Shown here piece by piece: positions 1 to 64,000 of a DNA stretch of 64,000 nt (the first letter of the stretch is position 1; each line of letters begins with the position of its first letter). The notes below the pieces were generated by a model. The model did not search any database. It was not told the origin of the DNA and saw only the letters and a list, made by a program, of their open reading frames with translations. The DNA is from Hyphomonadaceae bacterium (GTDB taxonomy: Bacteria; Pseudomonadota; Alphaproteobacteria; Caulobacterales; Aquidulcibacteraceae). The stretch is from assembly GCA_022841905.1 (NCBI GenBank), contig JALHQO010000006.1:62001-126000 (forward strand), read 5' to 3'. Position numbers and translations under genes: made by a program.

Positions 1-63
1 CATAACATCTGGGGCGCGACAGCGGGCATGGTGCGCGCGTTGTGGGAGCGGTTGTATCTCTAG
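1..63 (+). CDS. C-terminal end of a probable Nudix (CoA pyrophosphatase-like) hydrolase
   Basis: Only the last 20 codons are present, ending in TAG at 61–63. The visible tail contains an IWGATAGMVRALWERL stretch, which resembles the C-terminal 'WG.TA..l..L' segment of CoA-pyrophosphatase-type Nudix hydrolases. Such a gene commonly lies just upstream of the CCA-adding enzyme in Alphaproteobacteria, and that enzyme is found here at 1871. The Nudix box itself is outside the window, so this is a suggestion from a short tail plus gene order. Confidence 0.45.
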   Translation, partial: HNIWGATAGMVRALWERLYL

Positions 64-104
64 AACCCCCTCCCCTTGAGGGGAGGGGGCAGGGGGCGGG
101 GTGA
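64..104. repeat. GC-rich palindromic repeat, copy 1 of an inverted pair
   Basis: A hairpin CCCCCTCCCC/GGGGAGGGGG is followed by a G-rich tail reading GGGGGCGGGGTGA. The same element occurs in opposite orientation at 165–208. The hairpin follows the stop codon at 63 directly and could end transcription of the upstream gene, although it lacks a T-run. Confidence 0.7.
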
Positions 105-164
105 AGCGCTGCGCGTTCAATGCTAGCGACAGAATGACATGCGCGAACTCACAAACATCGAGCG

Positions 165-208
165 TCACCCCACCCCCCAACCCCCTCCTCTCGAGAGGAG
201 GGGGAGTT
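165..208. repeat. GC-rich palindromic repeat, inverted copy 2
   Basis: Reading TCACCCCACC…CCCCCTCCTCTCGAGAGGAGGGGG, this is the reverse-oriented partner of 64–104, about 60 bp away. Its right arm (GGAGGGGGAG) sits immediately before the GTG at 210, so the repeat supplies the apparent Shine–Dalgarno sequence of the AraC-type gene. Confidence 0.7.
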
Positions 209-209
209 A

Positions 210-680
210 GTGCCGTCTCAAGACCCGGCACTCCTCCGCCGTCTCCTGCGCGCCAAAGATCGCATGGACGCCGCGTCGCACGAGGATTGGCCGGTCGAGC
301 GCTTGGCTTCCGTCAGCGGCGTTTCCGAAGCGCATTTTGCACGCTCGTTCAAAGACGCCTTCGGCACGCCGCCGCATCGCTATCTGCTGACGCGCCGCAT
401 CGAGCGCGCCAAGGCGTTGCTGCGCGATACCGATATGCCGATCCTCGACATCGCACTCGAAACCGGCTGGCAAAGCCTCGGCACCTTCGGTCGCGTCTTC
501 CGCGACATCACAGGCGAAAGCCCCAGCGCGCTCCGCGCCCGCGAGCAGGCCAGCGCGCATGCGCTCGCCCACGTCCCGCATTGTTTCGTCAGCGCCGCTC
601 ACCGTCCCAACCTCAAGTCCGCAGTTTCGGAGAAGCGCCGCCAGGAGGCCGCGGTTAAGAAGGCCGTCGAAGACAAATAG
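210..680 (+). CDS. AraC-family helix-turn-helix regulator (DNA-binding domain only)
   Basis: The 156-residue product is essentially one AraC/XylS DNA-binding domain. A first HTH lies around residues 30–55 (LASVSGVSEAHFARSF followed by F.AFGTPPHRYL) and a second around 75–110 (ILDIALETGWQSLGTFGRVF), then a basic 35-residue tail. There is no sensor domain, so any ligand response would depend on a partner. The start is GTG at 210, directly after the purine-rich arm of a palindromic repeat. It is followed 16 bp later by a VOC-family gene, a frequent pairing for single-domain AraC regulators, which suggests control of that operon. Family call is firm, target is inferred. Confidence 0.85.
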   Translation: MPSQDPALLRRLLRAKDRMDAASHEDWPVERLASVSGVSEAHFARSFKDAFGTPPHRYLLTRRIERAKALLRDTDMPILDIALETGWQSLGTFGRVFRDITGESPSALRAREQASAHALAHVPHCFVSAAHRPNLKSAVSEKRRQEAAVKKAVEDK

Positions 681-696
681 CTCTGAGGAGGCGGCA

Positions 697-1101
697 ATGA
701 TCAAAGGCATCAACGTGATCGGGCTCTATGTGCACGATCAGGACGAGGCGGTCGATTTCTACGTCAACAAGCTGGGCTTCGAAGTCCACGCCGACGTGAA
801 GAACGGCCCGTTCCGCTGGCTGACGGTGAAACACGCGAGCCAACCCGGCTTCGAACTCGGCTTATTCGAGCCGCAAGAACCGGCGCTCGACTCCGCCACC
901 GCGCAAACGATGCGTGAAATGGTGGCCAAGGGCGCGATGCCGCCTTTGGTTTTCGTGGTCGAAGATTGCCGCGCCGCATACGAGGCGCTGAAGGCCAAGG
1001 GCGTGGAGTTCACACAAGAACCGATCGCGCGCTTCGGCAGCGTCGACGCCAATCTCCGCGATCCTTCCGGCAACGCCTGGAAAATGGTGCAAGACCGCTA
1101 A
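697..1101 (+). CDS. VOC (glyoxalase/bleomycin-resistance fold) family protein
   Basis: The 134-residue protein has the two beta-alpha-beta-beta-beta halves of the vicinal-oxygen-chelate fold: an N-terminal INVIGLYVHDQDEAVDFYVN and a C-terminal ANLRDPSGNAWKMVQ. The 'LRDPSGN.W' ending is characteristic of this superfamily. Substrate cannot be told from sequence; members include glyoxalases, dioxygenases and antibiotic-binding proteins. Start ATG 697 follows a strong GAGGAG at 686–691. It lies downstream of the AraC-type regulator, probably in one transcription unit. Confidence 0.85.
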   Translation: MIKGINVIGLYVHDQDEAVDFYVNKLGFEVHADVKNGPFRWLTVKHASQPGFELGLFEPQEPALDSATAQTMREMVAKGAMPPLVFVVEDCRAAYEALKAKGVEFTQEPIARFGSVDANLRDPSGNAWKMVQDR

Positions 1102-1139
1102 TGTACGCGCAGTTTTATGCTGCTTCGAAGGAGGCCCGC

Positions 1140-1343
1140 GTGAGCAAATTCATCCGCACGTTTCACCGCTGGACGTCGATCGCGTTCACATTGGTCGTCG
1201 CCGCTATTTTTGTCGTTCTGGCCCTCGGCCAGCAACCGGCGCGGTGGATTTATTATCTGCCGCTGTTGCCGCTGTTTTTTCTGATGCTGACGGGACTTTA
1301 TCTTTTCGCGTTGCCATATTTTTCGAAACGCGAGACGGGGTGA
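1140..1343 (+). CDS. Small two-helix membrane protein
   Basis: This 67-residue protein has two hydrophobic segments (about residues 12–30 and 38–60) joined by a short QQPARW loop and a basic tail. I do not recognise a family. Start GTG 1140 is chosen because GAAGGAGG lies at 1127–1134 with good spacing; an in-frame ATG at 1101 has no ribosome site of its own. Its stop overlaps the ATG of the next gene (TGATG), so the two are probably translationally coupled. Confidence 0.6.
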   Translation: MSKFIRTFHRWTSIAFTLVVAAIFVVLALGQQPARWIYYLPLLPLFFLMLTGLYLFALPYFSKRETG

Positions 1344-1807
1344 TGCAAATGGCAAAGAAGGCCGTGAAGAAAAAGGCGCCAGCGAAAAAAGCGCCGGCGA
1401 AGAAGGCTAAGCCGAAATTGCTCTCCGGCGGCAATCCGCAGATCGCCAAGGGCTACGGCGATGCGCCGGTGAAGGCCTACATCGCGGCGATCCCGGAATG
1501 GAAGAAGGACGTCGGCAAGCGCATCAACGCTATCGTCTCTGAGGTCGTGCCGGGCGTGAAGAAAGCGGTGAAGTGGAACACGCCGCTTTACGGCGTTGAG
1601 GAGGGGCGCTGGTTCCTCGCCTTCCACGTCTTCACGCGCTACGTGAAAGTGACGTTCTTCGACGGCGTCGACTTGAAACCCCCGCCCGAAGGCAAGTCGA
1701 AGTCGCCGCGGGTGCGCTATTACGACATCCACGAAGGCGCCTTCGACGAAGCGCAGTTCACCAAATGGGTCAAACAAGCCGTGAAGCTGCCCGGCGAGAA
1801 GATGTGA
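1343..1807 (+). CDS. DUF1801 family protein with lysine/alanine-rich N-terminal tail
   Basis: Of 154 residues, about 40–150 form a DUF1801 (YdhG-like) domain, with W-x-x-x-V near KAVKWNTPLYGVEEGRWFLA and a YYDIHEG segment. The first ~27 residues are Lys/Ala/Pro repeats (KKAVKKKAPAKKAPAKKAKP), resembling histone-H1-like or nucleoid-protein tails. DUF1801 has no settled biochemical role; the tail suggests nucleic-acid contact, which is inference. Start ATG 1343 overlaps the previous stop. A second in-frame ATG at 1349 is possible. Confidence 0.75.
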   Translation: MQMAKKAVKKKAPAKKAPAKKAKPKLLSGGNPQIAKGYGDAPVKAYIAAIPEWKKDVGKRINAIVSEVVPGVKKAVKWNTPLYGVEEGRWFLAFHVFTRYVKVTFFDGVDLKPPPEGKSKSPRVRYYDIHEGAFDEAQFTKWVKQAVKLPGEKM

Positions 1808-1870
1808 GAGGTCGGCGCCGTAGCGTCCCTGCCATTGAGCGCGCGCGCGAACTGCGCGAAGAGTAGGCGA

Positions 1871-3106
1871 ATGACCGCGATCACCCACGCCGCTTGGCTC
1901 AAAGCCGCCGAAACTCAAAAGCTGATCGCAGCGCTCGAAGCGGCGCGCGCTGGCGGCTCGCGTTTCGTCGGCGGCTGTGTGCGTAATACTTTGATGGGCC
2001 GCGAGGTCGACGACATCGACATCGCCACGCAGCTGACGCCGCCGGACGTGATCGCCGTCGCCACGAAAGCGGGCTTTGCCGCGCACCCGACTGGCATCGA
2101 GCACGGCACCATCACGGTCGTCGTCAATCACAAACCGTTCGAAGTCACCACGCTCCGCCGCGACGTCAGCACCGATGGCCGCCGCGCCACCGTCGCCTTC
2201 ACCGAAAGCTGGGCGGAGGATGCCGAGCGCCGCGACTTCCGCATGAACGCGCTCTACGCCGATGCATCCGGCGCCATCCACGATCCCACCGGCGGCGGCC
2301 TCGACGATGTGCGCACGGGCCGCGTCATCTTCATCGGCGACGCGCACCAGCGCATCAAGGAAGACTATCTCCGCATCCTGCGCTTCTTCCGCTTCAACGC
2401 CTGGTACGCGCGAGGGCCCGTCGATCCGCAAGGCCTGCACGCCTGCGCCGATCTCGTCGCTGGGCTCGACACGCTCTCGGTTGAGCGCATCTGGAAAGAA
2501 ACCAAGAAAATGCTCGGCGCGCTTGACCCGCGCGCCTCTTGGGAGGGCATGAAAGCGATCGAAGTCCGCGCGCGCGCGCTGCCGGAGCTGAGCAACGACG
2601 ATCGTCTGCATGCGCTGTGCACGCTTGACGCCGATCTCATGTTGCCCGTCGATGCGATGACGCGCGTCGCGGCGACGCTGCCGGATCAGGAAAGCGCCAA
2701 AGCGTTGGCGCGCCGGCTCAAGCTTTCAAACGAAGAGCGCGATCGCTTGGTCGCCGCACTCGGCGACGATGTGAAGATCACCTCCTATATGTCGCTGCGC
2801 GAAATGCGCCGCGCCATTTACAAGCTGGGTAACGAAGCCTTTGGCGATCGCGTGAAACTCGCCTGGGCCGCTAGCGGTGGCGACAAAGCGCAAGCCTGGC
2901 GCGCGCTCGTCGCGCACGGCCAGATGTGGACGCCGCCAAAGCTGCCGCTCACCGGCGATGAAGTGATGGCCGCCGGCGTGCCCGCCGGGCCGAAGGTGGG
3001 CCTGATCCTGCGCGAAGTCGAAGACTGGTGGATCGACGCCGATTTCCCGGACGATAAGCTCAGCGTGATTGAGCGGTTGAAGGCCGTGGCGCAGGGGCTT
3101 TCATAA
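1871..3106 (+). CDS. cca: CCA tRNA nucleotidyltransferase / poly(A) polymerase family
   Basis: The enzyme adds or repairs the 3' CCA of tRNAs, or belongs to the closely related bacterial poly(A) polymerases. The head domain shows GGCVRNTLMG and the catalytic DDIDIAT, then RRD-type (TTLRRDVSTDGR) and ERRDFRMNAL motifs, and the RNA-binding segment RIKEDYLRILRFFRF. At 411 residues it is normal for alphaproteobacterial CCA enzymes. Start ATG 1871 is chosen over upstream in-frame near-starts because the protein aligns from there. Gene order with a Nudix gene is common in the class; here ~1.8 kb of accessory genes intervenes. Confidence 0.93.
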   Translation: MTAITHAAWLKAAETQKLIAALEAARAGGSRFVGGCVRNTLMGREVDDIDIATQLTPPDVIAVATKAGFAAHPTGIEHGTITVVVNHKPFEVTTLRRDVSTDGRRATVAFTESWAEDAERRDFRMNALYADASGAIHDPTGGGLDDVRTGRVIFIGDAHQRIKEDYLRILRFFRFNAWYARGPVDPQGLHACADLVAGLDTLSVERIWKETKKMLGALDPRASWEGMKAIEVRARALPELSNDDRLHALCTLDADLMLPVDAMTRVAATLPDQESAKALARRLKLSNEERDRLVAALGDDVKITSYMSLREMRRAIYKLGNEAFGDRVKLAWAASGGDKAQAWRALVAHGQMWTPPKLPLTGDEVMAAGVPAGPKVGLILREVEDWWIDADFPDDKLSVIERLKAVAQGLS

Positions 3107-3108
3107 TT

Positions 3109-3211
3109 CGTCATCCCGGACACGCGAAGCGTGATCCGGACCCAGGGGCGAATGCGCCGCTCTACGATCCCCTGGGTTCCGGGCTCGCGCTGCGCGCGCC
3201 CCGGAATGACG
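3109..3211. repeat. ~100-bp palindromic repeat, copy 1 (overlaps acyltransferase 3' end)
   Basis: Outer arms CGTCATCCCGG and CCGGAATGACG pair, and inner arms GACCCAGGGG and CCCCTGGGTTC pair, giving a branched palindrome. Related copies are at 19258–19359 and 49662–49767. The minus-strand acyltransferase reads into this element, which encodes its last ~17 residues and stop codon. Confidence 0.85.
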
Positions 3212-4310
3212 GGAGTTGAATTGCCCGTATCCATTTCCGCGCCGGCTCTTCGATGAGCAGGTACGCAAACACTGAAGCCACGATGCTCGCCACGAACACG
3301 CCAACCACAGCGCCGACACGCAGCGCGAGCTCAGACGTTTCCGCCACGCCCAAGCGCTCGAGCGCGTGAAACCAGACAATGTCGATCGGCAGATGGATCA
3401 TGTAGAGCGCGTAGCTGGCCGCGCCCAGAAACACGAACACGCGCCCGCTCATCGGCGCATCGACGCCGTGGCGCGAGGTTTCCGCTAAGCCATACAACAA
3501 GCCGGCGAGGCCGAACCACACGAAGCCTTCCCACCAGCCGAGCATGGTCGCAGCCACGATCCAGCCCGCACTCACGGCGACCATCGGCCAGGCCCAGCTC
3601 TTCGGCGCGGCGTGATTGCGGCCGAAAGAATAGAGCGCAACGCCCAACAGGAAGGACGGCAAGATCCGCAGCGCGCCGATCTGCGCCGTCATCTGCGAAA
3701 AGTCGTTGCCGACCCACGGCAGCGCGTAATGCAAATTCGAAAGCGCCCAGAACGACCACACACAAAGCGCCAGCGCGCCCGCCAGCACCCAGCCCGACCA
3801 GGCCTGCGCGCGCACAACGGCGGCGGCGATCAGAGGGAAGAGAAGGTAAGCCGCCCATTCAGCGCTGATCGACCAGGATGGGAAATTCCAGCCCACCGCG
3901 CTAGTCGCGCCCCAAGCGTGAACCATGAGGAGGTGCGCCGGCAGATCGCTCCATTTGAACGCCTCCGGCGAGCCGACGCCCGCGCCCATGGCGCTCGCGC
4001 CGACGAACAACAGAACCATCGCCGCCAGGGCCGCCAGGTGCATCGGGTAAACCCGGGCGATTCGGTTCTTCAGGAAGCCGCCATAGCCGAAGCGCCCGTC
4101 CTCGACGTTGGTCAGATAGACGTGCGCCAGGATGAAGCCGGAGAGCGTGAAAAAAAGGTCGACTCCGAGGTAGCCGTCCGCGACCAGCCCGATCTGACCC
4201 ATGCCAAGGTCCAGATGGTCCTTAAAATGGTACAAAAGCACCCAGAACGCCGCGATAAATCGGAGCGAAGTCAGTGGTTTAAGCTCTTGCGGATAGGCGA
4301 GTTGAGGCAT
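3162..4310 (-). CDS. Acyltransferase family 3 (integral membrane, OafA/NodX-like)
   Basis: The 382-residue polytopic protein begins with LTSLRFIAAFWVLLYHF, the acyltransferase-3 signature containing the conserved R and H, followed by YLGVDLFFTLSGFIL and about ten hydrophobic segments, including FLGAASYALYMIHLPI near the C-terminus. Such proteins O-acylate surface polysaccharides or lipids; the acceptor is unknown. Start ATG 4310 has GAGGCGAG upstream. The last ~17 residues (LPSFRGARSASPEPRGS) are encoded by a palindromic repeat, so the native C-terminus was probably replaced by repeat insertion. It is divergent from the AbrB–Doc pair. Confidence 0.85.
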   Translation of the reverse strand: MPQLAYPQELKPLTSLRFIAAFWVLLYHFKDHLDLGMGQIGLVADGYLGVDLFFTLSGFILAHVYLTNVEDGRFGYGGFLKNRIARVYPMHLAALAAMVLLFVGASAMGAGVGSPEAFKWSDLPAHLLMVHAWGATSAVGWNFPSWSISAEWAAYLLFPLIAAAVVRAQAWSGWVLAGALALCVWSFWALSNLHYALPWVGNDFSQMTAQIGALRILPSFLLGVALYSFGRNHAAPKSWAWPMVAVSAGWIVAATMLGWWEGFVWFGLAGLLYGLAETSRHGVDAPMSGRVFVFLGAASYALYMIHLPIDIVWFHALERLGVAETSELALRVGAVVGVFVASIVASVFAYLLIEEPARKWIRAIQLPSFRGARSASPEPRGS

Positions 4311-4350
4311 GATCGCTCGCCTCAAGCAAGAAAAAGGCCGAGGTCGGCTT

Positions 4351-4370
4351 GTTATAACTGATGTTATAAC
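4351..4370. promoter_or_regulatory. Double-palindrome operator candidate upstream of AbrB–Doc
   Basis: GTTATAAC occurs twice, at 4351–4358 and 4363–4370, separated by TGAT. Each copy is a perfect 8-bp palindrome and the whole is AT-rich in a GC-rich genome. It sits 18 bp before the antitoxin start and ~40 bp from the divergent acyltransferase start, the expected place for an AbrB-type autorepressor to bind. Confidence 0.6.
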
Positions 4371-4387
4371 TTAGATTGGCCGGGGCC

Positions 4388-4708
4388 ATGACCGATGAGA
4401 TCAAAAAGCCCACCGCGCAAAAAGGCGTCGCCGATGGCGAACGCATCCCCTTCGAAGCGGAAAAGTCCGCCACGAAGCCGGCCGGCCGCACCCTGAAAGT
4501 CCGCAAAATCGGCAACTCGCTCGGCGTCGTGCTGCCGAAGGATGTGCTGGCGAAGCTTAAGGTCGGCGAAGGCGATGAGCTGAGCGTGAGCGAGACGTCC
4601 GAGGGCGTGACGCTGAAAGCCAATGACGAGGACACCGCCGAACTGATGAAGTTGGCGGAAGACATCATGCGCAAGCGCCGCCGCGTGCTGAAGGCGTTGG
4701 CGCAATGA
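4388..4708 (+). CDS. AbrB/SpoVT-family antitoxin
   Basis: The 106-residue protein carries a SpoVT-AbrB swapped-hairpin DNA-binding domain at about residues 34–80 (RTLKVRKIGNSLGVVLPKDV…EGDELSV). It is preceded by a ~30-residue polar extension and followed by a C-terminal helix (ELMKLAEDIMRKRRRVLKAL) likely to contact the toxin. In type II systems such proteins neutralise the toxin and repress the operon. Start ATG 4388 follows GGCCGGGG. Its stop overlaps the toxin ATG (ATGA at 4705–4708), indicating coupled translation. The double palindrome at 4351–4370 is the likely operator. Confidence 0.88.
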   Translation: MTDEIKKPTAQKGVADGERIPFEAEKSATKPAGRTLKVRKIGNSLGVVLPKDVLAKLKVGEGDELSVSETSEGVTLKANDEDTAELMKLAEDIMRKRRRVLKALAQ

Positions 4709-5091
4709 AGGAGCCGCGCTGGCTCCCGAAGGACCTCATTCTCGACATTCACAATCGCCAGCTGGCCGAGCATGGCGGCGGTGTGGGTGTTCGAGATGAA
4801 GGCCTGTTGGAGTCCGCCTTGGCGCGGCCGCAGAATCTCTTCGCCTATGGCGAAAGCGATCCCGCGGCGCCCGCGGGCGTGTATGCGTTCGGCATCGCCA
4901 AGAACCATCCTTTCGTCGATGGCAACAAGCGCACGGCTTTCGTCGCCTGCGAACTTTTCCTCGCCGCTAACGGATTTGATCTCGTGGCGTCCGACGAGGA
5001 TTGCTTGGCAATGATGCTGTCACTGGCCGCCAGCGAGATCGATGAAGCCGAGTTCGCGGCGTGGCTGCGCGATAACGTGGAGCCACGCTAG
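4705..5091 (+). CDS. doc: Death-on-curing (Doc/Fic) toxin
   Basis: The 128-residue protein has the Fic/Doc core motif HPFVDGNKR at residues 68–76. Known Doc phosphorylates EF-Tu with ATP, and the H-x-F-x-D/N-G-N-K-R form seen here is the Doc type rather than the AMPylating Fic type, whose motif continues GNGR. Upstream helices (VRDEGLLESALARPQNLFAY) match the Doc family, including the usual 'E.LL.SAL.RP'. All catalytic residues are present, so it should be active when free of antitoxin. It overlaps the AbrB-type antitoxin by 4 bp. Confidence 0.9.
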   Translation: MKEPRWLPKDLILDIHNRQLAEHGGGVGVRDEGLLESALARPQNLFAYGESDPAAPAGVYAFGIAKNHPFVDGNKRTAFVACELFLAANGFDLVASDEDCLAMMLSLAASEIDEAEFAAWLRDNVEPR

Positions 5092-5095
5092 CGGC

Positions 5096-5995
5096 TCAAG
5101 GCCACTTCACCACCGGCGGCATTGAGCTCAGAATGCTCTCAACATTCCCGCCCGTTTTCAGCCCAAACGTGGTGCCGCGGTCGTAGAGCAGATTGTACTC
5201 CACGTAGCGTCCGCGTTGGATCAGCTGTTCTTCGCGATCCGCCTCGCTCCACGCTTGATGCATGCGCTTGCGCAAAAGCTCGGGATACACCGCTAGAAAC
5301 GCGCGCCCCACGTCCTGCGTGAAAGCGAAATCTTCTTCCCAGGTATCGCCGCTCGCGCCGCCACTATTGTGGTGGTCATAAAAGATGCCGCCGACGCCGC
5401 GCGGTTCGTTGCGATGCGGCAGCCAGAAATATTCGTCGGCCCACTTTTTGTAGCTCGGATAGAGATCGTCGCCGTGCGCGTCGCAGGCGGCTTTGAACGC
5501 GGCGTGAAACGTCACGGCGTCTTCGAAGCTCTCGCTGCGCTGATAGTGCTGCGTTGGGTTCAAGTCGCCGCCGCCGCCGAACCACCATTCGGTGGTGCGG
5601 ATATGGCGCGTGTTCATGTGCGCGGCGGGGCAGTGGGGATTGCGCAGATGCGCGATCAGCGAAATGCCGCTCGCCCAAAAGCGCGGATCGTCGGCGGCGC
5701 CCTTCACGTTCTTGGCGAAGTCTGGCGAGAACTCGCCGTGTACGGTGCTCACATGCACGCCGACCTTTTCGAAGAACCGCCCGCGCATCATGCCGGCGAC
5801 GCCGCCGCCATGATCGGCACTGCCATCGCCGCGCCGCCACGGCGTTTTCTCGAACCGCCCCGGCGCGCCCGGATAGAGCGCCGCCGGCGCGTCATCTTCG
5901 ATCGCCTCGAACGCCGCGCAGATTTGATCGCGCAGGCTTTCGAACCACGCCTTGGCCCGCGCTTTCCGGTCTTCGCTCAATTCAATTTCTCCCAT
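5096..5995 (-). CDS. hemF: Oxygen-dependent coproporphyrinogen-III oxidase
   Basis: HemF oxidatively decarboxylates coproporphyrinogen III to protoporphyrinogen IX in haem synthesis. The 299-residue product has the family landmarks: [27 protein letters not shown] (metal and substrate site), [11 protein letters not shown], and the C-terminal [20 protein letters not shown] plus ESILSSMPP. Length is normal. Start ATG 5995 lies inside the 3' end of trmL (19-bp overlap), so the two are transcribed together, divergently from petABC whose haem-bearing products need this pathway. Confidence 0.95.
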
Positions 5996-6441
5996 GCCCC
6001 GGTCTGCCGCATCGCCTCGGTCAAGACCACGGCCGCCGCCGTCACCACATTGAGCGAGCGCAAGCCGGCCGTCATTGGAATCCGGACGCTGGCCTGCGCC
6101 GCTGCGTAAAGTTCCCCCGGCGAGCCGGCGCTCTCGCGCCCGAGGATCAGAGTGTCGCCTGTGGAGAACTGGAAATCCTTGAAGCGCAGCGCGCCGTCGG
6201 TCTCGACCAACACCAAGCGCCCTCCCTCTCGTTCCGGCGCCGCTCTGAATGCTGCGAAGCTGGCGTGGCGGATCAGCCGGGCCTTGTCGCCATAGTCGAG
6301 CGCGGCGCGCTTCATCGACGTGTCGGTCAGCGGAAAGCCGCACGGCTCGATCACATCGAGCCCGACGCCCAAGCAGGCAGAGAGGCGAATGGCCGCGCCG
6401 AGATTTTGGGGGATGTCCGGTTGATAGAGTGCGAGCCGCAC
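5977..6441 (-). CDS. trmL: tRNA (cytidine(34)-2'-O)-methyltransferase
   Basis: The 154-residue SPOUT-class enzyme methylates the wobble ribose of certain leucine tRNAs. It has the trefoil-knot motifs in order: [15 protein letters not shown] at the start, [11 protein letters not shown] in the middle, and [20 protein letters not shown] at the end. The protein is the minimal single-domain form usual for TrmL. ATG 6441 starts it 134 bp from the preferred petA start on the other strand. Its stop lies within hemF. Confidence 0.93.
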
Positions 6442-6575
6442 GGTAAGGCCTCGGCGCCGGAGAAACTGGGCTGAATCGGGTAGTTGAGCGGGCGATGCTG
6501 CGGCGACGCGCCGCGCGCTTCGCGACCCGGACTAGCCTAGCTTCGGCGCCGAACCAAGGCCGGGAGATCAAGTCG

Positions 6576-7130
6576 GTGGCTGAAGCAGCATCCGCGCACG
6601 CGGGAGAAGACACAACCCGGCGCGATTTCATTTACATCGCCGCCGGCGCCGTTGGCGCGGTTGGCGCCGCGGCCACGATCTGGCCTTTCGTCGATCAGAT
6701 GAACCCCGCCGCTGATACGCGCGCACTCTCGACCACCGAGGTCGACCTCAGCGCCATCGTGCTCGGCCAGCAGATCAAAGTGATGTGGCAGGGAAAGCCG
6801 GTGTTCGTGCGTCACCGCACCGCCGACGAAATTTCACGCGCCCAGCGCGACGACTTCGCGTCGTTGAAGGATCCGCAAAGCGACGCAGAACGGCTCGTGC
6901 AGGAAGATGGCCAGCCGGGCCGGCCCGAGTGGCTGATCCTGCAAGCCAGCTGCACGCACTTGGGCTGTGTGCCGACCTTCGTCGAAGGCTCATCCTTCGG
7001 CGGTTGGTTCTGCCCGTGCCACGGTTCGGACTACGACACGTCGGGCCGCATTCGCCGTGGTCCTGCGCCGGCCAATCTCTTGGTCGCGCCGTACCTCTTC
7101 CTCAACGACACATCCATCCGCATCGGCTGA
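6576..7130 (+). CDS. petA: Ubiquinol–cytochrome c reductase, Rieske iron–sulfur subunit
   Basis: This is the 2Fe-2S subunit of complex III. Counting from GTG 6576 (184 residues), a twin-arginine signal-anchor lies at 14–45 ([18 protein letters not shown]), and the cluster ligands are Cys126/His128 in CTHLGC and Cys146/His149 in CPCHG. The disulfide pair Cys131/Cys148 is also present. GTG 6576 is preferred because GGGAG lies 9 bp upstream and Rieske proteins start about ten residues before the RR motif. An in-frame ATG at 6495 would add 27 Arg/Ala-rich residues unlike the family. First gene of petABC. Confidence 0.93.
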
Positions 7131-7158
7131 GGCATTGCCGGACTCTGGGAGCCATTAA

Positions 7159-8751
7159 GTGAGCGGACCTTCTACCTACGAACCTGCATCAGGCTTTACG
7201 CGCTGGCTGGATAAGCGCCTGCCGATCATCCGGCTCGCCCATGACAGCTTCGTCGCCTATCCGACGCCGCGCAATCTGAACTATTGGTGGACGTTCGGCG
7301 CCATGCTGTCGCTTTGCTTGGTGACGCAGATAGTCACCGGCATCGTGCTGGCGATGCACTACATCCCGCATGTCGATATGGCGTTCGCATCTGTGCAGCG
7401 CATTGAGCGCGACGTGCCGTTCGGCTGGCTGATCCAGAACATTCACGCCGTCGGCGCGTCGATGTTCTTCCTGGCCGTCTACATCCACATGTTCCGCGGC
7501 CTCTATTACGGCTCGTACAAGGCCCCGCGCGAAATTCTCTGGATCCTCGGTTGCATCATCTACTTGCTGATGGTGGTCACCGGCTTTCTTGGTTACACGC
7601 TGCCTTGGGGCCAGATGTCGTTCTGGGGCGCCACCGTCATCACCAACATTCTGGGCGCAGTGCCGCTGGTTGGCGAAAGCATTCAGGTCTGGATTCGCGG
7701 CGGCGGTTCGATCGACCAGCCGACGCTCAACCGCTTCTTCTCGCTGCACTATCTGCTGCCGTTCGTGATCGCCGGCGTTGTCGCGCTGCACGTCTGGGCG
7801 CTGCACGAAGCGGGGCAGAACAATCCGGCCGGCGTCGACGTGAAGTCGAAGGCCGACACGGTGCCGTTCACGCCGCACGCGACGATCAAGGATCTCTTCG
7901 CCGTCGTGCTGTTCTTGATCCTGTTTGCGACCTTCGTGTTCTACATGCCGAACGCGCTTGGCCACGCCGACAACTTCATCCCGGCCAACCCGCTGCAGAC
8001 GCCGCCGGAAATCGTGCCGGAATGGTACCTGCTGCCGTTCTACGCCATCCTGCGCGCGTTCGACTTCAACATCGGCCCGATCGATTCCAAGCTGGCCGGC
8101 GTTATCGGAATGTTCGCGTCGATCGGCGTGCTGTTCGTGCTGCCGTGGATCGACACCTCGCGCGTGCGCTCGATGCGCTATCGCCCGATCGCGCGTCAGT
8201 TCTTCCTGATCTTCGTGGTGGTTTGCTTCATCCTGGGCTGGTGCGGCGGTCAGAACCCGGGCCTCATCTTGGCGAAGGCATCCGACTTCACCGCGACGCT
8301 GACTTACGTCGAGGGCGGCCAGGTCGTCACGCAGCCGGTCACCGCCGCCAGCGAAGCGCAGTTCGATGACGCCGCAGCCGCCGCGCGCGAAGCGCTGACG
8401 GCGCAAGGCGCCACGATGACGGCCGTCACCCGCGAAGGCGCGACGACCGCAACAGCCACTGGCGTCATCGGCGGCACGCAAGCGACGCGCACCGTCAGCG
8501 GCCACACCGCCGACGAAATGGAAACGCTGATCCAGGAAGTCAAAACCGAGATCGGCGCAGGCGCGGCGTTCTTCAGCGTTGAGCGCCGCATGCCGTACAC
8601 GTTCACGGTGACGACGCTCTCGCAGCTCGCGACCTTCTACTACTTCTTCTTCTTCCTGGTGCTTCTGCCGCTGCTTGGCCTTCGCGAGAAGCCGGGCCGC
8701 GTGCCGGACACCATCGCCAAGCCGGTTCTCACCGAGCAGGGGGCTGCCTGA
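7159..8751 (+). CDS. petB: Cytochrome b subunit of the bc1 complex, with a large insertion before the last helix
   Basis: Cytochrome b carries the two b haems and both quinone sites. Haem ligands His96, His110, His197 and His211 and the Qo-site PEWY (287–290) are all present. At 530 residues it is about 100 longer than the usual ~420–440. The extra length lies between helix G (ending [11 protein letters not shown], ~368) and helix H ([17 protein letters not shown], ~490), where normal proteins have a short loop. By known topology that loop faces the periplasm. The insert is Ala/Thr-rich and predicted to mix strands and helices. Start is GTG 7159 after GGGAG. TGATG coupling to petC. Confidence 0.94.
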
Positions 8752-9596
8752 TGTTGCGTGCTTTGTCAGCAGCGGCCGCGGTCGTCATCGCCGCCGTCGG
8801 CGTCGCCTTCGCCGCGGCGGAAGCGGATCATCCGCAGGATTATCCGTTCAGCTTCGATAGCCCTGTCGGCTCATACGACATGGCGTCGGTGCAGCGCGGC
8901 TTTCAGGTTTACAATCAAGTCTGCGCCGCCTGTCACGGGCTCGACCATCTCTCCTATCGCAATCTCGGCGAGGAGGGCGGACCGTTCGCGGTTTACCGCG
9001 TGCGCGATCACGAAACCGGCGAGCCGACTCTGCAAGTTGGCCGCCCAGCGCATGGCGGCACGTTCGTGGATGTCGTCGATAATCCGTATGTCCGCGCCAT
9101 CGCTGAAACGGCGATGATCAACGACATCGATCCGAACAGCGGCCAGCCGGTCGAGCGCCCGGGCCGCATATCCGATCGTTTCCGCAATCCGTTCCCGAAC
9201 GAGATCGCCGCGCGCGCCGTCAATGGCGGCGCCTATCCGCCGGATCTCACTGTCATCAATCTGGCCCGCCATGGCGGCGCCGATTACATCCGCTCGCTGC
9301 TGATCGGCTATGACGGTGAAGTGAACGGCACGCTCTATCACAACCGCTATTTCCCAGGCGGCTGGATCGCGATGCCGCCGCCGCTCGGCGAAGGCGTTGT
9401 GCCCTACACCGATCCGGAAGTGCCGCAGACGCCGGAGCAATACGCCACCGACGTCGCCCACTTCTTGCAATGGACCGCCGACCCGCACATGGAGGAGCGC
9501 AAGCGCACTGGCATCGTGGTGCTCGCTTTCCTGATCGTGCTCGCGGGCCTGATGTACCTGGCCTACAAGCAAGTCTGGCGCGGCGAGAGCCACTAA
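8751..9596 (+). CDS. petC: Cytochrome c1 subunit of the bc1 complex
   Basis: The 281-residue protein has a cleavable signal peptide (residues 1–23), a haem c motif CAACH at 58–62, and an axial Met at 208 in GGWIAMPPPL. The conserved YNQVCAACHGLDHLSYRN block and a C-terminal membrane anchor (~253–272, VVLAFLIVLAGLMYLAY) complete the family pattern. It passes electrons from the Rieske centre to soluble or membrane cytochrome c. Its ATG overlaps the petB stop. A hairpin terminator follows at 9621–9652. No separate petB/C fusion as in Rhizobiales. Confidence 0.95.
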   Translation: MLRALSAAAAVVIAAVGVAFAAAEADHPQDYPFSFDSPVGSYDMASVQRGFQVYNQVCAACHGLDHLSYRNLGEEGGPFAVYRVRDHETGEPTLQVGRPAHGGTFVDVVDNPYVRAIAETAMINDIDPNSGQPVERPGRISDRFRNPFPNEIAARAVNGGAYPPDLTVINLARHGGADYIRSLLIGYDGEVNGTLYHNRYFPGGWIAMPPPLGEGVVPYTDPEVPQTPEQYATDVAHFLQWTADPHMEERKRTGIVVLAFLIVLAGLMYLAYKQVWRGESH

Positions 9597-9620
9597 AGCG
9601 CATCCGATTACCACTGAAGC

Positions 9621-9652
9621 CGCATCCTTCGGAAAACCGAAGGATGCGTTTT
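9621..9652 (+). terminator. petABC terminator hairpin that also holds the next gene's Shine–Dalgarno
   Basis: CGCATCCTTCGG (9621–9632), loop AAAA, CCGAAGGATGCG (9637–9648), then TTTT: a perfect 12-bp stem with a T-run. The 3' arm contains AAGGA, which is the only ribosome site for the ATG at 9654. Confidence 0.85.
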
Positions 9653-9653
9653 C

Positions 9654-10577
9654 ATGTCTGCTGCTGCTCACGGTCGCGGTCCCGCCATCGCCGCCGGCTT
9701 CGTCTTCGCCGCGCTCTGGGGCGGGTCGACCTACTATCTTTTTGCCAATGGCAATGAGGACTGGTTCACCGCCGTTCTCGTGATGCTCATATTCGGCATC
9801 GCCCTGTCAGGGCTTGCCTGGCTGCTGACGCGCGGCGCCGCAGCGCCGGCGATTGAAGTGAAGCGTCCAGCGCTCGAGAGCGGGGCGGTGCTGGCCTATC
9901 TCGCCATCGTCTACGCGGTGCTCTTCTTGGGCTACGGCATGACCTGGGCGCGCTCAATTGCCGAGCCGCAGACGCAAGAAGTGGTCGTGCTCGCGCTCAA
10001 GCTTGCGGTGCATGTCGTGCTGCCGGCGCTGTTGCTGCTGGCGCTCGGCGCGCGCATTGCGCCGCTCCTGCAAGCGGGCCTCAGCGGCCGCAAGTTTTGG
10101 CGCACGCTGATTGTGCTGGGCCTCATCATTCTTGGCCTGCTGGCCGTCATCAGCCCGAGCCTGCGCAACATCGCCGCCACGGGCGCAGGGATCGAAGTGC
10201 TCGCCTGGGCCGCGCCCGCGACGATGCTCTGGATGAGCCTCGAAGCCGGCCTCACCGAAGAATTCCTCTTCCGCGGCGTGCTGCAACCGCGCCTCGGCGC
10301 ATTTCTCCGCTCCGGTGTCGCCGGCGTGTTCATCACCTCGATCCTGTTTGGCGTCGCGCATGCGCCGGGGCTTTTCTTCCGTGGCGGCCCCGAGGTGGAC
10401 GGCTGGTCGACCGACCCGCTGCAAGTGATCGCCTATACGATCGCCGTTCTTGCGCCGATGGGGCTGTTGTTTGGCTTGATCTACGCGCGCACCAAGTCTT
10501 TGCTGCTGGTGGTTCTGCTGCACGCCCTTGTCGACGTGCTGCCGAACATGAGTGAGTTCATCAGCATTTGGGCGTGA
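9654..10577 (+). CDS. CPBP-family intramembrane metalloprotease
   Basis: The 307-residue protein has about eight hydrophobic segments. The CAAX-protease/bacteriocin-processing (ABI) motifs are clear: EAGLTEEFLFRGVLQPRL (EExxxR), FGVAHAP (FxxxH) and LLHALVDVLPN (HxxxN/D). These residues bind the catalytic metal in the membrane. Substrates of bacterial members are mostly unknown; some handle prenylated or bacteriocin peptides. The start ATG lies 5 bp after the petABC terminator, whose 3' arm contains its ribosome site, so expression may depend on readthrough and hairpin opening. Confidence 0.9.
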   Translation: MSAAAHGRGPAIAAGFVFAALWGGSTYYLFANGNEDWFTAVLVMLIFGIALSGLAWLLTRGAAAPAIEVKRPALESGAVLAYLAIVYAVLFLGYGMTWARSIAEPQTQEVVVLALKLAVHVVLPALLLLALGARIAPLLQAGLSGRKFWRTLIVLGLIILGLLAVISPSLRNIAATGAGIEVLAWAAPATMLWMSLEAGLTEEFLFRGVLQPRLGAFLRSGVAGVFITSILFGVAHAPGLFFRGGPEVDGWSTDPLQVIAYTIAVLAPMGLLFGLIYARTKSLLLVVLLHALVDVLPNMSEFISIWA

Positions 10578-10591
10578 ACCGATGCAGCGCG

Positions 10592-11536
10592 TTACGGCGC
10601 GCCGCCGGCGCTCACTGCCACATCGTCGATCGTGGGCGTTGCCGCAGCGTTTACGTCCACTTCGCTCGGCAACGTCTGGCGCGCATTGTCAGCTGGCGCG
10701 TACTGGATCACGCCATTGACGCGCCCGGCGCGGGGGCCGCGCTGTTGCGGCTCGGCCGAAGCCACCTGTACTTCGCCGCCGACCGGCAGCCGAAGCGCTT
10801 GCGCCACATCGATGACACGCGGCGTGCGGCGGATGCCGGCGTCAGGCACGTCGGCATAGAAGATGTGCGCGCCGATGGTTTGGCGCCCGACTCCGTGCGG
10901 GGCCCAGCGCGGGCGCACGGCGCGCGTGTGATAGAACAGCGCGCCATTGGTGGGATCTACCGATTGGCCGGAGAGCACTTCGCGCGCGATGCGCTGCGCT
11001 GCTTCCCACGCCGCTGCGTTTTCCCCCGACGTATAGGGCTCCGGATGCGCCACCAAATTCATCACCAGGCGCCGGTTCGGGTCGCGGCGATTCCACACTG
11101 AGAATTGGCTGGGCGACAGGATCACGGTTGAGAGCGTCTCGCCAAAGCGCGGGCCGATGCGGTTGACCATGACGTGCGCGACCGCGCGCATGCCGTGCTC
11201 GCCCTCGGAGCGCGCTTCGCCCCAAACGGTCGCGGCCAGCAAGCGCACTTCGGTTTCGTCGAGCACGATTTGTTGCGTTGCGTCGGCTGCGGCATGCGGG
11301 CCGAAGATGCCGCCGAATGCAGTGTCGCTCGGAACGAAGCTGACGATCGACCGTTCCCCGCGTACGACTTCGGCGAGCGCGTCCGGATGCAGCGCGAAAT
11401 TCATCGCCGCAGCCATGACGAGAACGCCCATCGCGCCGATGGCGTGACGCGATTCATGCACCGCGCTCTTCACACAGCGCGCAGCTTGACGTGTGTTATC
11501 GTGGGAACGTGTCAGTCCCACCCAGCGAGCGGCCAT
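10592..11536 (-). CDS. Cell-wall hydrolase, SleB/CwlJ (Hydrolase_2) family
   Basis: The 314-residue protein has an N-terminal hydrophobic segment (about residues 33–55) that could be a signal anchor. A Hydrolase_2 domain follows at roughly 95–230: LLAATVWGEARSEG (catalytic Glu in WGEAR), AVAHVMVNR, PSQFSVWN and THGALFYHT-like NGALFYHTRAV. The C-terminal ~80 residues are low-complexity. The family cleaves peptidoglycan as lytic enzymes; in non-sporing bacteria the role is wall remodelling. Start ATG 11536 has GAGAGAG upstream; an internal Met before the hydrophobic segment is possible. Confidence 0.87.
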   Translation of the reverse strand: MAARWVGLTRSHDNTRQAARCVKSAVHESRHAIGAMGVLVMAAAMNFALHPDALAEVVRGERSIVSFVPSDTAFGGIFGPHAAADATQQIVLDETEVRLLAATVWGEARSEGEHGMRAVAHVMVNRIGPRFGETLSTVILSPSQFSVWNRRDPNRRLVMNLVAHPEPYTSGENAAAWEAAQRIAREVLSGQSVDPTNGALFYHTRAVRPRWAPHGVGRQTIGAHIFYADVPDAGIRRTPRVIDVAQALRLPVGGEVQVASAEPQQRGPRAGRVNGVIQYAPADNARQTLPSEVDVNAAATPTIDDVAVSAGGAP

Positions 11537-11593
11537 TCAGGTCTCTCTCTATGGAGCGCCGCGCATTGCGCTGGCGTCATGTTCAAAACAGAA

Positions 11594-11622
11594 CGTGCCT
11601 ACCTCGCAGCGCGGTAGGCACG
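11594..11622. other. Hairpin in the sleB–clpP intergenic region
   Basis: CGTGCCTACC (11594–11603) pairs perfectly with GGTAGGCACG (11613–11622) around a 9-nt loop. No T-run follows on either strand. It lies ~60 bp upstream of the sleB-like start, in a 287-bp stretch that otherwise holds the small palindrome ATTCTGTCAGAAT at 11704–11716 and the clpP terminator. It could be a leader structure. Confidence 0.4.
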
Positions 11623-11770
11623 GCTGTGTTTCACCTTTTCCACAGGGCGAGAATGCGGCGCGTAGGCGCCCATCACATTGGTTTCCGCCCCGTTTCCCTT
11701 AGCATTCTGTCAGAATAAGCGTGTGACACATCCTGACGCGCGAAGTTCCGTCAATGCGAACGCCTCAACG

Positions 11771-11802
11771 AAAAAGGGCGCCGCCCATGGCGACGCCCTT
11801 AC
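11771..11802 (-). terminator. Terminator of clpP
   Basis: On the minus strand AAGGGCGTCGCC pairs with GGCGGCGCCCTT around a CATG-type tip and is followed by TTTTT, about 25 bp after the clpP stop. The stem and T-run make an intrinsic terminator. Confidence 0.85.
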
Positions 11803-11823
11803 TCTTGTTCTCTCGACGCGTGT

Positions 11824-12435
11824 TTAGCGCAGCTCGCTCTGGCTATTCACGATGCGGCCGACGAGGCCGTACGCTTTCGCTTCTTCCGCCAGCATCCAGT
11901 AATCGCGATCGACGTCGCGCTTGATCTTTTCTTGCGGCTGGCCGGTGGCGTCGGCAAAAATCTTGTTCAGGCGCTCACGCATGCGCAGGATTTCGCGCGC
12001 TTGGATTTCCACGTCCGAAGCCATGCCGCCGACGCCGCCGCGCGGTTCGTGCAGCAGGAAGCGTGTGTTCGGTAGGCAGAAGCGGCGCTCACGCGGCACC
12101 GCGCAATAGATCAACGCGCCAGCGCTCGCGACCCAGCCCGTGCCCAGCATCTGCACTGGTGCGTCCACGTAACGGACGACGTCATGGATCATGTCGCCGC
12201 TCTCAACGTGGCCGCCGGGCGAGGAGATGACGAAGGTGATCGGCTTTGAGTTCTGCGCCGCCAGCGCAAACAGCCGCTCCGTGACCCGTCGCGCCTGGAT
12301 GTCGTTCACTTCGCCCGTCAGCATGACGACGCGCGCCTCGAGCAGCGCTTTCTCGATCACCTCCGGGGCGTTGCGGCCGTCGGCGGGGTTCTTGTCCTTG
12401 TCGTCTTCGTCATCGAGGCGGAACGAGTGCATCAT
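11824..12435 (-). CDS. clpP: ATP-dependent Clp protease proteolytic subunit (ClpP-type, possibly a second paralogue)
   Basis: The 203-residue serine protease has the ClpP fold and catalytic triad: Ser104 in WVASAGALI, His129 in FLLHEPRGG and Asp178 in DVDRDYWM. The SSPGGHVESG segment binds substrate backbone. Compared with housekeeping ClpP the Ser motif (VASAGA rather than AASMGA) and an acidic N-terminus (LDDEDDKDKN) differ, and clpX is not adjacent, so this is more likely a ClpP2-type paralogue; that part is inference. Two Met codons open the frame. A terminator follows at 11771–11802. Confidence 0.88.
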   Translation of the reverse strand: MMHSFRLDDEDDKDKNPADGRNAPEVIEKALLEARVVMLTGEVNDIQARRVTERLFALAAQNSKPITFVISSPGGHVESGDMIHDVVRYVDAPVQMLGTGWVASAGALIYCAVPRERRFCLPNTRFLLHEPRGGVGGMASDVEIQAREILRMRERLNKIFADATGQPQEKIKRDVDRDYWMLAEEAKAYGLVGRIVNSQSELR

Positions 12436-12466
12436 TGGAGGGCAGGGCTCCCGAATAAAACTGGAA

Positions 12467-12530
12467 GGCCCTCACGTAGGGCCGTTCGGCCGGATTTCCT
12501 AGTCCGGCCGGCGCCCCGTTACCCAACGGG
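12467..12530. other. Three successive hairpins between clpP and the DJ-1/PfpI gene
   Basis: GGCCCT/AGGGCC (12467–12483), GGCCGGA/TCCGGCC (12488–12509) and CCCGTT/AACGGG (12515–12530) follow one another. On the minus strand they lie after the PfpI-like gene and in the clpP leader. They may end transcription of the former or shape the latter; no T-run is seen. Confidence 0.45.
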
Positions 12531-12538
12531 CCGGTGGG

Positions 12539-13138
12539 TTAAGCGCGCTCGGCGTGGTTTTCGGCCCGGCGGCCACGTGCGCGGCCATTGGCGTGGGGGC
12601 CCTCGGCGATCTCCTCGATCATCTTGGCGCAGAAGCCCGGCAGATCGTCCGGTTTGCGCGAGGTCACCAGGCCTTGGTCCACCACCACCTCCCGATCCAC
12701 CCAAGCGGCGCCGGCATTGGTGAGGTCTGCCTTCAGCGACGGCCACGACGTCATCGTGCGGCCGCTCACGCCGCCCGCGTCGATCAGCGTCCACGGTCCA
12801 TGACAGATGGCGGCGATCGGTTTGCCGCTTTCGACGAAATGACGAATGAAGGCGATCGCCTTCGGCTCAATGCGCAGCGAATCGGGATTGGCGACGCCGC
12901 CCGGCAGCACCAGCGCGTCATAATCATCGGCACGCGCCTGATCGAGTGTGAAATCGACGGCGATTTTGTCGCCTTTCTCGTCGTGCTTCATGCCTTGGAT
13001 CGTGCCGGCCTTCGGCGCGATCACGTGCGCTTCGGCGCCCGCGTCCTTCAGCGCCTTGAGCGGCTCGGTGAGTTCGGATTGTTCGAAACCATCGGTCGAA
13101 ACGACGGCGACTTTCTTGCCAGCAAGCGACTTGGCCAT
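12539..13138 (-). CDS. DJ-1/PfpI family protein (type 1 glutamine amidotransferase-like)
   Basis: The 199-residue protein has the DJ-1/PfpI fold: KKVAVVSTDGFEQSELTEP at the start, DALVLPGGVANPD, and the nucleophile elbow PIAAICHGPW with its Cys-His pair. Members close to this one (YraA/PfpI-like) are general stress proteins or deglycase/protease candidates. Start ATG 13138 has GAGGAGA at ideal spacing; the frame remains open upstream but without a start of comparable quality. The C-terminal GRARGRRAENHAERA tail is basic and unusual. Divergent from a small peptide gene. Confidence 0.87.
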   Translation of the reverse strand: MAKSLAGKKVAVVSTDGFEQSELTEPLKALKDAGAEAHVIAPKAGTIQGMKHDEKGDKIAVDFTLDQARADDYDALVLPGGVANPDSLRIEPKAIAFIRHFVESGKPIAAICHGPWTLIDAGGVSGRTMTSWPSLKADLTNAGAAWVDREVVVDQGLVTSRKPDDLPGFCAKMIEEIAEGPHANGRARGRRAENHAERA

Positions 13139-13277
13139 AATGTTCTCCTCGCATTTGGTGTCGAGGATGAACGGCGCGCCACCTATGCCGTTCCGCAATT
13201 TAATGCGGCGAAACTCCCGTCAGCTGTTGTTCCAATCGATTGGGGTCCCATCTCATGGTCACTTCGGAGGGAACGCC

Positions 13278-13418
13278 ATGCACCATCTGCTCGTCGCCGC
13301 CGCTTTCGCGTTCATTCTGGTGACGCCCTATATGCAGGCCTTCCCCGAGCGCGACGAAGACACTATCCAAACGCCTGACACGCTCGATGCGACCGAGGAT
13401 GTGGACGAAGACCTCTAA
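13278..13418 (+). CDS. Small secreted acidic peptide
   Basis: A 46-residue frame opens at ATG 13278 after GGAGGGA. Residues 1–21 form a hydrophobic signal-like stretch ([21 protein letters not shown]), and the remaining 25 are strongly acidic ([19 protein letters not shown]). No family recognised. The good ribosome site and the signal-plus-acidic-tail layout support a real gene. It overlaps the thiE stop region by 4 bp on the opposite strand. Confidence 0.5.
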
Positions 13419-14047
13419 GCCAGTCGATCGAACAGCGCGTTGAACGCCGCCACCGCCGCGCGCGGCCCTTCAACGTGAGTCCACACACCGGCCGACACCG
13501 CCAAGAAATCCGCACCCGCCTGCACCAAAGGCTCGGCGTTTTCGATCCTGATGCCGCCAATGGCGACGCACGGCGTCTCCATTGTCTCTTGCCAAATTTC
13601 CAAGAGCTCCGGCTCAGCCCAATGCGACGCCTCTTTCGTGCCGGTCGGATAGAAGGCGCCGAAGGCCACATAATCCGCGCCGGCCTCGGCTGCAGCGTAG
13701 GCGAGATCGCGCGAGTTGTGGCAGGTCACGCCGACAATGCGGTCGCGCCCCAGCGCCGCGCGCGCCGCCGCGTAGGATGCATCGCTCTGCCCCACATGGA
13801 CGCCATCGGCGTCGAGCTTGGCGGCGAGGTCGGGGCGGTCGTTCAGAATGAAAGCCGCATCGGCGCCTTGCACGATAGGCTTCAGCACAGCGCCAATGCG
13901 CAGCATTTCCGCGTCGCTCACATCCTTCAAGCGCAACTGCACGCAGGCGGCATCGCCGCCGCTCAGCGCATCGCCCAGCGCGTCCGCGAATGCAGCCAGT
14001 TCAAAACTGGGCGGCGTGATCAGATAGAGGCGGCAGCGGCGTGTCAT
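13415..14047 (-). CDS. thiE: Thiamine-phosphate synthase
   Basis: ThiE joins the thiazole and pyrimidine halves of thiamine. The 210-residue TIM barrel shows [30 protein letters not shown] (pyrimidine/pyrophosphate binding), the IVGVTCHN strand, [14 protein letters not shown] and CVAIGGI. The 'V.CH.' in place of the common 'S.H' variant is tolerated in this subgroup. It ends the minus-strand run that starts at gap. No TPP-type leader can fit in the 35 bp upstream, so it depends on upstream transcription. Confidence 0.9.
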
Positions 14048-14082
14048 CGCGCCTCAATAGCGCGCGCTGCCGCGCATGCAAC

Positions 14083-14763
14083 TCAGCGCGCCTTGCGCCC
14101 GAATGAGGGCGCGCCGCCAACGGGCGCAGCGCTTGCCATCGTCGGACGCGGCGCAGCTTGCGGACGGGCTTGTTCGGCGATCGCGCGATCGATCGCGCTA
14201 TGTGCGCCAAACAGCGATGACATCGCCGCCGTCGGCGCTGCATCGGAGGGCGCCATCGGTGTTTGCGGGGCAGGCGTGTAGCCGCTGCCGGCGCCCGGCG
14301 GGTCGCCATATTTGTTGGGCCCCTCTTTGCCAGGCAGGCAGCCCAGATCGATGAAGAAGAAGAGGTTCACCGCCCACAGCATCAGCACATAAATTTGGAT
14401 CGACGCCGCCAATTGCATCGGCGGTTGCCCCGCCATAACGCCGCTCACCAACGTGACCATCAGCAACGACATCGGCACCAGCGGTGCGAGTGTCCACAAG
14501 CCGCTGCGGCCGCGATCGTGGAAGCGCTTCACTTGCAGCGCGAGGCCGCACCACGCCATCAGCGCCCACACCGGCACGACGATCGCCGCCATACCGAGCA
14601 GCGATTCAATCGCGCCGACGCCGGTTTTGTCGTAGCCGCGTTGCGGCATCAAAAACGCGAGCATCGCAAACAGCAGCATGCCGCCGACGCCGACGCCAAT
14701 GCTGCCGAGCCAATACTGCGCGCGATTGATGCGCCCGCTATAGCTGAACAGAAACTTTACCAT
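14083..14763 (-). CDS. DUF805 membrane protein
   Basis: The 226-residue protein starts with FLFSYSGRINRAQYWLG, the DUF805 signature, then four hydrophobic helices with the conserved VKRFHDRGRSGLW between helices two and three. An IDLGCLPGKEGPNKYGDPPG segment ends the domain. The C-terminal ~65 residues are Pro/Ala-rich and probably unstructured. Function of DUF805 is unknown; members are small inner-membrane proteins. ATG 14763 is the conserved start. Confidence 0.85.
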   Translation of the reverse strand: MVKFLFSYSGRINRAQYWLGSIGVGVGGMLLFAMLAFLMPQRGYDKTGVGAIESLLGMAAIVVPVWALMAWCGLALQVKRFHDRGRSGLWTLAPLVPMSLLMVTLVSGVMAGQPPMQLAASIQIYVLMLWAVNLFFFIDLGCLPGKEGPNKYGDPPGAGSGYTPAPQTPMAPSDAAPTAAMSSLFGAHSAIDRAIAEQARPQAAPRPTMASAAPVGGAPSFGRKAR

Positions 14764-14826
14764 GTTCACGCCGCCTCGCGCACACGTATCCAAGTCCGAT
14801 ATGCGCAGGAGCATAATCGAATGCGC

Positions 14827-14841
14827 TTAAGCTCAACCTAA
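14827..14841. promoter_or_regulatory. CtrA-like box with one mismatch
   Basis: TTAA-N7-CTAA at 14827–14841 differs at one base from the CtrA consensus TTAA-N7-TTAA known in Caulobacterales. It is ~65 bp upstream of the DUF805 start. A single near-match can arise by chance. Confidence 0.2.
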
Positions 14842-14892
14842 AAGCGCACCGATTTTTCGTGGGTTTTTGCGTGTGCCAAGCTGGCACATTGC

Positions 14893-15723
14893 TTAGGTGC
14901 AGGCCCAGCCGAAAGTGACGACGTGCTTGTGCGTCGGGCATTGCGTGATGTGACCGGTGCCGACATCGCCGAACATGAATGGCACGTGGTCTTCGCTGTC
15001 GATCTGAAAAACCAAGTCCATGCGCGCGCCGCATTCGGGGCAGTTCGGATATTCTAGGCTCTGAATCCATTGCGGCCAGCCGCCGAGCTTGTCGCCGCCG
15101 GATGGATTGAAAACCTGTTCGTTCAACCGGTCTTCGTCCTCCTGGCTGATCCAGCCGGTGTCGATCTTCAGCGCATCGCAGCGAAAACGTGTCTTGTGGC
15201 CAAGACGCTCGCGCTCGTAATCGACAGCGATGCCGTACTGTTCGGCTTCCTCGCTGTTGCAGCACTCGCTATGCGGCCTCCAATCCACGATCGCTTGCGG
15301 CTTGGCTTCGAGCCCGACATCGCGCGGCGCGGCGATCGCGCCTGCCGCATCGGCTGGCACGACGCGCACGGTTTTGGTTTTGTGGTCGAACGGCGCCCAC
15401 GCGTCGGGTCCCTCGAACTCGCAATCGCCGACGCAATAGAAAAGCTGCAGCAGCCCCGAGCCAAACCGCCCCGCATGGGCGCCCGGCAGCTCATCGAGAT
15501 CGAGTTGCAGAAAAAGCGGCATCGGCTTGGCGCACACCGTACACGCCGGCCACGCTTCGCCGTCGGCGAGGAACGGCGATCCGTTGAAGCGCGAACCGCG
15601 ATCCGGCCCATGGCCTTCGCGCGTCACCGGCTTGTAGGCCGTGCGCGCGTGCAGCGCCGCCCAAGGTCTCAGCTTTTTGACGGGATCGGAAAAGAACATG
15701 CGGCCCTCGAACGAAGGCCCCAT
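14893..15723 (-). CDS. DUF1963 (YwqG-like) family protein
   Basis: The 276-residue soluble protein resembles DUF1963 proteins: an early FNGSPFLADGEAWPACTVCAKPMPLFLQLDLDEL-type block (read in pieces) where product texts describe a conserved 'G.P.lp....WP.C..C..pl.fl.QidL'. A second CPECGARMDLVFQID occurs near residue 230. The two CxxC pairs could bind zinc. No enzymatic role is established for the family. Start ATG 15723; 30 bp separate it from the fba stop on the same strand. Confidence 0.75.
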   Translation of the reverse strand: MGPSFEGRMFFSDPVKKLRPWAALHARTAYKPVTREGHGPDRGSRFNGSPFLADGEAWPACTVCAKPMPLFLQLDLDELPGAHAGRFGSGLLQLFYCVGDCEFEGPDAWAPFDHKTKTVRVVPADAAGAIAAPRDVGLEAKPQAIVDWRPHSECCNSEEAEQYGIAVDYERERLGHKTRFRCDALKIDTGWISQEDEDRLNEQVFNPSGGDKLGGWPQWIQSLEYPNCPECGARMDLVFQIDSEDHVPFMFGDVGTGHITQCPTHKHVVTFGWACT

Positions 15724-15753
15724 GTCTCATTCTCAAATTGGAACTGGCAAGCC

Positions 15754-16776
15754 TTAAGCGGCCTCGCGCTCTAGCGTCTCGTTCCACTTGCCCAAGCTCG
15801 CCAGGCCGTTCATGCGCGCGCGGTGCAAGAAAGCTTTTTGCGCGGCCTCGACTTGCTCAGCCTTGCCGCTCCACGCCTTTTGCGGCGCTGCTTGCAGCGC
15901 GCGGCCGTAGGAGAACGTCATCTTCCACGGGAAGCCGCCGATTTGGTTCATGCGTGAGAGGTGCGCCGTCGCCAATTCGTCCGATTGGCCGCCGGAGAGA
16001 TAGGCGATGCCCGGCACCGCGCTCGGCACGCACGCCTTCAAGCAGCGGATGGTCTTTTCAGCGACTTCATCGACGCTCGCTTGCTTGGCGGCCTTCTTGC
16101 CCGGCACGATCATGTTCGGCTTCAGCACGATGCCTTCGAGCGCGACATTCAAATAATAGAGCTGTTGGAAGGTTTCCTTCAGCACCCATTCGGTGACGGC
16201 GTAGGTCGTGTCGATATCGTTATCGCCGTCCATCAGCACTTCCGGTTCGACGATCGGCACGATGTCGAACTCTTGGCAGAGATTGGCGTAGCGCGCGAGC
16301 GCGTGCGCGTTGGCGACCAAGCCGGCATAAGAGGGGCGGCCGTTGGTCGGATCGATCACGGCGCGCCACTTGGCGAAGCGCGCGCCTTTTTCATGATACT
16401 TCGGCAAGCGCTCGTGCAGCTTGTCCAAGCCGCGCGTCACCAAATCGCCGCGCGCGCCGGCAAGCTCGCGCGTGCCTTCATCGACCTTGATGCCCGGGAT
16501 CGAGTTTACGTCCTCGATCAATTTGACCAGCGGCGTGCCGTCCTTGCCGTTTTGCCAGATCGTCTCGTCATAGAGGATGACGCCGGAGACGAAGCTCATC
16601 GCGTCCTTGGCCCGGAACATCATCTCGCGATAGTCGCGGCGATTGTCCTCGGTGCATTCGACGCCAATGCCGTCGAAGCGCTTTTTGATGGTGGCGTTGG
16701 ATTCGTCCGCCGCCAGGATGCCGCGCCCCGGCTCGACCAGACGGTTAGCGACCTTGTTCAATGCGTCGAGATTCAC
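15754..16776 (-). CDS. fba: Class I fructose-bisphosphate aldolase
   Basis: This glycolytic enzyme cleaves fructose-1,6-bisphosphate to two triose phosphates through a Schiff base. The catalytic lysine is Lys219 in GIVLKPNM, with the acid residues of PIVEPEVL (about 175–180) and Lys136 in FAKWRAVI. The N-terminus GRGILAADESNATIKKRF is the class I hallmark. At 340 residues it is normal. It lies 130 bp downstream of pgk on the same strand, with gap further up, giving a lower-glycolysis cluster. Confidence 0.95.
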   Translation of the reverse strand: MNLDALNKVANRLVEPGRGILAADESNATIKKRFDGIGVECTEDNRRDYREMMFRAKDAMSFVSGVILYDETIWQNGKDGTPLVKLIEDVNSIPGIKVDEGTRELAGARGDLVTRGLDKLHERLPKYHEKGARFAKWRAVIDPTNGRPSYAGLVANAHALARYANLCQEFDIVPIVEPEVLMDGDNDIDTTYAVTEWVLKETFQQLYYLNVALEGIVLKPNMIVPGKKAAKQASVDEVAEKTIRCLKACVPSAVPGIAYLSGGQSDELATAHLSRMNQIGGFPWKMTFSYGRALQAAPQKAWSGKAEQVEAAQKAFLHRARMNGLASLGKWNETLEREAA

Positions 16777-16906
16777 GTCCGCTCCCCGCGTTGGAATGGG
16801 TTCTTATGAGATGGCCGGTGTCTAACCCAGCCGTCAGAAAAACGCCACGCCGCGAGGGGATATGGGGAAAACTTGCCGCAGCAATGCACCTATGCGTCAG
16901 CGGCGT

Positions 16907-18091
16907 TTACCGCTTCAGCGCCTCGACCCCCGGCAGCGGCTTGCCTTCCATCCATTCCAGGAACGCGCCGCCGGCGGTGCTCACGAACGTCATGTCGTCG
17001 GCCACGCCCGCATGGTTGAGCGCCGCGACCGTATCGCCGCCGCCGGCCACGGCGACCAGCTTGCCGTCTTTCACCAATTCCGCCGCCGCTTGCGCGGTCA
17101 GCACGGTGGCTTGATCGAAGGGCGGCAGTTCGAACACGCCGAGCGGCCCGTTCCAGATCAAGGTATGCGAATGCTTCATCGCCTCGCGCAGCTTGCGGAC
17201 GGTTTTTTCGCCAGCGTCTAGAATTTTCTCGTCGGGTTGAATGTCGTCGAGCCCGCAAATGCGCGCTTCGGCGTGCGCCTTTACTTCCTTCGCTACCACC
17301 ACATCGATGGGCAGCAGAATTTCGCACTTGCCCTTCGCCGCCGCGAGAATTTCGCGTGCGGTCTCGGCCATGTCTTTCTCCGCCAGTGAGCCGCCAATCT
17401 CGGCGCCTTGCGCATAGAGGAAGGTGTTGGCCATGCCGCCGCCGATGGCGAGCTTGTCCAATTTCGCGATCAGGTGCTGCAACAGCTCCAACTTGGTTGA
17501 GACCTTCGCGCCGCCGACAATGCCGAGCACTGGCCGCTTTGGGTTGCCGAGTGCGGCCTCCAGCGCATCCAGTTCGCGCTCCATCTGCTTTCCGGCATAA
17601 GCGGGCAGGAGGTGCGCGACGCCTTCCGTGCTCGCATGCGCGCGGTGCGCGGCGGAGAAGGCGTCATTGACGTAGAAATCGCCGAGCGCGGCGATCTGCT
17701 TCGCTAGCGCCGGATCGTTCGTCTCTTCGCCCGCATGAAAGCGCGTGTTTTCGAGCAGGATCACGCCGCCGGCAGGCAGCGTATCGATCGCCGCTTTCGC
17801 CGCGTCGCCGACGCAGTCGTCCGCGAACGCCACCGGCGCGCCGAGCAGTGCGGCCAGCGGCGCAGCGATGGGCTGCAACGACATCGCTGCCACGCGCTTG
17901 CCTTTCGGCCGGTCGAAATGCGCCAGCAGCGCGACTTTGCAGCCCTTTGCCGTCAGCGCCTGAATCGTCGGCAGCGCCGCGCGCAAGCGCGTGTCGTCGC
18001 TCACCGCGCCATCGGCCATCGGCACGTTGAAATCCACGCGCACGAGCGCGGTCTGGCTGGCTGGTGCGTCCTCGATGCGGCGAAAGCTCAT
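16907..18091 (-). CDS. pgk: Phosphoglycerate kinase
   Basis: Pgk makes ATP and 3-phosphoglycerate from 1,3-bisphosphoglycerate. The 394-residue product has LVRVDFNVPM with the DTRLRAALPTI substrate motif, ALLAHFDRPKG, ENTRFHAGEE, the central GGAKVSTKLELL, and the nucleotide loop VAGGGDTVAAL near the C-terminus. The usual HLGRPKG reads HFDRPKG here, a small departure in an otherwise canonical protein. Downstream of gap (with three small genes between) and upstream of fba. Confidence 0.95.
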   Translation of the reverse strand: MSFRRIEDAPASQTALVRVDFNVPMADGAVSDDTRLRAALPTIQALTAKGCKVALLAHFDRPKGKRVAAMSLQPIAAPLAALLGAPVAFADDCVGDAAKAAIDTLPAGGVILLENTRFHAGEETNDPALAKQIAALGDFYVNDAFSAAHRAHASTEGVAHLLPAYAGKQMERELDALEAALGNPKRPVLGIVGGAKVSTKLELLQHLIAKLDKLAIGGGMANTFLYAQGAEIGGSLAEKDMAETAREILAAAKGKCEILLPIDVVVAKEVKAHAEARICGLDDIQPDEKILDAGEKTVRKLREAMKHSHTLIWNGPLGVFELPPFDQATVLTAQAAAELVKDGKLVAVAGGGDTVAALNHAGVADDMTFVSTAGGAFLEWMEGKPLPGVEALKR

Positions 18092-18108
18092 GGCCTATCT
18101 TCTCAAGT

Positions 18109-18615
18109 TCAGCTGATCAGAAAATCACGCTTGCCTAGCTCGACGCCATTGGCGCGCAAGATGTCGTAGGCGGTGACGAGATGGAAATAGAAGTTCGGCA
18201 TCGCCCATTGCGTCACGTAGTCGAGGCCGGTGAATTTGAGTTCGCCGTTCGGGATCTTGATCGTGATATCGCGCGTCTCCGAGCCGTCGAACTGATCGGC
18301 GCTGTAGCGGTCAACGATCGCCAGCACGCGCGCGATCCGCGCCTGCAGATCGGCGAACGTGGCTTCGTTGTCTTCGAGTGTTTCCGGCGTGTCGCCGGCT
18401 AGGCGCGCGACGCAGCCCTTGGCGTGATCGGTGGCGATCTGGATTTGCTTGGTCAGCGGGAACATGTCGGGCGCCAGGCGGGCGTTCAGCAGCGAGGCGG
18501 GATCGGCGCCTTTGGCTTTTGCGTGCGCCTCGGCCTTGGTCAAAATCGCCGACAGATTGCGCAGCATGCGCGCGAAAACGGGCGCGCTCACAGCGTGCAT
18601 CGTACATTTGGTCAT
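18109..18615 (-). CDS. DUF1993 family protein
   Basis: The 168-residue helical protein matches DUF1993: it starts with SAPVFARMLRNLSAILTKAEAHA, then DMFPLTKQIQIATDHAKG, a middle D-x-E-A-T-F-A-D-L segment, and a C-terminal PNFYFHLVTAYDILRANG. The layout (four-helix DinB-like bundle) is known for the family, whose activity is not established. 17 bp upstream of pgk on the same strand, and 3 bp after a small membrane gene, so co-transcription is likely. Confidence 0.85.
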   Translation of the reverse strand: MTKCTMHAVSAPVFARMLRNLSAILTKAEAHAKAKGADPASLLNARLAPDMFPLTKQIQIATDHAKGCVARLAGDTPETLEDNEATFADLQARIARVLAIVDRYSADQFDGSETRDITIKIPNGELKFTGLDYVTQWAMPNFYFHLVTAYDILRANGVELGKRDFLIS

Positions 18616-18618
18616 AAG

Positions 18619-18894
18619 CTAGATGAATCCCCCGGAGGCGAGGCCGAGCCAATAGGCCCCGGCCACGATGGCGATGATGGCGATTGTGCCGACGGTGGAT
18701 ACCGTAAGCCAAGCCGCGCCGCGCAGGCGATTGAGCACCACGCGCCGCGACCAGTTCCAATAGGCCAGCATGCCGATCCCCGCCACCCCTACCATCCATA
18801 GGGGCGCGTCGAAGAGGCCACAGCCGAAGGCGGCGATGGCGAACGCGAGCTCAATGGCCGCGACATTCATGTCGTAGGAGCGGCGGCGTCTCAT
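18619..18894 (-). CDS. Small membrane protein, three hydrophobic segments
   Basis: A 91-residue protein with a basic start (MRRRRSYDMN) and hydrophobic segments near residues 12–30, 31–50 and 60–85. No family recognised. ATG 18894 is chosen since the basic N-terminus fits an inside-anchored helix; a second Met at residue 9 is possible. It lies in the gap–pgk interval and its stop is 3 bp from the DUF1993 start. Confidence 0.6.
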   Translation of the reverse strand: MRRRRSYDMNVAAIELAFAIAAFGCGLFDAPLWMVGVAGIGMLAYWNWSRRVVLNRLRGAAWLTVSTVGTIAIIAIVAGAYWLGLASGGFI

Positions 18895-18963
18895 GGGACG
18901 CCAAGCTTGCAGAGCCGGCGCCATTTACGCTTTAGCGCTCAACCCGCTGGCGCAGAGTTCGCC

Positions 18964-19251
18964 CTACGGGCGCAGCATTTCGACGAGTGCCGCAAACCCA
19001 ACGCCCACCCATGGAAACATCAAGCCGCTGACCAGCGCGATAACCATCGCATTGCCATCGGAAACCCCGGTAATGCGCGCGCCGAACAGCTTCTCACCCA
19101 GCGCCCAAGCGCCCGCCCACCCGATAAAGAACAAGCCCCAACTCAAGTCCGAGCGATTGACCAGCAACACCGCCAACGACCCGCCGACTAACAAGCCAAA
19201 CAGCTGCGCTTTCGCGGTGGGCGAGAGGTGAGGGAGGCGGGGGAGTCTCAT
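18964..19251 (-). CDS. Small membrane protein
   Basis: This 95-residue protein has three hydrophobic stretches: AQLFGLLVGGSLAVLLV, LSWGLFFIGWAGAWALG and MVIALVSGLMFPWVGVGFAAL. A Pro-rich, basic N-terminus (RLPRLPHLSPTAK) precedes them. I recognise no family. It sits between a palindromic repeat and the previous small membrane gene, in the minus-strand run from gap. Confidence 0.55.
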   Translation of the reverse strand: MRLPRLPHLSPTAKAQLFGLLVGGSLAVLLVNRSDLSWGLFFIGWAGAWALGEKLFGARITGVSDGNAMVIALVSGLMFPWVGVGFAALVEMLRP

Positions 19252-19257
19252 CCTTCA

Positions 19258-19359
19258 TCATTCCGGGGCATCGCGCAGCGATGAGCTCGGAACTCAGGGG
19301 CAAACACTGTGCCGTTGGCCCCTGGGTTCCGGATCGCGCTTCGCGCGTCCGGAATGACG
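19258..19359. repeat. ~100-bp palindromic repeat, copy 2
   Basis: Outer arms TCATTCCGG and CCGGAATGA pair; inner arms with CTCAGGGGC and GCCCCTGGGTT pair. It matches the copy at 3109–3211 in layout and in the stretch CCCTGGGTTCCGG…CGCGC…CCGGAATGACG. It follows the gap stop codon by 20 bp and may act as a transcript end. Confidence 0.85.
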
Positions 19360-19379
19360 AGGGTGTTTTTCATGTGGGA

Positions 19380-20387
19380 CTAGATCAACTTCCCCATCGC
19401 AACAGCCGTATCGGCCATGCGGTTCGAGAAGCCCCACTCGTTGTCGTACCAGCTGAGCACCGAGCAGAACGTGCCGTCCATGACCTTGGTCTGATCGTTG
19501 TGGAACACCGACGAGTGCGGATCGTGGTTGAAGTCCATCGAGACGTTCGGCGCGTTGGTGTAGCCGAGCACGCCCTTTAGCGGGCCGTCGGCCGCAGCCT
19601 TGATCGCCGCGTTGATCTCTTCCTTCGAGGTCGCTTTCTTCGCCACGAACTTGAAGTCCACCACCGACACATTCGGCGTCGGCACGCGGATCGAGATGCC
19701 GTCGAGCTTGCCCTTCAAGTCGGGGATGACGAGGCCGATCGCTTTCGCAGCGCCAGTGCTCGTTGGGATCATGTTCAAAGCCGCGGCGCGGCCGCGATAG
19801 AGATCCTTGTGCAGCGTATCGAGCGTCGGCTGGTCGCCGGTGTAGCTGTGGATCGTCGTCATCATGCCGTGATCAATGCCGATCGCGTTGTGCAGCACGC
19901 TCACCACTGGCGCCAGGCAGTTGGTGGTGCAGCTGGCGTTGGAGACGACGACGTGATCCTTGGTCAGCCCTTGATGGTTGACGCCGAACACGACCGTGTA
20001 GTCCGCGCCATCAGCCGGCGCCGAAACGATCACGCGCTTGGCGCCGCCTTCGAGGTGCAGCGCCGCTTTATCGCGCGCGGTGAAGATGCCGGTGCATTCG
20101 AGCGCGATGTCGACGCCCAGATCCTTGTGCGGCAGCTCGGCCGGGTTCTTGACGGCGGTGACCTTGATCTTGCCCTTGCCGATATCGATCCAGTCTTCGC
20201 CGGATTTCACTTCGCCCGGGAAACGGCCGTGGACGCTGTCGAAGCGCAGCAAATGCGCGTTGGTTTCGACCGGGCCTAGATCGTTGATCGCAACGACTTC
20301 GATGTCGCTGCGGCCGCTCTCGTGGATCGCGCGCAGAACGTTGCGGCCGATACGTCCGAACCCATTGATCGCAACCTTCACGCCCAT
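19380..20387 (-). CDS. gap: Glyceraldehyde-3-phosphate dehydrogenase, type I
   Basis: The 335-residue NAD-dependent enzyme shows the Rossmann start VKVAINGFGRIGRNVLRA, the catalytic Cys in SNASCTTNCLAP, and the C-terminal SWYDNEWGFSNRM. The catalytic His is in the TTIHSYTGDQ segment. ATG 20387 is preferred over an upstream extension because AAGGAG lies 9 bp before it and the family starts there. The gene heads a minus-strand run that includes pgk and fba. In many relatives a transketolase gene precedes gap; none is present here. Confidence 0.95.
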   Translation of the reverse strand: MGVKVAINGFGRIGRNVLRAIHESGRSDIEVVAINDLGPVETNAHLLRFDSVHGRFPGEVKSGEDWIDIGKGKIKVTAVKNPAELPHKDLGVDIALECTGIFTARDKAALHLEGGAKRVIVSAPADGADYTVVFGVNHQGLTKDHVVVSNASCTTNCLAPVVSVLHNAIGIDHGMMTTIHSYTGDQPTLDTLHKDLYRGRAAALNMIPTSTGAAKAIGLVIPDLKGKLDGISIRVPTPNVSVVDFKFVAKKATSKEEINAAIKAAADGPLKGVLGYTNAPNVSMDFNHDPHSSVFHNDQTKVMDGTFCSVLSWYDNEWGFSNRMADTAVAMGKLI

Positions 20388-20517
20388 CGGCCGGCTCCTT
20401 CGGAAAAATGATTGGATTTGATGGCCTTCGCTTAACTGTAAAGCGTGCTTGCGTCGAGCGCCGGAACCGCATTCCAGCCTTTCATCGAATCGCTGCTGGC
20501 CGTAACATTTCGTCACA

Positions 20518-20697
20518 ATGGCTAGCTATTCCCCCTCTGCGCCGTGCGAGCGCCGCACGCCCAGTCTGGAGGAGGCGGTTTCAGCGCTTGAAACCCGTCT
20601 CGGCCAGCTTGAGCCGGGCCGTCCCGAAACGATCGAACCACTCTTGCAGCCGGCGCTGGATCAACTCGCCGAAGCCGCCAAGGAGGCGCTCCGCTGA
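20518..20697 (+). CDS. Short coiled-coil protein upstream of zapA (DUF4164-like candidate)
   Basis: A 59-codon frame runs from ATG 20518 to TGA 20695–20697 and overlaps the zapA ATG (TGATG), strong evidence of coupled translation. The product has a short heptad-like helix (SLEEAVSALETRLGQLE) and an acidic/Ala-rich tail (LLQPALDQLAEAAKEALR). Alphaproteobacteria often encode a small DUF4164 coiled-coil protein just before zapA; this is shorter than usual (~90–110). The ribosome site is weak. A frame stop at 20503 rules out extension. Divergent from gap. Confidence 0.65.
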   Translation: MASYSPSAPCERRTPSLEEAVSALETRLGQLEPGRPETIEPLLQPALDQLAEAAKEALR

Positions 20698-21026
20698 TGC
20701 GCATAACCATTCTCGGTCACGACATCGATCTCGCCTGCCAGCCGCACGAAGAGCGCCGCCTCGAAGATCTTTCCCGCGCCTTGGACGCGCGCCTTGCGGG
20801 CTTCACCGGTGAGCCTGACGCGCTCCGCCGCCTTGCGCTCACCGCGCTGTCGCTGATGGACGAGGCGCAAGCCACCAACGCCGCACTCGCCCGCGCCCGC
20901 TGCGAGATCGAGCGGCTGACGGACATGGTGGTGGAAGCCAAGATCGAGGCCGCCGCCGCTGCGCCCGATACCCCCGAGCGCGGCCGCGTCGGCGCGCTTC
21001 GTCGCGTCGCAGAAGGCGCCGCTTGA
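20697..21026 (+). CDS. zapA: Cell-division protein ZapA
   Basis: ZapA bundles FtsZ filaments at midcell. The 109-residue protein has the globular head (ITILGHDIDLACQPHEERRLEDLSRALDARL) and a long helix for tetramerisation (RLALTALSLMDEAQATNAALARARCEIERL). The G-H-D-I-D-L-A-C start differs mildly from the usual 'v.i.G..y.l.c', which is within family range. It overlaps the upstream short coiled-coil gene. The zapA–6S RNA–cyclo-ligase order downstream is shared with E. coli and many other Proteobacteria. Confidence 0.88.
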   Translation: MRITILGHDIDLACQPHEERRLEDLSRALDARLAGFTGEPDALRRLALTALSLMDEAQATNAALARARCEIERLTDMVVEAKIEAAAAAPDTPERGRVGALRRVAEGAA

Positions 21027-21055
21027 GAAGATGCGCCCCCGCGCCTAGATTCACC

Positions 21056-21229
21056 TCGGGCGGTTACTGCGGCGTTCGAGAGGCGCTTTCATCCCAGGGA
21101 CCGTATCATCTCTCTCGGGAGCTGGCTCTGTCGGGGACCCTGGTCCCCAGCACCTGGCGCCCACCTACACTTGTTAGGGTTCGAGAGGATGAGCAAACCT
21201 TACGGCGTATGTGGTTCCGCCCAACCTTT
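21056..21229 (+). ncRNA. ssrS: 6S RNA
   Basis: Between zapA and the 5-formyl-THF cyclo-ligase gene lies a 174-nt structured segment. Ends pair as GGGCGG (21058–21063) with CCGCCC (21217–21222), followed by a T-rich stretch. The upper hairpin GGGGACC/GGTCCCC is at 21133–21148, and the stretch ACCTGGCGCCCACCTAC resembles the conserved 3' side of the central bubble in alphaproteobacterial 6S RNAs. Position between zapA and the cyclo-ligase gene is the classical ssrS location. 6S RNA mimics an open promoter and holds sigma70–RNA polymerase. Exact ends are estimates. Confidence 0.85.
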
Positions 21230-21230
21230 T

Positions 21231-21251
21231 CTTCCCCCGCACGCGGGGGAG
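21231..21251. repeat. Short palindrome CTTCCCCCGC-AC-GCGGGGGAG
   Basis: A 9-bp stem between 6S RNA and the next ATG. The same sequence family appears twice between pheS and pheT (50883–50904, 50988–51009). Its right arm GGGGGAG provides the ribosome site for the cyclo-ligase start at 21256. With the T-run at 21226–21229 it may also help end 6S RNA. Confidence 0.75.
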
Positions 21252-21255
21252 CACG

Positions 21256-21852
21256 ATGACCGCGGCCGACCTCGAAGCTGACAAAGCCGATGCGCGCATG
21301 CTCATGCGCGCTGAGCGCAACGCGGTTGAGGTCGGCGACGCCGCACTCAAGCTGATTGAAAATTTCCCGCTCGAACTGGCGAAGCTCTCGCCCGTCGCCG
21401 GCTACTGGCCGGTCGGCGGCGAGATCGACGGCCGCCCCTTGCTCGCAGCGCTCGCCAAAGCCGGCCGCACTGTCGCGTTGCCGCGCATGGAATCGCGCGC
21501 CGGGCCTGCGCGCTTTCTCGCTTGGCGCGGCGGCGAGGCGCTGACGGCTGACGCCTTCGGTGTGCCATCGCCGCCAGCCACCGGCGCTGATCTCTCGCCG
21601 CGCCTCATCCTCACGCCGCTGCTCGCCTTCGACCGCGCCGGCCGGCGCTTGGGCCAAGGCGGCGGACACTATGACCGCATCATCTCGCTCTACCGCGCCC
21701 ACGGCGCCGTCGCCGTCGGCCTTGCTTACGCCGAACAGGAAATGGGCGTCGTGCCCACAGGCCCGCACGACGCCCATCTCGATTGGGTGATCACGCCAAA
21801 AGAAGCGATCAAATGCGTGCGCGGTGAAGGGTTGCGTGGGCGAAGCCGTTGA
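21256..21852 (+). CDS. ygfA: 5-formyltetrahydrofolate cyclo-ligase
   Basis: The enzyme converts 5-formyl-THF to 5,10-methenyl-THF with ATP. The 198-residue protein has an N-terminal Arg/Lys-rich helix (ADARMLMRAERNAVE), the folate pocket VAGYWPVGGEID, and the ATP motif LILTPLLAFDRAGRRLGQGGGHYDR, whose GGGYYDR-type core is diagnostic. Start ATG 21256 uses GGGGGAG from a short palindrome. The location directly after 6S RNA is widely conserved. Confidence 0.93.
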   Translation: MTAADLEADKADARMLMRAERNAVEVGDAALKLIENFPLELAKLSPVAGYWPVGGEIDGRPLLAALAKAGRTVALPRMESRAGPARFLAWRGGEALTADAFGVPSPPATGADLSPRLILTPLLAFDRAGRRLGQGGGHYDRIISLYRAHGAVAVGLAYAEQEMGVVPTGPHDAHLDWVITPKEAIKCVRGEGLRGRSR

Positions 21853-21867
21853 ATGTGGGTTTTCGCT

Positions 21868-22311
21868 TCAGCCCCCGGGACCATCCGTCATGATGAAGCC
21901 CATCAGGTCGCTGACGTTGAGCTCCAGATCTCGCACGACGTCCTTGACGACGTCTCCGATCGAAATCACGCCCACAACTTTGTTCCCATCGAGCACGGGT
22001 AGATGGCGAAAGCCGCGCGCTGACATGAGCGCCATGCAGTTCTGCACTTTATCGTCTGGCTGAACGGTCACCGGATTGGCGGTCATCACCTGGCCGACCG
22101 GAGTCTGCTTCGCATCGAGCCCCGGCAGCAGCACCTTTATGGCGCAGTCACCCTGAGTCACGATTCCGACCAGTACGTCGTCGTCAAGAACCAGCACCGA
22201 TCGGACCCGGTTGTCGCGCATCTGGCGCAAGGCTTCGACGACCATGCCGTTGGAGCGAACATGGATCAGGGCGCCATGCTTCCGGGCCAGAGCGTCTTTG
22301 ACGGTGTCCAT
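21868..22311 (-). CDS. Two-CBS-domain protein
   Basis: The 147-residue protein is a tandem CBS pair: first repeat VVEALRQMRDNRVRSVLVLDDDVLVGIVTQGDC, second NCMALMSARGFRHLPVLDGNKVVGVISIGDVV (quoted only in part by motif: the V.D....G..T.GD pattern). Such stand-alone pairs bind adenine nucleotides and regulate partner proteins. Start ATG 22311 follows GAGAGGA. No partner gene is evident; convergent with ygfA and divergent from yebC. Confidence 0.9.
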   Translation of the reverse strand: MDTVKDALARKHGALIHVRSNGMVVEALRQMRDNRVRSVLVLDDDVLVGIVTQGDCAIKVLLPGLDAKQTPVGQVMTANPVTVQPDDKVQNCMALMSARGFRHLPVLDGNKVVGVISIGDVVKDVVRDLELNVSDLMGFIMTDGPGG

Positions 22312-22483
22312 CGGGATCCTCTCTCGGGCCCTGGTGGGGCCCTCGCGCGCATTGAAGGTCCCAGCAGGCGTGTTGGCAACGACCATTGTCTATTTTCCGC
22401 GAGGCGTTTGGCAAAACCGGTTGAGCGGCCTCTTCGCCGCCGCGCCTTGAGAAACTCAAAACCCCCGGCTAGAAGCCCCGCCC

Positions 22484-23230
22484 ATGGCAGGCCATTCCAA
22501 ATACGCGAACATCCAGCACCGCAAGGGCGGGCAGGATAAGAAGCGCGCTCAGGCGTTCACCAAGATCGCGCGCGAAATTCAAGCGGCGGTCAAGCTTGGC
22601 GGGCCTGATCCGAACGCGAACCCGCGTCTTTACCGCGCCATGGCGTCGGGCCGCGCCGTCAACATGCCGAAGGACAATATCCAGCGCGCTGTTGATAAGG
22701 GCGGCGGCGTCGGCGCCGAACAGCTGGATGAAATCCGCTACGAGGGCTTCGGCCCGGGCGGTGTCGGCGTCATCGTCGAGTGCCTCACCGACAACAAAAA
22801 CCGCACAGCCGGCGAAGTCCGCTCCGCTTTTGCTAAGCACGGCGGCAATTTGGGCGAGAGCAATTCAGTGGCGAACGCCTGGAAGAAGGTCGGCGAAATC
22901 CGCTTTCCACTCGCCGCCGGCAGTGAAGACGCCATGCTCGAAGCCGCGATCGAAGCCGGCTGCGACGATTGTGTGGCGGAAGAAGAGCATCACGTGCTCA
23001 CGTGTGAGATGAACGCGCTCGCCGGCGCCGCGCAAACGCTCTCAAAGAAGTTCGGCGATCCGTCATCCGCCAAATTCGTCTGGCGCACCGACATCGCCAT
23101 CCCGATCGAAGGCGAAAGCGCCGAGGCGCTGATGAAGCTGCTCGATCAGCTCGACGATTTGGACGACGTGCAGGACGTCTATTCTAACGAAGACATCAGC
23201 GAGGAAGAACTGGCGCGGTTGAGCGCTTAG
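22484..23230 (+). CDS. yebC: YebC/PmpR family protein
   Basis: The 248-residue protein starts with the signature AGHSKYANIQHRKGGQDKKRA and has the three-domain YebC layout with YEGFGPGGVGVIVECLTDN in the middle. Members were annotated as transcriptional regulators; more recent work links the family to ribosome function at difficult peptide motifs (TACO1-like). Usual W in 'HSKWANI' is Tyr here. In many bacteria ruvC follows; here a small convergent membrane gene does, overlapping by 4 bp. Confidence 0.93.
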   Translation: MAGHSKYANIQHRKGGQDKKRAQAFTKIAREIQAAVKLGGPDPNANPRLYRAMASGRAVNMPKDNIQRAVDKGGGVGAEQLDEIRYEGFGPGGVGVIVECLTDNKNRTAGEVRSAFAKHGGNLGESNSVANAWKKVGEIRFPLAAGSEDAMLEAAIEAGCDDCVAEEEHHVLTCEMNALAGAAQTLSKKFGDPSSAKFVWRTDIAIPIEGESAEALMKLLDQLDDLDDVQDVYSNEDISEEELARLSA

Positions 23231-23454
23231 CGCGGCGCAAACATCGCCCCGATGTCCTGGATCAGCATCCAAGCGGGCGGGATCAGAAATCCGATCACGG
23301 CGGCCCAGACCACCGTCACCAGCGCAAACCACAGCTTGCCCAAAATCCCGCGCCGTTTGCGCCCGACTTCGACATACTTCACGTCGATCACTTCGGCGTC
23401 CGGCGCAGGGCGGCCAGGCGCTTCGCGCAGGCGGACAGGTTCGGGTCGCGGCAT
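23227..23454 (-). CDS. Small single-pass membrane protein
   Basis: The 75-residue protein has a polar N-terminal half (PRPEPVRLREAPGRPAPDAEV) and one membrane helix near residues 43–65 (WFALVTVVWAAVIGFLIPPAW). No family recognised. ATG 23454 is taken; the frame is open further upstream. It converges on yebC, their stops overlapping by 4 bp. Confidence 0.55.
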   Translation of the reverse strand: MPRPEPVRLREAPGRPAPDAEVIDVKYVEVGRKRRGILGKLWFALVTVVWAAVIGFLIPPAWMLIQDIGAMFAPR

Positions 23455-23546
23455 TGCTCCGCGTTCGCGCAAAATCGCGGCGAGCGCAAGGCGAAGCCGC
23501 CGATGCTTGCACACCGGCGGCTTGTCTTACGCAGAGCTAATGTGAA

Positions 23547-24119
23547 TTAGCCGAAGCGGTTGTTGCGATCGCTCCGTTCCGCTTGGATCATCGCGCCCAA
23601 CCGGTCCATGCGGCGGTCGAGCGTGTTGCGTTCGCGAGCATCGAGCCCGTTGCGGCGATACGTGGCTTCAAGACGCACGATTTGCTGGAACTCGGCCCGC
23701 AGAGCGTAGGCCTCTTGGCGCGAGAGCGAGCGATCGCGGATGCCGGCGTCGATACGTTGATCGAGCTGGCGCTGGCGCTGATTGATCGGCACCCAGCGGT
23801 CGTTGCGATCCTGGCGGTCGTTGCGCTCGAAGCGAACACGCGCGCTCAAGGCGTCGAAGCGGCGATCGAGATCGGCGCGCTCGGCATAGGAGAGGCCGTT
23901 GCTGGAACGATAGCGCGCTTCAAGACGGGCCAGATCGTTGAACTCAGCGCGCAGGCGCACCGCTTCGCCGCGCGTCAGGTCGCCAGTGCGGACGCCAGCG
24001 TCGATGCGCTGATCAAGGTTGGCTTGGCGCTGATTGATGTTTTGCCACGATTGCGCCGAAGCAGGAGCGGCGATCGCAAGAGCGCCGGCGGCCACTGCAA
24101 GTGCTAGAAACTTTTTCAT
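23547..24119 (-). CDS. Secreted protein with two tandem helical repeats
   Basis: A signal peptide (MKKFLALAVAAGALAIAAPASAQ) is followed by two ~80-residue repeats. Unit 1 has INQRQANLDQRIDAGVRTGDLTRGEA and RLRAEFNDLARLEARYR; unit 2 has INQRQRQLDQRIDAGIRDRSLSRQEA and LRAEFQQIVRLEATYRR. Both end in a D-R-R-x-D/M helix. The repeats look helical and highly charged, suiting a periplasmic binding or scaffolding role, which is inference. Start ATG 24119 has AGGAAGG. Mature length ~168. I know no assigned function for this type. Confidence 0.75.
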   Translation of the reverse strand: MKKFLALAVAAGALAIAAPASAQSWQNINQRQANLDQRIDAGVRTGDLTRGEAVRLRAEFNDLARLEARYRSSNGLSYAERADLDRRFDALSARVRFERNDRQDRNDRWVPINQRQRQLDQRIDAGIRDRSLSRQEAYALRAEFQQIVRLEATYRRNGLDARERNTLDRRMDRLGAMIQAERSDRNNRFG

Positions 24120-24345
24120 AAGGACCTTCCTCACAAAGTAGAGCTTGAAAGCCCTCTGACTGAACAACCGGGGCGCTGCAGCGTCGTTCCTCTGGAACAT
24201 GAACCAAGCTGTCGCGACCCGTTCGGTTCCCTTCCTGTTGCCAACCTGTGTCAAACGATCCATAGCGACACACATCGACATGCATTCCGGGCTTCGAGCG
24301 CTGTTATTGCGCACGCGCGCTGAACCGGCGGTGATGGAGCAATTC

Positions 24346-25335
24346 ATGAGCGGCGATCTCGTCGTTGTGTTCGGCGGTTCGGGTTTCATCGGCAAACAAG
24401 TGGTGCGCGCGCTGGCGCAACGCGGTCACCGCATACGCATCGCGATGCGGCGTCCGCACTTGGGCCACGAACTTCGCGTGATGGGCGATGTCGGCCAGAT
24501 TCAACTCGTGCAAGCGAACCTGCGCTTTCCGCAATCGATCGATGCGGCGCTCGAAGATGCGGACGCAGTCGTCAATCTCGTCGCCGTGCTGCACTCTAGC
24601 GGCAAGCAATCGTTCGAAGCATTGCACATTGATGGCGCGCGCACCGTCGCCGAAGCCGCCGCCAAGCGCGGCATCAAGCGCGTCGTCCACATCTCCGCGA
24701 TTGGCGCCGCCGAGAAGGGCGCCAAGTACGCGCGCAGCAAGTTCGAGGGCGAGCGCGCGGTGCGGGAGGCCGTGCCGAGCGCCACGATCCTGCGCCCGTC
24801 CATCGTGTTCGGGCCCGAGGACAATTTCTTCAACCGCTTCGCTGGCATGGCGCAGACGATGTCAGCGCTGCCGCTTGGCGGTTTGCCGTTGATCGGCGGC
24901 GGCAAGACCAAGTTTCAGCCCATCTTCGTTGGTGACGTCGCCGAAGCCGTGGTCGCCGCGCTCAACACGCCCGCAGCGCAGGGGCGTATCTATGAACTCG
25001 GCGGCCCGGGCATATACACGTTCAAGCAATTGCTCCAGTTCGTCCGCACCGAGACACAGCGCAACGTCCCGCTAATCCCGCTGCCGTTCTTCATCGCGCA
25101 TCCAATGGGCCTTCTACTCAGCGGGCTTTTTGGGCTTACGCCTTGGGCGCCGCCGCTGACCGGCGATCAAGTCACCATGCTGAAGCGCGACAACGTCGTC
25201 GGTGACGATCCCGCCGCGCTGACGATCCAAGATCTCGGCGTCGCGCAATTGGAGTCGATCGAAGCGATCGTGCCGGCCTATCTCTGGCGCTTTCGTCCCT
25301 ACGGGCAATTTCAAACCAAGCAGAACCCGGCATGA
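24346..25335 (+). CDS. NAD-dependent epimerase/dehydratase, complex I NDUFA9-like
   Basis: The 329-residue short-chain-type dehydrogenase has the nucleotide motif VVVFGGSGFIGKQVVRALAQRG and a YARSKFEGE segment in place of the catalytic YxxxK (Y-A-R-S-K). This atypical-SDR subgroup is similar to mitochondrial complex I subunit NDUFA9, and is common in Alphaproteobacteria near uppP/gltDB. Its bacterial role is not settled. Start ATG 24346 follows GGAG; an ATG at 24334 is a weaker choice. ATGA overlap with the next gene. Confidence 0.85.
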   Translation: MSGDLVVVFGGSGFIGKQVVRALAQRGHRIRIAMRRPHLGHELRVMGDVGQIQLVQANLRFPQSIDAALEDADAVVNLVAVLHSSGKQSFEALHIDGARTVAEAAAKRGIKRVVHISAIGAAEKGAKYARSKFEGERAVREAVPSATILRPSIVFGPEDNFFNRFAGMAQTMSALPLGGLPLIGGGKTKFQPIFVGDVAEAVVAALNTPAAQGRIYELGGPGIYTFKQLLQFVRTETQRNVPLIPLPFFIAHPMGLLLSGLFGLTPWAPPLTGDQVTMLKRDNVVGDDPAALTIQDLGVAQLESIEAIVPAYLWRFRPYGQFQTKQNPA

Positions 25336-26015
25336 ACGCGCGCGCTTGGCCGCTGGCCACTCTGATCCTCGGGCTCGCCACCCTCGGCTTTTTCGTAGCA
25401 CTCGGTTCGCAACCGGCGGTGACGGCCATCTACGACCGCACGGAAGTCAGCGCGGCTGTCAGTCTCTTCCAGCTCGCCGAAACGCCGGCTGATCTCGTGC
25501 AAGTGTTCGGCGCGCCAGTAGATGAGCGCGTCGTCGCTGCGCAAGACGCCATTAACGGCCTCGATCTCTGGGGCTTCATCCCGGCCTACGGGCTCTTCCT
25601 CGCCGCCGCCGCGATCATGCTGGGTGGTTTGAAAAACCGCTGGACCCAAGCGGCGATTGTGTTCGCGCTCATCGGCGCCGCCGCCGACGCGGTGGAGACT
25701 TGGAAACAGCTGCAAGTCACCGCCGACATCGAAAATGCGGAAGCGCATCTCCCGATCGCGCCGTGGCACTGGCTCAAATATCTGGCGCTCGCGCTCAACG
25801 CCGTCGCCGTCGCCAGCATCGCGCTGACAGGGGAGAAGCGCCGCATCATCCTCGCGGTCATCGCGCTGCTGCCACTGCCGCTGGTCGTCGCGTCCTACGC
25901 GGACCTCTTGAGTACGCGCATCTTCGCTGGCGCCTTCGGTCTCTATTGGGTGACGCTACTTGTGCTTGCGGGTGTGGAGCTTTTCCGCAGGCGGGCTCAG
26001 TCAAGCGCGACGTAG
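25332..26015 (+). CDS. Polytopic membrane protein of unknown function
   Basis: The 227-residue protein has about six hydrophobic segments (around residues 8–25, 78–98, 105–120, 147–165, 172–190, 195–215). A soluble loop at 30–75 follows helix 1 (AVTAIYDRTEVSAAVSLFQL). I do not recognise a family. It overlaps the NDUFA9-like gene by 4 bp (ATGA), indicating a shared operon, and its end overlaps the opposite-strand DUF5615 gene by 19 bp. Confidence 0.65.
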   Translation: MNARAWPLATLILGLATLGFFVALGSQPAVTAIYDRTEVSAAVSLFQLAETPADLVQVFGAPVDERVVAAQDAINGLDLWGFIPAYGLFLAAAAIMLGGLKNRWTQAAIVFALIGAAADAVETWKQLQVTADIENAEAHLPIAPWHWLKYLALALNAVAVASIALTGEKRRIILAVIALLPLPLVVASYADLLSTRIFAGAFGLYWVTLLVLAGVELFRRRAQSSAT

Positions 26016-26314
26016 ATTTCTTTCGCGGCCAATCGTTGAAGTGCAGCGTCGAGGCGCGGCTCAAGCCACGCCAGCAGTTCAGACGTCGCACAATTGCCGA
26101 TGCGAAGATGAAGCACGCGTTCCTTGCCGCGCGGTGGATCGAAGTCGCTATCCTTGGTCACGATAGTGCGACCCTGGGACCGCGCGAAGTCCGCCAGGCT
26201 TAAGTCATGCGAACCCAGTCCCACGCTGTCTCGCACGTGAAGGGCATCGTGGCCGCGCTCCCGCAACCAAGCGGCTAGCTTGGGCGGCAAGTTCTCATCG
26301 ACAATGAATTTCAT
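25997..26314 (-). CDS. DUF5615 PIN-like toxin candidate
   Basis: The 105-residue protein starts MKFIVDENLPPKLAAWLRERGHDA, the DUF5615/Mut7-C-like PIN-fold start, with acidic residues Asp6 and Glu7 and a second pair Asp55/Asp57 in TKDSDFD. These acids form the metal site of PIN ribonucleases. Paired with a DUF433 gene, this is the standard layout of a VapBC-like toxin–antitoxin module. Its start overlaps the partner's stop by 4 bp. Nuclease activity is inferred from the fold. Confidence 0.85.
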   Translation of the reverse strand: MKFIVDENLPPKLAAWLRERGHDALHVRDSVGLGSHDLSLADFARSQGRTIVTKDSDFDPPRGKERVLHLRIGNCATSELLAWLEPRLDAALQRLAAKEIYVALD

Positions 26315-26535
26315 TCCGCCGCTACAGGCGCGGCGTCGATAGCCTTCGCCGCGAACTCAAGCGCGGCACGAATGTCGGCCTCGGTCAGATAGGGATAGTC
26401 CGCTACGATTTCTGTTGCCGACATGCCCGCCGCGAGCCAGCCAAGGACATTGGAAACGCGCACGCGCGTGCCCTCAATGCGCGGATGGCCGCTGCAAGTT
26501 TCGGGGTCGGCGACGATGCGGTCGGCCAGCTTCAT
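26311..26535 (-). CDS. DUF433 antitoxin candidate
   Basis: The 74-residue protein has the DUF433 pattern: a DPETCSGHPRIEGTRVRVSNVL beta part with conserved G-x-P-x-I-x-G-T-R, followed by a helix-turn-helix (GMSATEIVADYPYLTEADIRAALEFA). DUF433 proteins are winged-helix antitoxins that partner DUF5615/PIN toxins. The gene precedes the toxin and overlaps it by 4 bp, as expected for balanced expression. Start ATG 26535. Confidence 0.88.
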   Translation of the reverse strand: MKLADRIVADPETCSGHPRIEGTRVRVSNVLGWLAAGMSATEIVADYPYLTEADIRAALEFAAKAIDAAPVAAE

Positions 26536-26547
26536 GGTGTGACCTTA

Positions 26548-27003
26548 TCAAATTTTGGGCGCCGGCGAAAGGTTCACAGCCGCCAACCCGAATTCTTCGC
26601 CCAAGTGCTCCGCCACGATGGTGCGGTGGCAGTCGCGCCAATCGTGCTCCAGGCACATGATGCACGCGCGGCTTTTGCCCGCGAGTTCGGCGGCCTCCGC
26701 TAGCGCCAACTGGCTCTCGGGCTCGACCAGCTTTGCTTCGAAGATGCGGCGCATGGTTTGGTTGTCGCCCTTGCGCGCCGCCTCGCGCCCCGCCTTAGGC
26801 GTGCCGAGCGGCTTCATGTGCACGTAAGCGATGCCGGCTTCATCGAGCGCCGCCGCTAGCGATTTCTTGGAGAATCCCGCGCGCCGCGAATTGGCGACTT
26901 CGCGCACGTCGATCAGCGTTTTGATCTTAGCCGCCTTCAAGGCCGCGACGAAATCAGCCTGGCCGACTTTCTCGTAGCCGATGGTCCAGATTTTCGCCGC
27001 CAT
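26548..27003 (-). CDS. DUF488 family protein
   Basis: The 151-residue protein shows the DUF488 landmarks: an early IWTIGYEK, DVREVANSRRAGFSKKSL, and the C-terminal CLEHDWRDCHRTIVAEHL with its Cys and His residues. The family is thought to be a nucleic-acid or nucleotide related domain; no activity is established. It is on the same strand as uppP and the toxin–antitoxin pair, 3 bp downstream of the PhnA-like gene's stop. Confidence 0.88.
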   Translation of the reverse strand: MAAKIWTIGYEKVGQADFVAALKAAKIKTLIDVREVANSRRAGFSKKSLAAALDEAGIAYVHMKPLGTPKAGREAARKGDNQTMRRIFEAKLVEPESQLALAEAAELAGKSRACIMCLEHDWRDCHRTIVAEHLGEEFGLAAVNLSPAPKI

Positions 27004-27006
27004 CGC

Positions 27007-27225
27007 TCACGCCTTCTTCAAGAACTCCGCGCGCAGCACCAGGCCCTTGATGTTGCCGGCCTTGCCTTCGATCTCCGCGGGATCGCCGGTCAAACGGATG
27101 CCTTTGACGACAGTTCCGCGCTTCAGCGTCGTCGACGTGCCTTTGACCTTCAGGTCCTTGATCAGCGTAACCGTGTCGCCATCCTTCAAGATCGCGCCGT
27201 TGCTGTCTCTGGTTTCGTCGCTCAC
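27007..27225 (-). CDS. PhnA-domain ('alkylphosphonate utilization') protein, short form
   Basis: The 72-residue protein is the C-terminal PhnA/YjdM domain: LKDGDTVTLIKDLKVKGTST, LKRGTVVKGIRLTGDPAEIEG and KGLVLRAEFLKKA. Full-length YjdM also has an N-terminal zinc ribbon, absent here as in many short homologues. Despite the historical name there is no evidence for a phosphonate role. Start is GTG 27225, overlapping the uppP stop (GTGA), so the two are coupled. Confidence 0.87.
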   Translation of the reverse strand: MSDETRDSNGAILKDGDTVTLIKDLKVKGTSTTLKRGTVVKGIRLTGDPAEIEGKAGNIKGLVLRAEFLKKA

Positions 27226-28043
27226 AGCCAGCCCATCGTCACAACGCCCAGGATCACCGCGCCAAAGACGATGCGATACCAGGCAAACGGGCCGAAGCCC
27301 ACGCGCGTCACGAACTCGAGGAACGGCTTCACCACGATCCAAGCCGAGATGAACGCAAACACAAAGCCCACCGCGATCTCTGCGATACGGTCGGGCGTGA
27401 TGTGATCCTTCACCGTCAGAAAATCGAGAATGAACGCCGCCACCATGGTGGGCATGGCGAGGAAGAACGAAAACTCAGCCGCCGCGCGCCGGTCCAAGCC
27501 GAGCGCCAAGCCGCCGAAGATCGTAGCGCCGGAGCGCGACACGCCGGGGATTAGCGCCAACGTTTGAAACACGCCGACGCCGATGGCGCGCCAGATCGGC
27601 GTCTCGGCGGCGTCCTTCACTTCAACCTTCGGCGGCCATTTCTCCAGCGCCAGCATTGCGAAGCCGCCGAGGATCAGGGCGATGGCGATGATGTCGAGCC
27701 GCAAATAGAGTTCGGTGCGCACGAAATTGTTGGTCAGCAGGCCGATGAAGGCCGCCGGCAGAAACGCCAGGAACAGCATCAGCGCAAACCGCCGCGCGTC
27801 GGGCTTCGTGAATAGGCCCAGCGTCACATCGATGATGCGCTGCCGATAGAGCCACATGATCGCCAGGATCGAGCCCAGCTGGATCATCACCGTGAAGACG
27901 CCGCCTGGGTCGTCATAGCCAATGGCGCGCCCGACAATGAGCAGGTGGCCGGTGGAGGAGACGGGCAAGAACTCCGTCAGCCCCTGCAAAATACCGAGCA
28001 CCGCCGCGCGCAGAAGATCAGCGAAGTCCAAGAGCGCCCCCAA
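27222..28043 (-). CDS. uppP: Undecaprenyl-diphosphatase
   Basis: UppP (BacA) removes a phosphate from undecaprenyl diphosphate, recycling the lipid carrier for cell-wall synthesis. The 273-residue membrane protein has both active-site loops: GILQGLTEFLPVSSTGH (Glu in QGLTE) and LIPGVSRSGAT. The start is uncertain: TTG 28043 is used here and gives a standard N-terminus; another TTG at 28031 has GGGGG upstream. Divergent from gltD. Confidence 0.92.
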   Translation of the reverse strand: MGALLDFADLLRAAVLGILQGLTEFLPVSSTGHLLIVGRAIGYDDPGGVFTVMIQLGSILAIMWLYRQRIIDVTLGLFTKPDARRFALMLFLAFLPAAFIGLLTNNFVRTELYLRLDIIAIALILGGFAMLALEKWPPKVEVKDAAETPIWRAIGVGVFQTLALIPGVSRSGATIFGGLALGLDRRAAAEFSFFLAMPTMVAAFILDFLTVKDHITPDRIAEIAVGFVFAFISAWIVVKPFLEFVTRVGFGPFAWYRIVFGAVILGVVTMGWL

Positions 28044-28196
28044 ATGCTGAGGGGCCGGACCTTGGAGTGCGTCGCCCGCTCACGGAAGCGGCAAACCGAC
28101 GCTTTAGCGCACCTAAGGCAGCTCTTTCCTTGAATGCGCCGGGAATCCGGGCATATGGGAATAATCTCCCACTCTTGCGCCGTTTGGAGGGCGTTC

Positions 28197-29606
28197 GTGG
28201 CCGAACGCATGCAGAAATTCGTGTCTGTCGGGCAAAAGTGGCCAGATAAGCGCCCCTCCGAGGAGCGGGCGGAGGATTTCCATGAAATCTATCGCGAGTT
28301 CATTGCGCAAAAAGCCGCTGATCAGGCCGCCCGTTGCGCGCAATGCGGCGTGCCGTTCTGCCAGACCCATTGCCCGCTGCAGAACAACATTCCCGACTGG
28401 CTGAAGCTCACCGCTGAAGGCCGGCTCGAAGACGCCTACCGGCTCTCCGCCTCGACCAATTCGATGCCCGAAATATGCGGCCGTATCTGCCCGCAGGATC
28501 GCTTGTGTGAAGGCGCCTGCGTGATCGAGCAAAGCGGCCATGGCGCGGTAACGATCGGCGCGGTGGAAAAATACCTGACCGAGACCGCCTGGCGCGAAGG
28601 TTGGGTCGAGCCCATCCGCCCGCGCGCTGAGCGCGCCGAGAGCATCGGCATCATTGGCGCAGGCCCTGCGGGCCTCGCGGCCGCCGAGCGCATGCGCCTG
28701 CGCGGCTATCAAGTCACCGTCTATGATCGCCACGACCGCGTCGGCGGCTTGATGATTTACGGCATCCCGAACTTCAAGTTGGAGAAGGATGTCGTCGAGC
28801 GCCGCACGCAGCGGCTCATCGATGGCGACGTGAAGTTCGAGCTCAACTGCAATGTTGGCGAGACGATCAGCTTCGCCGATCTCCGCGCCAAGCACGACGC
28901 GGTGCTAATCGCGACCGGCGTGTATAAGGCCAAGCCGCTCAACGCGCCGAACGAGCGCGCCATCATCCCTGCGCTGGATTTTCTCATCGCCGCCAATCGT
29001 GTCGGCCTCGGCGACGATGTGGCCGACTTCGCCTCTGGCAAGCTCAACGCCAAGGATCGCCGCGTCGTCGTTATCGGCGGCGGCGATACGGCGATGGATT
29101 GCGTCCGCACCGCGCGCCGCCAGGGCGCAGCCAGCGTCACCTGCCTCTATCGCCGCGACCGCGCCAATATGCCGGGCTCGCAACGCGAAGTGTCGAACGC
29201 CGAAGAGGAGGGCGTCGCCTTCGATTGGCTCGCGGCGCCCAAGAGCGTGCGCGCCGGCAAGGCGCCGGCCGTGAAAGCCGTGCGCATGCAGCTCGGCCCG
29301 CCCGATGAGAGTGGCCGGCAAACGCCGGAGGAAACCAAGGACACCTACGATGTCCCCGGCGATCTCATCATCGCCGCGCTCGGCTTCGATCCGGAGGATT
29401 TGAGTTCCTGGGGCGCGGCGACCACGCGCTGGGGCACGCTCAACGTTAATCCGCTGACTTATGAAACCAATCTCCCTGGCGTCTACGCCGCCGGCGACAT
29501 CGTGCGCGGCGCCTCGCTCGTCGTCTGGGCCATCCGCGAAGGCCGCGACGCATCGGATGCCATGCACGCGTGGATTCAAGCGCAAGCCAAGGTGGCTGCG
29601 CTATGA
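28197..29606 (+). CDS. gltD: Glutamate synthase (NADPH) small subunit
   Basis: The 469-residue beta subunit passes electrons from NADPH via FAD to GltB. It has the N-terminal cluster motifs CAQCGVPFCQTHCPL and CGRICPQDRLCEGAC, the FAD site IGIIGAGPAGLAAAERM and the NADPH site VVVIGGGDTAMDCVRTA. Start GTG 28197 is preferred since GGAGGG lies 5 bp upstream and the family begins ~5 residues before QKFV. It precedes and overlaps gltB (ATGA). gltD-before-gltB order is less common than gltB-first. Confidence 0.94.
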   Translation: MAERMQKFVSVGQKWPDKRPSEERAEDFHEIYREFIAQKAADQAARCAQCGVPFCQTHCPLQNNIPDWLKLTAEGRLEDAYRLSASTNSMPEICGRICPQDRLCEGACVIEQSGHGAVTIGAVEKYLTETAWREGWVEPIRPRAERAESIGIIGAGPAGLAAAERMRLRGYQVTVYDRHDRVGGLMIYGIPNFKLEKDVVERRTQRLIDGDVKFELNCNVGETISFADLRAKHDAVLIATGVYKAKPLNAPNERAIIPALDFLIAANRVGLGDDVADFASGKLNAKDRRVVVIGGGDTAMDCVRTARRQGAASVTCLYRRDRANMPGSQREVSNAEEEGVAFDWLAAPKSVRAGKAPAVKAVRMQLGPPDESGRQTPEETKDTYDVPGDLIIAALGFDPEDLSSWGAATTRWGTLNVNPLTYETNLPGVYAAGDIVRGASLVVWAIREGRDASDAMHAWIQAQAKVAAL

Positions 29607-32600
29607 GCGGCTACGAAGATATCGCGCGCTATGAGCGCGAACGCGCGCGCCTCGAGCGCGACGGCCTCTATCTCCCGGAGCACGAACGCGACGCGTGCGG
29701 CGTCGGTCTTGTCGCAGCCATTGACGGCAAGCCGCGCCGCGAAGTCGTCACGCTCGCCATCGCCGCGCTGAAAGCGGTCTGGCACCGCGGCGCAGTCGAT
29801 GCTGACGGCAAAACCGGCGACGGCGCAGGCATCCTGGTCGAAGCGCCGCAAGACTTTTTGCGCGAAGCCGTCGCCCGCACTGGCCACACCCCAAAAGATG
29901 CGCCGATCTTTGTCGGCCAAATTTTTCTGCCGCGCCTCGATCTCGGCGCGCAGGAACGCGCGCGCGTTATCGTGGAAAGCGAAATTATCCGCGCTGGCTT
30001 CACGCTTTACGGTTGGCGCCAGGTGCCGGTGAACATCAGCCAGATCGGTGAAAAGGCCAACGCCACGCGCCCGGAGATCGAGCAAGTTCTGCTCTACGAT
30101 CCGCAAGGCCGTGCAAGCGAAATCGTCGATCGCGATCTCTACATCTGCCGTCGCCGCATCGAACAGCGCGCGCTCTCGGAAAACGTCACCGAGCTTTACG
30201 TCTGCTCGCTCTCGGCCAAACGCCTCGTTTATAAAGGCATGTTCCTGGCTCAGCAGATCGACGCGTTTTATCCTGATCTGCGCGATGAGCGCTTTGTCTC
30301 GTCGGTTGCGATCTATCACCAGCGCTATTCGACCAACACGTTCCCGCAATGGCGCTTGGCGCAACCCTTCCGCATGCTCGCCCACAATGGCGAGATCAAC
30401 ACGCTGAAGGGCAACATCAATTGGATGAAGAGCCACGAAATCCGCATGACGTCCGATGCGTTCGGCGATGCGGATGGCGATGTGAAGCCGATCATTCAAC
30501 CGGGCGGTTCGGATTCGGCTGCGCTGGATAATGTCTTCGAGGTGCTGGTGCGCGCTGGCCGCGATGCGCCGATGGTGAAATCGCTGCTGATCCCGGAAGC
30601 GTGGGCCAAGTCGCGCACGATGAAGAGCGAGCACCGCGCGCTCTACGCGTACTGCAACGCCGTGATGGAGCCGTGGGACGGCCCCGCCGGGCTTGCCATG
30701 TTTGATGGACGCTGGGCGGTCGCGGGCCTCGATCGCAATGGCCTGCGGCCACTGCGCTACGCGCTGACCGAAGATGGCTTGCTCGCTGTCGGCTCCGAGA
30801 CCGGCATGTGTCCGCTCGACGGCAAGAAAATTCTCGAACGCGGCCGCATCGGCGCCGGGCAGATGATCGCTGTCGATACGCGCGAGGGCCGGCTCTATCA
30901 TCATGAGGAATTGGTCGACGCGCTCGCCGCGCAGCACCCTTACGGCGAATGGCTCGAAAACATCATCGATCTCGACAAGACGCTGATCGGCGCCGAGCCG
31001 CGTCTCTACGCCGATCGCGCCGAGTTGCTGCAACGCCAGGCGGCCGCCGGCTACACGATGGAAGATGTCGAACTGTTGCTGCAGCCGATGCTCGAAGATG
31101 GCAAGGAAGCGATCGGTTCGATGGGCGATGATGCGCCGCTCGCCGTGCTCTCTGAGCAAAACCGGCCGCTCTCACACTATTTCCGCCAGAACTTCAGCCA
31201 GGTCACCAACCCGCCGATCGATCCGCTCCGCGAAGGCCGCGTGATGACGCTGACCACGCGTTTCAAAAACCTTGGCAACATTCTGGCGCAGGACGAAACG
31301 CAGGCGAACGTCTACGTGCTCTCAAGCCCCATCCTCACCAACGGCATGCACGAGCGCTTGCTCGAGGAGCTCGGCGGCGAAGTCGCGCGTATCGATTGCA
31401 CCTACGAAAAGCCAGCGCCGGGCGAAGAGGGGCCGGCGCTGCGCAAAGCGCTAGAACGCATTCGCGCCGAAGCGCAGCAAGCCGTCGGCTTCAATCAGCG
31501 CAGCCACATCGTACTGACCGACGAAGCGCAGGGGCCGGATCGCATTGCCTGCCCAATGATCCTGGTCACGAGCGGCGTCCACGCGCATCTCACCAAGAAG
31601 GGCCTGCGCACGTTCTGCTCGCTCAGCGTGCGTAGCGCCGAGTGCCTCGATCCGCACTATGCCGCCGTGCTGATCGGCTGCGGCGCCACCACCGTGAACC
31701 CCTATCTCGCGTTCGACACCATTGCCGACCGCGCCTCGCGCGGGCTCACCGGCGATCTCACGCGCGAGCAAGCGGCCGCGAACTATCGCGCAGCACTCGA
31801 AGCGGGCTTGCTCAAGATCATCTCGAAGATGGGCATCTCGGTGATCTCGTCTTATCGCGGCGGCTTGAACTTCGAAGCCATCGGCCTTTCGCGCGCTTTG
31901 GTCGATGAATTTTTTCCGGGCCTCGTCAGCCGCATTTCTGGCATCGGTTTGAACGGCATTGCCTATGAAGCGGCCGAACAGCACGAACGCGCCTACGATG
32001 AGACGCTGACGGCGCTCCCGCTCGGCGGCCAGTATCGCTATCGCGCCAGCGGCGAACGCCACGCACTCGAAGCCAACTCGATCCACCAGCTTCAGGCGGC
32101 GTGCGACACTGGCGATTACAAAGCCTACCGCAAATATTCCGAAGTCATCCGCGAGCGCCGCTTGGGCCAGCCGATCCAGTTGCGTGATTTGCTCGAAGTC
32201 CGCGAAGAAAAACTGCGCCCCACGCCGATCTCGGAAGTCGAAAGCGTCACTGAAATCCGCAAGCGGTTCTTAACGCCCGGCATGAGCATGGGCGCGCTCA
32301 GCCCTGAAGCGCACGGCGCGCTCAACATCGCCATGAACCGCATCGGCGCGCGCAGCGTCTCGGGCGAGGGCGGTGAAGATCCCGCGCGCTATACGCCGCA
32401 TCCGAATGGCGACGACGAAAACTCGGCCGTCAAGCAAGTCGCTTCCGGCCGCTTCGGCGTCACGGCGGAATATCTGAACCAGTGCCGCGAAATCGAAATC
32501 AAAGTCGCCCAAGGCGCCAAGCCCGGCGAGGGCGGCCAGCTGCCCGGCTTCAAAGTCACCGAGCTAATCGCGCGCCTGCGTCACGCGACGCCCGGCGTCT

Positions 32601-34144
32601 CGCTGATCAGCCCGCCGCCGCACCACGACATCTACTCGATCGAGGATCTCGCTCAGCTCATCTATGACCTAAAGCAGATCAACCCGGTCGCGCGCGTTTG
32701 CGTGAAGCTTGTCGCCCAATCCGGCATTGGCGCGGTTGCAGCGGGAGTCGCGAAGGCGGGCGCCGATACGATCCTCATTTCCGGCCACGTTGGCGGCACC
32801 GGCGCGTCACCGCAAACCTCGATCAAGTACGCCGGCATCCCGTGGGAAATGGGGCTAGCTGAGGCGCATCAAACCCTGATGCTCAACAATCTCCGTCACC
32901 GCGTGCGCCTGCGCACCGATGGCGGCTTGCGCACTGGCCGCGATGTGGTCGTCGCCGCCATCCTCGGGGCCGAAGAGTTCGGCATCGGCACAGCCTCGCT
33001 CGTCGCCATGGGCTGTCTCATGGTGCGACAGTGCCATTCTAACACATGCCCGGTCGGCGTTTGCACGCAAGATGAGGCGCTCAGAAAGAAGTTCACCGGC
33101 ACGCCGGACAAGGTCGTCAATCTGATGACCTTCATCGCTGAAGAAGTGCGTGAAATCTTGGCGCAGATCGGCTTCCGCCGCCTGGAAGAAATCATTGGCC
33201 GCACCGACCTCATCGAACAGATCAGCCGCGGCGCAGAGCATCTCGACGATCTCGACCTCAACCCGCTGCTCGTCCGCGTCGATAGCCCGTATCCGCCTTA
33301 TTGCACGCAGCTCACGCGCAACGAGCCGCCGCAAGCGCTCGATCACGATTTCCTCACACAAGCGCCGGCCTTCTTCGAGCGCGGCGAAAAGCGCCAACTC
33401 GATTTTACCGTGCGCAACACTCAGCGCGCCATCGGCACGCGGGCGTCCGCGCACGTTGTTCGCCGTGTCGGCCAGAACGCGCTGCCGGAAGGCCAGCTCA
33501 GCGTGAATCTGCGCGGCTCATGCGGCCAAAGCCTTGGCGCGTTCATGGTGCAGGGCATCGCGCTGCACGTGACGGGCGACGCTAACGATTATGTCGGCAA
33601 GGGCCTCTCCGGCGGCCTCATCACATTGAAGCCCGCGCCGGGCGAGCCCACCGGCGCCATCATCGGCAACACATGCTTGTACGGCGCAACCAGCGGCCGG
33701 CTCTTCGCCGCCGGCCTGGCCGGCGAACGCTTCGCCGTGCGTAACTCTGGCGCGACCACCGTCGTCGAAGGCGCCGGCGCCAATGCCTGCGAGTATATGA
33801 CGGGCGGCACAGCGATCATCCTCGGCGCCGTGGGCGAGAATTTCGGCGCCGGCATGTCGGGCGGCATGGCCTTCGTCTATGACGAAGATGGCCGCTTCGA
33901 ATCGATGGTTAATGGCGACACCATCGTCTGGCAACGTTTGGCGTCGAAGCACTGGGAAGAGCTGCTGAAGGCGCTCATCGAAGAGCACGCCAAACGCACC
34001 GCCTCGCCGCGCGCCGCCGAACTGCTCGCCCACTGGAGCGTCGCCCGCGGCCGCTTCTGGCAAATCTGCCCGAAGGAAATGCTGCCCCGGCTTGCGCATG
34101 CGCTGAGTGATGACGCAAGCACGTCATCCGTCGCAGCCGCTTGA
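29603..34144 (+). CDS. gltB: Glutamate synthase (NADPH) large subunit
   Basis: GltB makes two glutamates from glutamine and 2-oxoglutarate. The 1513-residue chain begins with a short propeptide; Cys32 in DACGVGLVA is the expected N-terminal nucleophile of the class II amidotransferase domain (to ~430). A central domain, the FMN/2-oxoglutarate domain and a C-terminal GXGXG beta-helix follow. The 3Fe-4S cysteines are Cys1138, Cys1144 and Cys1149 (CLMVRQCHSNTC). Ammonia tunnels between domains. Its last codons form the left copy of a 20-bp direct repeat. Confidence 0.96.
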   Translation: MSGYEDIARYERERARLERDGLYLPEHERDACGVGLVAAIDGKPRREVVTLAIAALKAVWHRGAVDADGKTGDGAGILVEAPQDFLREAVARTGHTPKDAPIFVGQIFLPRLDLGAQERARVIVESEIIRAGFTLYGWRQVPVNISQIGEKANATRPEIEQVLLYDPQGRASEIVDRDLYICRRRIEQRALSENVTELYVCSLSAKRLVYKGMFLAQQIDAFYPDLRDERFVSSVAIYHQRYSTNTFPQWRLAQPFRMLAHNGEINTLKGNINWMKSHEIRMTSDAFGDADGDVKPIIQPGGSDSAALDNVFEVLVRAGRDAPMVKSLLIPEAWAKSRTMKSEHRALYAYCNAVMEPWDGPAGLAMFDGRWAVAGLDRNGLRPLRYALTEDGLLAVGSETGMCPLDGKKILERGRIGAGQMIAVDTREGRLYHHEELVDALAAQHPYGEWLENIIDLDKTLIGAEPRLYADRAELLQRQAAAGYTMEDVELLLQPMLEDGKEAIGSMGDDAPLAVLSEQNRPLSHYFRQNFSQVTNPPIDPLREGRVMTLTTRFKNLGNILAQDETQANVYVLSSPILTNGMHERLLEELGGEVARIDCTYEKPAPGEEGPALRKALERIRAEAQQAVGFNQRSHIVLTDEAQGPDRIACPMILVTSGVHAHLTKKGLRTFCSLSVRSAECLDPHYAAVLIGCGATTVNPYLAFDTIADRASRGLTGDLTREQAAANYRAALEAGLLKIISKMGISVISSYRGGLNFEAIGLSRALVDEFFPGLVSRISGIGLNGIAYEAAEQHERAYDETLTALPLGGQYRYRASGERHALEANSIHQLQAACDTGDYKAYRKYSEVIRERRLGQPIQLRDLLEVREEKLRPTPISEVESVTEIRKRFLTPGMSMGALSPEAHGALNIAMNRIGARSVSGEGGEDPARYTPHPNGDDENSAVKQVASGRFGVTAEYLNQCREIEIKVAQGAKPGEGGQLPGFKVTELIARLRHATPGVSLISPPPHHDIYSIEDLAQLIYDLKQINPVARVCVKLVAQSGIGAVAAGVAKAGADTILISGHVGGTGASPQTSIKYAGIPWEMGLAEAHQTLMLNNLRHRVRLRTDGGLRTGRDVVVAAILGAEEFGIGTASLVAMGCLMVRQCHSNTCPVGVCTQDEALRKKFTGTPDKVVNLMTFIAEEVREILAQIGFRRLEEIIGRTDLIEQISRGAEHLDDLDLNPLLVRVDSPYPPYCTQLTRNEPPQALDHDFLTQAPAFFERGEKRQLDFTVRNTQRAIGTRASAHVVRRVGQNALPEGQLSVNLRGSCGQSLGAFMVQGIALHVTGDANDYVGKGLSGGLITLKPAPGEPTGAIIGNTCLYGATSGRLFAAGLAGERFAVRNSGATTVVEGAGANACEYMTGGTAIILGAVGENFGAGMSGGMAFVYDEDGRFESMVNGDTIVWQRLASKHWEELLKALIEEHAKRTASPRAAELLAHWSVARGRFWQICPKEMLPRLAHALSDDASTSSVAAA
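34119..34138. repeat. 20-bp direct repeat, left copy (3' end of gltB)
   Basis: GCACGTCATCCGTCGCAGCC, within the last codons of gltB. An exact second copy lies at 36374–36393. Together they bracket the double-TIR and GGDEF genes (~2.25 kb). Confidence 0.85.
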
Positions 34145-34195
34145 CAGCGTGACGTAATCTGGCCGGTTTGCTAGCGTGAGCCCCGGAGCAAAGCA

Positions 34196-35047
34196 ATGTC
34201 GCACGACGTGTTCTTGGGATTCCGCACGGCCCAGAGGGGAGATGCGGCGCGGATCAAGGCGCACATGAACGAGCGCGGCCTGTCAGTCGTAGATTGGGCA
34301 GACACGACGTCGATGGACAGCCACGATGCGATTGAAGCTTCGGCCATATATGCGTTGCTGATAGGTCCGCACACGTTCGCGCCGTCCGTCGAATATGAGA
34401 GGCGCAACCCGTACGTGTTCGCCGAGGCTGAGTTCGCGTACCGAGCAGGAAAGCGAATTTTGCCGGTGCTGTTGCAGGGCGGCGATCTTCAAAACGTACC
34501 TACGGAGCTGTCTTTCCTGAAAAGAACCCAGGCGGAGCGGCTTAGGCCGGAGCCGGACTTCCTTCCCGACCTTGAGGACTTGATCACCAAGTTGCTTGAC
34601 GAGGTACAAAAACCGGCTCGACGTCATCGCCCTGCTGCACCGACATCCCCGATCGATCGCGGCGAAGCGGGGCAAGTGTTCATTAGTCACTCAACCGTTG
34701 ACGGCGCACTGGAGGCCGCTGCGCTTGCTGGAGCGCTTGAAGCCGAGGGTGTGCGCTGTTGGATAGCGCCACGCGACGTTGAGCCGGGTAAGACCTACCC
34801 CGGTCAGATTGTACGTGCGATCGAACGTTGCCGCGCTTTGGTCCTGATGCTGACTCCAGAAGCTGACCGAAGCGCGGACGTTTTGCAGGAAGTACAAATC
34901 GCACACTCAGCAAAAAAATTGGTTGTACCAGTCATCATACGCCACACGGTGCCTGGCGACGACATTCGATATTTTATCTCGGTGCGCCACCAAATTCTCT
35001 GGTCTGATGGGCAATCCACCGCCAATCGGGTCCGTGGTGTGATATAG
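34196..35047 (+). CDS. Protein with two TIR-type domains
   Basis: The 283-residue protein has two TIR-like halves. Residues ~3–135 start HDVFLGFR and include NPYVFAEAEFAYRAGKRILPV; ~159–270 start GQVFISHSTVDGALEAAALA and include CWIAPRDVEPGKTYP and EVQIAHSAKKLVVPV. By alignment with known TIR NADases the catalytic glutamates would be Glu77 and Glu232. Bacterial TIRs act in antiphage systems (Thoeris, TIR-APAZ and others) or in virulence by cleaving NAD+. No membrane or sensor domain is seen. By hand count on sampled lines GC is ~55–60% against ~65% in gltB. ATG 34196 follows GGAG. A TTGACA at 34141 lacks a good −10. Defence role is inference. Confidence 0.85.
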   Translation: MSHDVFLGFRTAQRGDAARIKAHMNERGLSVVDWADTTSMDSHDAIEASAIYALLIGPHTFAPSVEYERRNPYVFAEAEFAYRAGKRILPVLLQGGDLQNVPTELSFLKRTQAERLRPEPDFLPDLEDLITKLLDEVQKPARRHRPAAPTSPIDRGEAGQVFISHSTVDGALEAAALAGALEAEGVRCWIAPRDVEPGKTYPGQIVRAIERCRALVLMLTPEADRSADVLQEVQIAHSAKKLVVPVIIRHTVPGDDIRYFISVRHQILWSDGQSTANRVRGVI

Positions 35048-35196
35048 CGCCGTTTAGCCGGCTCATAGCGATCGACATCGCCGCGGTCGCCTAGCGGACT
35101 ACAGTTCTTAACTCCGTTCGCGCACCGCGATTTAACCGCGTTCGCGCAAGGTGGCGCCTCAGACCGGCGCATCCGCGCGACGATTAGGGGTACTCC

Positions 35197-36369
35197 ATGT
35201 TCCGCGCGCGAGGATCGCAGCCTCGCCAGCCGCTCCCGGACGACGTCTATGCGGAGCTCGTGGACATCCTCTATCGCTCGATGTCGCCGCTCATCAATAT
35301 GGGCGTCGTCGTCACCTGCGTCGGGGCTCTGCTCTACACGATGACCGGGGATGTCTCCGTCGCCGCGCTCACTGCGGTGTCGCTGGTGATTACAGTCGCG
35401 CGGGTGGGGTTGAACTCCGCTTACAAGCGCCGCCGCGCGGCGGCGATGCTGACGCTTCCCGAAGTGAAAAGCTGGGAGCTGCGGTTTGCGATAAGCAGCA
35501 CTATTGCGGCAACCGCGCTCGGCGCGCTAATCGGGCGCGCCGTCGCCGTAGGTGATGGCGCGGTGCCGTTGTTGGCGAGCGGGCTTATGTTTGGATACGC
35601 CGCCGGCGCGGTGATCCGGCTTTCCGTTCGCCCCGTCACTGTTGGCCTCTCGCTGCTGGCGGTTGTCGGCCTCACGCTCTGCGGTTTCGCCGCCAACTTC
35701 GACAATAGCGATGAGCACTACCGCTTTGCCTATATGAGCATGGCGCTGCTGATCCTGGTGTTCACGCTCGGCACCGGCGAAATGGTCAACCACCTCTACC
35801 GCACCACGCTCGAGCATCTGATGACCAAGTCCATGCTCTCGCATTTGGCGCGGCGCGATCCGCTGACCGGCCTCGCTAATCGCCTGTCACTGCGCGAGCG
35901 CTTCGATCAAGACATTTTGCAAGCGCGCGAGTCCGGCGATCTCATCGCCTTGCATTTTCTCGATCTCGACCGCTTCAAGGCGGTCAACGACAATTTCGGC
36001 CACCCGACGGGCGATGCCTTATTGAAGATGGTCGCAGGGCGTCTCTCTAATGTCCTGCGCGAGGGCGATACTGCCGCGCGCCTCGGCGGCGACGAATTCG
36101 TCATTCTGCAGATCAACATCAACGAGCCTAGCGAAGCCGCAGTCCTGGCGCGCCGGATCGTGCGGGAGATCAGCGCGCCCTACCGCGTCGATGGCCGCGA
36201 ACTTCATATCGGCGCCAGCGTCGGCATCGCGCTTGCGCCGCAAGACGGCGTCGATCTCGATCACCTCGCGGCGCGGGCAGACGAGGCGCTCTATCAAGCC
36301 AAGACGACCAAGCGCGGTACGATCGGTTTCTGGGCGCCGCCGCGGCCCTTGGCTCAAGGCGCAGCCTAG
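35197..36369 (+). CDS. Membrane diguanylate cyclase (GGDEF)
   Basis: The 390-residue protein has about six N-terminal membrane segments (residues ~30–190) and a C-terminal GGDEF domain with an intact active site (LGGDEFVIL near residue 297), DLDRFKAVND and the product-inhibition site RxxD five residues before it (REGD). It should make c-di-GMP from two GTP. The membrane part is a 6-helix sensor without a named ligand. ATG 35197 follows AGGGG. Ten-base repeats CGTTCGCGCA at 35115–35124 and 35139–35148 lie just upstream and may be an operator. It sits inside the 20-bp repeat pair with the TIR gene. Confidence 0.9.
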   Translation: MFRARGSQPRQPLPDDVYAELVDILYRSMSPLINMGVVVTCVGALLYTMTGDVSVAALTAVSLVITVARVGLNSAYKRRRAAAMLTLPEVKSWELRFAISSTIAATALGALIGRAVAVGDGAVPLLASGLMFGYAAGAVIRLSVRPVTVGLSLLAVVGLTLCGFAANFDNSDEHYRFAYMSMALLILVFTLGTGEMVNHLYRTTLEHLMTKSMLSHLARRDPLTGLANRLSLRERFDQDILQARESGDLIALHFLDLDRFKAVNDNFGHPTGDALLKMVAGRLSNVLREGDTAARLGGDEFVILQININEPSEAAVLARRIVREISAPYRVDGRELHIGASVGIALAPQDGVDLDHLAARADEALYQAKTTKRGTIGFWAPPRPLAQGAA

Positions 36370-36373
36370 GCGC

Positions 36374-36393
36374 GCACGTCATCCGTCGCAGCC
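36374..36393. repeat. 20-bp direct repeat, right copy
   Basis: GCACGTCATCCGTCGCAGCC, 4 bp after the GGDEF stop, identical to 34119–34138 at the end of gltB; flanking bases differ on both sides. Non-coding here. Confidence 0.85.
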
Positions 36394-36464
36394 CCGTGAG
36401 CGCTCGTCGCGCGCACGCATCCAGACTTCACGCCCTCGGCATCTCCCGAACGTCAGGGAGAGAC

Positions 36465-36551
36465 ATGAAACGCGTGCTCGTACTCCTGCTCGTCGTGTTG
36501 ACCGCCGCCGGCCTCGCCATCGGCGCGCTCGGATTCACCGCCGGCGTTTGA
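36465..36551 (+). CDS. 28-residue single-helix membrane peptide
   Basis: ATG 36465 follows AGGGAGA and opens a 28-codon frame ending TGA 36549–36551. The peptide (MKRVLVLLLVVLTAAGLAIG then ALGFTAGV) is one membrane helix with a basic start. Ribosome site and composition suggest translation; no family is recognised. It lies 31 bp upstream of queG. Confidence 0.45.
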   Translation: MKRVLVLLLVVLTAAGLAIGALGFTAGV

Positions 36552-36581
36552 CCCTGCGCGCGCGCTTGCCCATAGCAGGGC

Positions 36582-37682
36582 GTGTTTTCAAAGCAGGCCC
36601 TCCAGGCGCAAGCCCGCGCGCTCGGCTTCGACGCTATCGGCGTCGCCGATGCGCGCGCGCCGTGGCCGAATGAAGCTTGGCTGGCGGAGTTTCTCGGACA
36701 AGAGCGCCACGGCGACATGGCTTGGATGGCAAACGAAAGCCGCGCCCATCCCACTGCGCTTTGGCCTGACGCCCGCAGCGCCATTCTCGTCGGCCAATCC
36801 TACGCACCAGCGGACGACTCGCTCGCGCTATTGAGCGAGAAGCAAAGCGGACTTGTGTCCGCCTACGCCGCGCGGCGCGATTATCACGACGTCGTCAAAG
36901 GCAAACTGAAACAGCTCGCTCAATGGTTGGCGCGTGAGAGCGGGGAGGAGGTGAAGGTCTTCGTCGACACCGCGCCGCTGATGGAAAAGCCGCTGGCTGC
37001 GCGCGCGGGTCTCGGCTGGCAAGGCAAGCACACCAATCTCGTCTCGCGGGAGCATGGCTCTTGGCTCCTTCTCGGCGCCATTCTCTCCGCCGCCGCGATG
37101 GAAGCGGATGCGGCGCATGAGGATAATTGCGGCTCGTGCCGCGCGTGCTTGGATATCTGCCCGACCAATGCGTTCCCGGCGCCGTACCAACTCGATGCAC
37201 GCCGTTGCCTCGCTTACCTCACCATCGAATCCAAAACTCAGATCCCGCGCGAATTCCGCGCCGCCGTCGGCAATCGTGTGTTCGGGTGCGACGATTGCCT
37301 CGCCGTCTGCCCATGGAACAAATTCGCCGCCGATGCGCGCGAGCAGCGCATGGCGATGCGGGACGATTTACGCCTCGCGCCGCTCGCCGAACTGGCCGCG
37401 CTCGATGACGCGGCCTTCCGCACCCGGTTCGCAGCGACGCCGGTTAAGCGCACCGGCCGCGACCGGTTTGTTCGCAACGTGCTCTGTGCTGTTGGAAACT
37501 CGGGAGATTCCGCACTCGCCCCGGTTGCCGAGATGCGGCTTGGGGATAGTTCTCCCCTGGTGCGCGGCATGGCGGTGTGGGCGCTGGCGCGTTTGCTTGA
37601 CGCGGAGGCGTTTCAACGCCTCAAATCCGCCTGGGCGCCGCGCGAGCAGGACGCGAGCGTGGCGGAGGAATGGGGCGCATGA
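36582..37682 (+). CDS. queG: Epoxyqueuosine reductase
   Basis: QueG reduces epoxyqueuosine to queuosine in tRNA, using cobalamin and two 4Fe-4S clusters. The 366-residue protein has the cofactor domain (ALGFDAIGVADARAP, FVDTAPLMEKPLAARAGLGW), clusters in CGSCRACLDICP (from ~183) and CDDCLAVCPWN, and a C-terminal HEAT-like region (NVLCAVGNSGDSALAPV…). GTG 36582 is the start, matching the usual N-terminus. It overlaps the mtgA start by 4 bp. Confidence 0.94.
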   Translation: MFSKQALQAQARALGFDAIGVADARAPWPNEAWLAEFLGQERHGDMAWMANESRAHPTALWPDARSAILVGQSYAPADDSLALLSEKQSGLVSAYAARRDYHDVVKGKLKQLAQWLARESGEEVKVFVDTAPLMEKPLAARAGLGWQGKHTNLVSREHGSWLLLGAILSAAAMEADAAHEDNCGSCRACLDICPTNAFPAPYQLDARRCLAYLTIESKTQIPREFRAAVGNRVFGCDDCLAVCPWNKFAADAREQRMAMRDDLRLAPLAELAALDDAAFRTRFAATPVKRTGRDRFVRNVLCAVGNSGDSALAPVAEMRLGDSSPLVRGMAVWALARLLDAEAFQRLKSAWAPREQDASVAEEWGA

Positions 37683-38749
37683 GTCCGGACGAACCCGAAG
37701 ACAAAAAGCCGGAGGACGTCCCGGAAGAGCCGCGCGCCGAAGCGCCGCCGTCCGAACCTGTGCAAGAACCGCCGCCCCAGAGCGAGCCGGACTCCATCTT
37801 CGGCGATGTGCCGGAGCAGCCGGTCGAACCAGAACCTGAGCCAGAAACCGTCTACGTGTCGTCAGAACCCGAACCCGAGCCCGAGCCGCTTTACGATCCG
37901 CGCAACCGCGAGCCCGCGTACGCGCCGCCCGCCGATCCCGAAATCCCGATGCCGCGTCCCGCGCCGACGCGCGTCGATCGCCAGCGCGCTCGCGATGCGC
38001 GCGTCAATCTCGATCTCGATCTTGGCCGCATCAAGCGCCGCAAACGCTACGGTCTCTTCATCACCACGATCAGCGTGCTGTTCATCGCGCTCGTGTTGAT
38101 GCCGGTGACGTGGGCGGGCGCGTATCTCTTCATCAACGCGCCGTCGACGCTGCTGATGATGCAGCGCGCCGCGGAAGGCGAGACCATCCGTCACTATCCG
38201 ATCCCGATCAACCGCATGTCGCCGCACATCGTGCGCGCCGTAATCGCGGCGGAAGATGCGCGCTTCTGCGAGCATGAGGGTTTTGACGTCGAAGCCATTC
38301 AAGAAGCGATGGAGTCGAACGCCGCCGGCGGCCGCACGCGCGGCGCCTCCACCATCAGCCAGCAGACTGCCAAGAACCTTTTCCTCTGGCCGCAACGCTC
38401 ATGGGTGCGCAAAGGCTTCGAAACGTATTTCACGGCGCTCATTGAGTTCATGTACCCCAAGCGCCGGATCATGGAGCACTACCTCAACGTCGCCGAATGG
38501 GGCGATGGCAATTTTGGCATCGAAGCCGCTGCGCGTGCGCGTTTCGGCGTCTCCGCCGCCGATCTGACGCCGCTGCAAGCTGCGCGTCTCGCCGCCGTCC
38601 TGCCGAGCCCCAATCGCTGGAGCGCCGACAGCCCCGGCCCTTACGTGCGCCGCCGCGCCGCCACCATCGTCCAGCGCGCCAATGTCATCCGCAACGAGCG
38701 CTTGGCCTCCTGCGCCCTAATCATGGACCGCCCCAACACGGAGCGTTGA
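37679..38749 (+). CDS. mtgA: Monofunctional peptidoglycan transglycosylase with long acidic/proline-rich N-terminus
   Basis: MtgA polymerises lipid II glycan chains. The 356-residue protein has a GT51 domain (~190–345) with the catalytic VIAAEDARFCEHEGFD, GASTISQQTAKNLFL, RIMEHYLNVAEWG and PLQAARLAAVLPSPN. One membrane anchor is at ~125–150. Unlike the usual ~230-residue form, about 120 residues of Glu/Pro-rich disordered sequence (PEPEPETVYVSSEPEPEPE) precede the anchor on the cytoplasmic side. ATG 37679 overlaps the queG stop; an in-frame ATG at 37670 has too little room from its GGAGG. Confidence 0.92.
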   Translation: MSPDEPEDKKPEDVPEEPRAEAPPSEPVQEPPPQSEPDSIFGDVPEQPVEPEPEPETVYVSSEPEPEPEPLYDPRNREPAYAPPADPEIPMPRPAPTRVDRQRARDARVNLDLDLGRIKRRKRYGLFITTISVLFIALVLMPVTWAGAYLFINAPSTLLMMQRAAEGETIRHYPIPINRMSPHIVRAVIAAEDARFCEHEGFDVEAIQEAMESNAAGGRTRGASTISQQTAKNLFLWPQRSWVRKGFETYFTALIEFMYPKRRIMEHYLNVAEWGDGNFGIEAAARARFGVSAADLTPLQAARLAAVLPSPNRWSADSPGPYVRRRAATIVQRANVIRNERLASCALIMDRPNTER

Positions 38750-38831
38750 GTGCATTTCCCCATTCAAGGGGTAACTCTCCGCCGGTTCCTGCGCTAAGCT
38801 CGTCCCCGCGTGGGAATAAGGGGAGAAGCGC

Positions 38832-39872
38832 ATGTCTATGGCGCTCATCATCGCAATCGCGGCGCTCGTGGGCGTCATCGTGCTTGGCGTCGGATTCTAT
38901 ATCTGGATCAATTATTACGAGGCCCGCGCCGACCGCACCTACATGACCCAGGACGATCGCGGCTTTAAGCGCGCGCTTGCCGGCAAGGTCGTGCTCTGGG
39001 ACTACGAAGAAACCGTGGTCAAAGGCCCGAGCGCCCCGCACATCGAATATGTCGCGCTCGATCCCGCCACCGGCGGCCGGCGCACCATGAAGCTGATGGA
39101 TCCGAAAACCGGCGCCATCAACCTGCGCCCTCAATATTGTGCGCCGCTGCCGTTCGACGCGATCACCAATGACAGCCACAAAGTCATTGTCGATGCGCGG
39201 GTGCAGTTCAGCCTCAATCGCGATTTGCTGAAGCACGTCTACGAGATTCAAGAATTCGCGCTGGCGCTGGAAACCCGCATCCAGAGCGCCTTCCGCTCCG
39301 AAATCGGCAAGCGTAACGATGAGGACCTGCGCCGCGGCCTCGCCGAAGTCGAGCGCGCCGTGGTCGAACAGCTTCGCCACGCTGAAGAAGAGGGCGACGA
39401 AGCGGGCGAGCGCGGCATGGCGCTGGGCGTGCGCTTCCACACCGCCAACTTCACCTACAGCCAGCCCGATGAATTCAGCGCAGCGCCGCTCGCTCTGCCG
39501 CCGAACGCTACGCCGGAGCAACAGCAGCAAGCCATCCGCGCCGCCGCGGCCCAACGCGCGGCGCAGGGCTCACAAGGCGTGCTCTCCTTGCGCCCGCAAC
39601 AGCTCGACCAGCTCTCGGACGTGTTCAAAGGCCGCGATCCCGCCGCGACCGCCGCCATTCTCTCCATGCTGGAAATGCAGACGCGTCAGAACATCGCCGA
39701 AGCGCTGGCTCAGTCCGGCCAGCTCATTGTTGTGACGCCGCAAGAGCTTGGCCTGCTCGGCGCCACCGCCCAGCGCGACGCCATGCTCAACCGCCCGCGT
39801 CTCGACCAAGTGCAGACGGGCGCCTCACCGCCGCCCAATGGCGGCCTTCGCCCCGCCGAAACCCGGACGTGA
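38832..39872 (+). CDS. SPFH/Band-7 domain membrane protein
   Basis: The 346-residue protein has an N-terminal membrane helix (ALIIAIAALVGVIVLGVGFYIW) then a SPFH-type domain (~55–210) containing LPFDAITNDSHKVIVDARVQF and RIQSAFRSEIGKRNDEDL. A coiled, Gln/Ala-rich C-terminal half follows, with PEQQQQAIRAAAAQRAAQ. SPFH proteins (stomatin/flotillin/HflK-C) form oligomeric membrane platforms, often with proteases; no NfeD or protease neighbour is here. Start ATG 38832; GGGGAGAAG upstream. Confidence 0.83.
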   Translation: MSMALIIAIAALVGVIVLGVGFYIWINYYEARADRTYMTQDDRGFKRALAGKVVLWDYEETVVKGPSAPHIEYVALDPATGGRRTMKLMDPKTGAINLRPQYCAPLPFDAITNDSHKVIVDARVQFSLNRDLLKHVYEIQEFALALETRIQSAFRSEIGKRNDEDLRRGLAEVERAVVEQLRHAEEEGDEAGERGMALGVRFHTANFTYSQPDEFSAAPLALPPNATPEQQQQAIRAAAAQRAAQGSQGVLSLRPQQLDQLSDVFKGRDPAATAAILSMLEMQTRQNIAEALAQSGQLIVVTPQELGLLGATAQRDAMLNRPRLDQVQTGASPPPNGGLRPAETRT

Positions 39873-39885
39873 GATGCGCCCTGCG

Positions 39886-39919
39886 GCGCCGCCCGCGCTT
39901 GCATAAAGCAGGGCGGCGC
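39886..39919. other. Intergenic hairpin after the SPFH gene
   Basis: GCGCCGCCC (39886–39894) pairs with GGGCGGCGC (39911–39919). It begins 14 bp after the SPFH stop and may end that transcript; no T-run. Confidence 0.45.
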
Positions 39920-39975
39920 TGTCATGAGGTGGCGGTGAAGCGCCGCTTACAGGCGGCGGGGGGACGGAGCAGGGC

Positions 39976-40251
39976 GTGATCGGGCTCAGGGCACTTTTTA
40001 CGTTCGGCGTCTTTGCCGGCATGATCGCGCTGTGCGTGGTCGGCTGGAATTATGGCGGCGTCGGCGGCCTGATCGGCGGCGCGCTGGGCTTTCTACTGCG
40101 CCTGCCAGGCCGCGGCCTCGATTGGGGCGAGCGGCTCGGCAATGCTTATGTCGGCGCGCTGATGGGCATGCCGATCGGGTTTCTCATTGGCGGCGTCTGG
40201 ATGGTTGGGCTTCCGGCGCTGGTCGCAGCCGTCAACAACGCGCCTCAATAA
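39976..40251 (+). CDS. Small glycine-rich membrane protein
   Basis: The 91-residue protein has an N-terminal helix (LFTFGVFAGMIALCVVGW), a Gly-rich middle (YGGVGGLIGGALGFLLRLPG) and a C-terminal helix (MGMPIGFLIGGVWMVGLPALV). The G-x3-G spacing suggests helix packing. No known family. GTG 39976 is the start with GGAGCAGGG before it. Between the SPFH and rhodanese-like genes. Confidence 0.6.
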   Translation: MIGLRALFTFGVFAGMIALCVVGWNYGGVGGLIGGALGFLLRLPGRGLDWGERLGNAYVGALMGMPIGFLIGGVWMVGLPALVAAVNNAPQ

Positions 40252-40294
40252 CGACAAACCGAACGCGCCTCCTCGTGACGGGAGGAGTTCAATC

Positions 40295-40807
40295 ATGCGC
40301 GCCGCACGCGCCGCCATCGCTGTTTTAAGCTTAGGCATAACTGGCATCGCGCTCGCCCAGGATAAAGGCGCGCCCGCCAGTAGCGGCCAAGTCGATTATG
40401 CTGGCTTCCGCAATCTCACTGGCGAGGTCGAAGCTTACCGCGAGAACCGCCTGGTCTCGCTCGCCGATTTCCAGCGCATGGCGCGCGAGCCCAACACCAT
40501 CGTGCTCGATGCGCGGTCAGCCGATGCTTACGCAGCCGGCCACATCGACGGCGCGATCAATCTGCCGTTCACCGACTTCACCGACGCGAGCCTCCGGCAA
40601 GCCCTCGCCGATCCGAACGTGCGCATCCTGATCTATTGCAACAACAACTTCTCGAACAACGCGGCGCCGGTGATCCTGAAACGCGTCGAACTCGCGCTCA
40701 ACATCCAAACCTTCATCAATCTCTATGGCTACGGCTATCGCAACGTCTACGAACTCGCCGACACCGTCGACTTCACCGATCCCGCCGTCCGCTGGGTGCG
40801 GAGTTAG
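40295..40807 (+). CDS. Periplasmic rhodanese-like protein with atypical active-site loop
   Basis: A signal peptide (residues 1–21, RAAIAVLSLGITGIALAQ) precedes a rhodanese domain: VSLADFQRM, NTIVLDARSADAYAAGHIDGAINLPF (CH2A-type), and the catalytic position in LIYCNNNFSNNAAPV. Active rhodaneses have C-x4-R-type loops; here Cys is kept but Arg is absent and Asn dominates. It may not transfer sulfur. Start ATG 40295 has GGAGGAG. Exported rhodaneses of this form occur in other Alphaproteobacteria; role unknown. Confidence 0.83.
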   Translation: MRAARAAIAVLSLGITGIALAQDKGAPASSGQVDYAGFRNLTGEVEAYRENRLVSLADFQRMAREPNTIVLDARSADAYAAGHIDGAINLPFTDFTDASLRQALADPNVRILIYCNNNFSNNAAPVILKRVELALNIQTFINLYGYGYRNVYELADTVDFTDPAVRWVRS

Positions 40808-40874
40808 CCTTCTTCGATTTGCAGCGCGCGCGTTGAGCCACTAGGCTCGGGCAAAGCCGCATTTGGGGGAAGAG

Positions 40875-41369
40875 ATGAACACGCAACGCCGCTCACTTGT
40901 CGTTGGCGCGCTTGCCGCTACAGCGCTCGCTGCGTGCACGCCGCCGGCGCAGGAGGCGCAAACGCCAGACCCCGCCGTCAGCACCGTCCCCAATCCGGCC
41001 GATACGATCCGCCCGCTCTACGATCCCTATCTCACCGAAGGTGCGCAGTTTCCGGGTCTTGAGCAGCAAGCGCCATGGTCGGCGGCGCTGCTTACGGCGC
41101 TGCAGGCGATGATGGCGCGCTCACAGGCGGCGGGCGAGCCGATCCTCGATTTCGATCCGTTGATCGACGCGCAGGATTATCAGCTGACCGATCTCGAGGT
41201 CGTGGCCGAAGCGATCGTCGAGAACAGCCACGCGGTGGTGCGTGCTAGCTTCAACAACAGCGGCACGCAGACTGCTGTCTTCTACGACCTCGTTTGGGAA
41301 AATGGCGGCTGGCGGGTCGATAACATCCGCACCAGCCGCTGGAATTTGCGCGCCATCGTGGCGGGCTAG
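40875..41369 (+). CDS. Lipoprotein with DUF3828-like domain
   Basis: The 164-residue protein starts NTQRRSLVVGALAATALAAC, a lipoprotein signal with lipobox L-A-A-C and a twin-arginine-like RR. The mature part ends in YDLVWENGGWRVDNIRTSRWNLRAI, a pattern of DUF3828 domains ('gW.idDI.'). Function unknown. Start ATG 40875 follows GGGGGAAGAG. Convergent with the following gene, 7 bp apart. Confidence 0.7.
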   Translation: MNTQRRSLVVGALAATALAACTPPAQEAQTPDPAVSTVPNPADTIRPLYDPYLTEGAQFPGLEQQAPWSAALLTALQAMMARSQAAGEPILDFDPLIDAQDYQLTDLEVVAEAIVENSHAVVRASFNNSGTQTAVFYDLVWENGGWRVDNIRTSRWNLRAIVAG

Positions 41370-41376
41370 GTCCCCG

Positions 41377-41757
41377 TCATTCCGCCAACAAGCGCACCGT
41401 CGCCGTGCGGCGGCGGAAGCTGGTTTCTTCGTAGAACATCACCACGCGCGTGATGTTGCGGTCGTCGCCGTTGAGATCGATGGCGCGCGTGCATTGGCCT
41501 GGATTAATGCGCTGCGCCACGCTCACATCCTGATGCCCGCCATTGGCGTAATGGACGTCCACGTCGATGAAATGCACCGGGTTGCGATAGACACAGAGCT
41601 TGATCCGCTCGAACTGGCGTCTGCCTTCCACCACGATCGTATCTCGATCGGTGCGGTCACGCACTTCCCGCACGCCGATAACATCCCACGCCACGGCCGG
41701 GCTCGCGCACGCCATCAACGCCAGCGCTGCGCCTGCAATTATAGCTTTCAAAGTCAC
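41377..41757 (-). CDS. Secreted DUF2541-like protein
   Basis: The 126-residue protein has a signal peptide ending ASPAVA and a beta-rich mature part: REVRDRTDRDTIVVEG, RIKLCVYRNPVHFIDVDVHY, NPGQCTRAIDLNGDDRNI. The 'ikLcv....vhf.dvdV.yanGg.q...v...i..G.ctr.idL.g..R.I' pattern is that of DUF2541 (YaaI-like) proteins. Two cysteines could form a disulfide. No role established. Confidence 0.7.
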   Translation of the reverse strand: MTLKAIIAGAALALMACASPAVAWDVIGVREVRDRTDRDTIVVEGRRQFERIKLCVYRNPVHFIDVDVHYANGGHQDVSVAQRINPGQCTRAIDLNGDDRNITRVVMFYEETSFRRRTATVRLLAE

Positions 41758-41822
41758 ATCTGCCTCCCAAGGCCGAGAGCCCTCACGAGGCTCTAACGGG
41801 GGGAGGCGGGGAGTCCGTCGGG

Positions 41823-42800
41823 CTAATCTTGCATATCGAATGCTAGAGACATCGTAATTCGATCGCCGACAGCGAGACCTGGTAAACCCAGGGACGTCTC
41901 GTTGAGTTGATACTCTTCCATCAGGGCGATCGCCGCTGTTGCGAACCGCGAATTGCGAGGTTGCTCTAAAGCTTCATCGCACGCCAAGCGACCGTCGGAT
42001 TGGATGCTACAAAGAACATCGACTCGGCCATCTAGGCCGCGTCGTATCGCGCTTTCTGGGTAAATCCTGCCATAGCGTCGCGAATCTGGTCGACGTGCCC
42101 ACAGCTCATTTCGTTGTCCCGCCCTTGAAAACTGCACCGGCACGCGGAAGACTTCGTTGGCTTGTCCGTCTATGTCAGTCACCAGCGCAAGCGCTGCTTC
42201 GCCAAACCCGAATGCACTGGGGCTTTCGTTTTCTATAACGCACTCGCGTGCGCCTGAGGACCGGAGCGCACATGCGACTAGCGCGCGCCCGGCGACGCTG
42301 TCACCAATCGCGGCAGGCGGGTATGTCGTTGTTGGACGTGGCACAGGCGCTGGACAGCCCGGCAATCGGCACATCGACACGATGATAGCGCCCGGCTCGA
42401 TCTCCCCTATCGATGGATCAGCGGCTATTTGGGTGACATAGAGTCCGGCTTGGATCGGCACCGGCGACGTGATCTCATTCTGAAACTCGATGGGGACGCG
42501 CACTACGCCTGCAACCGGTGTAAAGGTCCAGTCCGCAGCTAACGCTTCAGCCGCTGCGCCGAAGCCCATTCCCACGGGCGTCTCTTCAGCGGCGCTGCAA
42601 TCGGAGCTGCCATCCGTCGTCACATCACATGACAGCACAACGCGCCCGCTCACCCCGCGCGCCAGCGCTGCGACGGGAAAAAGGTCACTCAGCGCTTGGC
42701 CGTCGGGCACGGTCAGCAGGCGCGCCCGCGGCGCTTCTTGCGCGCCGGCCGTGGCGCTCAGTGCCAGTGCGAGCGCCGCGCCAGCTAGACCGCGCCACAT
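41823..42800 (-). CDS. Secreted protein with three TonB-C-like repeats
   Basis: A signal peptide (WRGLAGAALALALSATAGA) leads a 325-residue protein with three related ~60-residue units: LFPVAALARGVSGRVVLSCDVTTDG, YPPAAIGDSVAGRALVACALRSSG and YPESAIRRGLDGRVDVLCSIQSDG. Each continues C-x-V/A-x-x-E-x-P…GFG.AAlaL, the layout of TonB C-terminal domains with an added Cys pair. There is no inner-membrane TonB helix or Pro linker, so it is not a classical TonB. Its ATG overlaps the TPR gene's stop (TAATG). Confidence 0.72.
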   Translation of the reverse strand: MWRGLAGAALALALSATAGAQEAPRARLLTVPDGQALSDLFPVAALARGVSGRVVLSCDVTTDGSSDCSAAEETPVGMGFGAAAEALAADWTFTPVAGVVRVPIEFQNEITSPVPIQAGLYVTQIAADPSIGEIEPGAIIVSMCRLPGCPAPVPRPTTTYPPAAIGDSVAGRALVACALRSSGARECVIENESPSAFGFGEAALALVTDIDGQANEVFRVPVQFSRAGQRNELWARRPDSRRYGRIYPESAIRRGLDGRVDVLCSIQSDGRLACDEALEQPRNSRFATAAIALMEEYQLNETSLGLPGLAVGDRITMSLAFDMQD

Positions 42801-43474
42801 TACTGCGCTTCCACCACCGTGCCCGTCCGTGCGCTTTCGCGCACGTGGCCGAGCACGAGGGCGGCGCCGACGCGGTCGTCTTCCGTTGTCGACGCGTTCA
42901 GCGATGCGAGCGCATCGGCTTCCGCCAATGGAAACGCACGCTGGTTCAAGCGTGCGCTGGCGCGCAGGCGCAGCGCCAGTGCGTCGCCAGGGCGTTGATC
43001 CAAAGCGGCGGAGAGATCTTCTTCGGCCAGCCGATAATCGCCTTCCATCGCATAAGCGCGGGCGCGGTCGATCAGCAGGTCGGGCAATTCGGTCGCGCCC
43101 GGCCTCATCGTGACGATGGCGCGCGTGAAGGCGCTGCGCGCTTGGCCCGGCTCGCGCGCCAGCAGCCAGGCATTGCCGGCTTGCGAGAGCAACTCCGCGC
43201 GCAGCGATGCGTTCGCCGGGTTCACCGCCGTCGCCAGCGATTCCAGACGCCGCGCGCCGTCTTCGGTGCGGCCCTGCGCCAGCAGCGCCACCGCCGCGCA
43301 GCGATAGGCGTTCACCGCATTGGTGTCGGTCGCCCACACCATCGCTTCTTCGTAGGCCCGCGGCGCGTCTTCATCGACCAGCGCGAGGCAGCGGGCGTAA
43401 CGGTCCTCGCCCGCGGCCGAGAGGTCGGCCTGCATCAGCGCGAACGGCAAAAACAAAGCAGCGGCGATCATCAT
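42800..43474 (-). CDS. Secreted TPR-repeat protein
   Basis: The 224-residue protein has a signal peptide (MMIAAALFLPFALMQA) and four or five helix-turn-helix units of TPR type: AYEEAMVWATDTNAVNAYRC, ARSAFTRAIVTMRPGATELP, LIDRARAYAMEGDYRLAEEDLSAAL-type repeat with PGDALALRLRASARL. TPRs scaffold protein contacts. It is translated just upstream of, and overlapping, the three-repeat TonB-C-like protein, so the two products probably work together. Confidence 0.75.
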   Translation of the reverse strand: MMIAAALFLPFALMQADLSAAGEDRYARCLALVDEDAPRAYEEAMVWATDTNAVNAYRCAAVALLAQGRTEDGARRLESLATAVNPANASLRAELLSQAGNAWLLAREPGQARSAFTRAIVTMRPGATELPDLLIDRARAYAMEGDYRLAEEDLSAALDQRPGDALALRLRASARLNQRAFPLAEADALASLNASTTEDDRVGAALVLGHVRESARTGTVVEAQ

Positions 43475-43543
43475 AGGCGCGTACTCCCCGCGAAACGTCG
43501 TCTGAGCGATGCCCGAACAGACGGGCGATGCCAAGACGTTCCC

Positions 43544-44293
43544 TCAGCGCGCGAGCGCCTCGGCATGCGCCAAGAGGCGCTCCAAATCCTGTGGCTGCGA
43601 CAGCCGATGGTCGCCGTCGGGGATGAGATCGAAGGCCAAGTCCGGGCTCTCGATCAAAGCCGCCAGCGTCCGCACATGCGCCTCCGGCACGTCCGGATCA
43701 GCGCTGCCTTGGAGAATGCGCACCGCACCCGCGAACGGGTAGGGGTGGTCCATCAGCAGATGCGAGCGCCCATCCTCGATCAGCGTCCGCGTGATCACGT
43801 TGGGCTCGGGGCTGTATTGCGAGGGCTCTAGCAGCCGCCCCGCCGCCAAGAGGCGCGCTTGCTCATCGGCGCTCATGCCGTCCCAGATCAGGCGCTCGGT
43901 AAAATCAGCGGCTGGCGCAATCAGCAGCAAACCGGCGACCCGCTCGGGTCTTTCTCGCGCCGCCAGCAGCGCCAGCCACCCGCCCATGGACGATCCGACC
44001 AGCACGAGCGGGCCTTCCGCCGCCCGGTCGATCACCGCCAAAACATCGCCCAGCCAGCGCGAAATGGTGCCGTCCTCGAACGCGCCGCCGGACTGGCCGT
44101 GACCAAAATAGTCAAACCGTACAAAGCCTTGCCCGCGCGCCTTGGCCCAGCGCGCGAGCGCTTCGGCCTTCGTGCCGGCCATGTCCGATTTGAACCCGCC
44201 CAGCCACACGAACGTCGGCGCGCGTCCTGCCTGGCGTTCCACCGCCAAACGCACCCCGTCCTGCTCGAAAGCCTCGATTTGGCCGAATGGCAT
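43544..44293 (-). CDS. Alpha/beta hydrolase
   Basis: The 249-residue protein has the hydrolase triad: Ser in VLVGSSMGGW, Asp in ILQGSADPDVP, and His in IPDGDHRLS. The oxyanion strand is FVWLGGFKSD. It resembles the ABHD10/palmitoyl-thioesterase-like group of serine hydrolases; substrate not determined. Start ATG 44293. Divergent from the glycosyltransferase pair. Confidence 0.88.
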   Translation of the reverse strand: MPFGQIEAFEQDGVRLAVERQAGRAPTFVWLGGFKSDMAGTKAEALARWAKARGQGFVRFDYFGHGQSGGAFEDGTISRWLGDVLAVIDRAAEGPLVLVGSSMGGWLALLAARERPERVAGLLLIAPAADFTERLIWDGMSADEQARLLAAGRLLEPSQYSPEPNVITRTLIEDGRSHLLMDHPYPFAGAVRILQGSADPDVPEAHVRTLAALIESPDLAFDLIPDGDHRLSQPQDLERLLAHAEALAR

Positions 44294-44419
44294 GGCTCTA
44301 CTCCGAGGCGAAAACCGGCAGTTTCGAGGCGTTTTGAACGAATGTTAGCGCCTCGCTAAGCAAAACCGTTATCAAACATTGCCTTAGCCTGACGGTCCGG
44401 AATCTGGCGGCAAAAAGCA

Positions 44420-45622
44420 TTGCAAGAAGGTCACATCCTTTCAGTTCTGCAAGTCACACCTGAGCTAAACGCTGGCGGTGTCGAGCGGACCACGCTTGAA
44501 ATGGCGGAAGCGATCAGCCGCGCCGGGGGGCTCGCTTTGATCGCTAGCGCCGGCGGACGCCTCGAGCCGGACCTCGAGGCGTCCGGCGGCGAATTGATCC
44601 GGCTCCCGGTCCAAACCAAAAATCCGATCACGGCTTTGATCAACACGTGGAAGCTTTGGCGCTTGGCCAAAGAGCGCGGCGTCGATGTCATTCACGCGCG
44701 CTCGCGTGCGCCAGCCTGGAGCGCGTTTGGCGCGGCGCGGCTAGCGGGCGTGCCGTTCGTGACGACATTCCACGGCATCTATAACGCGCACTCGGCGCCG
44801 AAGCGCTTCTACAATTCGGTGATGGCGCGCGGCGATGTCGTCATCGCCAATTCCGAGTACACGCGCGAACACATCCTCGCGCACTACGATGTGAAGGCCG
44901 ACCGCGTCGTCGTCATTCCGCGCGGCGTCGATCTCGATCTCTTCGACGAAGCCAAAGTCAATTTCGACGACGTTGCGGCGCTGCGCACGCAATGGAAAGT
45001 CGCGGCCAACGATGCGCGCACGATATTGTTTGCGCCGGCGCGTCTGACGCGCTGGAAAGGTCAGCTGGTGCTGATCGAAGCGATTGCACTGATCGAAAAA
45101 CGCAGGCCTGGCGCGGTGAAACTCGTGTTCGCCGGCGACTCGCAGGGGCGCTCGTCTTACGTCGATGAAATGACATCGGCTATAGAAAGACACGGACTGC
45201 GCGAGACGGTGGCGCTCGCCGGCCACTTGCGCCAAATGCCTGAGGCGTTCGCCGCTTCCGACATCGCACTCTTCCCGGTGATCGAGCCGGAGGCGTTCGG
45301 GCGCGGCGCAGTGGAGGCGCAAGCGATGGGCGTGCCGGTGATTGCATCCGATCTTGGCGGCTTCACTGAAACCGTACGCGAAGGCGAAACCGGGTTCCTG
45401 GTTCCGCCCGGCAATGCGGCGGCGCTTGCGGCGGCGATTGAACGCGTCATCGATCTTGGCGCTCAAAAACGCGCCGAAATGGGCAAGAATGGCGAAGCCC
45501 GCGTCCGTGCGCTCTATTCGAAATCTGCCCTGCAATCGGCCACATTAGCGGTTTACCAACGCGTCCTGCGCGAAGCAGCGAATAAGCGCACGGTCCGCCC
45601 GTCGGCCAAGCCCGTGCTATAA
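44420..45622 (+). CDS. Glycosyltransferase family 4
   Basis: The 400-residue GT-B enzyme has an N-terminal acceptor domain (QVTPELNAGGVERTTLEMAEA, TFHGIYNAHSAPKRFYN) and a donor domain with GVDLDLFD, the ribose/phosphate segment FAPARLTRWKGQ and the E-x7-E pair of EPEAFGRGAVEAQAMG. It transfers a sugar from a nucleotide donor to an envelope glycan, probably LPS or a capsule. Start TTG 44420 is uncertain, without a strong ribosome site. Followed 22 bp later by a GT9 gene. Confidence 0.87.
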   Translation: MQEGHILSVLQVTPELNAGGVERTTLEMAEAISRAGGLALIASAGGRLEPDLEASGGELIRLPVQTKNPITALINTWKLWRLAKERGVDVIHARSRAPAWSAFGAARLAGVPFVTTFHGIYNAHSAPKRFYNSVMARGDVVIANSEYTREHILAHYDVKADRVVVIPRGVDLDLFDEAKVNFDDVAALRTQWKVAANDARTILFAPARLTRWKGQLVLIEAIALIEKRRPGAVKLVFAGDSQGRSSYVDEMTSAIERHGLRETVALAGHLRQMPEAFAASDIALFPVIEPEAFGRGAVEAQAMGVPVIASDLGGFTETVREGETGFLVPPGNAAALAAAIERVIDLGAQKRAEMGKNGEARVRALYSKSALQSATLAVYQRVLREAANKRTVRPSAKPVL

Positions 45623-45644
45623 GACGAAGAGCGAGAGAGGCGAG

Positions 45645-46664
45645 ATGATTCCCTGGCGCAAAGCCAATGCGTCCAAAGTCGGCGAAACCGCCAACCGCGT
45701 GCTGGTCATTCAGCTCGGCGGGGTCGGCGAATTTGTACAAGCGCTCGCCGCCGCCCGCGTCATCCGCGAAACCCATGTCGGCGCGCGCATTAATCTGCTC
45801 ACCACCGAAACGACCAAAGAGCTGGCCGAGAAGTGCCCGTACTTCGATACGATCGAAGCCGACGGCAAACCGCAGGAGCCGCAGGCGATCACCAAGCTGA
45901 TCGCCCGTATCCGCGCCGCCAAGTACGACGTGGTCTACGATCTCGAAGGTTCGAGCCGCACCAAGAACTATTTCCAAGGCTTGCGCCCGTGGCCGCCGAA
46001 ATGGTCGGGCCCGATTGCCGGCGCCAGCCACGCTTATCTCGATGCCGACCGCGCCCATCTCAATCCGCTCGATCGCTATGCCGGCCAACTCGCGGCCGCG
46101 GGAATCGATACGGGCGGCGCGCCGCTTACCCCCGATCTGTCTTGGGTGCGCACCGTGATGCGCGACCCGCCGCGTCTGAAGCCGGATTATTTCGGCATCC
46201 GCGGCAGCTACGTTCTGCTCCTGCCGCGCGGCAGCGACGCTGAACCGAGCCGCCGCTGGCCGGAGGAAAAATACATCGATCTCGCCCGCCGCATCGCGCG
46301 TCGCGGCGTCACCCCGGTCATTCTCGGCGGCCCCGAAGAGCGCCCGATCGGCGCCGCCATCGCCAAGGCCGAACCATCAGCCAAGAACCTCGTCACCCGC
46401 CCTGACTTTTTCCAATGCGTCGGCCTCGCCGAACGGGCCTCCTTCGCGGTAGGGGACGACGTCGAACTCATGCACGTGGCCGCCGCATCAGGCGCGCCGT
46501 GCCTCGTGTTCCTGTCCTCGCTCAACCACCCAGAGCGGGCGGCGCCGAGGGGCCCAAGCGGCGTCGTGGCGCTGACGGCTGCGGTCATCGCTGACCTGCC
46601 GGTCGAGCAGGTGGACGCCCAATTGCGCAATTGCGGCGTCTATCGCCAAGCCGCAACGGCTTGA
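45645..46664 (+). CDS. Glycosyltransferase family 9 (heptosyltransferase-like)
   Basis: The 339-residue protein matches ADP-heptose:LPS heptosyltransferases: VLVIQLGGVGEFVQALAAAR at the start, RRWPEEKYIDLARRI and VILGGPEERPIG in the donor half, and FAVGDDVELMHVAAASGAP. Such enzymes build the LPS inner core; linkage is unknown here. The gene follows the GT4 gene by 22 bp with GAGAGAGGCGAG before ATG 45645, so the pair forms an operon. Confidence 0.9.
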   Translation: MIPWRKANASKVGETANRVLVIQLGGVGEFVQALAAARVIRETHVGARINLLTTETTKELAEKCPYFDTIEADGKPQEPQAITKLIARIRAAKYDVVYDLEGSSRTKNYFQGLRPWPPKWSGPIAGASHAYLDADRAHLNPLDRYAGQLAAAGIDTGGAPLTPDLSWVRTVMRDPPRLKPDYFGIRGSYVLLLPRGSDAEPSRRWPEEKYIDLARRIARRGVTPVILGGPEERPIGAAIAKAEPSAKNLVTRPDFFQCVGLAERASFAVGDDVELMHVAAASGAPCLVFLSSLNHPERAAPRGPSGVVALTAAVIADLPVEQVDAQLRNCGVYRQAATA

Positions 46665-46701
46665 TACCCGGCCTCGCACAAGCAATATTGATTCAGTGAG
46701 T

Positions 46702-46721
46702 CCGCGCCTGCACAGGCGCGG
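46702..46721 (+). terminator. Hairpin before infC
   Basis: CCGCGCCT-GCAC-AGGCGCGG at 46702–46721 is a perfect 8-bp stem, 38 bp after the GT9 stop, followed by CTCGCGCATGTTTT. It likely ends the glycosyltransferase operon or forms part of the infC leader. Confidence 0.55.
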
Positions 46722-46760
46722 CTCGCGCATGTTTTATCAACAGCTACAGGAGAAGGCCCG

Positions 46761-47306
46761 ATAGCCAGACGACCGTACGCCGCGCCACCGCCATCGAAGG
46801 ATGGCCCGCGCGTGAACGAGGACATCCGCGGCGTTGCCCGCGTGCTCCTCATCGACGCTGAAGGAGAAAAGCAGGGGGAGATGCCGATTCAAGCGGCGCT
46901 CGACGCCGCGCGTGAAGCGGGCCTCGATCTCGTCGAGGTGGCCCCGAACTCCGAACCGCCAGTCTGCAAAATCCTTGATTACGGCAAATACCGTTTCGAG
47001 GAGCAGAAGAAGAAGGCGGAGACGCGCAAGAAAGCCAAGCGCGTCGAACTCAAAGAGATCAAGGTTCGCCCCAACATCGACGACCACGATTACGAAGTGA
47101 AGATGAAGGCCATTCATCGCTTCTTCGAAGAAGGCGACAAGGTGAAGGTCACCCTGCGCTTCCGCGGCCGCGAAATGGCGCACACGCACTTGGGCATGGA
47201 ATTGCTCGACCGCATGCGCAACGAACTCGACGGCATCGCCAAGGTCGAGCACGAGCCGCGCTTCGAAGGCCGGCAAGTCGTGATGGTGATGGCGCCAAGG
47301 GCGTAA
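46761..47306 (+). CDS. infC: Translation initiation factor IF-3, apparent AUA start
   Basis: IF-3 keeps ribosomal subunits apart and checks start codons. The protein has [37 protein letters not shown], the linker [17 protein letters not shown] and the C-terminal [16 protein letters not shown]. The usual N-terminus (here [16 protein letters not shown]) is read only if translation starts at ATA 46761, which has AGGAGAAGG (46748–46756) at good spacing. The nearest standard start, GTG 46812, has no ribosome site and truncates the conserved segment. E. coli infC uses AUU for autocontrol, so AUA fits that logic. 181 residues. Confidence 0.92.
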
Positions 47307-47332
47307 CGGCTAGAGCGCAACGCTGAATACGA

Positions 47333-47364
47333 ACGCGCTGGCTGAAAGGCCGGCGCGTTTTGTA
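47333..47364 (+). terminator. infC terminator
   Basis: ACGCGCTGGCT (47333–47343) pairs, with one or two G·U, with AGGCCGGCGCGT (47347–47358), then TTTGTATT. It lies 27 bp after the infC stop. Confidence 0.8.
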
Positions 47365-47430
47365 TTGTGCCCCCGCGCCACACTCGCGCCGCACCAACCG
47401 CCGTAAGTATGGCGCGAGTCGGAGACACCC

Positions 47431-47868
47431 ATGCGCGCCCTGATCCTCGCTTTCGCACTCGCCGCCTGCACGCAACCCGCGCCCGCCGAAGCGCCGCCAC
47501 CCGCGCAGACTGAGCTTGTGCAGCGCATCCAGGCTGATCTCGAACGCATCGACCGCGAGCTTGCCGCTGAAGGCGTCGTCGCGGCCGGCCTCAACGAAAC
47601 CGCCGATCTCGGCGGCGGTCTTACCGTCACGCCGCTCGAAGTTCTCGAAGACAGCCGCTGCCCGGCGAATGTGGATTGCGTTTGGGCAGGGCAGGTGCGC
47701 TTGCGCGTCAACATATCCGGCGCCGAAGCCGAACTCATTTCCGACCAGCCGCTGGCGACGCCGAACGGCACGATTGTGCTCGCCGTCGTGCGGCCGTATC
47801 CGTTTCAGGAATGGCCGGAAGATGAGATCGCCATTCCGCCGTATCGCTTCGGTTTTCGCCGCGACTAG
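47431..47868 (+). CDS. Lipoprotein, first of two paralogues
   Basis: The 145-residue protein starts MRALILAFALAACTQPAP, a lipobox L-A-A-C. Its core, ADLGGGLTVTPLEVLEDSRC followed by CVWAG, is repeated in the next gene as ADLGGGLTVRPLAIIEDSRC and CLWAG. The R-C-P-x-N-V-x-C-x-W-A-G motif occurs in assorted secreted proteins; the two cysteines probably make a disulfide. No function known. Tandem duplication is evident from the shared length and motif order. Confidence 0.7.
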   Translation: MRALILAFALAACTQPAPAEAPPPAQTELVQRIQADLERIDRELAAEGVVAAGLNETADLGGGLTVTPLEVLEDSRCPANVDCVWAGQVRLRVNISGAEAELISDQPLATPNGTIVLAVVRPYPFQEWPEDEIAIPPYRFGFRRD

Positions 47869-47895
47869 CGTAGAAAACGCGTGGGGGACTTCACG

Positions 47896-48387
47896 ATGAC
47901 AATCCGCACCGTTTTCTTCGCCGCATTGCTGCTGGCCGCTTGCGCGAGCCCGGCGCCAGCGCCTGCGCCCACGCCGCCGCCTGCGCCCGCGCCGATGCCG
48001 GAACCGTATTCCCAACTCGGCCGCCAAATCCACGCCGACATGGCGCGTCTCAATGCAGCGCTGCGTGAGCCGGGCATCGTCACCGCTGAAATTGGTCAAA
48101 CCGCCGATCTCGGCGGCGGGCTCACCGTGCGTCCGCTCGCCATCATCGAAGACAGCCGCTGTCCGCAAAATGTTCAGTGCCTGTGGGCCGGGCGCATGCG
48201 CGTCCGCGCCATGGTGTCGGGCGTCGACACCGAACTCACGCTCGGTGAGGGATATTATCAGTCAGCGCGCGGCGTCGTTCAGTTCGAGGTCGCGTCACCC
48301 GGCGCCTGGGCCGAATGGCCACGCGAAGAGTTGGGGCCAAGACCTGCTTATCGCTTCGGGTTTCGCCGCGGGGCTAGCCCCGGCTGA
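47896..48387 (+). CDS. Lipoprotein, second of two paralogues
   Basis: The 163-residue protein has a lipobox at LLAAC and a Pro/Ala-rich linker (SPAPAPAPTPPPAPAPMPEP), then the same motif set as its upstream neighbour (SRCPQNVQCLWAG) and the same ending YRFGFRR. ATG 47896 is chosen for its GGGGGA spacing; GTG 47881 upstream is weaker. The pair interrupts the normal infC–rpmI order. Its 3' end overlaps the opposite-strand membrane gene by 14 bp. Confidence 0.7.
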   Translation: MTIRTVFFAALLLAACASPAPAPAPTPPPAPAPMPEPYSQLGRQIHADMARLNAALREPGIVTAEIGQTADLGGGLTVRPLAIIEDSRCPQNVQCLWAGRMRVRAMVSGVDTELTLGEGYYQSARGVVQFEVASPGAWAEWPREELGPRPAYRFGFRRGASPG

Positions 48388-48811
48388 TCCGCCGCCGCCT
48401 GGTCATGATCGTCATGTTGATCAGCAGCAGCGCGAACGCAACACCCAGTCCGATCATGTTCAGCATCGGGATGAACTGCGCGTTGTTCGCCGCTTCCGCC
48501 GCCAAGCGAGCCTCTAACTGGCCCCGCCCATCACTGCGCGCGGCAGCGTCCGCCGCTTGCTGCGCTTGCTCGCCGACGGCGCCGAAATCGATGGTTGGCG
48601 GCAGCCCCAGACTGGCGATGCTCAAGCCGCCCGGCGTCGGCAGATAGGCCGGCGCGAACACGGCTTGCGAGCCGAAGGCGATCACCAACGTCGCTAAAAT
48701 CGCCATCAGCCAGCGCGATCCGGCGATCGCAGCCAGCGAGGAGGTGACTTTCGTCTTCTCCTCCCGGAAAATCTGCTTGGCCTCGGCCAAATCTCTCGGC
48801 TGTCGCACCAT
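48374..48811 (-). CDS. Membrane protein with two anchoring helices
   Basis: The 145-residue protein has helices near 33–55 ([20 protein letters not shown]) and 115–135 ([17 protein letters not shown]), flanking an Ala/Gln-rich loop ([20 protein letters not shown]). The N-terminus is charged and cytoplasmic-like. No family recognised. It is divergent from rpmI across a 207-bp leader. Confidence 0.6.
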
Positions 48812-48882
48812 CGGGCTTCTCCCACCGCAGGCATCTTAACCCTCTCAGGCGGGCGGCTCCAGTCGTGTGGTATGATGAGCAG

Positions 48883-48952
48883 CAGGCCGGCCCACCTTGC
48901 CGCCGCTCCCGCCCTCTGCTATCAGCCCCGCCTTCTTGGGTGGCCCGGCCTG
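48883..48952 (+). promoter_or_regulatory. Possible regulatory leader of rpmI–rplT
   Basis: CAGGCCGGCCCACC (48883–48896) pairs with GGTGGCCCGGCCTG (48939–48952), one mismatch over 14 bp, around a 42-nt loop. It ends 66 bp before the L35 start. rpmI–rplT operons are autoregulated by L20 through leader RNA in E. coli and Bacillus. A TATGAT at 48871 could be a −10. Confidence 0.45.
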
Positions 48953-49018
48953 TACGGCATGCCGTGGCGACCTCTTCGCGTGGGATTTCGGTCCAGCGCT
49001 TATCCAAACGAGGATCAA

Positions 49019-49222
49019 ATGCCGAAGATGAAGACCAAGAGCGGCGTCAAAAAACGCTTCAAGCTCACGGCGACCGGCAAAGTCATGGCCGGCGCCGCGG
49101 GCAAGCGTCACCGCCTGCTCGGCCACAATGGCAAATACATCCGTCAGAACCGCGGCATGTCGGAGCTCGCAAAGCCCGACGCTGACCGCGTGAAGCTCTG
49201 GATTCCGTACGGGCTCAAATAA
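49019..49222 (+). CDS. rpmI: 50S ribosomal protein L35
   Basis: L35 is a small basic protein of the large subunit. The 67-residue product reads [20 protein letters not shown] at the start, with [16 protein letters not shown] in the middle, as expected. Start ATG 49019 follows CGAGGA. It precedes rplT by 45 bp and is transcribed with it, downstream of a structured leader. infC is displaced ~1.7 kb upstream by three extra genes. Confidence 0.95.
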
Positions 49223-49267
49223 GCCCCGCGCTTCCCGATTTCCATTTGATCTGACGGAGTAATTCCC

Positions 49268-49624
49268 ATGGCACGCGTCAAAGGGGGCGTCACCGCGCAC
49301 GCCCGCCACAAGAAAGTTCTGAAGAAGGCGAAAGGCTATTACGGTCGCCGCTCGACCACGTTCCGCACCGCGAACGCTGCCGTCGAAAAGGCCGGGCTCT
49401 ACGCTTACCGCGACCGCAAGAACAAGAAGCGCAGCTTCCGCGCGCTTTGGATCGTGCGCATCAACGCGGCGGTCCGCGAAGAGGGCCTCACCTATTCGCG
49501 ATTTATGAGCGGGCTCGCCAAGGCGGGTATCACGCTGGACCGCAAGGTCATGGCCGATATCGCCATGAACGAGCCGGCGGCTTTCAAGGGCCTCATCTCT
49601 CAAGCCCAAGCCGCTCTGAAGTAA
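49268..49624 (+). CDS. rplT: 50S ribosomal protein L20
   Basis: L20 binds 23S rRNA early in large-subunit assembly and represses its own operon in several bacteria. The 118-residue protein has [40 protein letters not shown], and the globular C-terminal [18 protein letters not shown]. Start ATG 49268 follows ACGGAG. A weak terminator and a palindromic repeat separate it from pheS. Confidence 0.96.
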
Positions 49625-49627
49625 GCT

Positions 49628-49655
49628 CGCGACTAGGGTCGCGCAGCCTTTTGCT
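49628..49655 (+). terminator. Weak terminator after rplT
   Basis: CGCGAC-TAGG-GTCGCG at 49628–49643, then CAGCCTTTTGCTTT. A 6-bp stem near the rplT stop. Confidence 0.55.
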
Positions 49656-49661
49656 TTAGCA

Positions 49662-49767
49662 CCACCAATCCCCGGATGGCCGCGAGGCCAGTCCGGGGCC
49701 CATAAACACAACTCGTCGGGTTTATGGGTCCCGGGCTCACGGCTGCGCCGCGCCCCGGGAATGGGTG
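49662..49767. repeat. ~105-bp palindromic repeat, copy 3
   Basis: Outer arms CCACC-AT-CCCCGG and CCGGGAATGGGTGG pair; inner arms CCCATAAAC and GTTTATGGG pair. It has the same branched layout as the copies at 3109 and 19258. It occupies the rplT–pheS gap and ends 18 bp before the pheS start. Confidence 0.8.
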
Positions 49768-49784
49768 GAGTGGGTGAGGACCGA

Positions 49785-50867
49785 ATGTCCAATACTGATC
49801 TGCAATCTCTCGAGCGCGATCTCATGGCGCGCCTCGACGCCGCCAACGACGAAGCGTCGCTCGAAGCGCTGCGCGTCGATGCGCTCGGCAAACAAGGCTC
49901 GATCTCGGCGTTGATGAAGGGCCTGGGCGCCATGAGCCCGGACGAACGCAAGACGTTCGGCGGCGCGCTCAACATCCTCAAAGATAAAGTCACAGAAGCG
50001 ATCCTCACCAAGAAAGCCGGCATCGCTGAAGCGGAGCTCGATCGTCAGCTCCAAAGTGAGGCGGTGGACGTAACGCTGCCGCCGGTGAGGCCGCGCCTCG
50101 GCACGATCCATCCGGTCAGCCAAGTGATGGAAGAGCTCGCGCAAATCTTCGGCGAGATGGGCTTCGCGCTTGAGGAAGGCCCGGACATCGAGACCGACTT
50201 CAACAACTTCACCGCGCTCAACTTCCCGCCCAAGCATCCGGCGCGCGAAACGCACGACACGTTCTTCATGAACGCCCGCGACGAGAAGGGCGAACGCAAA
50301 GTGCTGCGCACGCACACCTCGCCGGTGCAAGTGCGCACCATGCTGAAGCAGAAGCCGCCCATCCGCATGATCTGCATGGGCCGCACTTTCCGCAAAGATT
50401 CAGACGCCACCCACACGCCAATGTTCCACCAGATCGAAGGCCTCGTCATCGACGAGACCTCGACCATGGCTGATCTCAAAAGCGTGCTGATCGCCGCGAT
50501 CAAAGCCTATTTCGAAGTCGACGATGTGCGCTTGCGCTTCCGCCCACACCATTTCCCGTTCACCGAACCGAGCGCGGAAGTCGATGTCGGATGCGATCGC
50601 TCCGGCGGTCAGATCAAAATCGGCACCGGCGAAGATTGGCTCGAGATTCTCGGCTGCGGCATGGTGCATCCCAACGTGCTGAAACAGTGCGGCCTCGATC
50701 CCGAGAAATACCAAGGCTACGCCTTCGGCATGGGCATCGATCGCCTCGCCATGCTGAAATACGGCATGCCGGACCTGCGCGATTTCTTCGCCGCCGATAC
50801 GCGCTGGCTGAAGCACTACGGGTTCTCGCCATACTTGTTGCCCGGCCTCGCGCAGGGCGTCGGCTGA
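49785..50867 (+). CDS. pheS: Phenylalanyl-tRNA synthetase alpha chain
   Basis: PheS is the catalytic class II subunit of the (alpha-beta)2 enzyme. The 360-residue protein has the N-terminal coiled coil ([20 protein letters not shown]), motif 2 near [35 protein letters not shown] and motif 3 in [14 protein letters not shown]. The [10 protein letters not shown] segment is typical. Start ATG 49785 has GTGAGGA. Separated from pheT by a repeat-filled 160-bp gap rather than the few bases usual. Confidence 0.96.
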
Positions 50868-50882
50868 TGCGCACACTCCCAT

Positions 50883-51009
50883 CTTCCCCCGCGCGCGGGG
50901 GAAGTCCCGAGCAAAGCGAGGGGAAGGGGGGCGTTGTCAAAGCAACGTCCAACTCGCCCCTCCGTCTCGCGGTTTCGCCGCGATCCACCTCCCCCGTATG
51001 CGGGGGAGG
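50883..51009. repeat. Palindromic repeat element between pheS and pheT
   Basis: It is bounded by CTTCCCCC-GCGCGC-GGGGGAAG (50883–50904) and CCTCCCCC-GTATGC-GGGGGAGG (50988–51009), with an internal GGGCGTTG/CAACGTCC hairpin. A single hairpin of the same family is at 21231–21251. Confidence 0.75.
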
Positions 51010-51027
51010 ATACGAAGGCTTCGCACA

Positions 51028-53418
51028 ATGAAATTCACGCTCTCCTGGCTCAAAGAGCATCTCGCGACCGATGCGAGCATCGACGCTATCGTCGAGACGA
51101 TGACCATGACCGGTCTCGAAGTTGAATCCGTCGAGAACGCTGGCGAAAAGCTGAAGGCGTTCACGGTCGCGCGCATTATCAGCGCCGCGAAGCACCCGAA
51201 CGCCGACAAGCTGCAAGTCTGCCAAGTCGAAACCGCGCTCGGCAATCTTGAGATCGTCTGCGGCGCGCCGAACGCGCGTGCGGGCCTCGTCACCGCGTTT
51301 GCGCCGATCGGCACGACCATTCCAGGCAGCGGCATCACCCTTGAGCCGAAGCCGGTGCGCGGCGTCGTCTCCAACGGCATGCTCTGCTCGGGCGCCGAGC
51401 TTGAACTCGACACTGACGCCGACGGCATTCTCGAACTCGATGCCGATCTCAAAGTCGGCACGCCGCTGGCCGAAGCACTCGGCCTCAACGATCCGGTGGT
51501 CGATATCGAAGTCACGCCGAACCGTCCCGATTGGCTGGGCGTCGCCGGCATCGCGCGCGATCTCGCCGCCGCCGGCATCGGCAAGCAAACGACGAAGCCC
51601 ATTCTGCCAATCCCCGGCCGCTTCCCGTCGCCGACAAAAGTTGCAACCGATGATGCGCAAGCATGCCCCATGTTCGCCGGCCGCCTCATTCGCGGCGTCA
51701 AGAACGGCCCATCGCCCGCATGGCTGCAACAACGCCTGCGCGCCGTGGGTTTGCGCCCACGCAACGCACTGGTCGATATCACCAACTTCCTCTCGCTCGA
51801 TCGCGCGCGCCCGCTGCACGTCTATGATGCGGCGAAACTCAAAGGCACAGTCCGCGCCCGCCTCGGCCGCGACGGCGAGAGCTTCAAGGCGCTCGACGGC
51901 AACGTCTATAACGTCACCGCCGAAATGTGCGTGATCGCCGACGACGAAAAAGTCTTAGGCCTCGGCGGCGTTATGGGCGGCGAGGAGAGTGGCTGCTCTG
52001 AAACCACCGTCGATGTGCTGGTCGAAAGCGCCTACTTCGATCCAACCCGCACGCACGCCACCGGCCGCGCCACCGGCATCATCTCCGATGCGCAATATCG
52101 CTTCGCGCGCGGTGTCGATTCCGGTTTCGTCGTGCCCGGGCTCGAACTCGCCACGCGCATGATCCTCGATCTCTGCGGCGGCGAGCCGAGCGAAATGGTC
52201 ATCGCCGGTGAAGAACCAGCGCCGCCGCCGGCCATCACCTTCGATCCCGACCGCGTGCGTCAACTCGCCGGCATCGATGTGAAACCGACGCGCGTGCGCG
52301 CCGTGCTGAAAGATCTGGGCTTCGAGACCAGCGCCGAAGGCCAAAGCTCCAAGCGCATCATCGTGCAGCCGCCGACCTGGCGCCGCGATGTCGAAGGCAG
52401 CGCCGATCTCGTGGAGGAGGTCGCGCGCATCGAAGGCTTCGACAAATTGCCATCGCTTGCGCCCCCGCGCGCCGTCGGTTTCCGCCCGCCGCCCGCCAGC
52501 GTCGGCGAAAGCCGCACGCGCCTCGCGCGCCGCGCCGTTACATCGCTCGGCTATTATGAAGCGATCACCTGGAGCTTCTGTTCGCGGGCGCAAGCGCAAG
52601 CGTTTGGCGGCGGGGCAGAGGAGATGCTCGTCTCCAACCCGATCGCCTCCGATCTCGATTGCATGCGCCCCACCGCGCTGCCGCAGCTGCTCGCCGCAGC
52701 GCAAGCCAACGCCAATCGCGGCTTCGATGACGCGCGCCTGTTCGAAGCCGGCCCCGCTTATGGCAACACCAACGAAGGCGGCCAGCAGCGCACCGTTTGC
52801 GCCGTCTGGCAGGCGCGCCCGCCGCGCCACTGGCGCGCCGCGCCGCAGCCCGACATCTTCGACATCAAGCGCGATCTCTTGATCGTGCTCGAAGCCCTCG
52901 GCGCGCCCGTCGGCTCACTACAAACGTCGAGCGACGCGCCCGCGCATTGGCGCCCCGGCCGTACCGGCGCCCTGAAGCTCGGTCCGAAAGTTATCGCGTA
53001 CTATGGCGAAGTCCATCCGCGCGCGTTGAAAGCCATCGGCGTCGAAGCGCCGGCTTTGGCGTTCGAAATCTTCCTCGACGCTTTGCCCGCACCGCGCGCG
53101 AAGGGGAGAACAAAGCCGCCGCTGGAGAAGCTCGATCTGCAACCGCTGACCCGCGACTTCGCCTTCGTTGTCGATGATGGCGTCAGCGCCCAAGACGTCG
53201 TCCGCGCCGCCTACGGCGCCGATAAAGCGCTCATCGCCGATGTCGCGTTGTTCGACGTCTATCGCGGCGAACGCATGAGCGCCGGCAAGAAGAGCCTGGC
53301 CATCGAAGTCACGCTGCAGCCCCGCGAAAAAACGCTGACGGATGCTGAGATCGAAGCGGCGAGCGCGAAGATTGTGACAGCCGTCGCGAAGGCGACGGGC
53401 GGAACGCTGCGGGGTTAG
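51028..53418 (+). CDS. pheT: Phenylalanyl-tRNA synthetase beta chain
   Basis: PheT binds tRNA-Phe and edits mischarged Tyr. The 796-residue protein has the tRNA-binding domain ([20 protein letters not shown]), the B3/4 editing domain ([20 protein letters not shown]), B5 ([20 protein letters not shown]) and the C-terminal anticodon-binding FDX-ACB domain with [11 protein letters not shown]. Start ATG 51028 is the conserved N-terminus [12 protein letters not shown]. Its stop overlaps the next opposite-strand gene by 4 bp. Confidence 0.96.
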
Positions 53419-53900
53419 GTTGCGGCAGATTCGGTCGCTTCCACTTTCTCGATCTCGCCATCGATGAACGCCACGAACGCGCTGCCAAAGCGCATGCGCG
53501 CGCCGTTCTTCCACCAGGCGCGGACACCAGGTCCATCAAGCCAAAAGCGAAGGACCGCCTGCGCCTCCGTCCAATCCTCATCGCTCAGCGTTTTCATGCG
53601 CAATTGAACCTGAATTGCCGAGAAGAACCAGAACGCCTTAAGGCACATATTCGAGAAACGATGGCGCTCGACTTCGGTAAGCGTGGCTCCGGTACGACCT
53701 CGCATCAGCAAATCCATAAGTTCAGGACTTGCGATCAGCGGGTCGATGAAATCGGTAAGCAATTTGGTGGAAGCGAGTTTGTTGGCGACAGTGGTTGCGC
53801 GCGCCTCATTGCGCGCTTGATTTGCCAGATAAATGAGCGACACGACGACGCCGAGCGCGGCGATGGTTTCTGCGATGGCCGCCGCCGCTTCCCAACTCAT
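53415..53900 (-). CDS. Hypothetical protein with N-terminal membrane helix
   Basis: The 161-residue protein has an N-terminal helix ([22 protein letters not shown]) followed by a helical soluble part: [41 protein letters not shown] and [18 protein letters not shown]. Proteins with this 'QAR.NA.A' layout are widespread in environmental Proteobacteria, without known function. It converges on pheT. Confidence 0.65.
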
Positions 53901-53918
53901 CGGTCACCCTCGAACGAA

Positions 53919-55268
53919 TCATAAGAGATGTTTGCGGTCGGCATCGTTTCGAAGCTCCGCCAGCGCCGCATTCCGCGCCACCACACCGCGCCCAGCGCCA
54001 ACCAGCGCATCCACCATCTCACGCGGCAGTGAAACCGCCGTCGGCGCATCGTAGAGCGCTTCGTATTCTTCCGGCGTCATGTCGCGGAAGGTGATCACGT
54101 CCATGCTGACGCTAATGTCGTCGCAGCGCCAACCCGCCGCGAAGCGCGCGTTCACCGGCTGCGCGCAGCGCCATTCGCGCAAATCGCTCTCATACTCAGC
54201 CAAGCTTTCGCGCCACACATCGACCAGCGCGCGCTTGGAAACCTCGGTCGCCACGTCGACGGGCGAATACATCATCTCATAAGCGCCGATCGCGTCCGTG
54301 CCTTCCTGCTGGAACGTGCGCGGCCGGATGTATTCGGCGTTCACCACCACAAACACGATGCGCCGCGCCTGCAACACGTCGCGCGTCAGCAGCGGGGCAG
54401 GCGCGCCTTCCGCGTCGCGCATCACTTGCAAGCTCAAGAGCCCGAGATTGTCCGCCACGCCGCCATCGCTCAGATGGACGTAACGCTGCGCCGCGCGCGT
54501 GTCGCCGCGATAGTTCAAAAACGCCCGTGCCGTTTGGCGTACATTCTCTGACGCAGCGCGATCGGCCAGAACGCGCGACGTCCAAGCCGGCGGCCCATCG
54601 CAGCGCGCAGCGAAGCTCTCCACCAGTTCCGGCCGGAACGCGACGGGTGCGGCCATCGATGCCGCCACCGCATCGGCCACACGCACGGCGCGGACATCAC
54701 TGCAAACGCCGTCGAAGAAAAACTGTGTGAACGCGAATGGCGTCGCATTGTAGAGATCGGTCGCGTTCAGCACCACGCGCGGCCCGGCGCCCAAATCGCC
54801 CAAAGTCGCGCCGCCATACACATTCTCATTCAGCCAAGCCGCCACTTGCGTCGGCCCGTTGAAGCCGCCGCGCAGCGCGCCAGCTAAGCCGAGCGGCGAG
54901 CTCGGCGTACGCACGCGCCAGTCGCGTGCGAGGTAAGCTGCGTCGAACGTGTCGAGACCCGCGTCGCCATGCAGCCCGTAATACGCCGCCAGTACCGAGC
55001 CGCCGGACACCGAACTGATCAGCGCGATGTGCTCGGTGAGCGGCCGCCCATCGCGCCCAGGCGTGTCGCGCAACCCTTGCAGCACGCCCAGATGAAACGA
55101 AGCCGCCCGCGCACCGCCGCCCGAAAGCGCCAGTACGATCAAATCTTCGCCGACAGGCACGCGCCCGCCGACGTCCGCGCGTATTCCGCCCAATGGCGTA
55201 TTGATCGGCGGCGCGGCCGTCGCACACGCCGTCAGCGCCAACGTCAGGATGAGAGCCGAAATCCGCAT
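53919..55268 (-). CDS. Patatin-like phospholipase, lipoprotein
   Basis: The 449-residue protein has a lipoprotein signal (RISALILTLALTAC) and a patatin domain: oxyanion hole ALSGGGARAASFHLGVLQGL, nucleophile Ser88 in SSVSGGS, and the Asp of HLSDGGVADNLG. Patatins cleave acyl chains from phospholipids with a Ser–Asp dyad. Being anchored at the cell envelope, its substrate is likely membrane lipid, which is inference. Start ATG 55268 follows GGGAG. On the same strand as the M19 dipeptidase. Confidence 0.9.
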   Translation of the reverse strand: MRISALILTLALTACATAAPPINTPLGGIRADVGGRVPVGEDLIVLALSGGGARAASFHLGVLQGLRDTPGRDGRPLTEHIALISSVSGGSVLAAYYGLHGDAGLDTFDAAYLARDWRVRTPSSPLGLAGALRGGFNGPTQVAAWLNENVYGGATLGDLGAGPRVVLNATDLYNATPFAFTQFFFDGVCSDVRAVRVADAVAASMAAPVAFRPELVESFAARCDGPPAWTSRVLADRAASENVRQTARAFLNYRGDTRAAQRYVHLSDGGVADNLGLLSLQVMRDAEGAPAPLLTRDVLQARRIVFVVVNAEYIRPRTFQQEGTDAIGAYEMMYSPVDVATEVSKRALVDVWRESLAEYESDLREWRCAQPVNARFAAGWRCDDISVSMDVITFRDMTPEEYEALYDAPTAVSLPREMVDALVGAGRGVVARNAALAELRNDADRKHLL

Positions 55269-55313
55269 GCCCGCACTCCCGCACGGGCCGCGCCGCAAGG
55301 CAAGCGTGATCGT

Positions 55314-56537
55314 TTACCGCGAGCGCGCGGCCACGCGCTCGGCTTCGCGCAGCGCGCGCAACACATTGCCGCCGGCGAGCCCGGCCAAATCGCGATCATT
55401 CCAGCCGCGCCGCATCAGTTCGGCGAACAGGACCGCATAACCATCGACGCCTTCCATGCCGACCGGCAGGAACGGCACGCCGTCATAATCGGCGCCGAGC
55501 CCAACCGCGCCGCGCCCGGCGATGCGCGCGATATGTTCGATGTGATCGGCGATGACGCCCGCATCGATCTGCGGCCGCGGATTGGCTGCGACCCAAGCCG
55601 CGACGCCCGTCGTCACCGCTTCCGGATTGCCAGGATTGAGCGCTTGCAGACGAGCCTGCTCGCCCAAGCGCTCCGCGCCCCAGTGCCAGACTTCAGTAGA
55701 AGTGAACGCCGGAAAGAAATTCACCATCACCACGCCGCGATTGCGCCGCACGAGTTGCAGCACGTCATCGGGGACATTGCGCGGATGCGGCGTTACGGCA
55801 AACGCAGACGAGTGCGAGAAAATCACCGGCGCCCGCGTAATCGTCAACACGTCGCGCATCGCATCGGCGGAGACGTGGCTGAGATCAACTAGCATGCCGA
55901 TCCGGTTCATCTCGCGGATCACCTCTTCGCCAAACGGGGAGAGACCGCCATGCTGCGGCGCAGCCGTCGCGCTATCGACCCAGGCGATCGTCGTCGAGTG
56001 CGTCAGCGTCATGTAAAGCACGCCGGCTTCGCGGAATTCGCGCAGCGTCTCCAGCGAGCCATTGATCGCCTCGCCACCTTCCATGCCAAACATTGAAGCG
56101 ATACGGCCGGCGCGATGTATGCGCGTGATGTCGGCTGCGCTGCCGGCAAACTCGAACGTCTCGGGGTAAGCGGCGATGATGGCCCGCGTCAGCGCAATCT
56201 GTTCGCGCACGGCTTGCGTCGCCGCCGCGCCCTGCAACGAGGCCGGCACATAGACCGACCAGAACTGCCCGCCGACGCGTCCGGCGCGCAATCGTGGAAT
56301 GTCCGTGTGCAGCGGTGGCGTCAGCAGCCGTGTGTCGCTGTTGAGATCGACATTGGCGAGCTCGTTGCCGTGATCGTCGCGGATCGCCCACGGCAGGTCG
56401 TTATGGCCGTCGATGATCGGCGCGATGCGCACGATGCGATCGAGCCGGGCGAGTTCCGCCGCGGTGGGCGGCGCGACTTGCGCGAAGGCTGGCGTTGCGA
56501 AAAAGGCGAGGGCGGCGAGAACTGAGATGAGGCGCAT
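55314..56537 (-). CDS. Membrane dipeptidase (peptidase family M19), secreted
   Basis: A signal peptide (RLISVLAALAFFATPAFA) precedes a 385-residue M19 domain. Metal ligands are visible: H-x-D in IIDGHNDLPW, Glu in MFGMEGGEA, His in LVDLSHVSADA and FSHSSAFAV, and Asp in GLGADYDGVP. M19 enzymes hydrolyse dipeptides, including D-residues, at two zinc ions. Start ATG 56537 precedes the signal peptide. Likely periplasmic. 45 bp upstream of the patatin gene. Confidence 0.93.
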   Translation of the reverse strand: MRLISVLAALAFFATPAFAQVAPPTAAELARLDRIVRIAPIIDGHNDLPWAIRDDHGNELANVDLNSDTRLLTPPLHTDIPRLRAGRVGGQFWSVYVPASLQGAAATQAVREQIALTRAIIAAYPETFEFAGSAADITRIHRAGRIASMFGMEGGEAINGSLETLREFREAGVLYMTLTHSTTIAWVDSATAAPQHGGLSPFGEEVIREMNRIGMLVDLSHVSADAMRDVLTITRAPVIFSHSSAFAVTPHPRNVPDDVLQLVRRNRGVVMVNFFPAFTSTEVWHWGAERLGEQARLQALNPGNPEAVTTGVAAWVAANPRPQIDAGVIADHIEHIARIAGRGAVGLGADYDGVPFLPVGMEGVDGYAVLFAELMRRGWNDRDLAGLAGGNVLRALREAERVAARSR

Positions 56538-56597
56538 GCGTGGCACGGTATTCAACGCGCCACGCACTGTCACCCCGTCAAGCTCGATTTGGTCCGC

Positions 56598-57104
56598 TTA
56601 CGGCGCGACCCATGCGTGCGAGCCGGTATTGTTGGCTTCATTGCTTTCGTTGTTGGTCGCGCCGGCGTCTGCGACGAAGTCGAACTCATAGGTTTGGCCC
56701 GACGTCCAACCCGCGCCCGCAAACCACGGCAGCGTGTGATTGTAGACGTGCCCCGGCTGGATCGCCGGCACTTGCACGACGAGGCGATTGGGATAGGCCG
56801 CGTCCGTGTACTGCGCCAGGTACGCCGCCGGAATGTCGGCGCAGCCGCCTTCCTGGTTCGGGCGGTGACAGTCCACCGTCACCACGGACGGCAGCGACGC
56901 TGACGTGCCGATGTTGCGCACCGACACGACGCCGTGCGCGATGCGCGACGGGATCGGGATGAGATCGATCGTGCGCGCGACCAGGCGGCCCGAAGCAGCG
57001 GGGGGCGGCGTGCGTGCGATGGTTTGCGCGTTGGCGACAGCGACGCTGATTCCGAAATACGAAACTGCAGCAATCATGATGCAGGCGAAGGTAGACGTTT
57101 TCAT
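56598..57104 (-). CDS. Secreted protein with CARDB-like beta-sandwich
   Basis: The 168-residue protein has a signal peptide (STFACIMIAAVSYFGISVAVANA) and a mature part resembling CARDB/invasin-like domains: ASLPSVVTVDC, GHVYNHTLPWF and the terminal YEFDFVADAGATNNESNEAN. That 'v.aD....v.EsneaNN' ending is typical of CARDB. Adhesive or structural roles are possible. Start ATG 57104 with GGGAGAAA upstream. Confidence 0.7.
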   Translation of the reverse strand: MKTSTFACIMIAAVSYFGISVAVANAQTIARTPPPAASGRLVARTIDLIPIPSRIAHGVVSVRNIGTSASLPSVVTVDCHRPNQEGGCADIPAAYLAQYTDAAYPNRLVVQVPAIQPGHVYNHTLPWFAGAGWTSGQTYEFDFVADAGATNNESNEANNTGSHAWVAP

Positions 57105-57184
57105 CGCTTTCTCCCGAAAGACAAAAGCCCTCAGTTCAACGTTAGGACCGTCGCGCGTGAGGCGCAGTGACAAGCGTCACGCGC

Positions 57185-57280
57185 TCACAAGCCAAACCAT
57201 CCCGGCGCCGCGATCAGCGCAGTCAGCGCGAAACAGCTCACTATGGCGACGGCCAGAACAAAGGCATGCAGCGGTCTCAT
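57185..57280 (-). CDS. 31-residue single-helix membrane peptide
   Basis: ATG 57280 opens a 31-codon frame: MRPLHAFVLAVAIVSCFALT then ALIAAPGWFGL. One clean membrane helix, but no convincing ribosome site. It sits between the CARDB-like gene and the malyl-CoA-lyase-like gene, all minus strand. Could be chance. Confidence 0.35.
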   Translation of the reverse strand: MRPLHAFVLAVAIVSCFALTALIAAPGWFGL

Positions 57281-57335
57281 GCTGCTCAGGTAGGGAGGGG
57301 AGTGGGAAACGTGCGTGACGATCGTCACGCGGGCG

Positions 57336-58388
57336 TCAAAGCCCGTACGCCGCCTTCATCTCCGTGTCTTTCGCGGCGACCTGCTTCGCCAAATCGACGA
57401 TCACTTTCGCCTGCTTCCAGGTGGCGTCATCGAGCATCTTGCCATCGACGAGTGCGACGCCTGTTCCATCCGGCATCGCCGCGATCATGCGCAGAGCGAG
57501 TTTCACTTCGTCCGGCTCCGGCGTGAACACTTTGCGCGCAATGGCGATTTGGCTTGGATGCAGCGTCCAGGCGCCGACGCAGCCCATGAGGTAAGCATTG
57601 CGGAATTGTTGTTCGCATGCGGCTGCGTCAGCGAAATCGCCGAACGGGCCGTACATCGGTTTGAGCCCATGCATCACGCAAGCATCGACCATGCGCGCGA
57701 ACGTGTAGTGCCACAAATCTTGCTGCGCGCTCTCCCGCGGCGCGTCGTCCGCATTCGCATCCGAGAGCACGCGATAGCCCGGATGACCACCGCCGATGCG
57801 CGTCGTCTTCATCTTGCGCGACGCGGCGAGATCGGCAGGGCCTAAACAAATGCCATGCATGCGCGGGCTCGCGCCAGCGATGGCTTCCACATTCGCGACA
57901 CCCTGCGCCGTCTCTAAAATCGCGTGCAGCAGGATCGGCTTCTTCAAGCCATGCTTGGCTTCGAGCAAAGCCAACAGCTGATCCATGTAGTGGATGTCCC
58001 AAGGCCCTTCGACCTTCGGGACCATGATCACGTCCAGCCGGTCGCCCAATTCGCCGACCAATGTCGTCACGTCATCAAGATGCCACGGCGAGTTGAGCGC
58101 ATTGATGCGCGACCAGAAGCCGACGCCGGCTTTGGCGAAATCGAAACTCTTGCCCATCGCGACAGCGCCAGCGCGCGCCGCGTCCTTAGCGTCGGCGGGA
58201 ATCGCGTCTTCAAGATTGGCCAGCACGACATCGACTTGCCCCGCCAGCTCGGGGACCTTGGCGCGAAGCTTTTCTTGATGCGGCGGTACGAAATGGATCG
58301 ACCGCTCCAGCCGCACCGGCAGCTCCTGCAGCGGGGCGGGGGCGCCGCTCGCCAGGGGCGAGAAAAACTGTCGGGGCGGCTTGGTCAC
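57336..58388 (-). CDS. HpcH/HpaI-family CoA-ester lyase (malyl-CoA lyase-like)
   Basis: The 350-residue TIM-barrel enzyme matches L-malyl-CoA/beta-methylmalyl-CoA lyases: [39 protein letters not shown] (metal-binding E-D), [13 protein letters not shown] (Glu) and [14 protein letters not shown] (Asp). Such enzymes cleave malyl-CoA to acetyl-CoA and glyoxylate, in C1/C2 assimilation, or degrade related CoA esters. Exact substrate is not set by sequence alone. Divergent from accA. Confidence 0.83.
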
Positions 58389-58474
58389 TGTGCTTGATCC
58401 TGTTCTGTTCGCATCCGCAGCATGATATGCGCCGTCCTTCAGCGCAATCCGGCACTTCGCCCTGGCGCTTTACC

Positions 58475-58502
58475 TTGAAGCAAGGGGCGGGGAGGCTATT
58501 GT
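58475..58502 (+). promoter_or_regulatory. accA: Candidate accA promoter
   Basis: TTGAAG at 58475–58480 and TATTGT at 58497–58502, 16 bp apart, 43 bp before the accA start. Alphaproteobacterial −10 boxes are poorly conserved, so this is tentative. Confidence 0.35.
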
Positions 58503-58545
58503 CCGGCGCTTCCGGCGGGCTCCCGCCGCGTGGGTCCACCAAACC

Positions 58546-59550
58546 GTGTTGCGCACCTATCTCGACTTTGAAAAGCCGGTCGCCGAGATCGAAGCCAAGA
58601 TTGAGGAGCTTCAGGCCCTGGCCGAAGCTTCCGGCGCTGACGCGATCAGCCAAGGCGTTGAACTCTCGCGCTTGAAGACCAAAGCCGAGAGCCAACTCGC
58701 GCTCATCTATTCCAAGCTCGACGCCTGGCAGAAGACGCAAGTCGCCCGCCATCCCGAGCGTCCGCGCTTTCGCGATTACGTCTCCTCGCTCGTCACCGAT
58801 TTCATCGAGCTTTCCGGCGATCGCAATTACGGCGAAGACGCCGCCATCCTAGGCGGCACCGGCAAATTCCTGGGCCGCCCCGTCGTCGTGCTCGGCCACG
58901 AAAAGGGCCGCACGACACAAGAGCGCTTGAAGCACAATTTCGGTATGGCGCGTCCCGAAGGCTATCGCAAAGCCGTGCGCCTGATGGATCTCGCTGACCG
59001 CTTCTCGCTTCCCGTCGTCAGCTTCGTCGATACGGCTGGCGCCTATCCTGGCATCGGCGCCGAAGAGCGCGGCCAGGGTGAAGCGATCGCGCGAAGCACC
59101 GAACGCTGCCTCACGCTTGGCGTGCCGATGGTGGCCGTGATCGCGGGCGAGGGCGGCTCTGGCGGCGCAATCGCTATCGCGGCGGCCAACAAAGTGCTGA
59201 TGCTTGAACACTCGATCTATTCGGTGATCAGCCCCGAAGGCGCCGCCTCGATCCTTTACAAGAAAAAAGACGGCGACGAGCCGAAGCCTGATCGCGTCAA
59301 AGACGTCGCCAATTCACTGAAGATCACCGCGCAAGATTTGCTCGAACTCAGCGTCATCGACGACATCATCCAAGAACCCATGGGCGGCGCCCACCGCGAA
59401 CCCGCCGCCGCCATCGCCAGCGTCGGCGCCGCCGTCGCCGCCGTGCTCGACGATTTCGTCGGCCTCACCCGAACCGAAATCCGTCATCAGCGTCGTGATC
59501 GGTTTTTGGCGATCGGCAGATTTGAAGACGGCGTCGCGCCGGGCGTTTGA
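58546..59550 (+). CDS. accA: Acetyl-CoA carboxylase, carboxyltransferase subunit alpha
   Basis: AccA with AccD transfers CO2 from biotin to acetyl-CoA, the first step of fatty-acid synthesis. The 334-residue protein has the N-terminal helices (YLDFEKPVAEIEAKIEELQ), HPERPRFRDYV, FVDTAGAYPGIGAEERGQGEAIA-type oxyanion region, and EGGSGGAIAIA. The C-terminal 20 residues past the family core (RRDRFLAIGRFEDG) are a small extension. Start GTG 58546 (VLRTYLDFE) matches the usual N-terminus. Confidence 0.95.
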   Translation: MLRTYLDFEKPVAEIEAKIEELQALAEASGADAISQGVELSRLKTKAESQLALIYSKLDAWQKTQVARHPERPRFRDYVSSLVTDFIELSGDRNYGEDAAILGGTGKFLGRPVVVLGHEKGRTTQERLKHNFGMARPEGYRKAVRLMDLADRFSLPVVSFVDTAGAYPGIGAEERGQGEAIARSTERCLTLGVPMVAVIAGEGGSGGAIAIAAANKVLMLEHSIYSVISPEGAASILYKKKDGDEPKPDRVKDVANSLKITAQDLLELSVIDDIIQEPMGGAHREPAAAIASVGAAVAAVLDDFVGLTRTEIRHQRRDRFLAIGRFEDGVAPGV

Positions 59551-59616
59551 GCCATTCATCTTGCGCTCAGGCTCTACGGTGCTCAGATAAGCAGCATCCC
59601 ACCGGAGGCCGCCCTC

Positions 59617-60195
59617 ATGTCCGATAAAAATCCCATCTCCCGCCGCGCCGCAGCCCTTGGCCTCGCCGCCAGCGCGCTCGCGCCCGCGACGGCGTTTGCG
59701 CAAGAGCCGCAGACTTATTCCGAGGATGAGATACTTGCTGCTGCGCAGCGTTTCTTCGGCGCCGGCGCCGAAGGTCTGGCCACCGTTGTCAGCCGCGTGT
59801 TCGATGAGCTTGGTCGGCCGAACGGCTACATTGAAGGCAATGAAGGCTCTGGCGCCATCGGTGTCGGCCTGCGCTATGGCGACGGGCGCTTGCGTTTCAA
59901 AGGCCGGCGCAGCGTCACGCGCGTTTACTGGCAGGGGCCCTCGATCGGCTTCGACACCGGCGGCAACGCCTCGCGCGTGTTCACGCTGGTTTACGGCACG
60001 ACCAACCCGGATAGCATCTTCCAGCGTTTCCCGGGCGTCGATGGATCGGCCTATTTCATCGGCGGCGTCGGCGTGAACTATCAGCGCCGCGATCACATCA
60101 CGCTCGCGCCGATGCGCGCTGGGGTCGGGTTCCGCCTCGGCGCCAATGTCGGCTATCTGGCCTATTCGCGCCGGCGTCGCATCAACCCATTTTGA
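59617..60195 (+). CDS. DUF1134 exported protein
   Basis: The 192-residue protein has a twin-arginine-type signal (SRRAAALGLAASALAPATAFA) and the DUF1134 domain: YSEDEILAAAQRFFGAGAEG, GRPNGYIEGNEGSGAIGVGLRYG, YWQGPSIGFDTGGNASRVF and GVNYQRRDHITLAPMRAGVG. DUF1134 is near-exclusive to Alphaproteobacteria and resembles EipA, an envelope-integrity protein in Brucella. That role is by family only. Start ATG 59617. Confidence 0.87.
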   Translation: MSDKNPISRRAAALGLAASALAPATAFAQEPQTYSEDEILAAAQRFFGAGAEGLATVVSRVFDELGRPNGYIEGNEGSGAIGVGLRYGDGRLRFKGRRSVTRVYWQGPSIGFDTGGNASRVFTLVYGTTNPDSIFQRFPGVDGSAYFIGGVGVNYQRRDHITLAPMRAGVGFRLGANVGYLAYSRRRRINPF

Positions 60196-60227
60196 TAAAG
60201 TTCTGATCGCATCGGCGCCATAATTGT

Positions 60228-60258
60228 GGTGCGTTCTCTCCGATAGGGGAGAACCACC
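60228..60258 (+). promoter_or_regulatory. Hairpin burying the ribosome site of the beta-propeller gene
   Basis: GGTG (60228–60231), a bulged C, then GTTCTCTCC (60233–60241) pairs with GGGGAGAAC (60246–60254) and CACC (60255–60258) around GATA. The 3' arm contains GGGGAG, the Shine–Dalgarno for ATG 60259. About 13 pairs including one U·G. Confidence 0.7.
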
Positions 60259-62280
60259 ATGAGCGTACGTTGGCTGGCGGCTGCGGCTGTCCTTGTTATG
60301 GCAACCTCGGCGGTCGCACAGACCAAGCGTCCGCAGGAGCCGGTGGTGACGCCGGTTTGGGATCAACTCGAACGCTTCGCCAGCGAAACTGAGTTCCAGC
60401 GCTATCTGCAAGACTTCCAGCGCGCCGCCGGCCATTTGCGCCGCCGCGACTATGGCGCAGCCGATGGCTTTGCCCCTCCCGTGCCGCCGCCGCCACCACC
60501 ACCGCCACCGCCGCCTCCGTCAGCGCCGATGGCTGGCGCGGCCGCGGCCGAGAGCGGCATCATCGTCACCGGCTCTGCGCAGCCGTCGAGCGGCGAGCCG
60601 TCCTCGATCACCAACACGCAGACGCAAGGCGTCGACGAAGGCGGCATCGTCAAACAGATCGGCCGCTTCTTGGTCGTGCTGCAAGACGGACGCTTGTTCG
60701 TCGTCGATACGCGCGCCGGCCCAGAGCAAAACGGCCTCGCGCTCGCTAACCGCACCAACGTCTATCGCTGGCGCGGGCAGGACACTTGGTTCGACGAAAT
60801 GCTGACCAGCGGCAATCGCGTGCTGGTCGCCGGTTATTCCTATCGCGAGCGCGCCTCTGAAATCACCGTGCTGACGCTGAGCGACGATGGCCAGCTGACG
60901 CGCGAAGCGACGTACTACATCAGCTCGAACGATTATTACGACGTCGAGAATTACGCCACGCGCCTCGTCAACGGCAATCTCGTCATCTACACGCCGCTCG
61001 ACCTCTCATCGCTCAACGCCATGCGTCCGGTGCAATGGCCGCTGGTGCGCCGCTGGATCCGCGACGGCGACAATCGCGCCGTCACCACCGCCGGCCGGCC
61101 GCTGTTCGATGCGCAAGACATCTACAAGCCGGTGCAAAGCCTGCATCAGCCGACGGTGCACTCAGTCTCCGTCTGCCCGCTCGGGAACGTCCGCGCCGGC
61201 GACGAGTTCGAGTGCCGCACCACCGCGTTCGTTGGTGGCGGCGAGCGCGAGTTTTTCGTCTCGACGTCGGATATCTATCTCTGGGTCACACCGCAACCAT
61301 GGGATGACGCCTTGCCCGCCTGCGATCGCGCCGAGAGCTTGCCCGCTACGCTCTATCGCGTACCGCTCGACAATTCCGCGCCCTCCGCGCTCTTTGCGCG
61401 TGGCGTGCCGATGAACCAATTGGCGCTCGACGCGTCCGGCACTGAATTCCGCGCGCTGCTCAATCAAGACACGCGCGACTGCGGCACGAGCCAGCGCGAC
61501 GATCTCAACGTCTCATACTTCCGCGCGCCCTTCACCGCGTTTGGCACGCGCCCGCGCCAAGCGCCGCAATCGAGCTATACGCGCACGCCAAGCCCCGGCG
61601 GTCGCGCTTACGAAGTGCGCTACACCCAAACCCACGTCGTCTATGGCGGCCGGCAAAGCCGAACCTCGTCACCACCCGGCGAGAACGCTGAGCCGCTGAC
61701 CGGCCGCGTGATCGCCGTGCCGCTCGATCGCCCGCGCGCCTCGACCACGCTCACAGCGCCGCACAACATTATCCGCGTCGAGCGCGCCGGCGGCGACATC
61801 GTGCTCACCGGCTATCGCACCGATGCGGGTCTCTCAGTGTCATTGCTCGATCTCAACGGCCGCCCGCGCATCACGCAAACGCAGCTGCTGCAGAACCGCT
61901 ACGAATCCGAAGGCCGCAGCCACGCCTTCAACGCACTCGTGCGTCCGGAAGGGGATGGCATTATGGGGCTGCCGACGGTGACGCGCGTTAAAGAAGGCAA
62001 TCGTTGGCATTGGCGCTCTGGGGCGTCCGACATCAGCTATCTCACGCTGAGCGCCGCGGGCCAGCTCGCCGACGCCGGCACGCTGAACGCCGATCCGAAT
62101 GCGCGCGATCCGAGCTATCAGTGCGAAGTCTCGTGCGTTGATTGGTACGGCAACACGCGCGCGCTCTTCATCGGCAACCGCGTGTTCGGTTTATCGGCGA
62201 CGGAGTTGATTGAAGGCGCGCTTGAAAACGGCCGCGTTGTCGAACGCCAGCGTCTCAATCTCTCGCGCCCACCTGCGTAG
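60259..62280 (+). CDS. Secreted beta-propeller-domain protein with polyproline stretch
   Basis: The 673-residue protein has a signal peptide (residues 1–20), an N-terminal helix (WDQLERFASETEFQRYLQDF), a run of 12 prolines around 75–87, and a large domain from ~110 with TNTQTQGVDEGGIVKQIGR, the start of the 'secreted C-terminal beta-propeller' family (PF09826-like). Those proteins are exported and of unknown function. ESGIIVTGSA, just after the proline run, resembles the TonB-box-like 'IVVTGSR' of outer-membrane receptors. Translation is probably limited by the hairpin at 60228–60258. Confidence 0.83.
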   Translation: MSVRWLAAAAVLVMATSAVAQTKRPQEPVVTPVWDQLERFASETEFQRYLQDFQRAAGHLRRRDYGAADGFAPPVPPPPPPPPPPPPSAPMAGAAAAESGIIVTGSAQPSSGEPSSITNTQTQGVDEGGIVKQIGRFLVVLQDGRLFVVDTRAGPEQNGLALANRTNVYRWRGQDTWFDEMLTSGNRVLVAGYSYRERASEITVLTLSDDGQLTREATYYISSNDYYDVENYATRLVNGNLVIYTPLDLSSLNAMRPVQWPLVRRWIRDGDNRAVTTAGRPLFDAQDIYKPVQSLHQPTVHSVSVCPLGNVRAGDEFECRTTAFVGGGEREFFVSTSDIYLWVTPQPWDDALPACDRAESLPATLYRVPLDNSAPSALFARGVPMNQLALDASGTEFRALLNQDTRDCGTSQRDDLNVSYFRAPFTAFGTRPRQAPQSSYTRTPSPGGRAYEVRYTQTHVVYGGRQSRTSSPPGENAEPLTGRVIAVPLDRPRASTTLTAPHNIIRVERAGGDIVLTGYRTDAGLSVSLLDLNGRPRITQTQLLQNRYESEGRSHAFNALVRPEGDGIMGLPTVTRVKEGNRWHWRSGASDISYLTLSAAGQLADAGTLNADPNARDPSYQCEVSCVDWYGNTRALFIGNRVFGLSATELIEGALENGRVVERQRLNLSRPPA

Positions 62281-62281
62281 C

Positions 62282-62306
62282 GCAAAAGTTCCCAGGGAAC
62301 TTTCGC
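62282..62306. other. Near-perfect inverted repeat after the beta-propeller gene
   Basis: GCAAAAGTTCCC-A-GGGAACTTTCGC, one mismatch over 12 bp per arm, in the 178-bp gap before ompA. A 1-nt centre makes a plain hairpin unlikely to fold tightly, so a protein-binding site is as likely as a transcript end. Confidence 0.45.
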
Positions 62307-62458
62307 AGTCAAGAAGCGCGCTTCATTCGATGGAGTGCGACTGCTTTGTCACATGTCGCATCCAAGCGCAGGTCATCTGCGACACCTTGGACGGGCCTTA
62401 ACTCATCGGCGTTCAAATGCTTCCGCGGGGATCAATTGCATCACCCAAGGGACTTACC

Positions 62459-63502
62459 ATGAATTTGAAATCCACTCTGGCGCTCACCGCGCTTCTCGCT
62501 GGCGGCGCTGTCGCCGTCCCAGCCGCGGCTGACACGCGCGACATTTATGTTCGCGGCGATATCGGCGTCACCGTCGAAGGCGAACTCGAAGTTATCGAAG
62601 AAGCGGACATTGACGACGAAGAGATGGCCGCGATCGGCATCGGCCGCGGCTTCGAGAACGGCTTCCGTCTCGAAGGCGAGTTCGCTTATCGCGACAACCA
62701 GTTCGAAGAAGACGTGGCGCTCGGCGCCGTCGCTGAAGCCAAAGCGATCTCGCTGATGGCCAACCTGTTCTACGACTTCAACCGTCACGGCAGCCTGCAA
62801 CCGTATATCGGCCTCGGCGTCGGCGCGGCGCAGATCGAATCCGAAGGCAGCGGCGTGCTCTTCGGTTGGGACGACGAATATACCGGCGTGGCCTATCAGG
62901 GGCTCGTGGGCGTCAATTGGCAGTTCCACCAAAACTGGAGCGCCGATCTCGGCTATCGCTACTTCGTCGTGCCGGACGCCGAATTTGACGGCGTTGTCGA
63001 CATCACGCCCACCGCCTTCGAAGGCGATTATACCCACGAAGCGGTAACGCTCGGATTGCGCTACACGTTCGGCTCACCGGCGCCTGCGCCAGTTGCGGCG
63101 GCGCCGCCGCCGCCGCCGCGTCCGGCGCCCGCGCCGCAACCGCAGCCGCAAGCACAAGCGTGCCCGGTCTCGGAGTTCGTCGTGTACTTCGAATGGGATC
63201 GCTCGGCGCTCAATCAAGCGGCGCTTGAAACCGTCGACGCCGCCACCGCGCGCGCACGTCAGTGCAACGTGAACTCGGCTGTGGTCGTCGGCCATACCGA
63301 TACGTCGGGTTCGCCGGCCTACAATGAAGAACTCTCGGAGCGTCGTGCATCTATCGTGCGCGATGCGATGGTGGCCCGCGGCTTTGCGGCCGGCGCCATT
63401 CGCACTGAAGCCCGCGGCGAAGGCGCGCTCGCGCGTCCGACCGCCGATGGTGTCCGCGAACCGCTGAACCGCCGCACGGCGGTGACGATCAGCTTCCGCT
63501 AA
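62459..63502 (+). CDS. OmpA-family outer-membrane protein
   Basis: The 347-residue protein has a signal peptide (to ~25), an 8-strand barrel (~26–205; e.g. LMANLFYDFNRHGSLQPYIG and VTLGLRYTFG), a Pro-rich linker (PAPVAAAPPPPPRPAPAPQP) and an OmpA C-terminal domain (~240–347) with VVYFEWDRSALNQAALETVD and VVVGHTDTSGSPAYNEELSE, ending NRRTAVTISF. The last domain binds peptidoglycan and ties wall to outer membrane. Start ATG 62459 follows AAGGGA. A terminator follows at 63530. Confidence 0.93.
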   Translation: MNLKSTLALTALLAGGAVAVPAAADTRDIYVRGDIGVTVEGELEVIEEADIDDEEMAAIGIGRGFENGFRLEGEFAYRDNQFEEDVALGAVAEAKAISLMANLFYDFNRHGSLQPYIGLGVGAAQIESEGSGVLFGWDDEYTGVAYQGLVGVNWQFHQNWSADLGYRYFVVPDAEFDGVVDITPTAFEGDYTHEAVTLGLRYTFGSPAPAPVAAAPPPPPRPAPAPQPQPQAQACPVSEFVVYFEWDRSALNQAALETVDAATARARQCNVNSAVVVGHTDTSGSPAYNEELSERRASIVRDAMVARGFAAGAIRTEARGEGALARPTADGVREPLNRRTAVTISFR

Positions 63503-63529
63503 CACTGAAGCCCGTTCGAACCAAAGCTG

Positions 63530-63566
63530 GAGGCGGCGGAGCTCAAACTCCGCCGCCTCTTTCTTT
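63530..63566. terminator. Terminator between ompA-like and K+ channel genes
   Basis: GAGGCGGCGGAG (63530–63541), loop CTCAAA, CTCCGCCGCCTC (63548–63559), then TTTCTTT. A 12-bp stem that can serve the ompA-like gene; the convergent channel gene ends at 63570. Confidence 0.88.
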
Positions 63567-63569
63567 GCG

Positions 63570-64000
63570 CTACTCCGTCGGTGCGCGCTTGGCCTTGGCG
63601 TCATGCGCCTTTTGCGCGCGTTCGTGACGCTCGCGAAACTCCTCCGCAAACGCCGAAGCCAGAATACCAGTCGGCATCGCCACGATGCCGATGCCTGCGA
63701 GCGCGACAATGCCGGCCGCAACGCGCCCCCACGCCGTTTCAGGATAGACGTCGCCATAACCGACAGTCGTCAGAGTCACGATCGCCCACCAGAGCGAGCG
63801 GATGATCGAGCCGAACGCCTCGGGCTTCTCTTCGCCTTCAATGAAATAGAGCATCATCGCCGCGATATAGAGTTGCGCCGCCGCGACGCAGAGCGCGGCC
63901 AGCAACGGCGCCCAAGCGCGCTTCACTGCCGAGCCGACAATCGCAAACGCCGGCACGTAGCGCGCCAGCTTGAATAAGCGGAAGAGGCGCAAGGCCCGCA
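63570..64000 (-). CDS. Voltage-gated-type K+ channel, partial
   Basis: The frame runs off the right edge. Visible from the window end: RALRLFRLFKLARYVPAF, an S4-like Arg/Lys repeat; a helix S5 (LLAALCVAAAQLYIAAMMLYFIEG); pore helix and selectivity filter SLWWAIVTLTTVGYGDVYPE with TVGYGD; and S6 (AAGIVALAGIGIVAMPTGIL) then a charged tail. It would conduct K+ across the inner membrane. The earlier S1–S3 lie outside the window. The partial frame remains open to the edge. Confidence 0.9.
   Translation of the reverse strand, partial: RALRLFRLFKLARYVPAFAIVGSAVKRAWAPLLAALCVAAAQLYIAAMMLYFIEGEEKPEAFGSIIRSLWWAIVTLTTVGYGDVYPETAWGRVAAGIVALAGIGIVAMPTGILASAFAEEFRERHERAQKAHDAKAKRAPTE

Follow-up and report, generated by a model that had tools for sequence, protein, structure and literature searches.

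The double-TIR gene and the membrane GGDEF gene that separate gltB from queG in the window (the whole 64-kb stretch of DNA analyzed) appear to have arrived separately. The reading that we consider the more probable is that gltB received two insertions in succession, both entering at almost one codon, first that of the GGDEF gene and then that of the TIR gene, each bringing a replacement tail for GltB. Three gltB ends follow one another in the window, one of them live and two displaced, and the closest relative contains the GGDEF gene without the TIR gene. An earlier note on this DNA had regarded the two genes as a single segment bracketed by an exact direct repeat. The repeat was confirmed, but its two copies seem to belong to different events.

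The repeat and the three gltB ends

A sequence search of the window found the exact 20-bp direct repeat at 34119–34138 and 36374–36393 (the genes, gltB tails and repeat copies of the gltB–queG region are on the forward strand). With two mismatches allowed, the pair extends to 26 bp (92% identity; 34119–34144 and 36374–36399) and includes both stop codons. As described previously, the first copy lies in the last codons of gltB, of which it is the C-terminal end, and the second starts 4 bp past the stop codon of the GGDEF gene (36369). No third copy of the 20-mer was present in the window at up to 3 mismatches (shuffle mean 0.04), and the assembly to which the window belongs (3.56 Mb, 27 contigs) contained these two exact copies and one additional match with three mismatches. 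The window shuffles and assembly counts rule out that the repeat is a chance match or a sequence common in the genome. Its 17-base core occurs in 69 stretches of the species collection, and the 20-mer had no match in viral contigs.

The gltB gene (29570–34144), encoding the large subunit of glutamate synthase (Pfam GATase_2, Glu_synthase and GXGXG), ends in the live tail LSDDASTSSVAAA, followed by a stop codon; this end is the first repeat copy (34119–34144). Live tails of the same type were found in G019, G020 and G024. The DNA past the second copy (36374–36399) of the window, and that past the copy in the closest relative, G001, aligns with post-gltB DNA of G024 and G020, and in the case of G020 the alignment takes in the start of an S41-peptidase-like gene. 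Thus, the second copy represents the original end of gltB, still in its native surroundings. A 28-codon open reading frame at 36466–36549, which can be aligned to the beginning of that gene in G020, is probably a remnant of such a gene. The earlier proposal that DNA was inserted at the end of gltB and restored it is supported by this displaced end and by the native flank in relatives. The stretch at 36350–36627, which covers the DNA after the GGDEF gene with the buried gltB end and the 28-codon frame, is 95–99% identical between the window genome and G001 in 100-bp steps, after which identity is 89%; either constraint or recent recombination would explain this.

The third end, 21 bases at 35074–35094, lies between the TIR and the GGDEF genes and encodes DIAAVA and a stop codon. 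In G001 this is the live gltB end: its tail, LVDQGDIAAVA, is unlike the live tail of the window, and the 20-mer occurs once in the 16-kb stretch from G001, after the GGDEF gene. The buried tail and the live tail of G001 encode identical residues and differ at three bases, every one of them at a third codon position (chance of 1 in 27). The alignment of the two genomes resumes at about 35073, upstream of the GGDEF gene, and there are 4 differences in the 102 bases beyond the buried tail. Upstream of 35074 the preceding codons of this old tail are not clearly kept, and therefore the join was not a clean reciprocal one.

Several comparisons suggest that DIAAVA is a genuine gltB tail. Among 28 GltB sequences, 20 fitted the full-type pattern and the 8 divergent ones were left out; all 20 full-type tails, that of G001 included, have L-x-D after the conserved block. 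When 2006 random in-frame tails were drawn from the window, 5 (0.25%) resembled 18 real tails on average at least as much as the G001 tail does, and 28 (1.4%) had at least as high a best similarity. The aspartate together with the ending [AV][AV]A was found in 0 of 2006 random tails; these features were chosen post hoc and would be rare in any case. Two tails accepted as real (G016, G008) scored no better than that of G001, or about equal to it. At the DNA level the likeness to tails of other species was borderline: the buried tail scored 24, which equals the 95% point of real segments, and the longer tail of G001 scored 27 against a null with a 95% point of 24 and a maximum of 30. Judging from these sequence comparisons, we hold with moderate confidence that the ancestral gltB would have ended in DIAAVA once the GGDEF gene had arrived, and that the TIR gene would have come later with a TSSVAAA tail.

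The gltB–queG interval in related genomes

The gltB C-terminal region was matched in 27 of 30 genomes of the genus, this one included. The gap from the gltB stop codon to where the queG match begins (queG, assigned by Pfam, occupies 36582–37682 and forms the right boundary of the interval) could be measured on one stretch in 18 of them. It was 46–170 bp in 7 genomes and 437–7543 bp in 11, so the variability anticipated in the earlier note is real. The empty site that it had suggested looking for also exists: in G019, gltB stands directly before queG with neither gene between them, and in six other genomes of the genus the gap is likewise at most 170 bp. Even in G001, the closest relative (98% amino acid identity in GltB), the site is only half filled, in the order gltB–GGDEF–queG. 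The assembly of G001 is fragmented (190 contigs, 87% complete). Relatives do not all carry the pair of genes at this place.

Other intervals contain an S41-peptidase-like gene (G020, G024), a UPF0060 membrane protein (G014), a cation-efflux protein (G009), or proteins with no Pfam match above the cut-off (G004, G008, G017, G023, G024, G041). As both the sizes and the contents of the gaps differ, the gltB–queG interval is a place of gene turnover. This could suggest that the gap is simply tolerant of ordinary gene gain and loss, and that the common position of the two junctions is a coincidence. The spread of gap sizes with unrelated contents fits such an explanation, which is a serious possibility, though in our view less than an even one, since by itself it leaves the double replacement of the gltB tail unexplained.

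The earlier note had also envisaged other cargo between the same repeats, and none was seen. Of 13 intervals examined, displaced gltB tails exceeded shuffles in those of the window genome and G001; none rose above 40 shuffles in the 11 others (10 from the genus, 1 from another family). No integrase was found among the 22 open reading frames scanned in the other intervals, and the search for leader or trailer DNA of the TIR or GGDEF gene after another gltB gave nothing above shuffles. Identity between the window genome and G001 along the interval varies from 81 to 100%, and because of this unevenness later recombination may blur the order of events.

Some other features of this region were observed in relatives. 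The 7.5-kb interval of G024 (L049:2814-10355) holds several genes, mostly without Pfam matches, and a secreted helical family similar in appearance to one encoded there, as grouped by eye, occurs in the intervals of G004, G008, G017, G023 and G041. In G038, from another family, the interval (L064:4186-8255) contains two consecutive genes with citrate-synthase domains. Four members of the genus, G043, G006, G011 and G010 (L112, L113, L114 and L115), have a divergent gltB, with 66–68% identity in the C-terminal part, and no queG was present on the stretches fetched.

The double-TIR and GGDEF genes

The identities given previously to the two genes were upheld, with the N-terminal TIR half being the weaker assignment. 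The TIR gene (34196–35047) encodes a protein of 283 amino acids, the C-terminal half of which matches TIR_2 of Pfam with E = 3.2e-18, and the N-terminal half with E = 2e-5 (25.5 bits, slightly below the Pfam cut-off of 28). In an alignment with 20 relatives, both halves have the glutamate that is conserved in TIR active sites, which we take to be the catalytic residue. The GC3 of the gene (0.63) differs from that of gltB (0.78), the GGDEF gene (0.79) and queG (0.75), and is the lowest among the listed open reading frames of the window, although GC3 itself had a part in drawing up that list.

No full-length relative of the TIR protein was found in the 29 other genomes of the genus. The best match there was 33% identical over residues 158–267; most of the matches listed fall in the C-terminal domain, and the N-terminal domain was matched in three genomes (G018, G019 and G024; 31–39%). 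At E <= 1e-12, 8 of 385 genomes of the class had a match, its own genome included, and the others covered residues 144–270 only. Searches of genome contigs, plasmids, phages and viral contigs found no relatives, and PDB sequences gave no match at E 0.01. The orphan double-TIR protein is probably a recent arrival.

The protein shares the TIR_2 domain with bacterial TIR effectors such as TIR-SAVED and Thoeris, and the top PADLOC match was SAVED_TIR (E = 7.5e-14, to the C-terminal TIR). Unlike those effectors, the protein has two TIR domains and no recognized sensor domain, and no partner gene lies beside it, its neighbors being gltB and the GGDEF gene. No named TIR defense system scored above the cut-off in PADLOC or NCBIfam: the sole Thoeris match in NCBIfam reached 20.9 bits, where the cut-off is 220, and the ThsB models of PADLOC were matched weakly (E = 1.4e-4 or worse). 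The likeliest role suggested by its domains would be that of an NAD-consuming, possibly anti-phage protein.

The GGDEF gene (35197–36369) encodes 390 amino acids, with the GGDEF domain recognized at E = 6.8e-46 by Pfam and also above the TIGR00254 cut-off. The GGDEF domain itself is shared with membrane diguanylate cyclases, whereas the membrane half found here, in which the membrane segments were judged by eye, matched nothing significantly in Pfam or NCBIfam and was found in 2 of 398 genomes of the order, this one and G001. Between these two species the gene is under purifying selection (dN/dS 0.133; 0.182 for the membrane half and 0.025 for the GGDEF half). The GGDEF motif and the RxxD stretch are intact, and we assume that they have their usual site roles, the latter in product inhibition. 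The protein is therefore likely a product-inhibited diguanylate cyclase of the membrane, as predicted from its sequence. Upstream of the gene, at 35115–35150, a direct repeat CGTTCGCGCA around CCGCGATTTAACCGCG was noticed by eye and may be a regulator site. As the TIR and GGDEF genes seem to be separate arrivals, there is no reason to see them as one NAD/c-di-GMP system.

The proposed history and its possible mechanisms

In the first of the two proposed steps, in the common ancestor with G001, DNA carrying the alternative tail ending in DIAAVA and the GGDEF gene would have entered the end of gltB. This would have moved the original end, of the TSSVAA type, downstream of the GGDEF gene, where it still precedes its native flank. 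In the second step, in the window lineage only, a TSSVAAA-type tail and the double-TIR gene would have entered at almost the same codon, burying the DIAAVA tail behind the TIR gene. GltB would have stayed intact after each insertion, since a functional end came with the new DNA. Several points count against these two steps, among them the borderline likeness at the DNA level, the 1-in-27 chance of the third-position pattern, the join that is not clean, the uneven identity along the interval and the fragmented assembly of G001. In addition, the buried tail has a length of just 21 bp, and no donor with TIR after gltB was found, there being no full-length TIR relative in the other 29 genomes, so the return of the TSSVAAA tail requires an unseen close relative. 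If the two steps are right, the live and fossil gene ends form a readable stratigraphy of insertions at one central gene, recording both their order and their point of entry.

The closest precedent for the replacement of a gene end with displacement of the old one is prophage e14 at icd of E. coli, where, in the account that PMC6379469 gives of it, a 15-kb prophage left a displaced end of 163 bp. The likeness lies in foreign DNA entering a gene of central metabolism at its 3' end, supplying a new end and displacing the old one downstream, as is proposed here. Unlike e14 as portrayed there, the units in the window are about 1–1.3 kb in size, contain single genes without an integrase, and left displaced ends of 21–26 bp. 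A literature search gave no confirmed precedent for gltB as an integration site.

Two mechanisms could account for the tails, and we regard one-sided homologous recombination and site-specific integration as about evenly matched. In the former, homologous recombination within gltB at one end would be combined with illegitimate joining at the other, and the donor DNA would come from a relative carrying gltB followed by the TIR or by the GGDEF gene. Such homology-facilitated illegitimate recombination is described in PMC3240628. Pairing by homology on one side, with arbitrary joining on the other, would set a donor gltB end beside a new gene. In its favor, the DNA that entered brought a gltB end along. 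It predicts scattered joins, whereas here both joins are at nearly the same codon and the donor is unseen. For the GGDEF gene no donor appeared among the 398 genomes of the order, where its membrane half was found nowhere beyond the pair. GTA-type and ComEC-type genes are present in the genome and may be set on the side of homologous recombination, but neither proves anything; ComEC-type genes are widespread. Also against it, no long foreign tract was seen in gltB, where the identity between the window genome and G001 over the last 600 alignment columns, in 50-bp steps, was 84–98%, with 52% in the final 50.

Under site-specific integration, an element of the tyrosine-integrase type would have its attB at the 3' end of gltB and bring a new end with every unit, the integrase having since been lost or acting in trans. 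It is compatible with two steps, and e14 at icd (PMC6379469, as cited above) shows how a gene end can be replaced in this way. The displaced tails begin at nucleotides 17 and 16 from the start of the conserved leucine codon, a near agreement that hints at a preferred entry point, although two events are few. We nevertheless think it rather improbable. The interval contains just the TIR and GGDEF genes and no integrase, as the earlier note had stated, and among 6 Phage_integrase matches in the genome none lies closer than about 29–31 kb. An outer 20-bp pair surrounds both units, but the flanks of the TIR gene alone share no repeat of at least 7 bp. The lack of the 20-mer in viral contigs, and of displaced tails and integrases in the other intervals, also stands against such an element. 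Nothing in these data requires a new mechanism. Should further relatives turn out to share the junction, a route would come to light by which single accessory genes without a recombinase of their own reach fixed chromosomal sites.

One insertion or two

The outer repeat could also be explained more simply, by a single insertion of the TIR and GGDEF genes flanked by a duplication of 20–26 bp of the gltB end (attL/attR-like or a target duplication). The live tail of the window being of the type found in G019, G020 and G024 agrees with that. G001 would then have lost the TIR gene by a deletion that fused gltB in frame to the sequence before the GGDEF gene. Such a fused tail would have to mimic real gltB tails by chance, as few of the random tails did, and the differences between it and the buried tail fall at third positions alone, as if both had been coding. 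We therefore consider a single insertion unlikely. Taken together, the GGDEF gene without TIR in G001, the older tail between the two genes and their differing GC3 point to separate events for the repeat copies, and the single segment that the earlier note had placed between them is not supported. Less likely still is a site-specific system that targets the gltB 3' end and moves tiny single-gene cassettes with their own working gltB tails, the recombinase acting in trans and the newest cassette lying next to gltB.

Elsewhere in the window, two 141-nt copies, 75% identical to each other, were observed in adjacent open reading frames at 47597–48238, which are probable paralogues.
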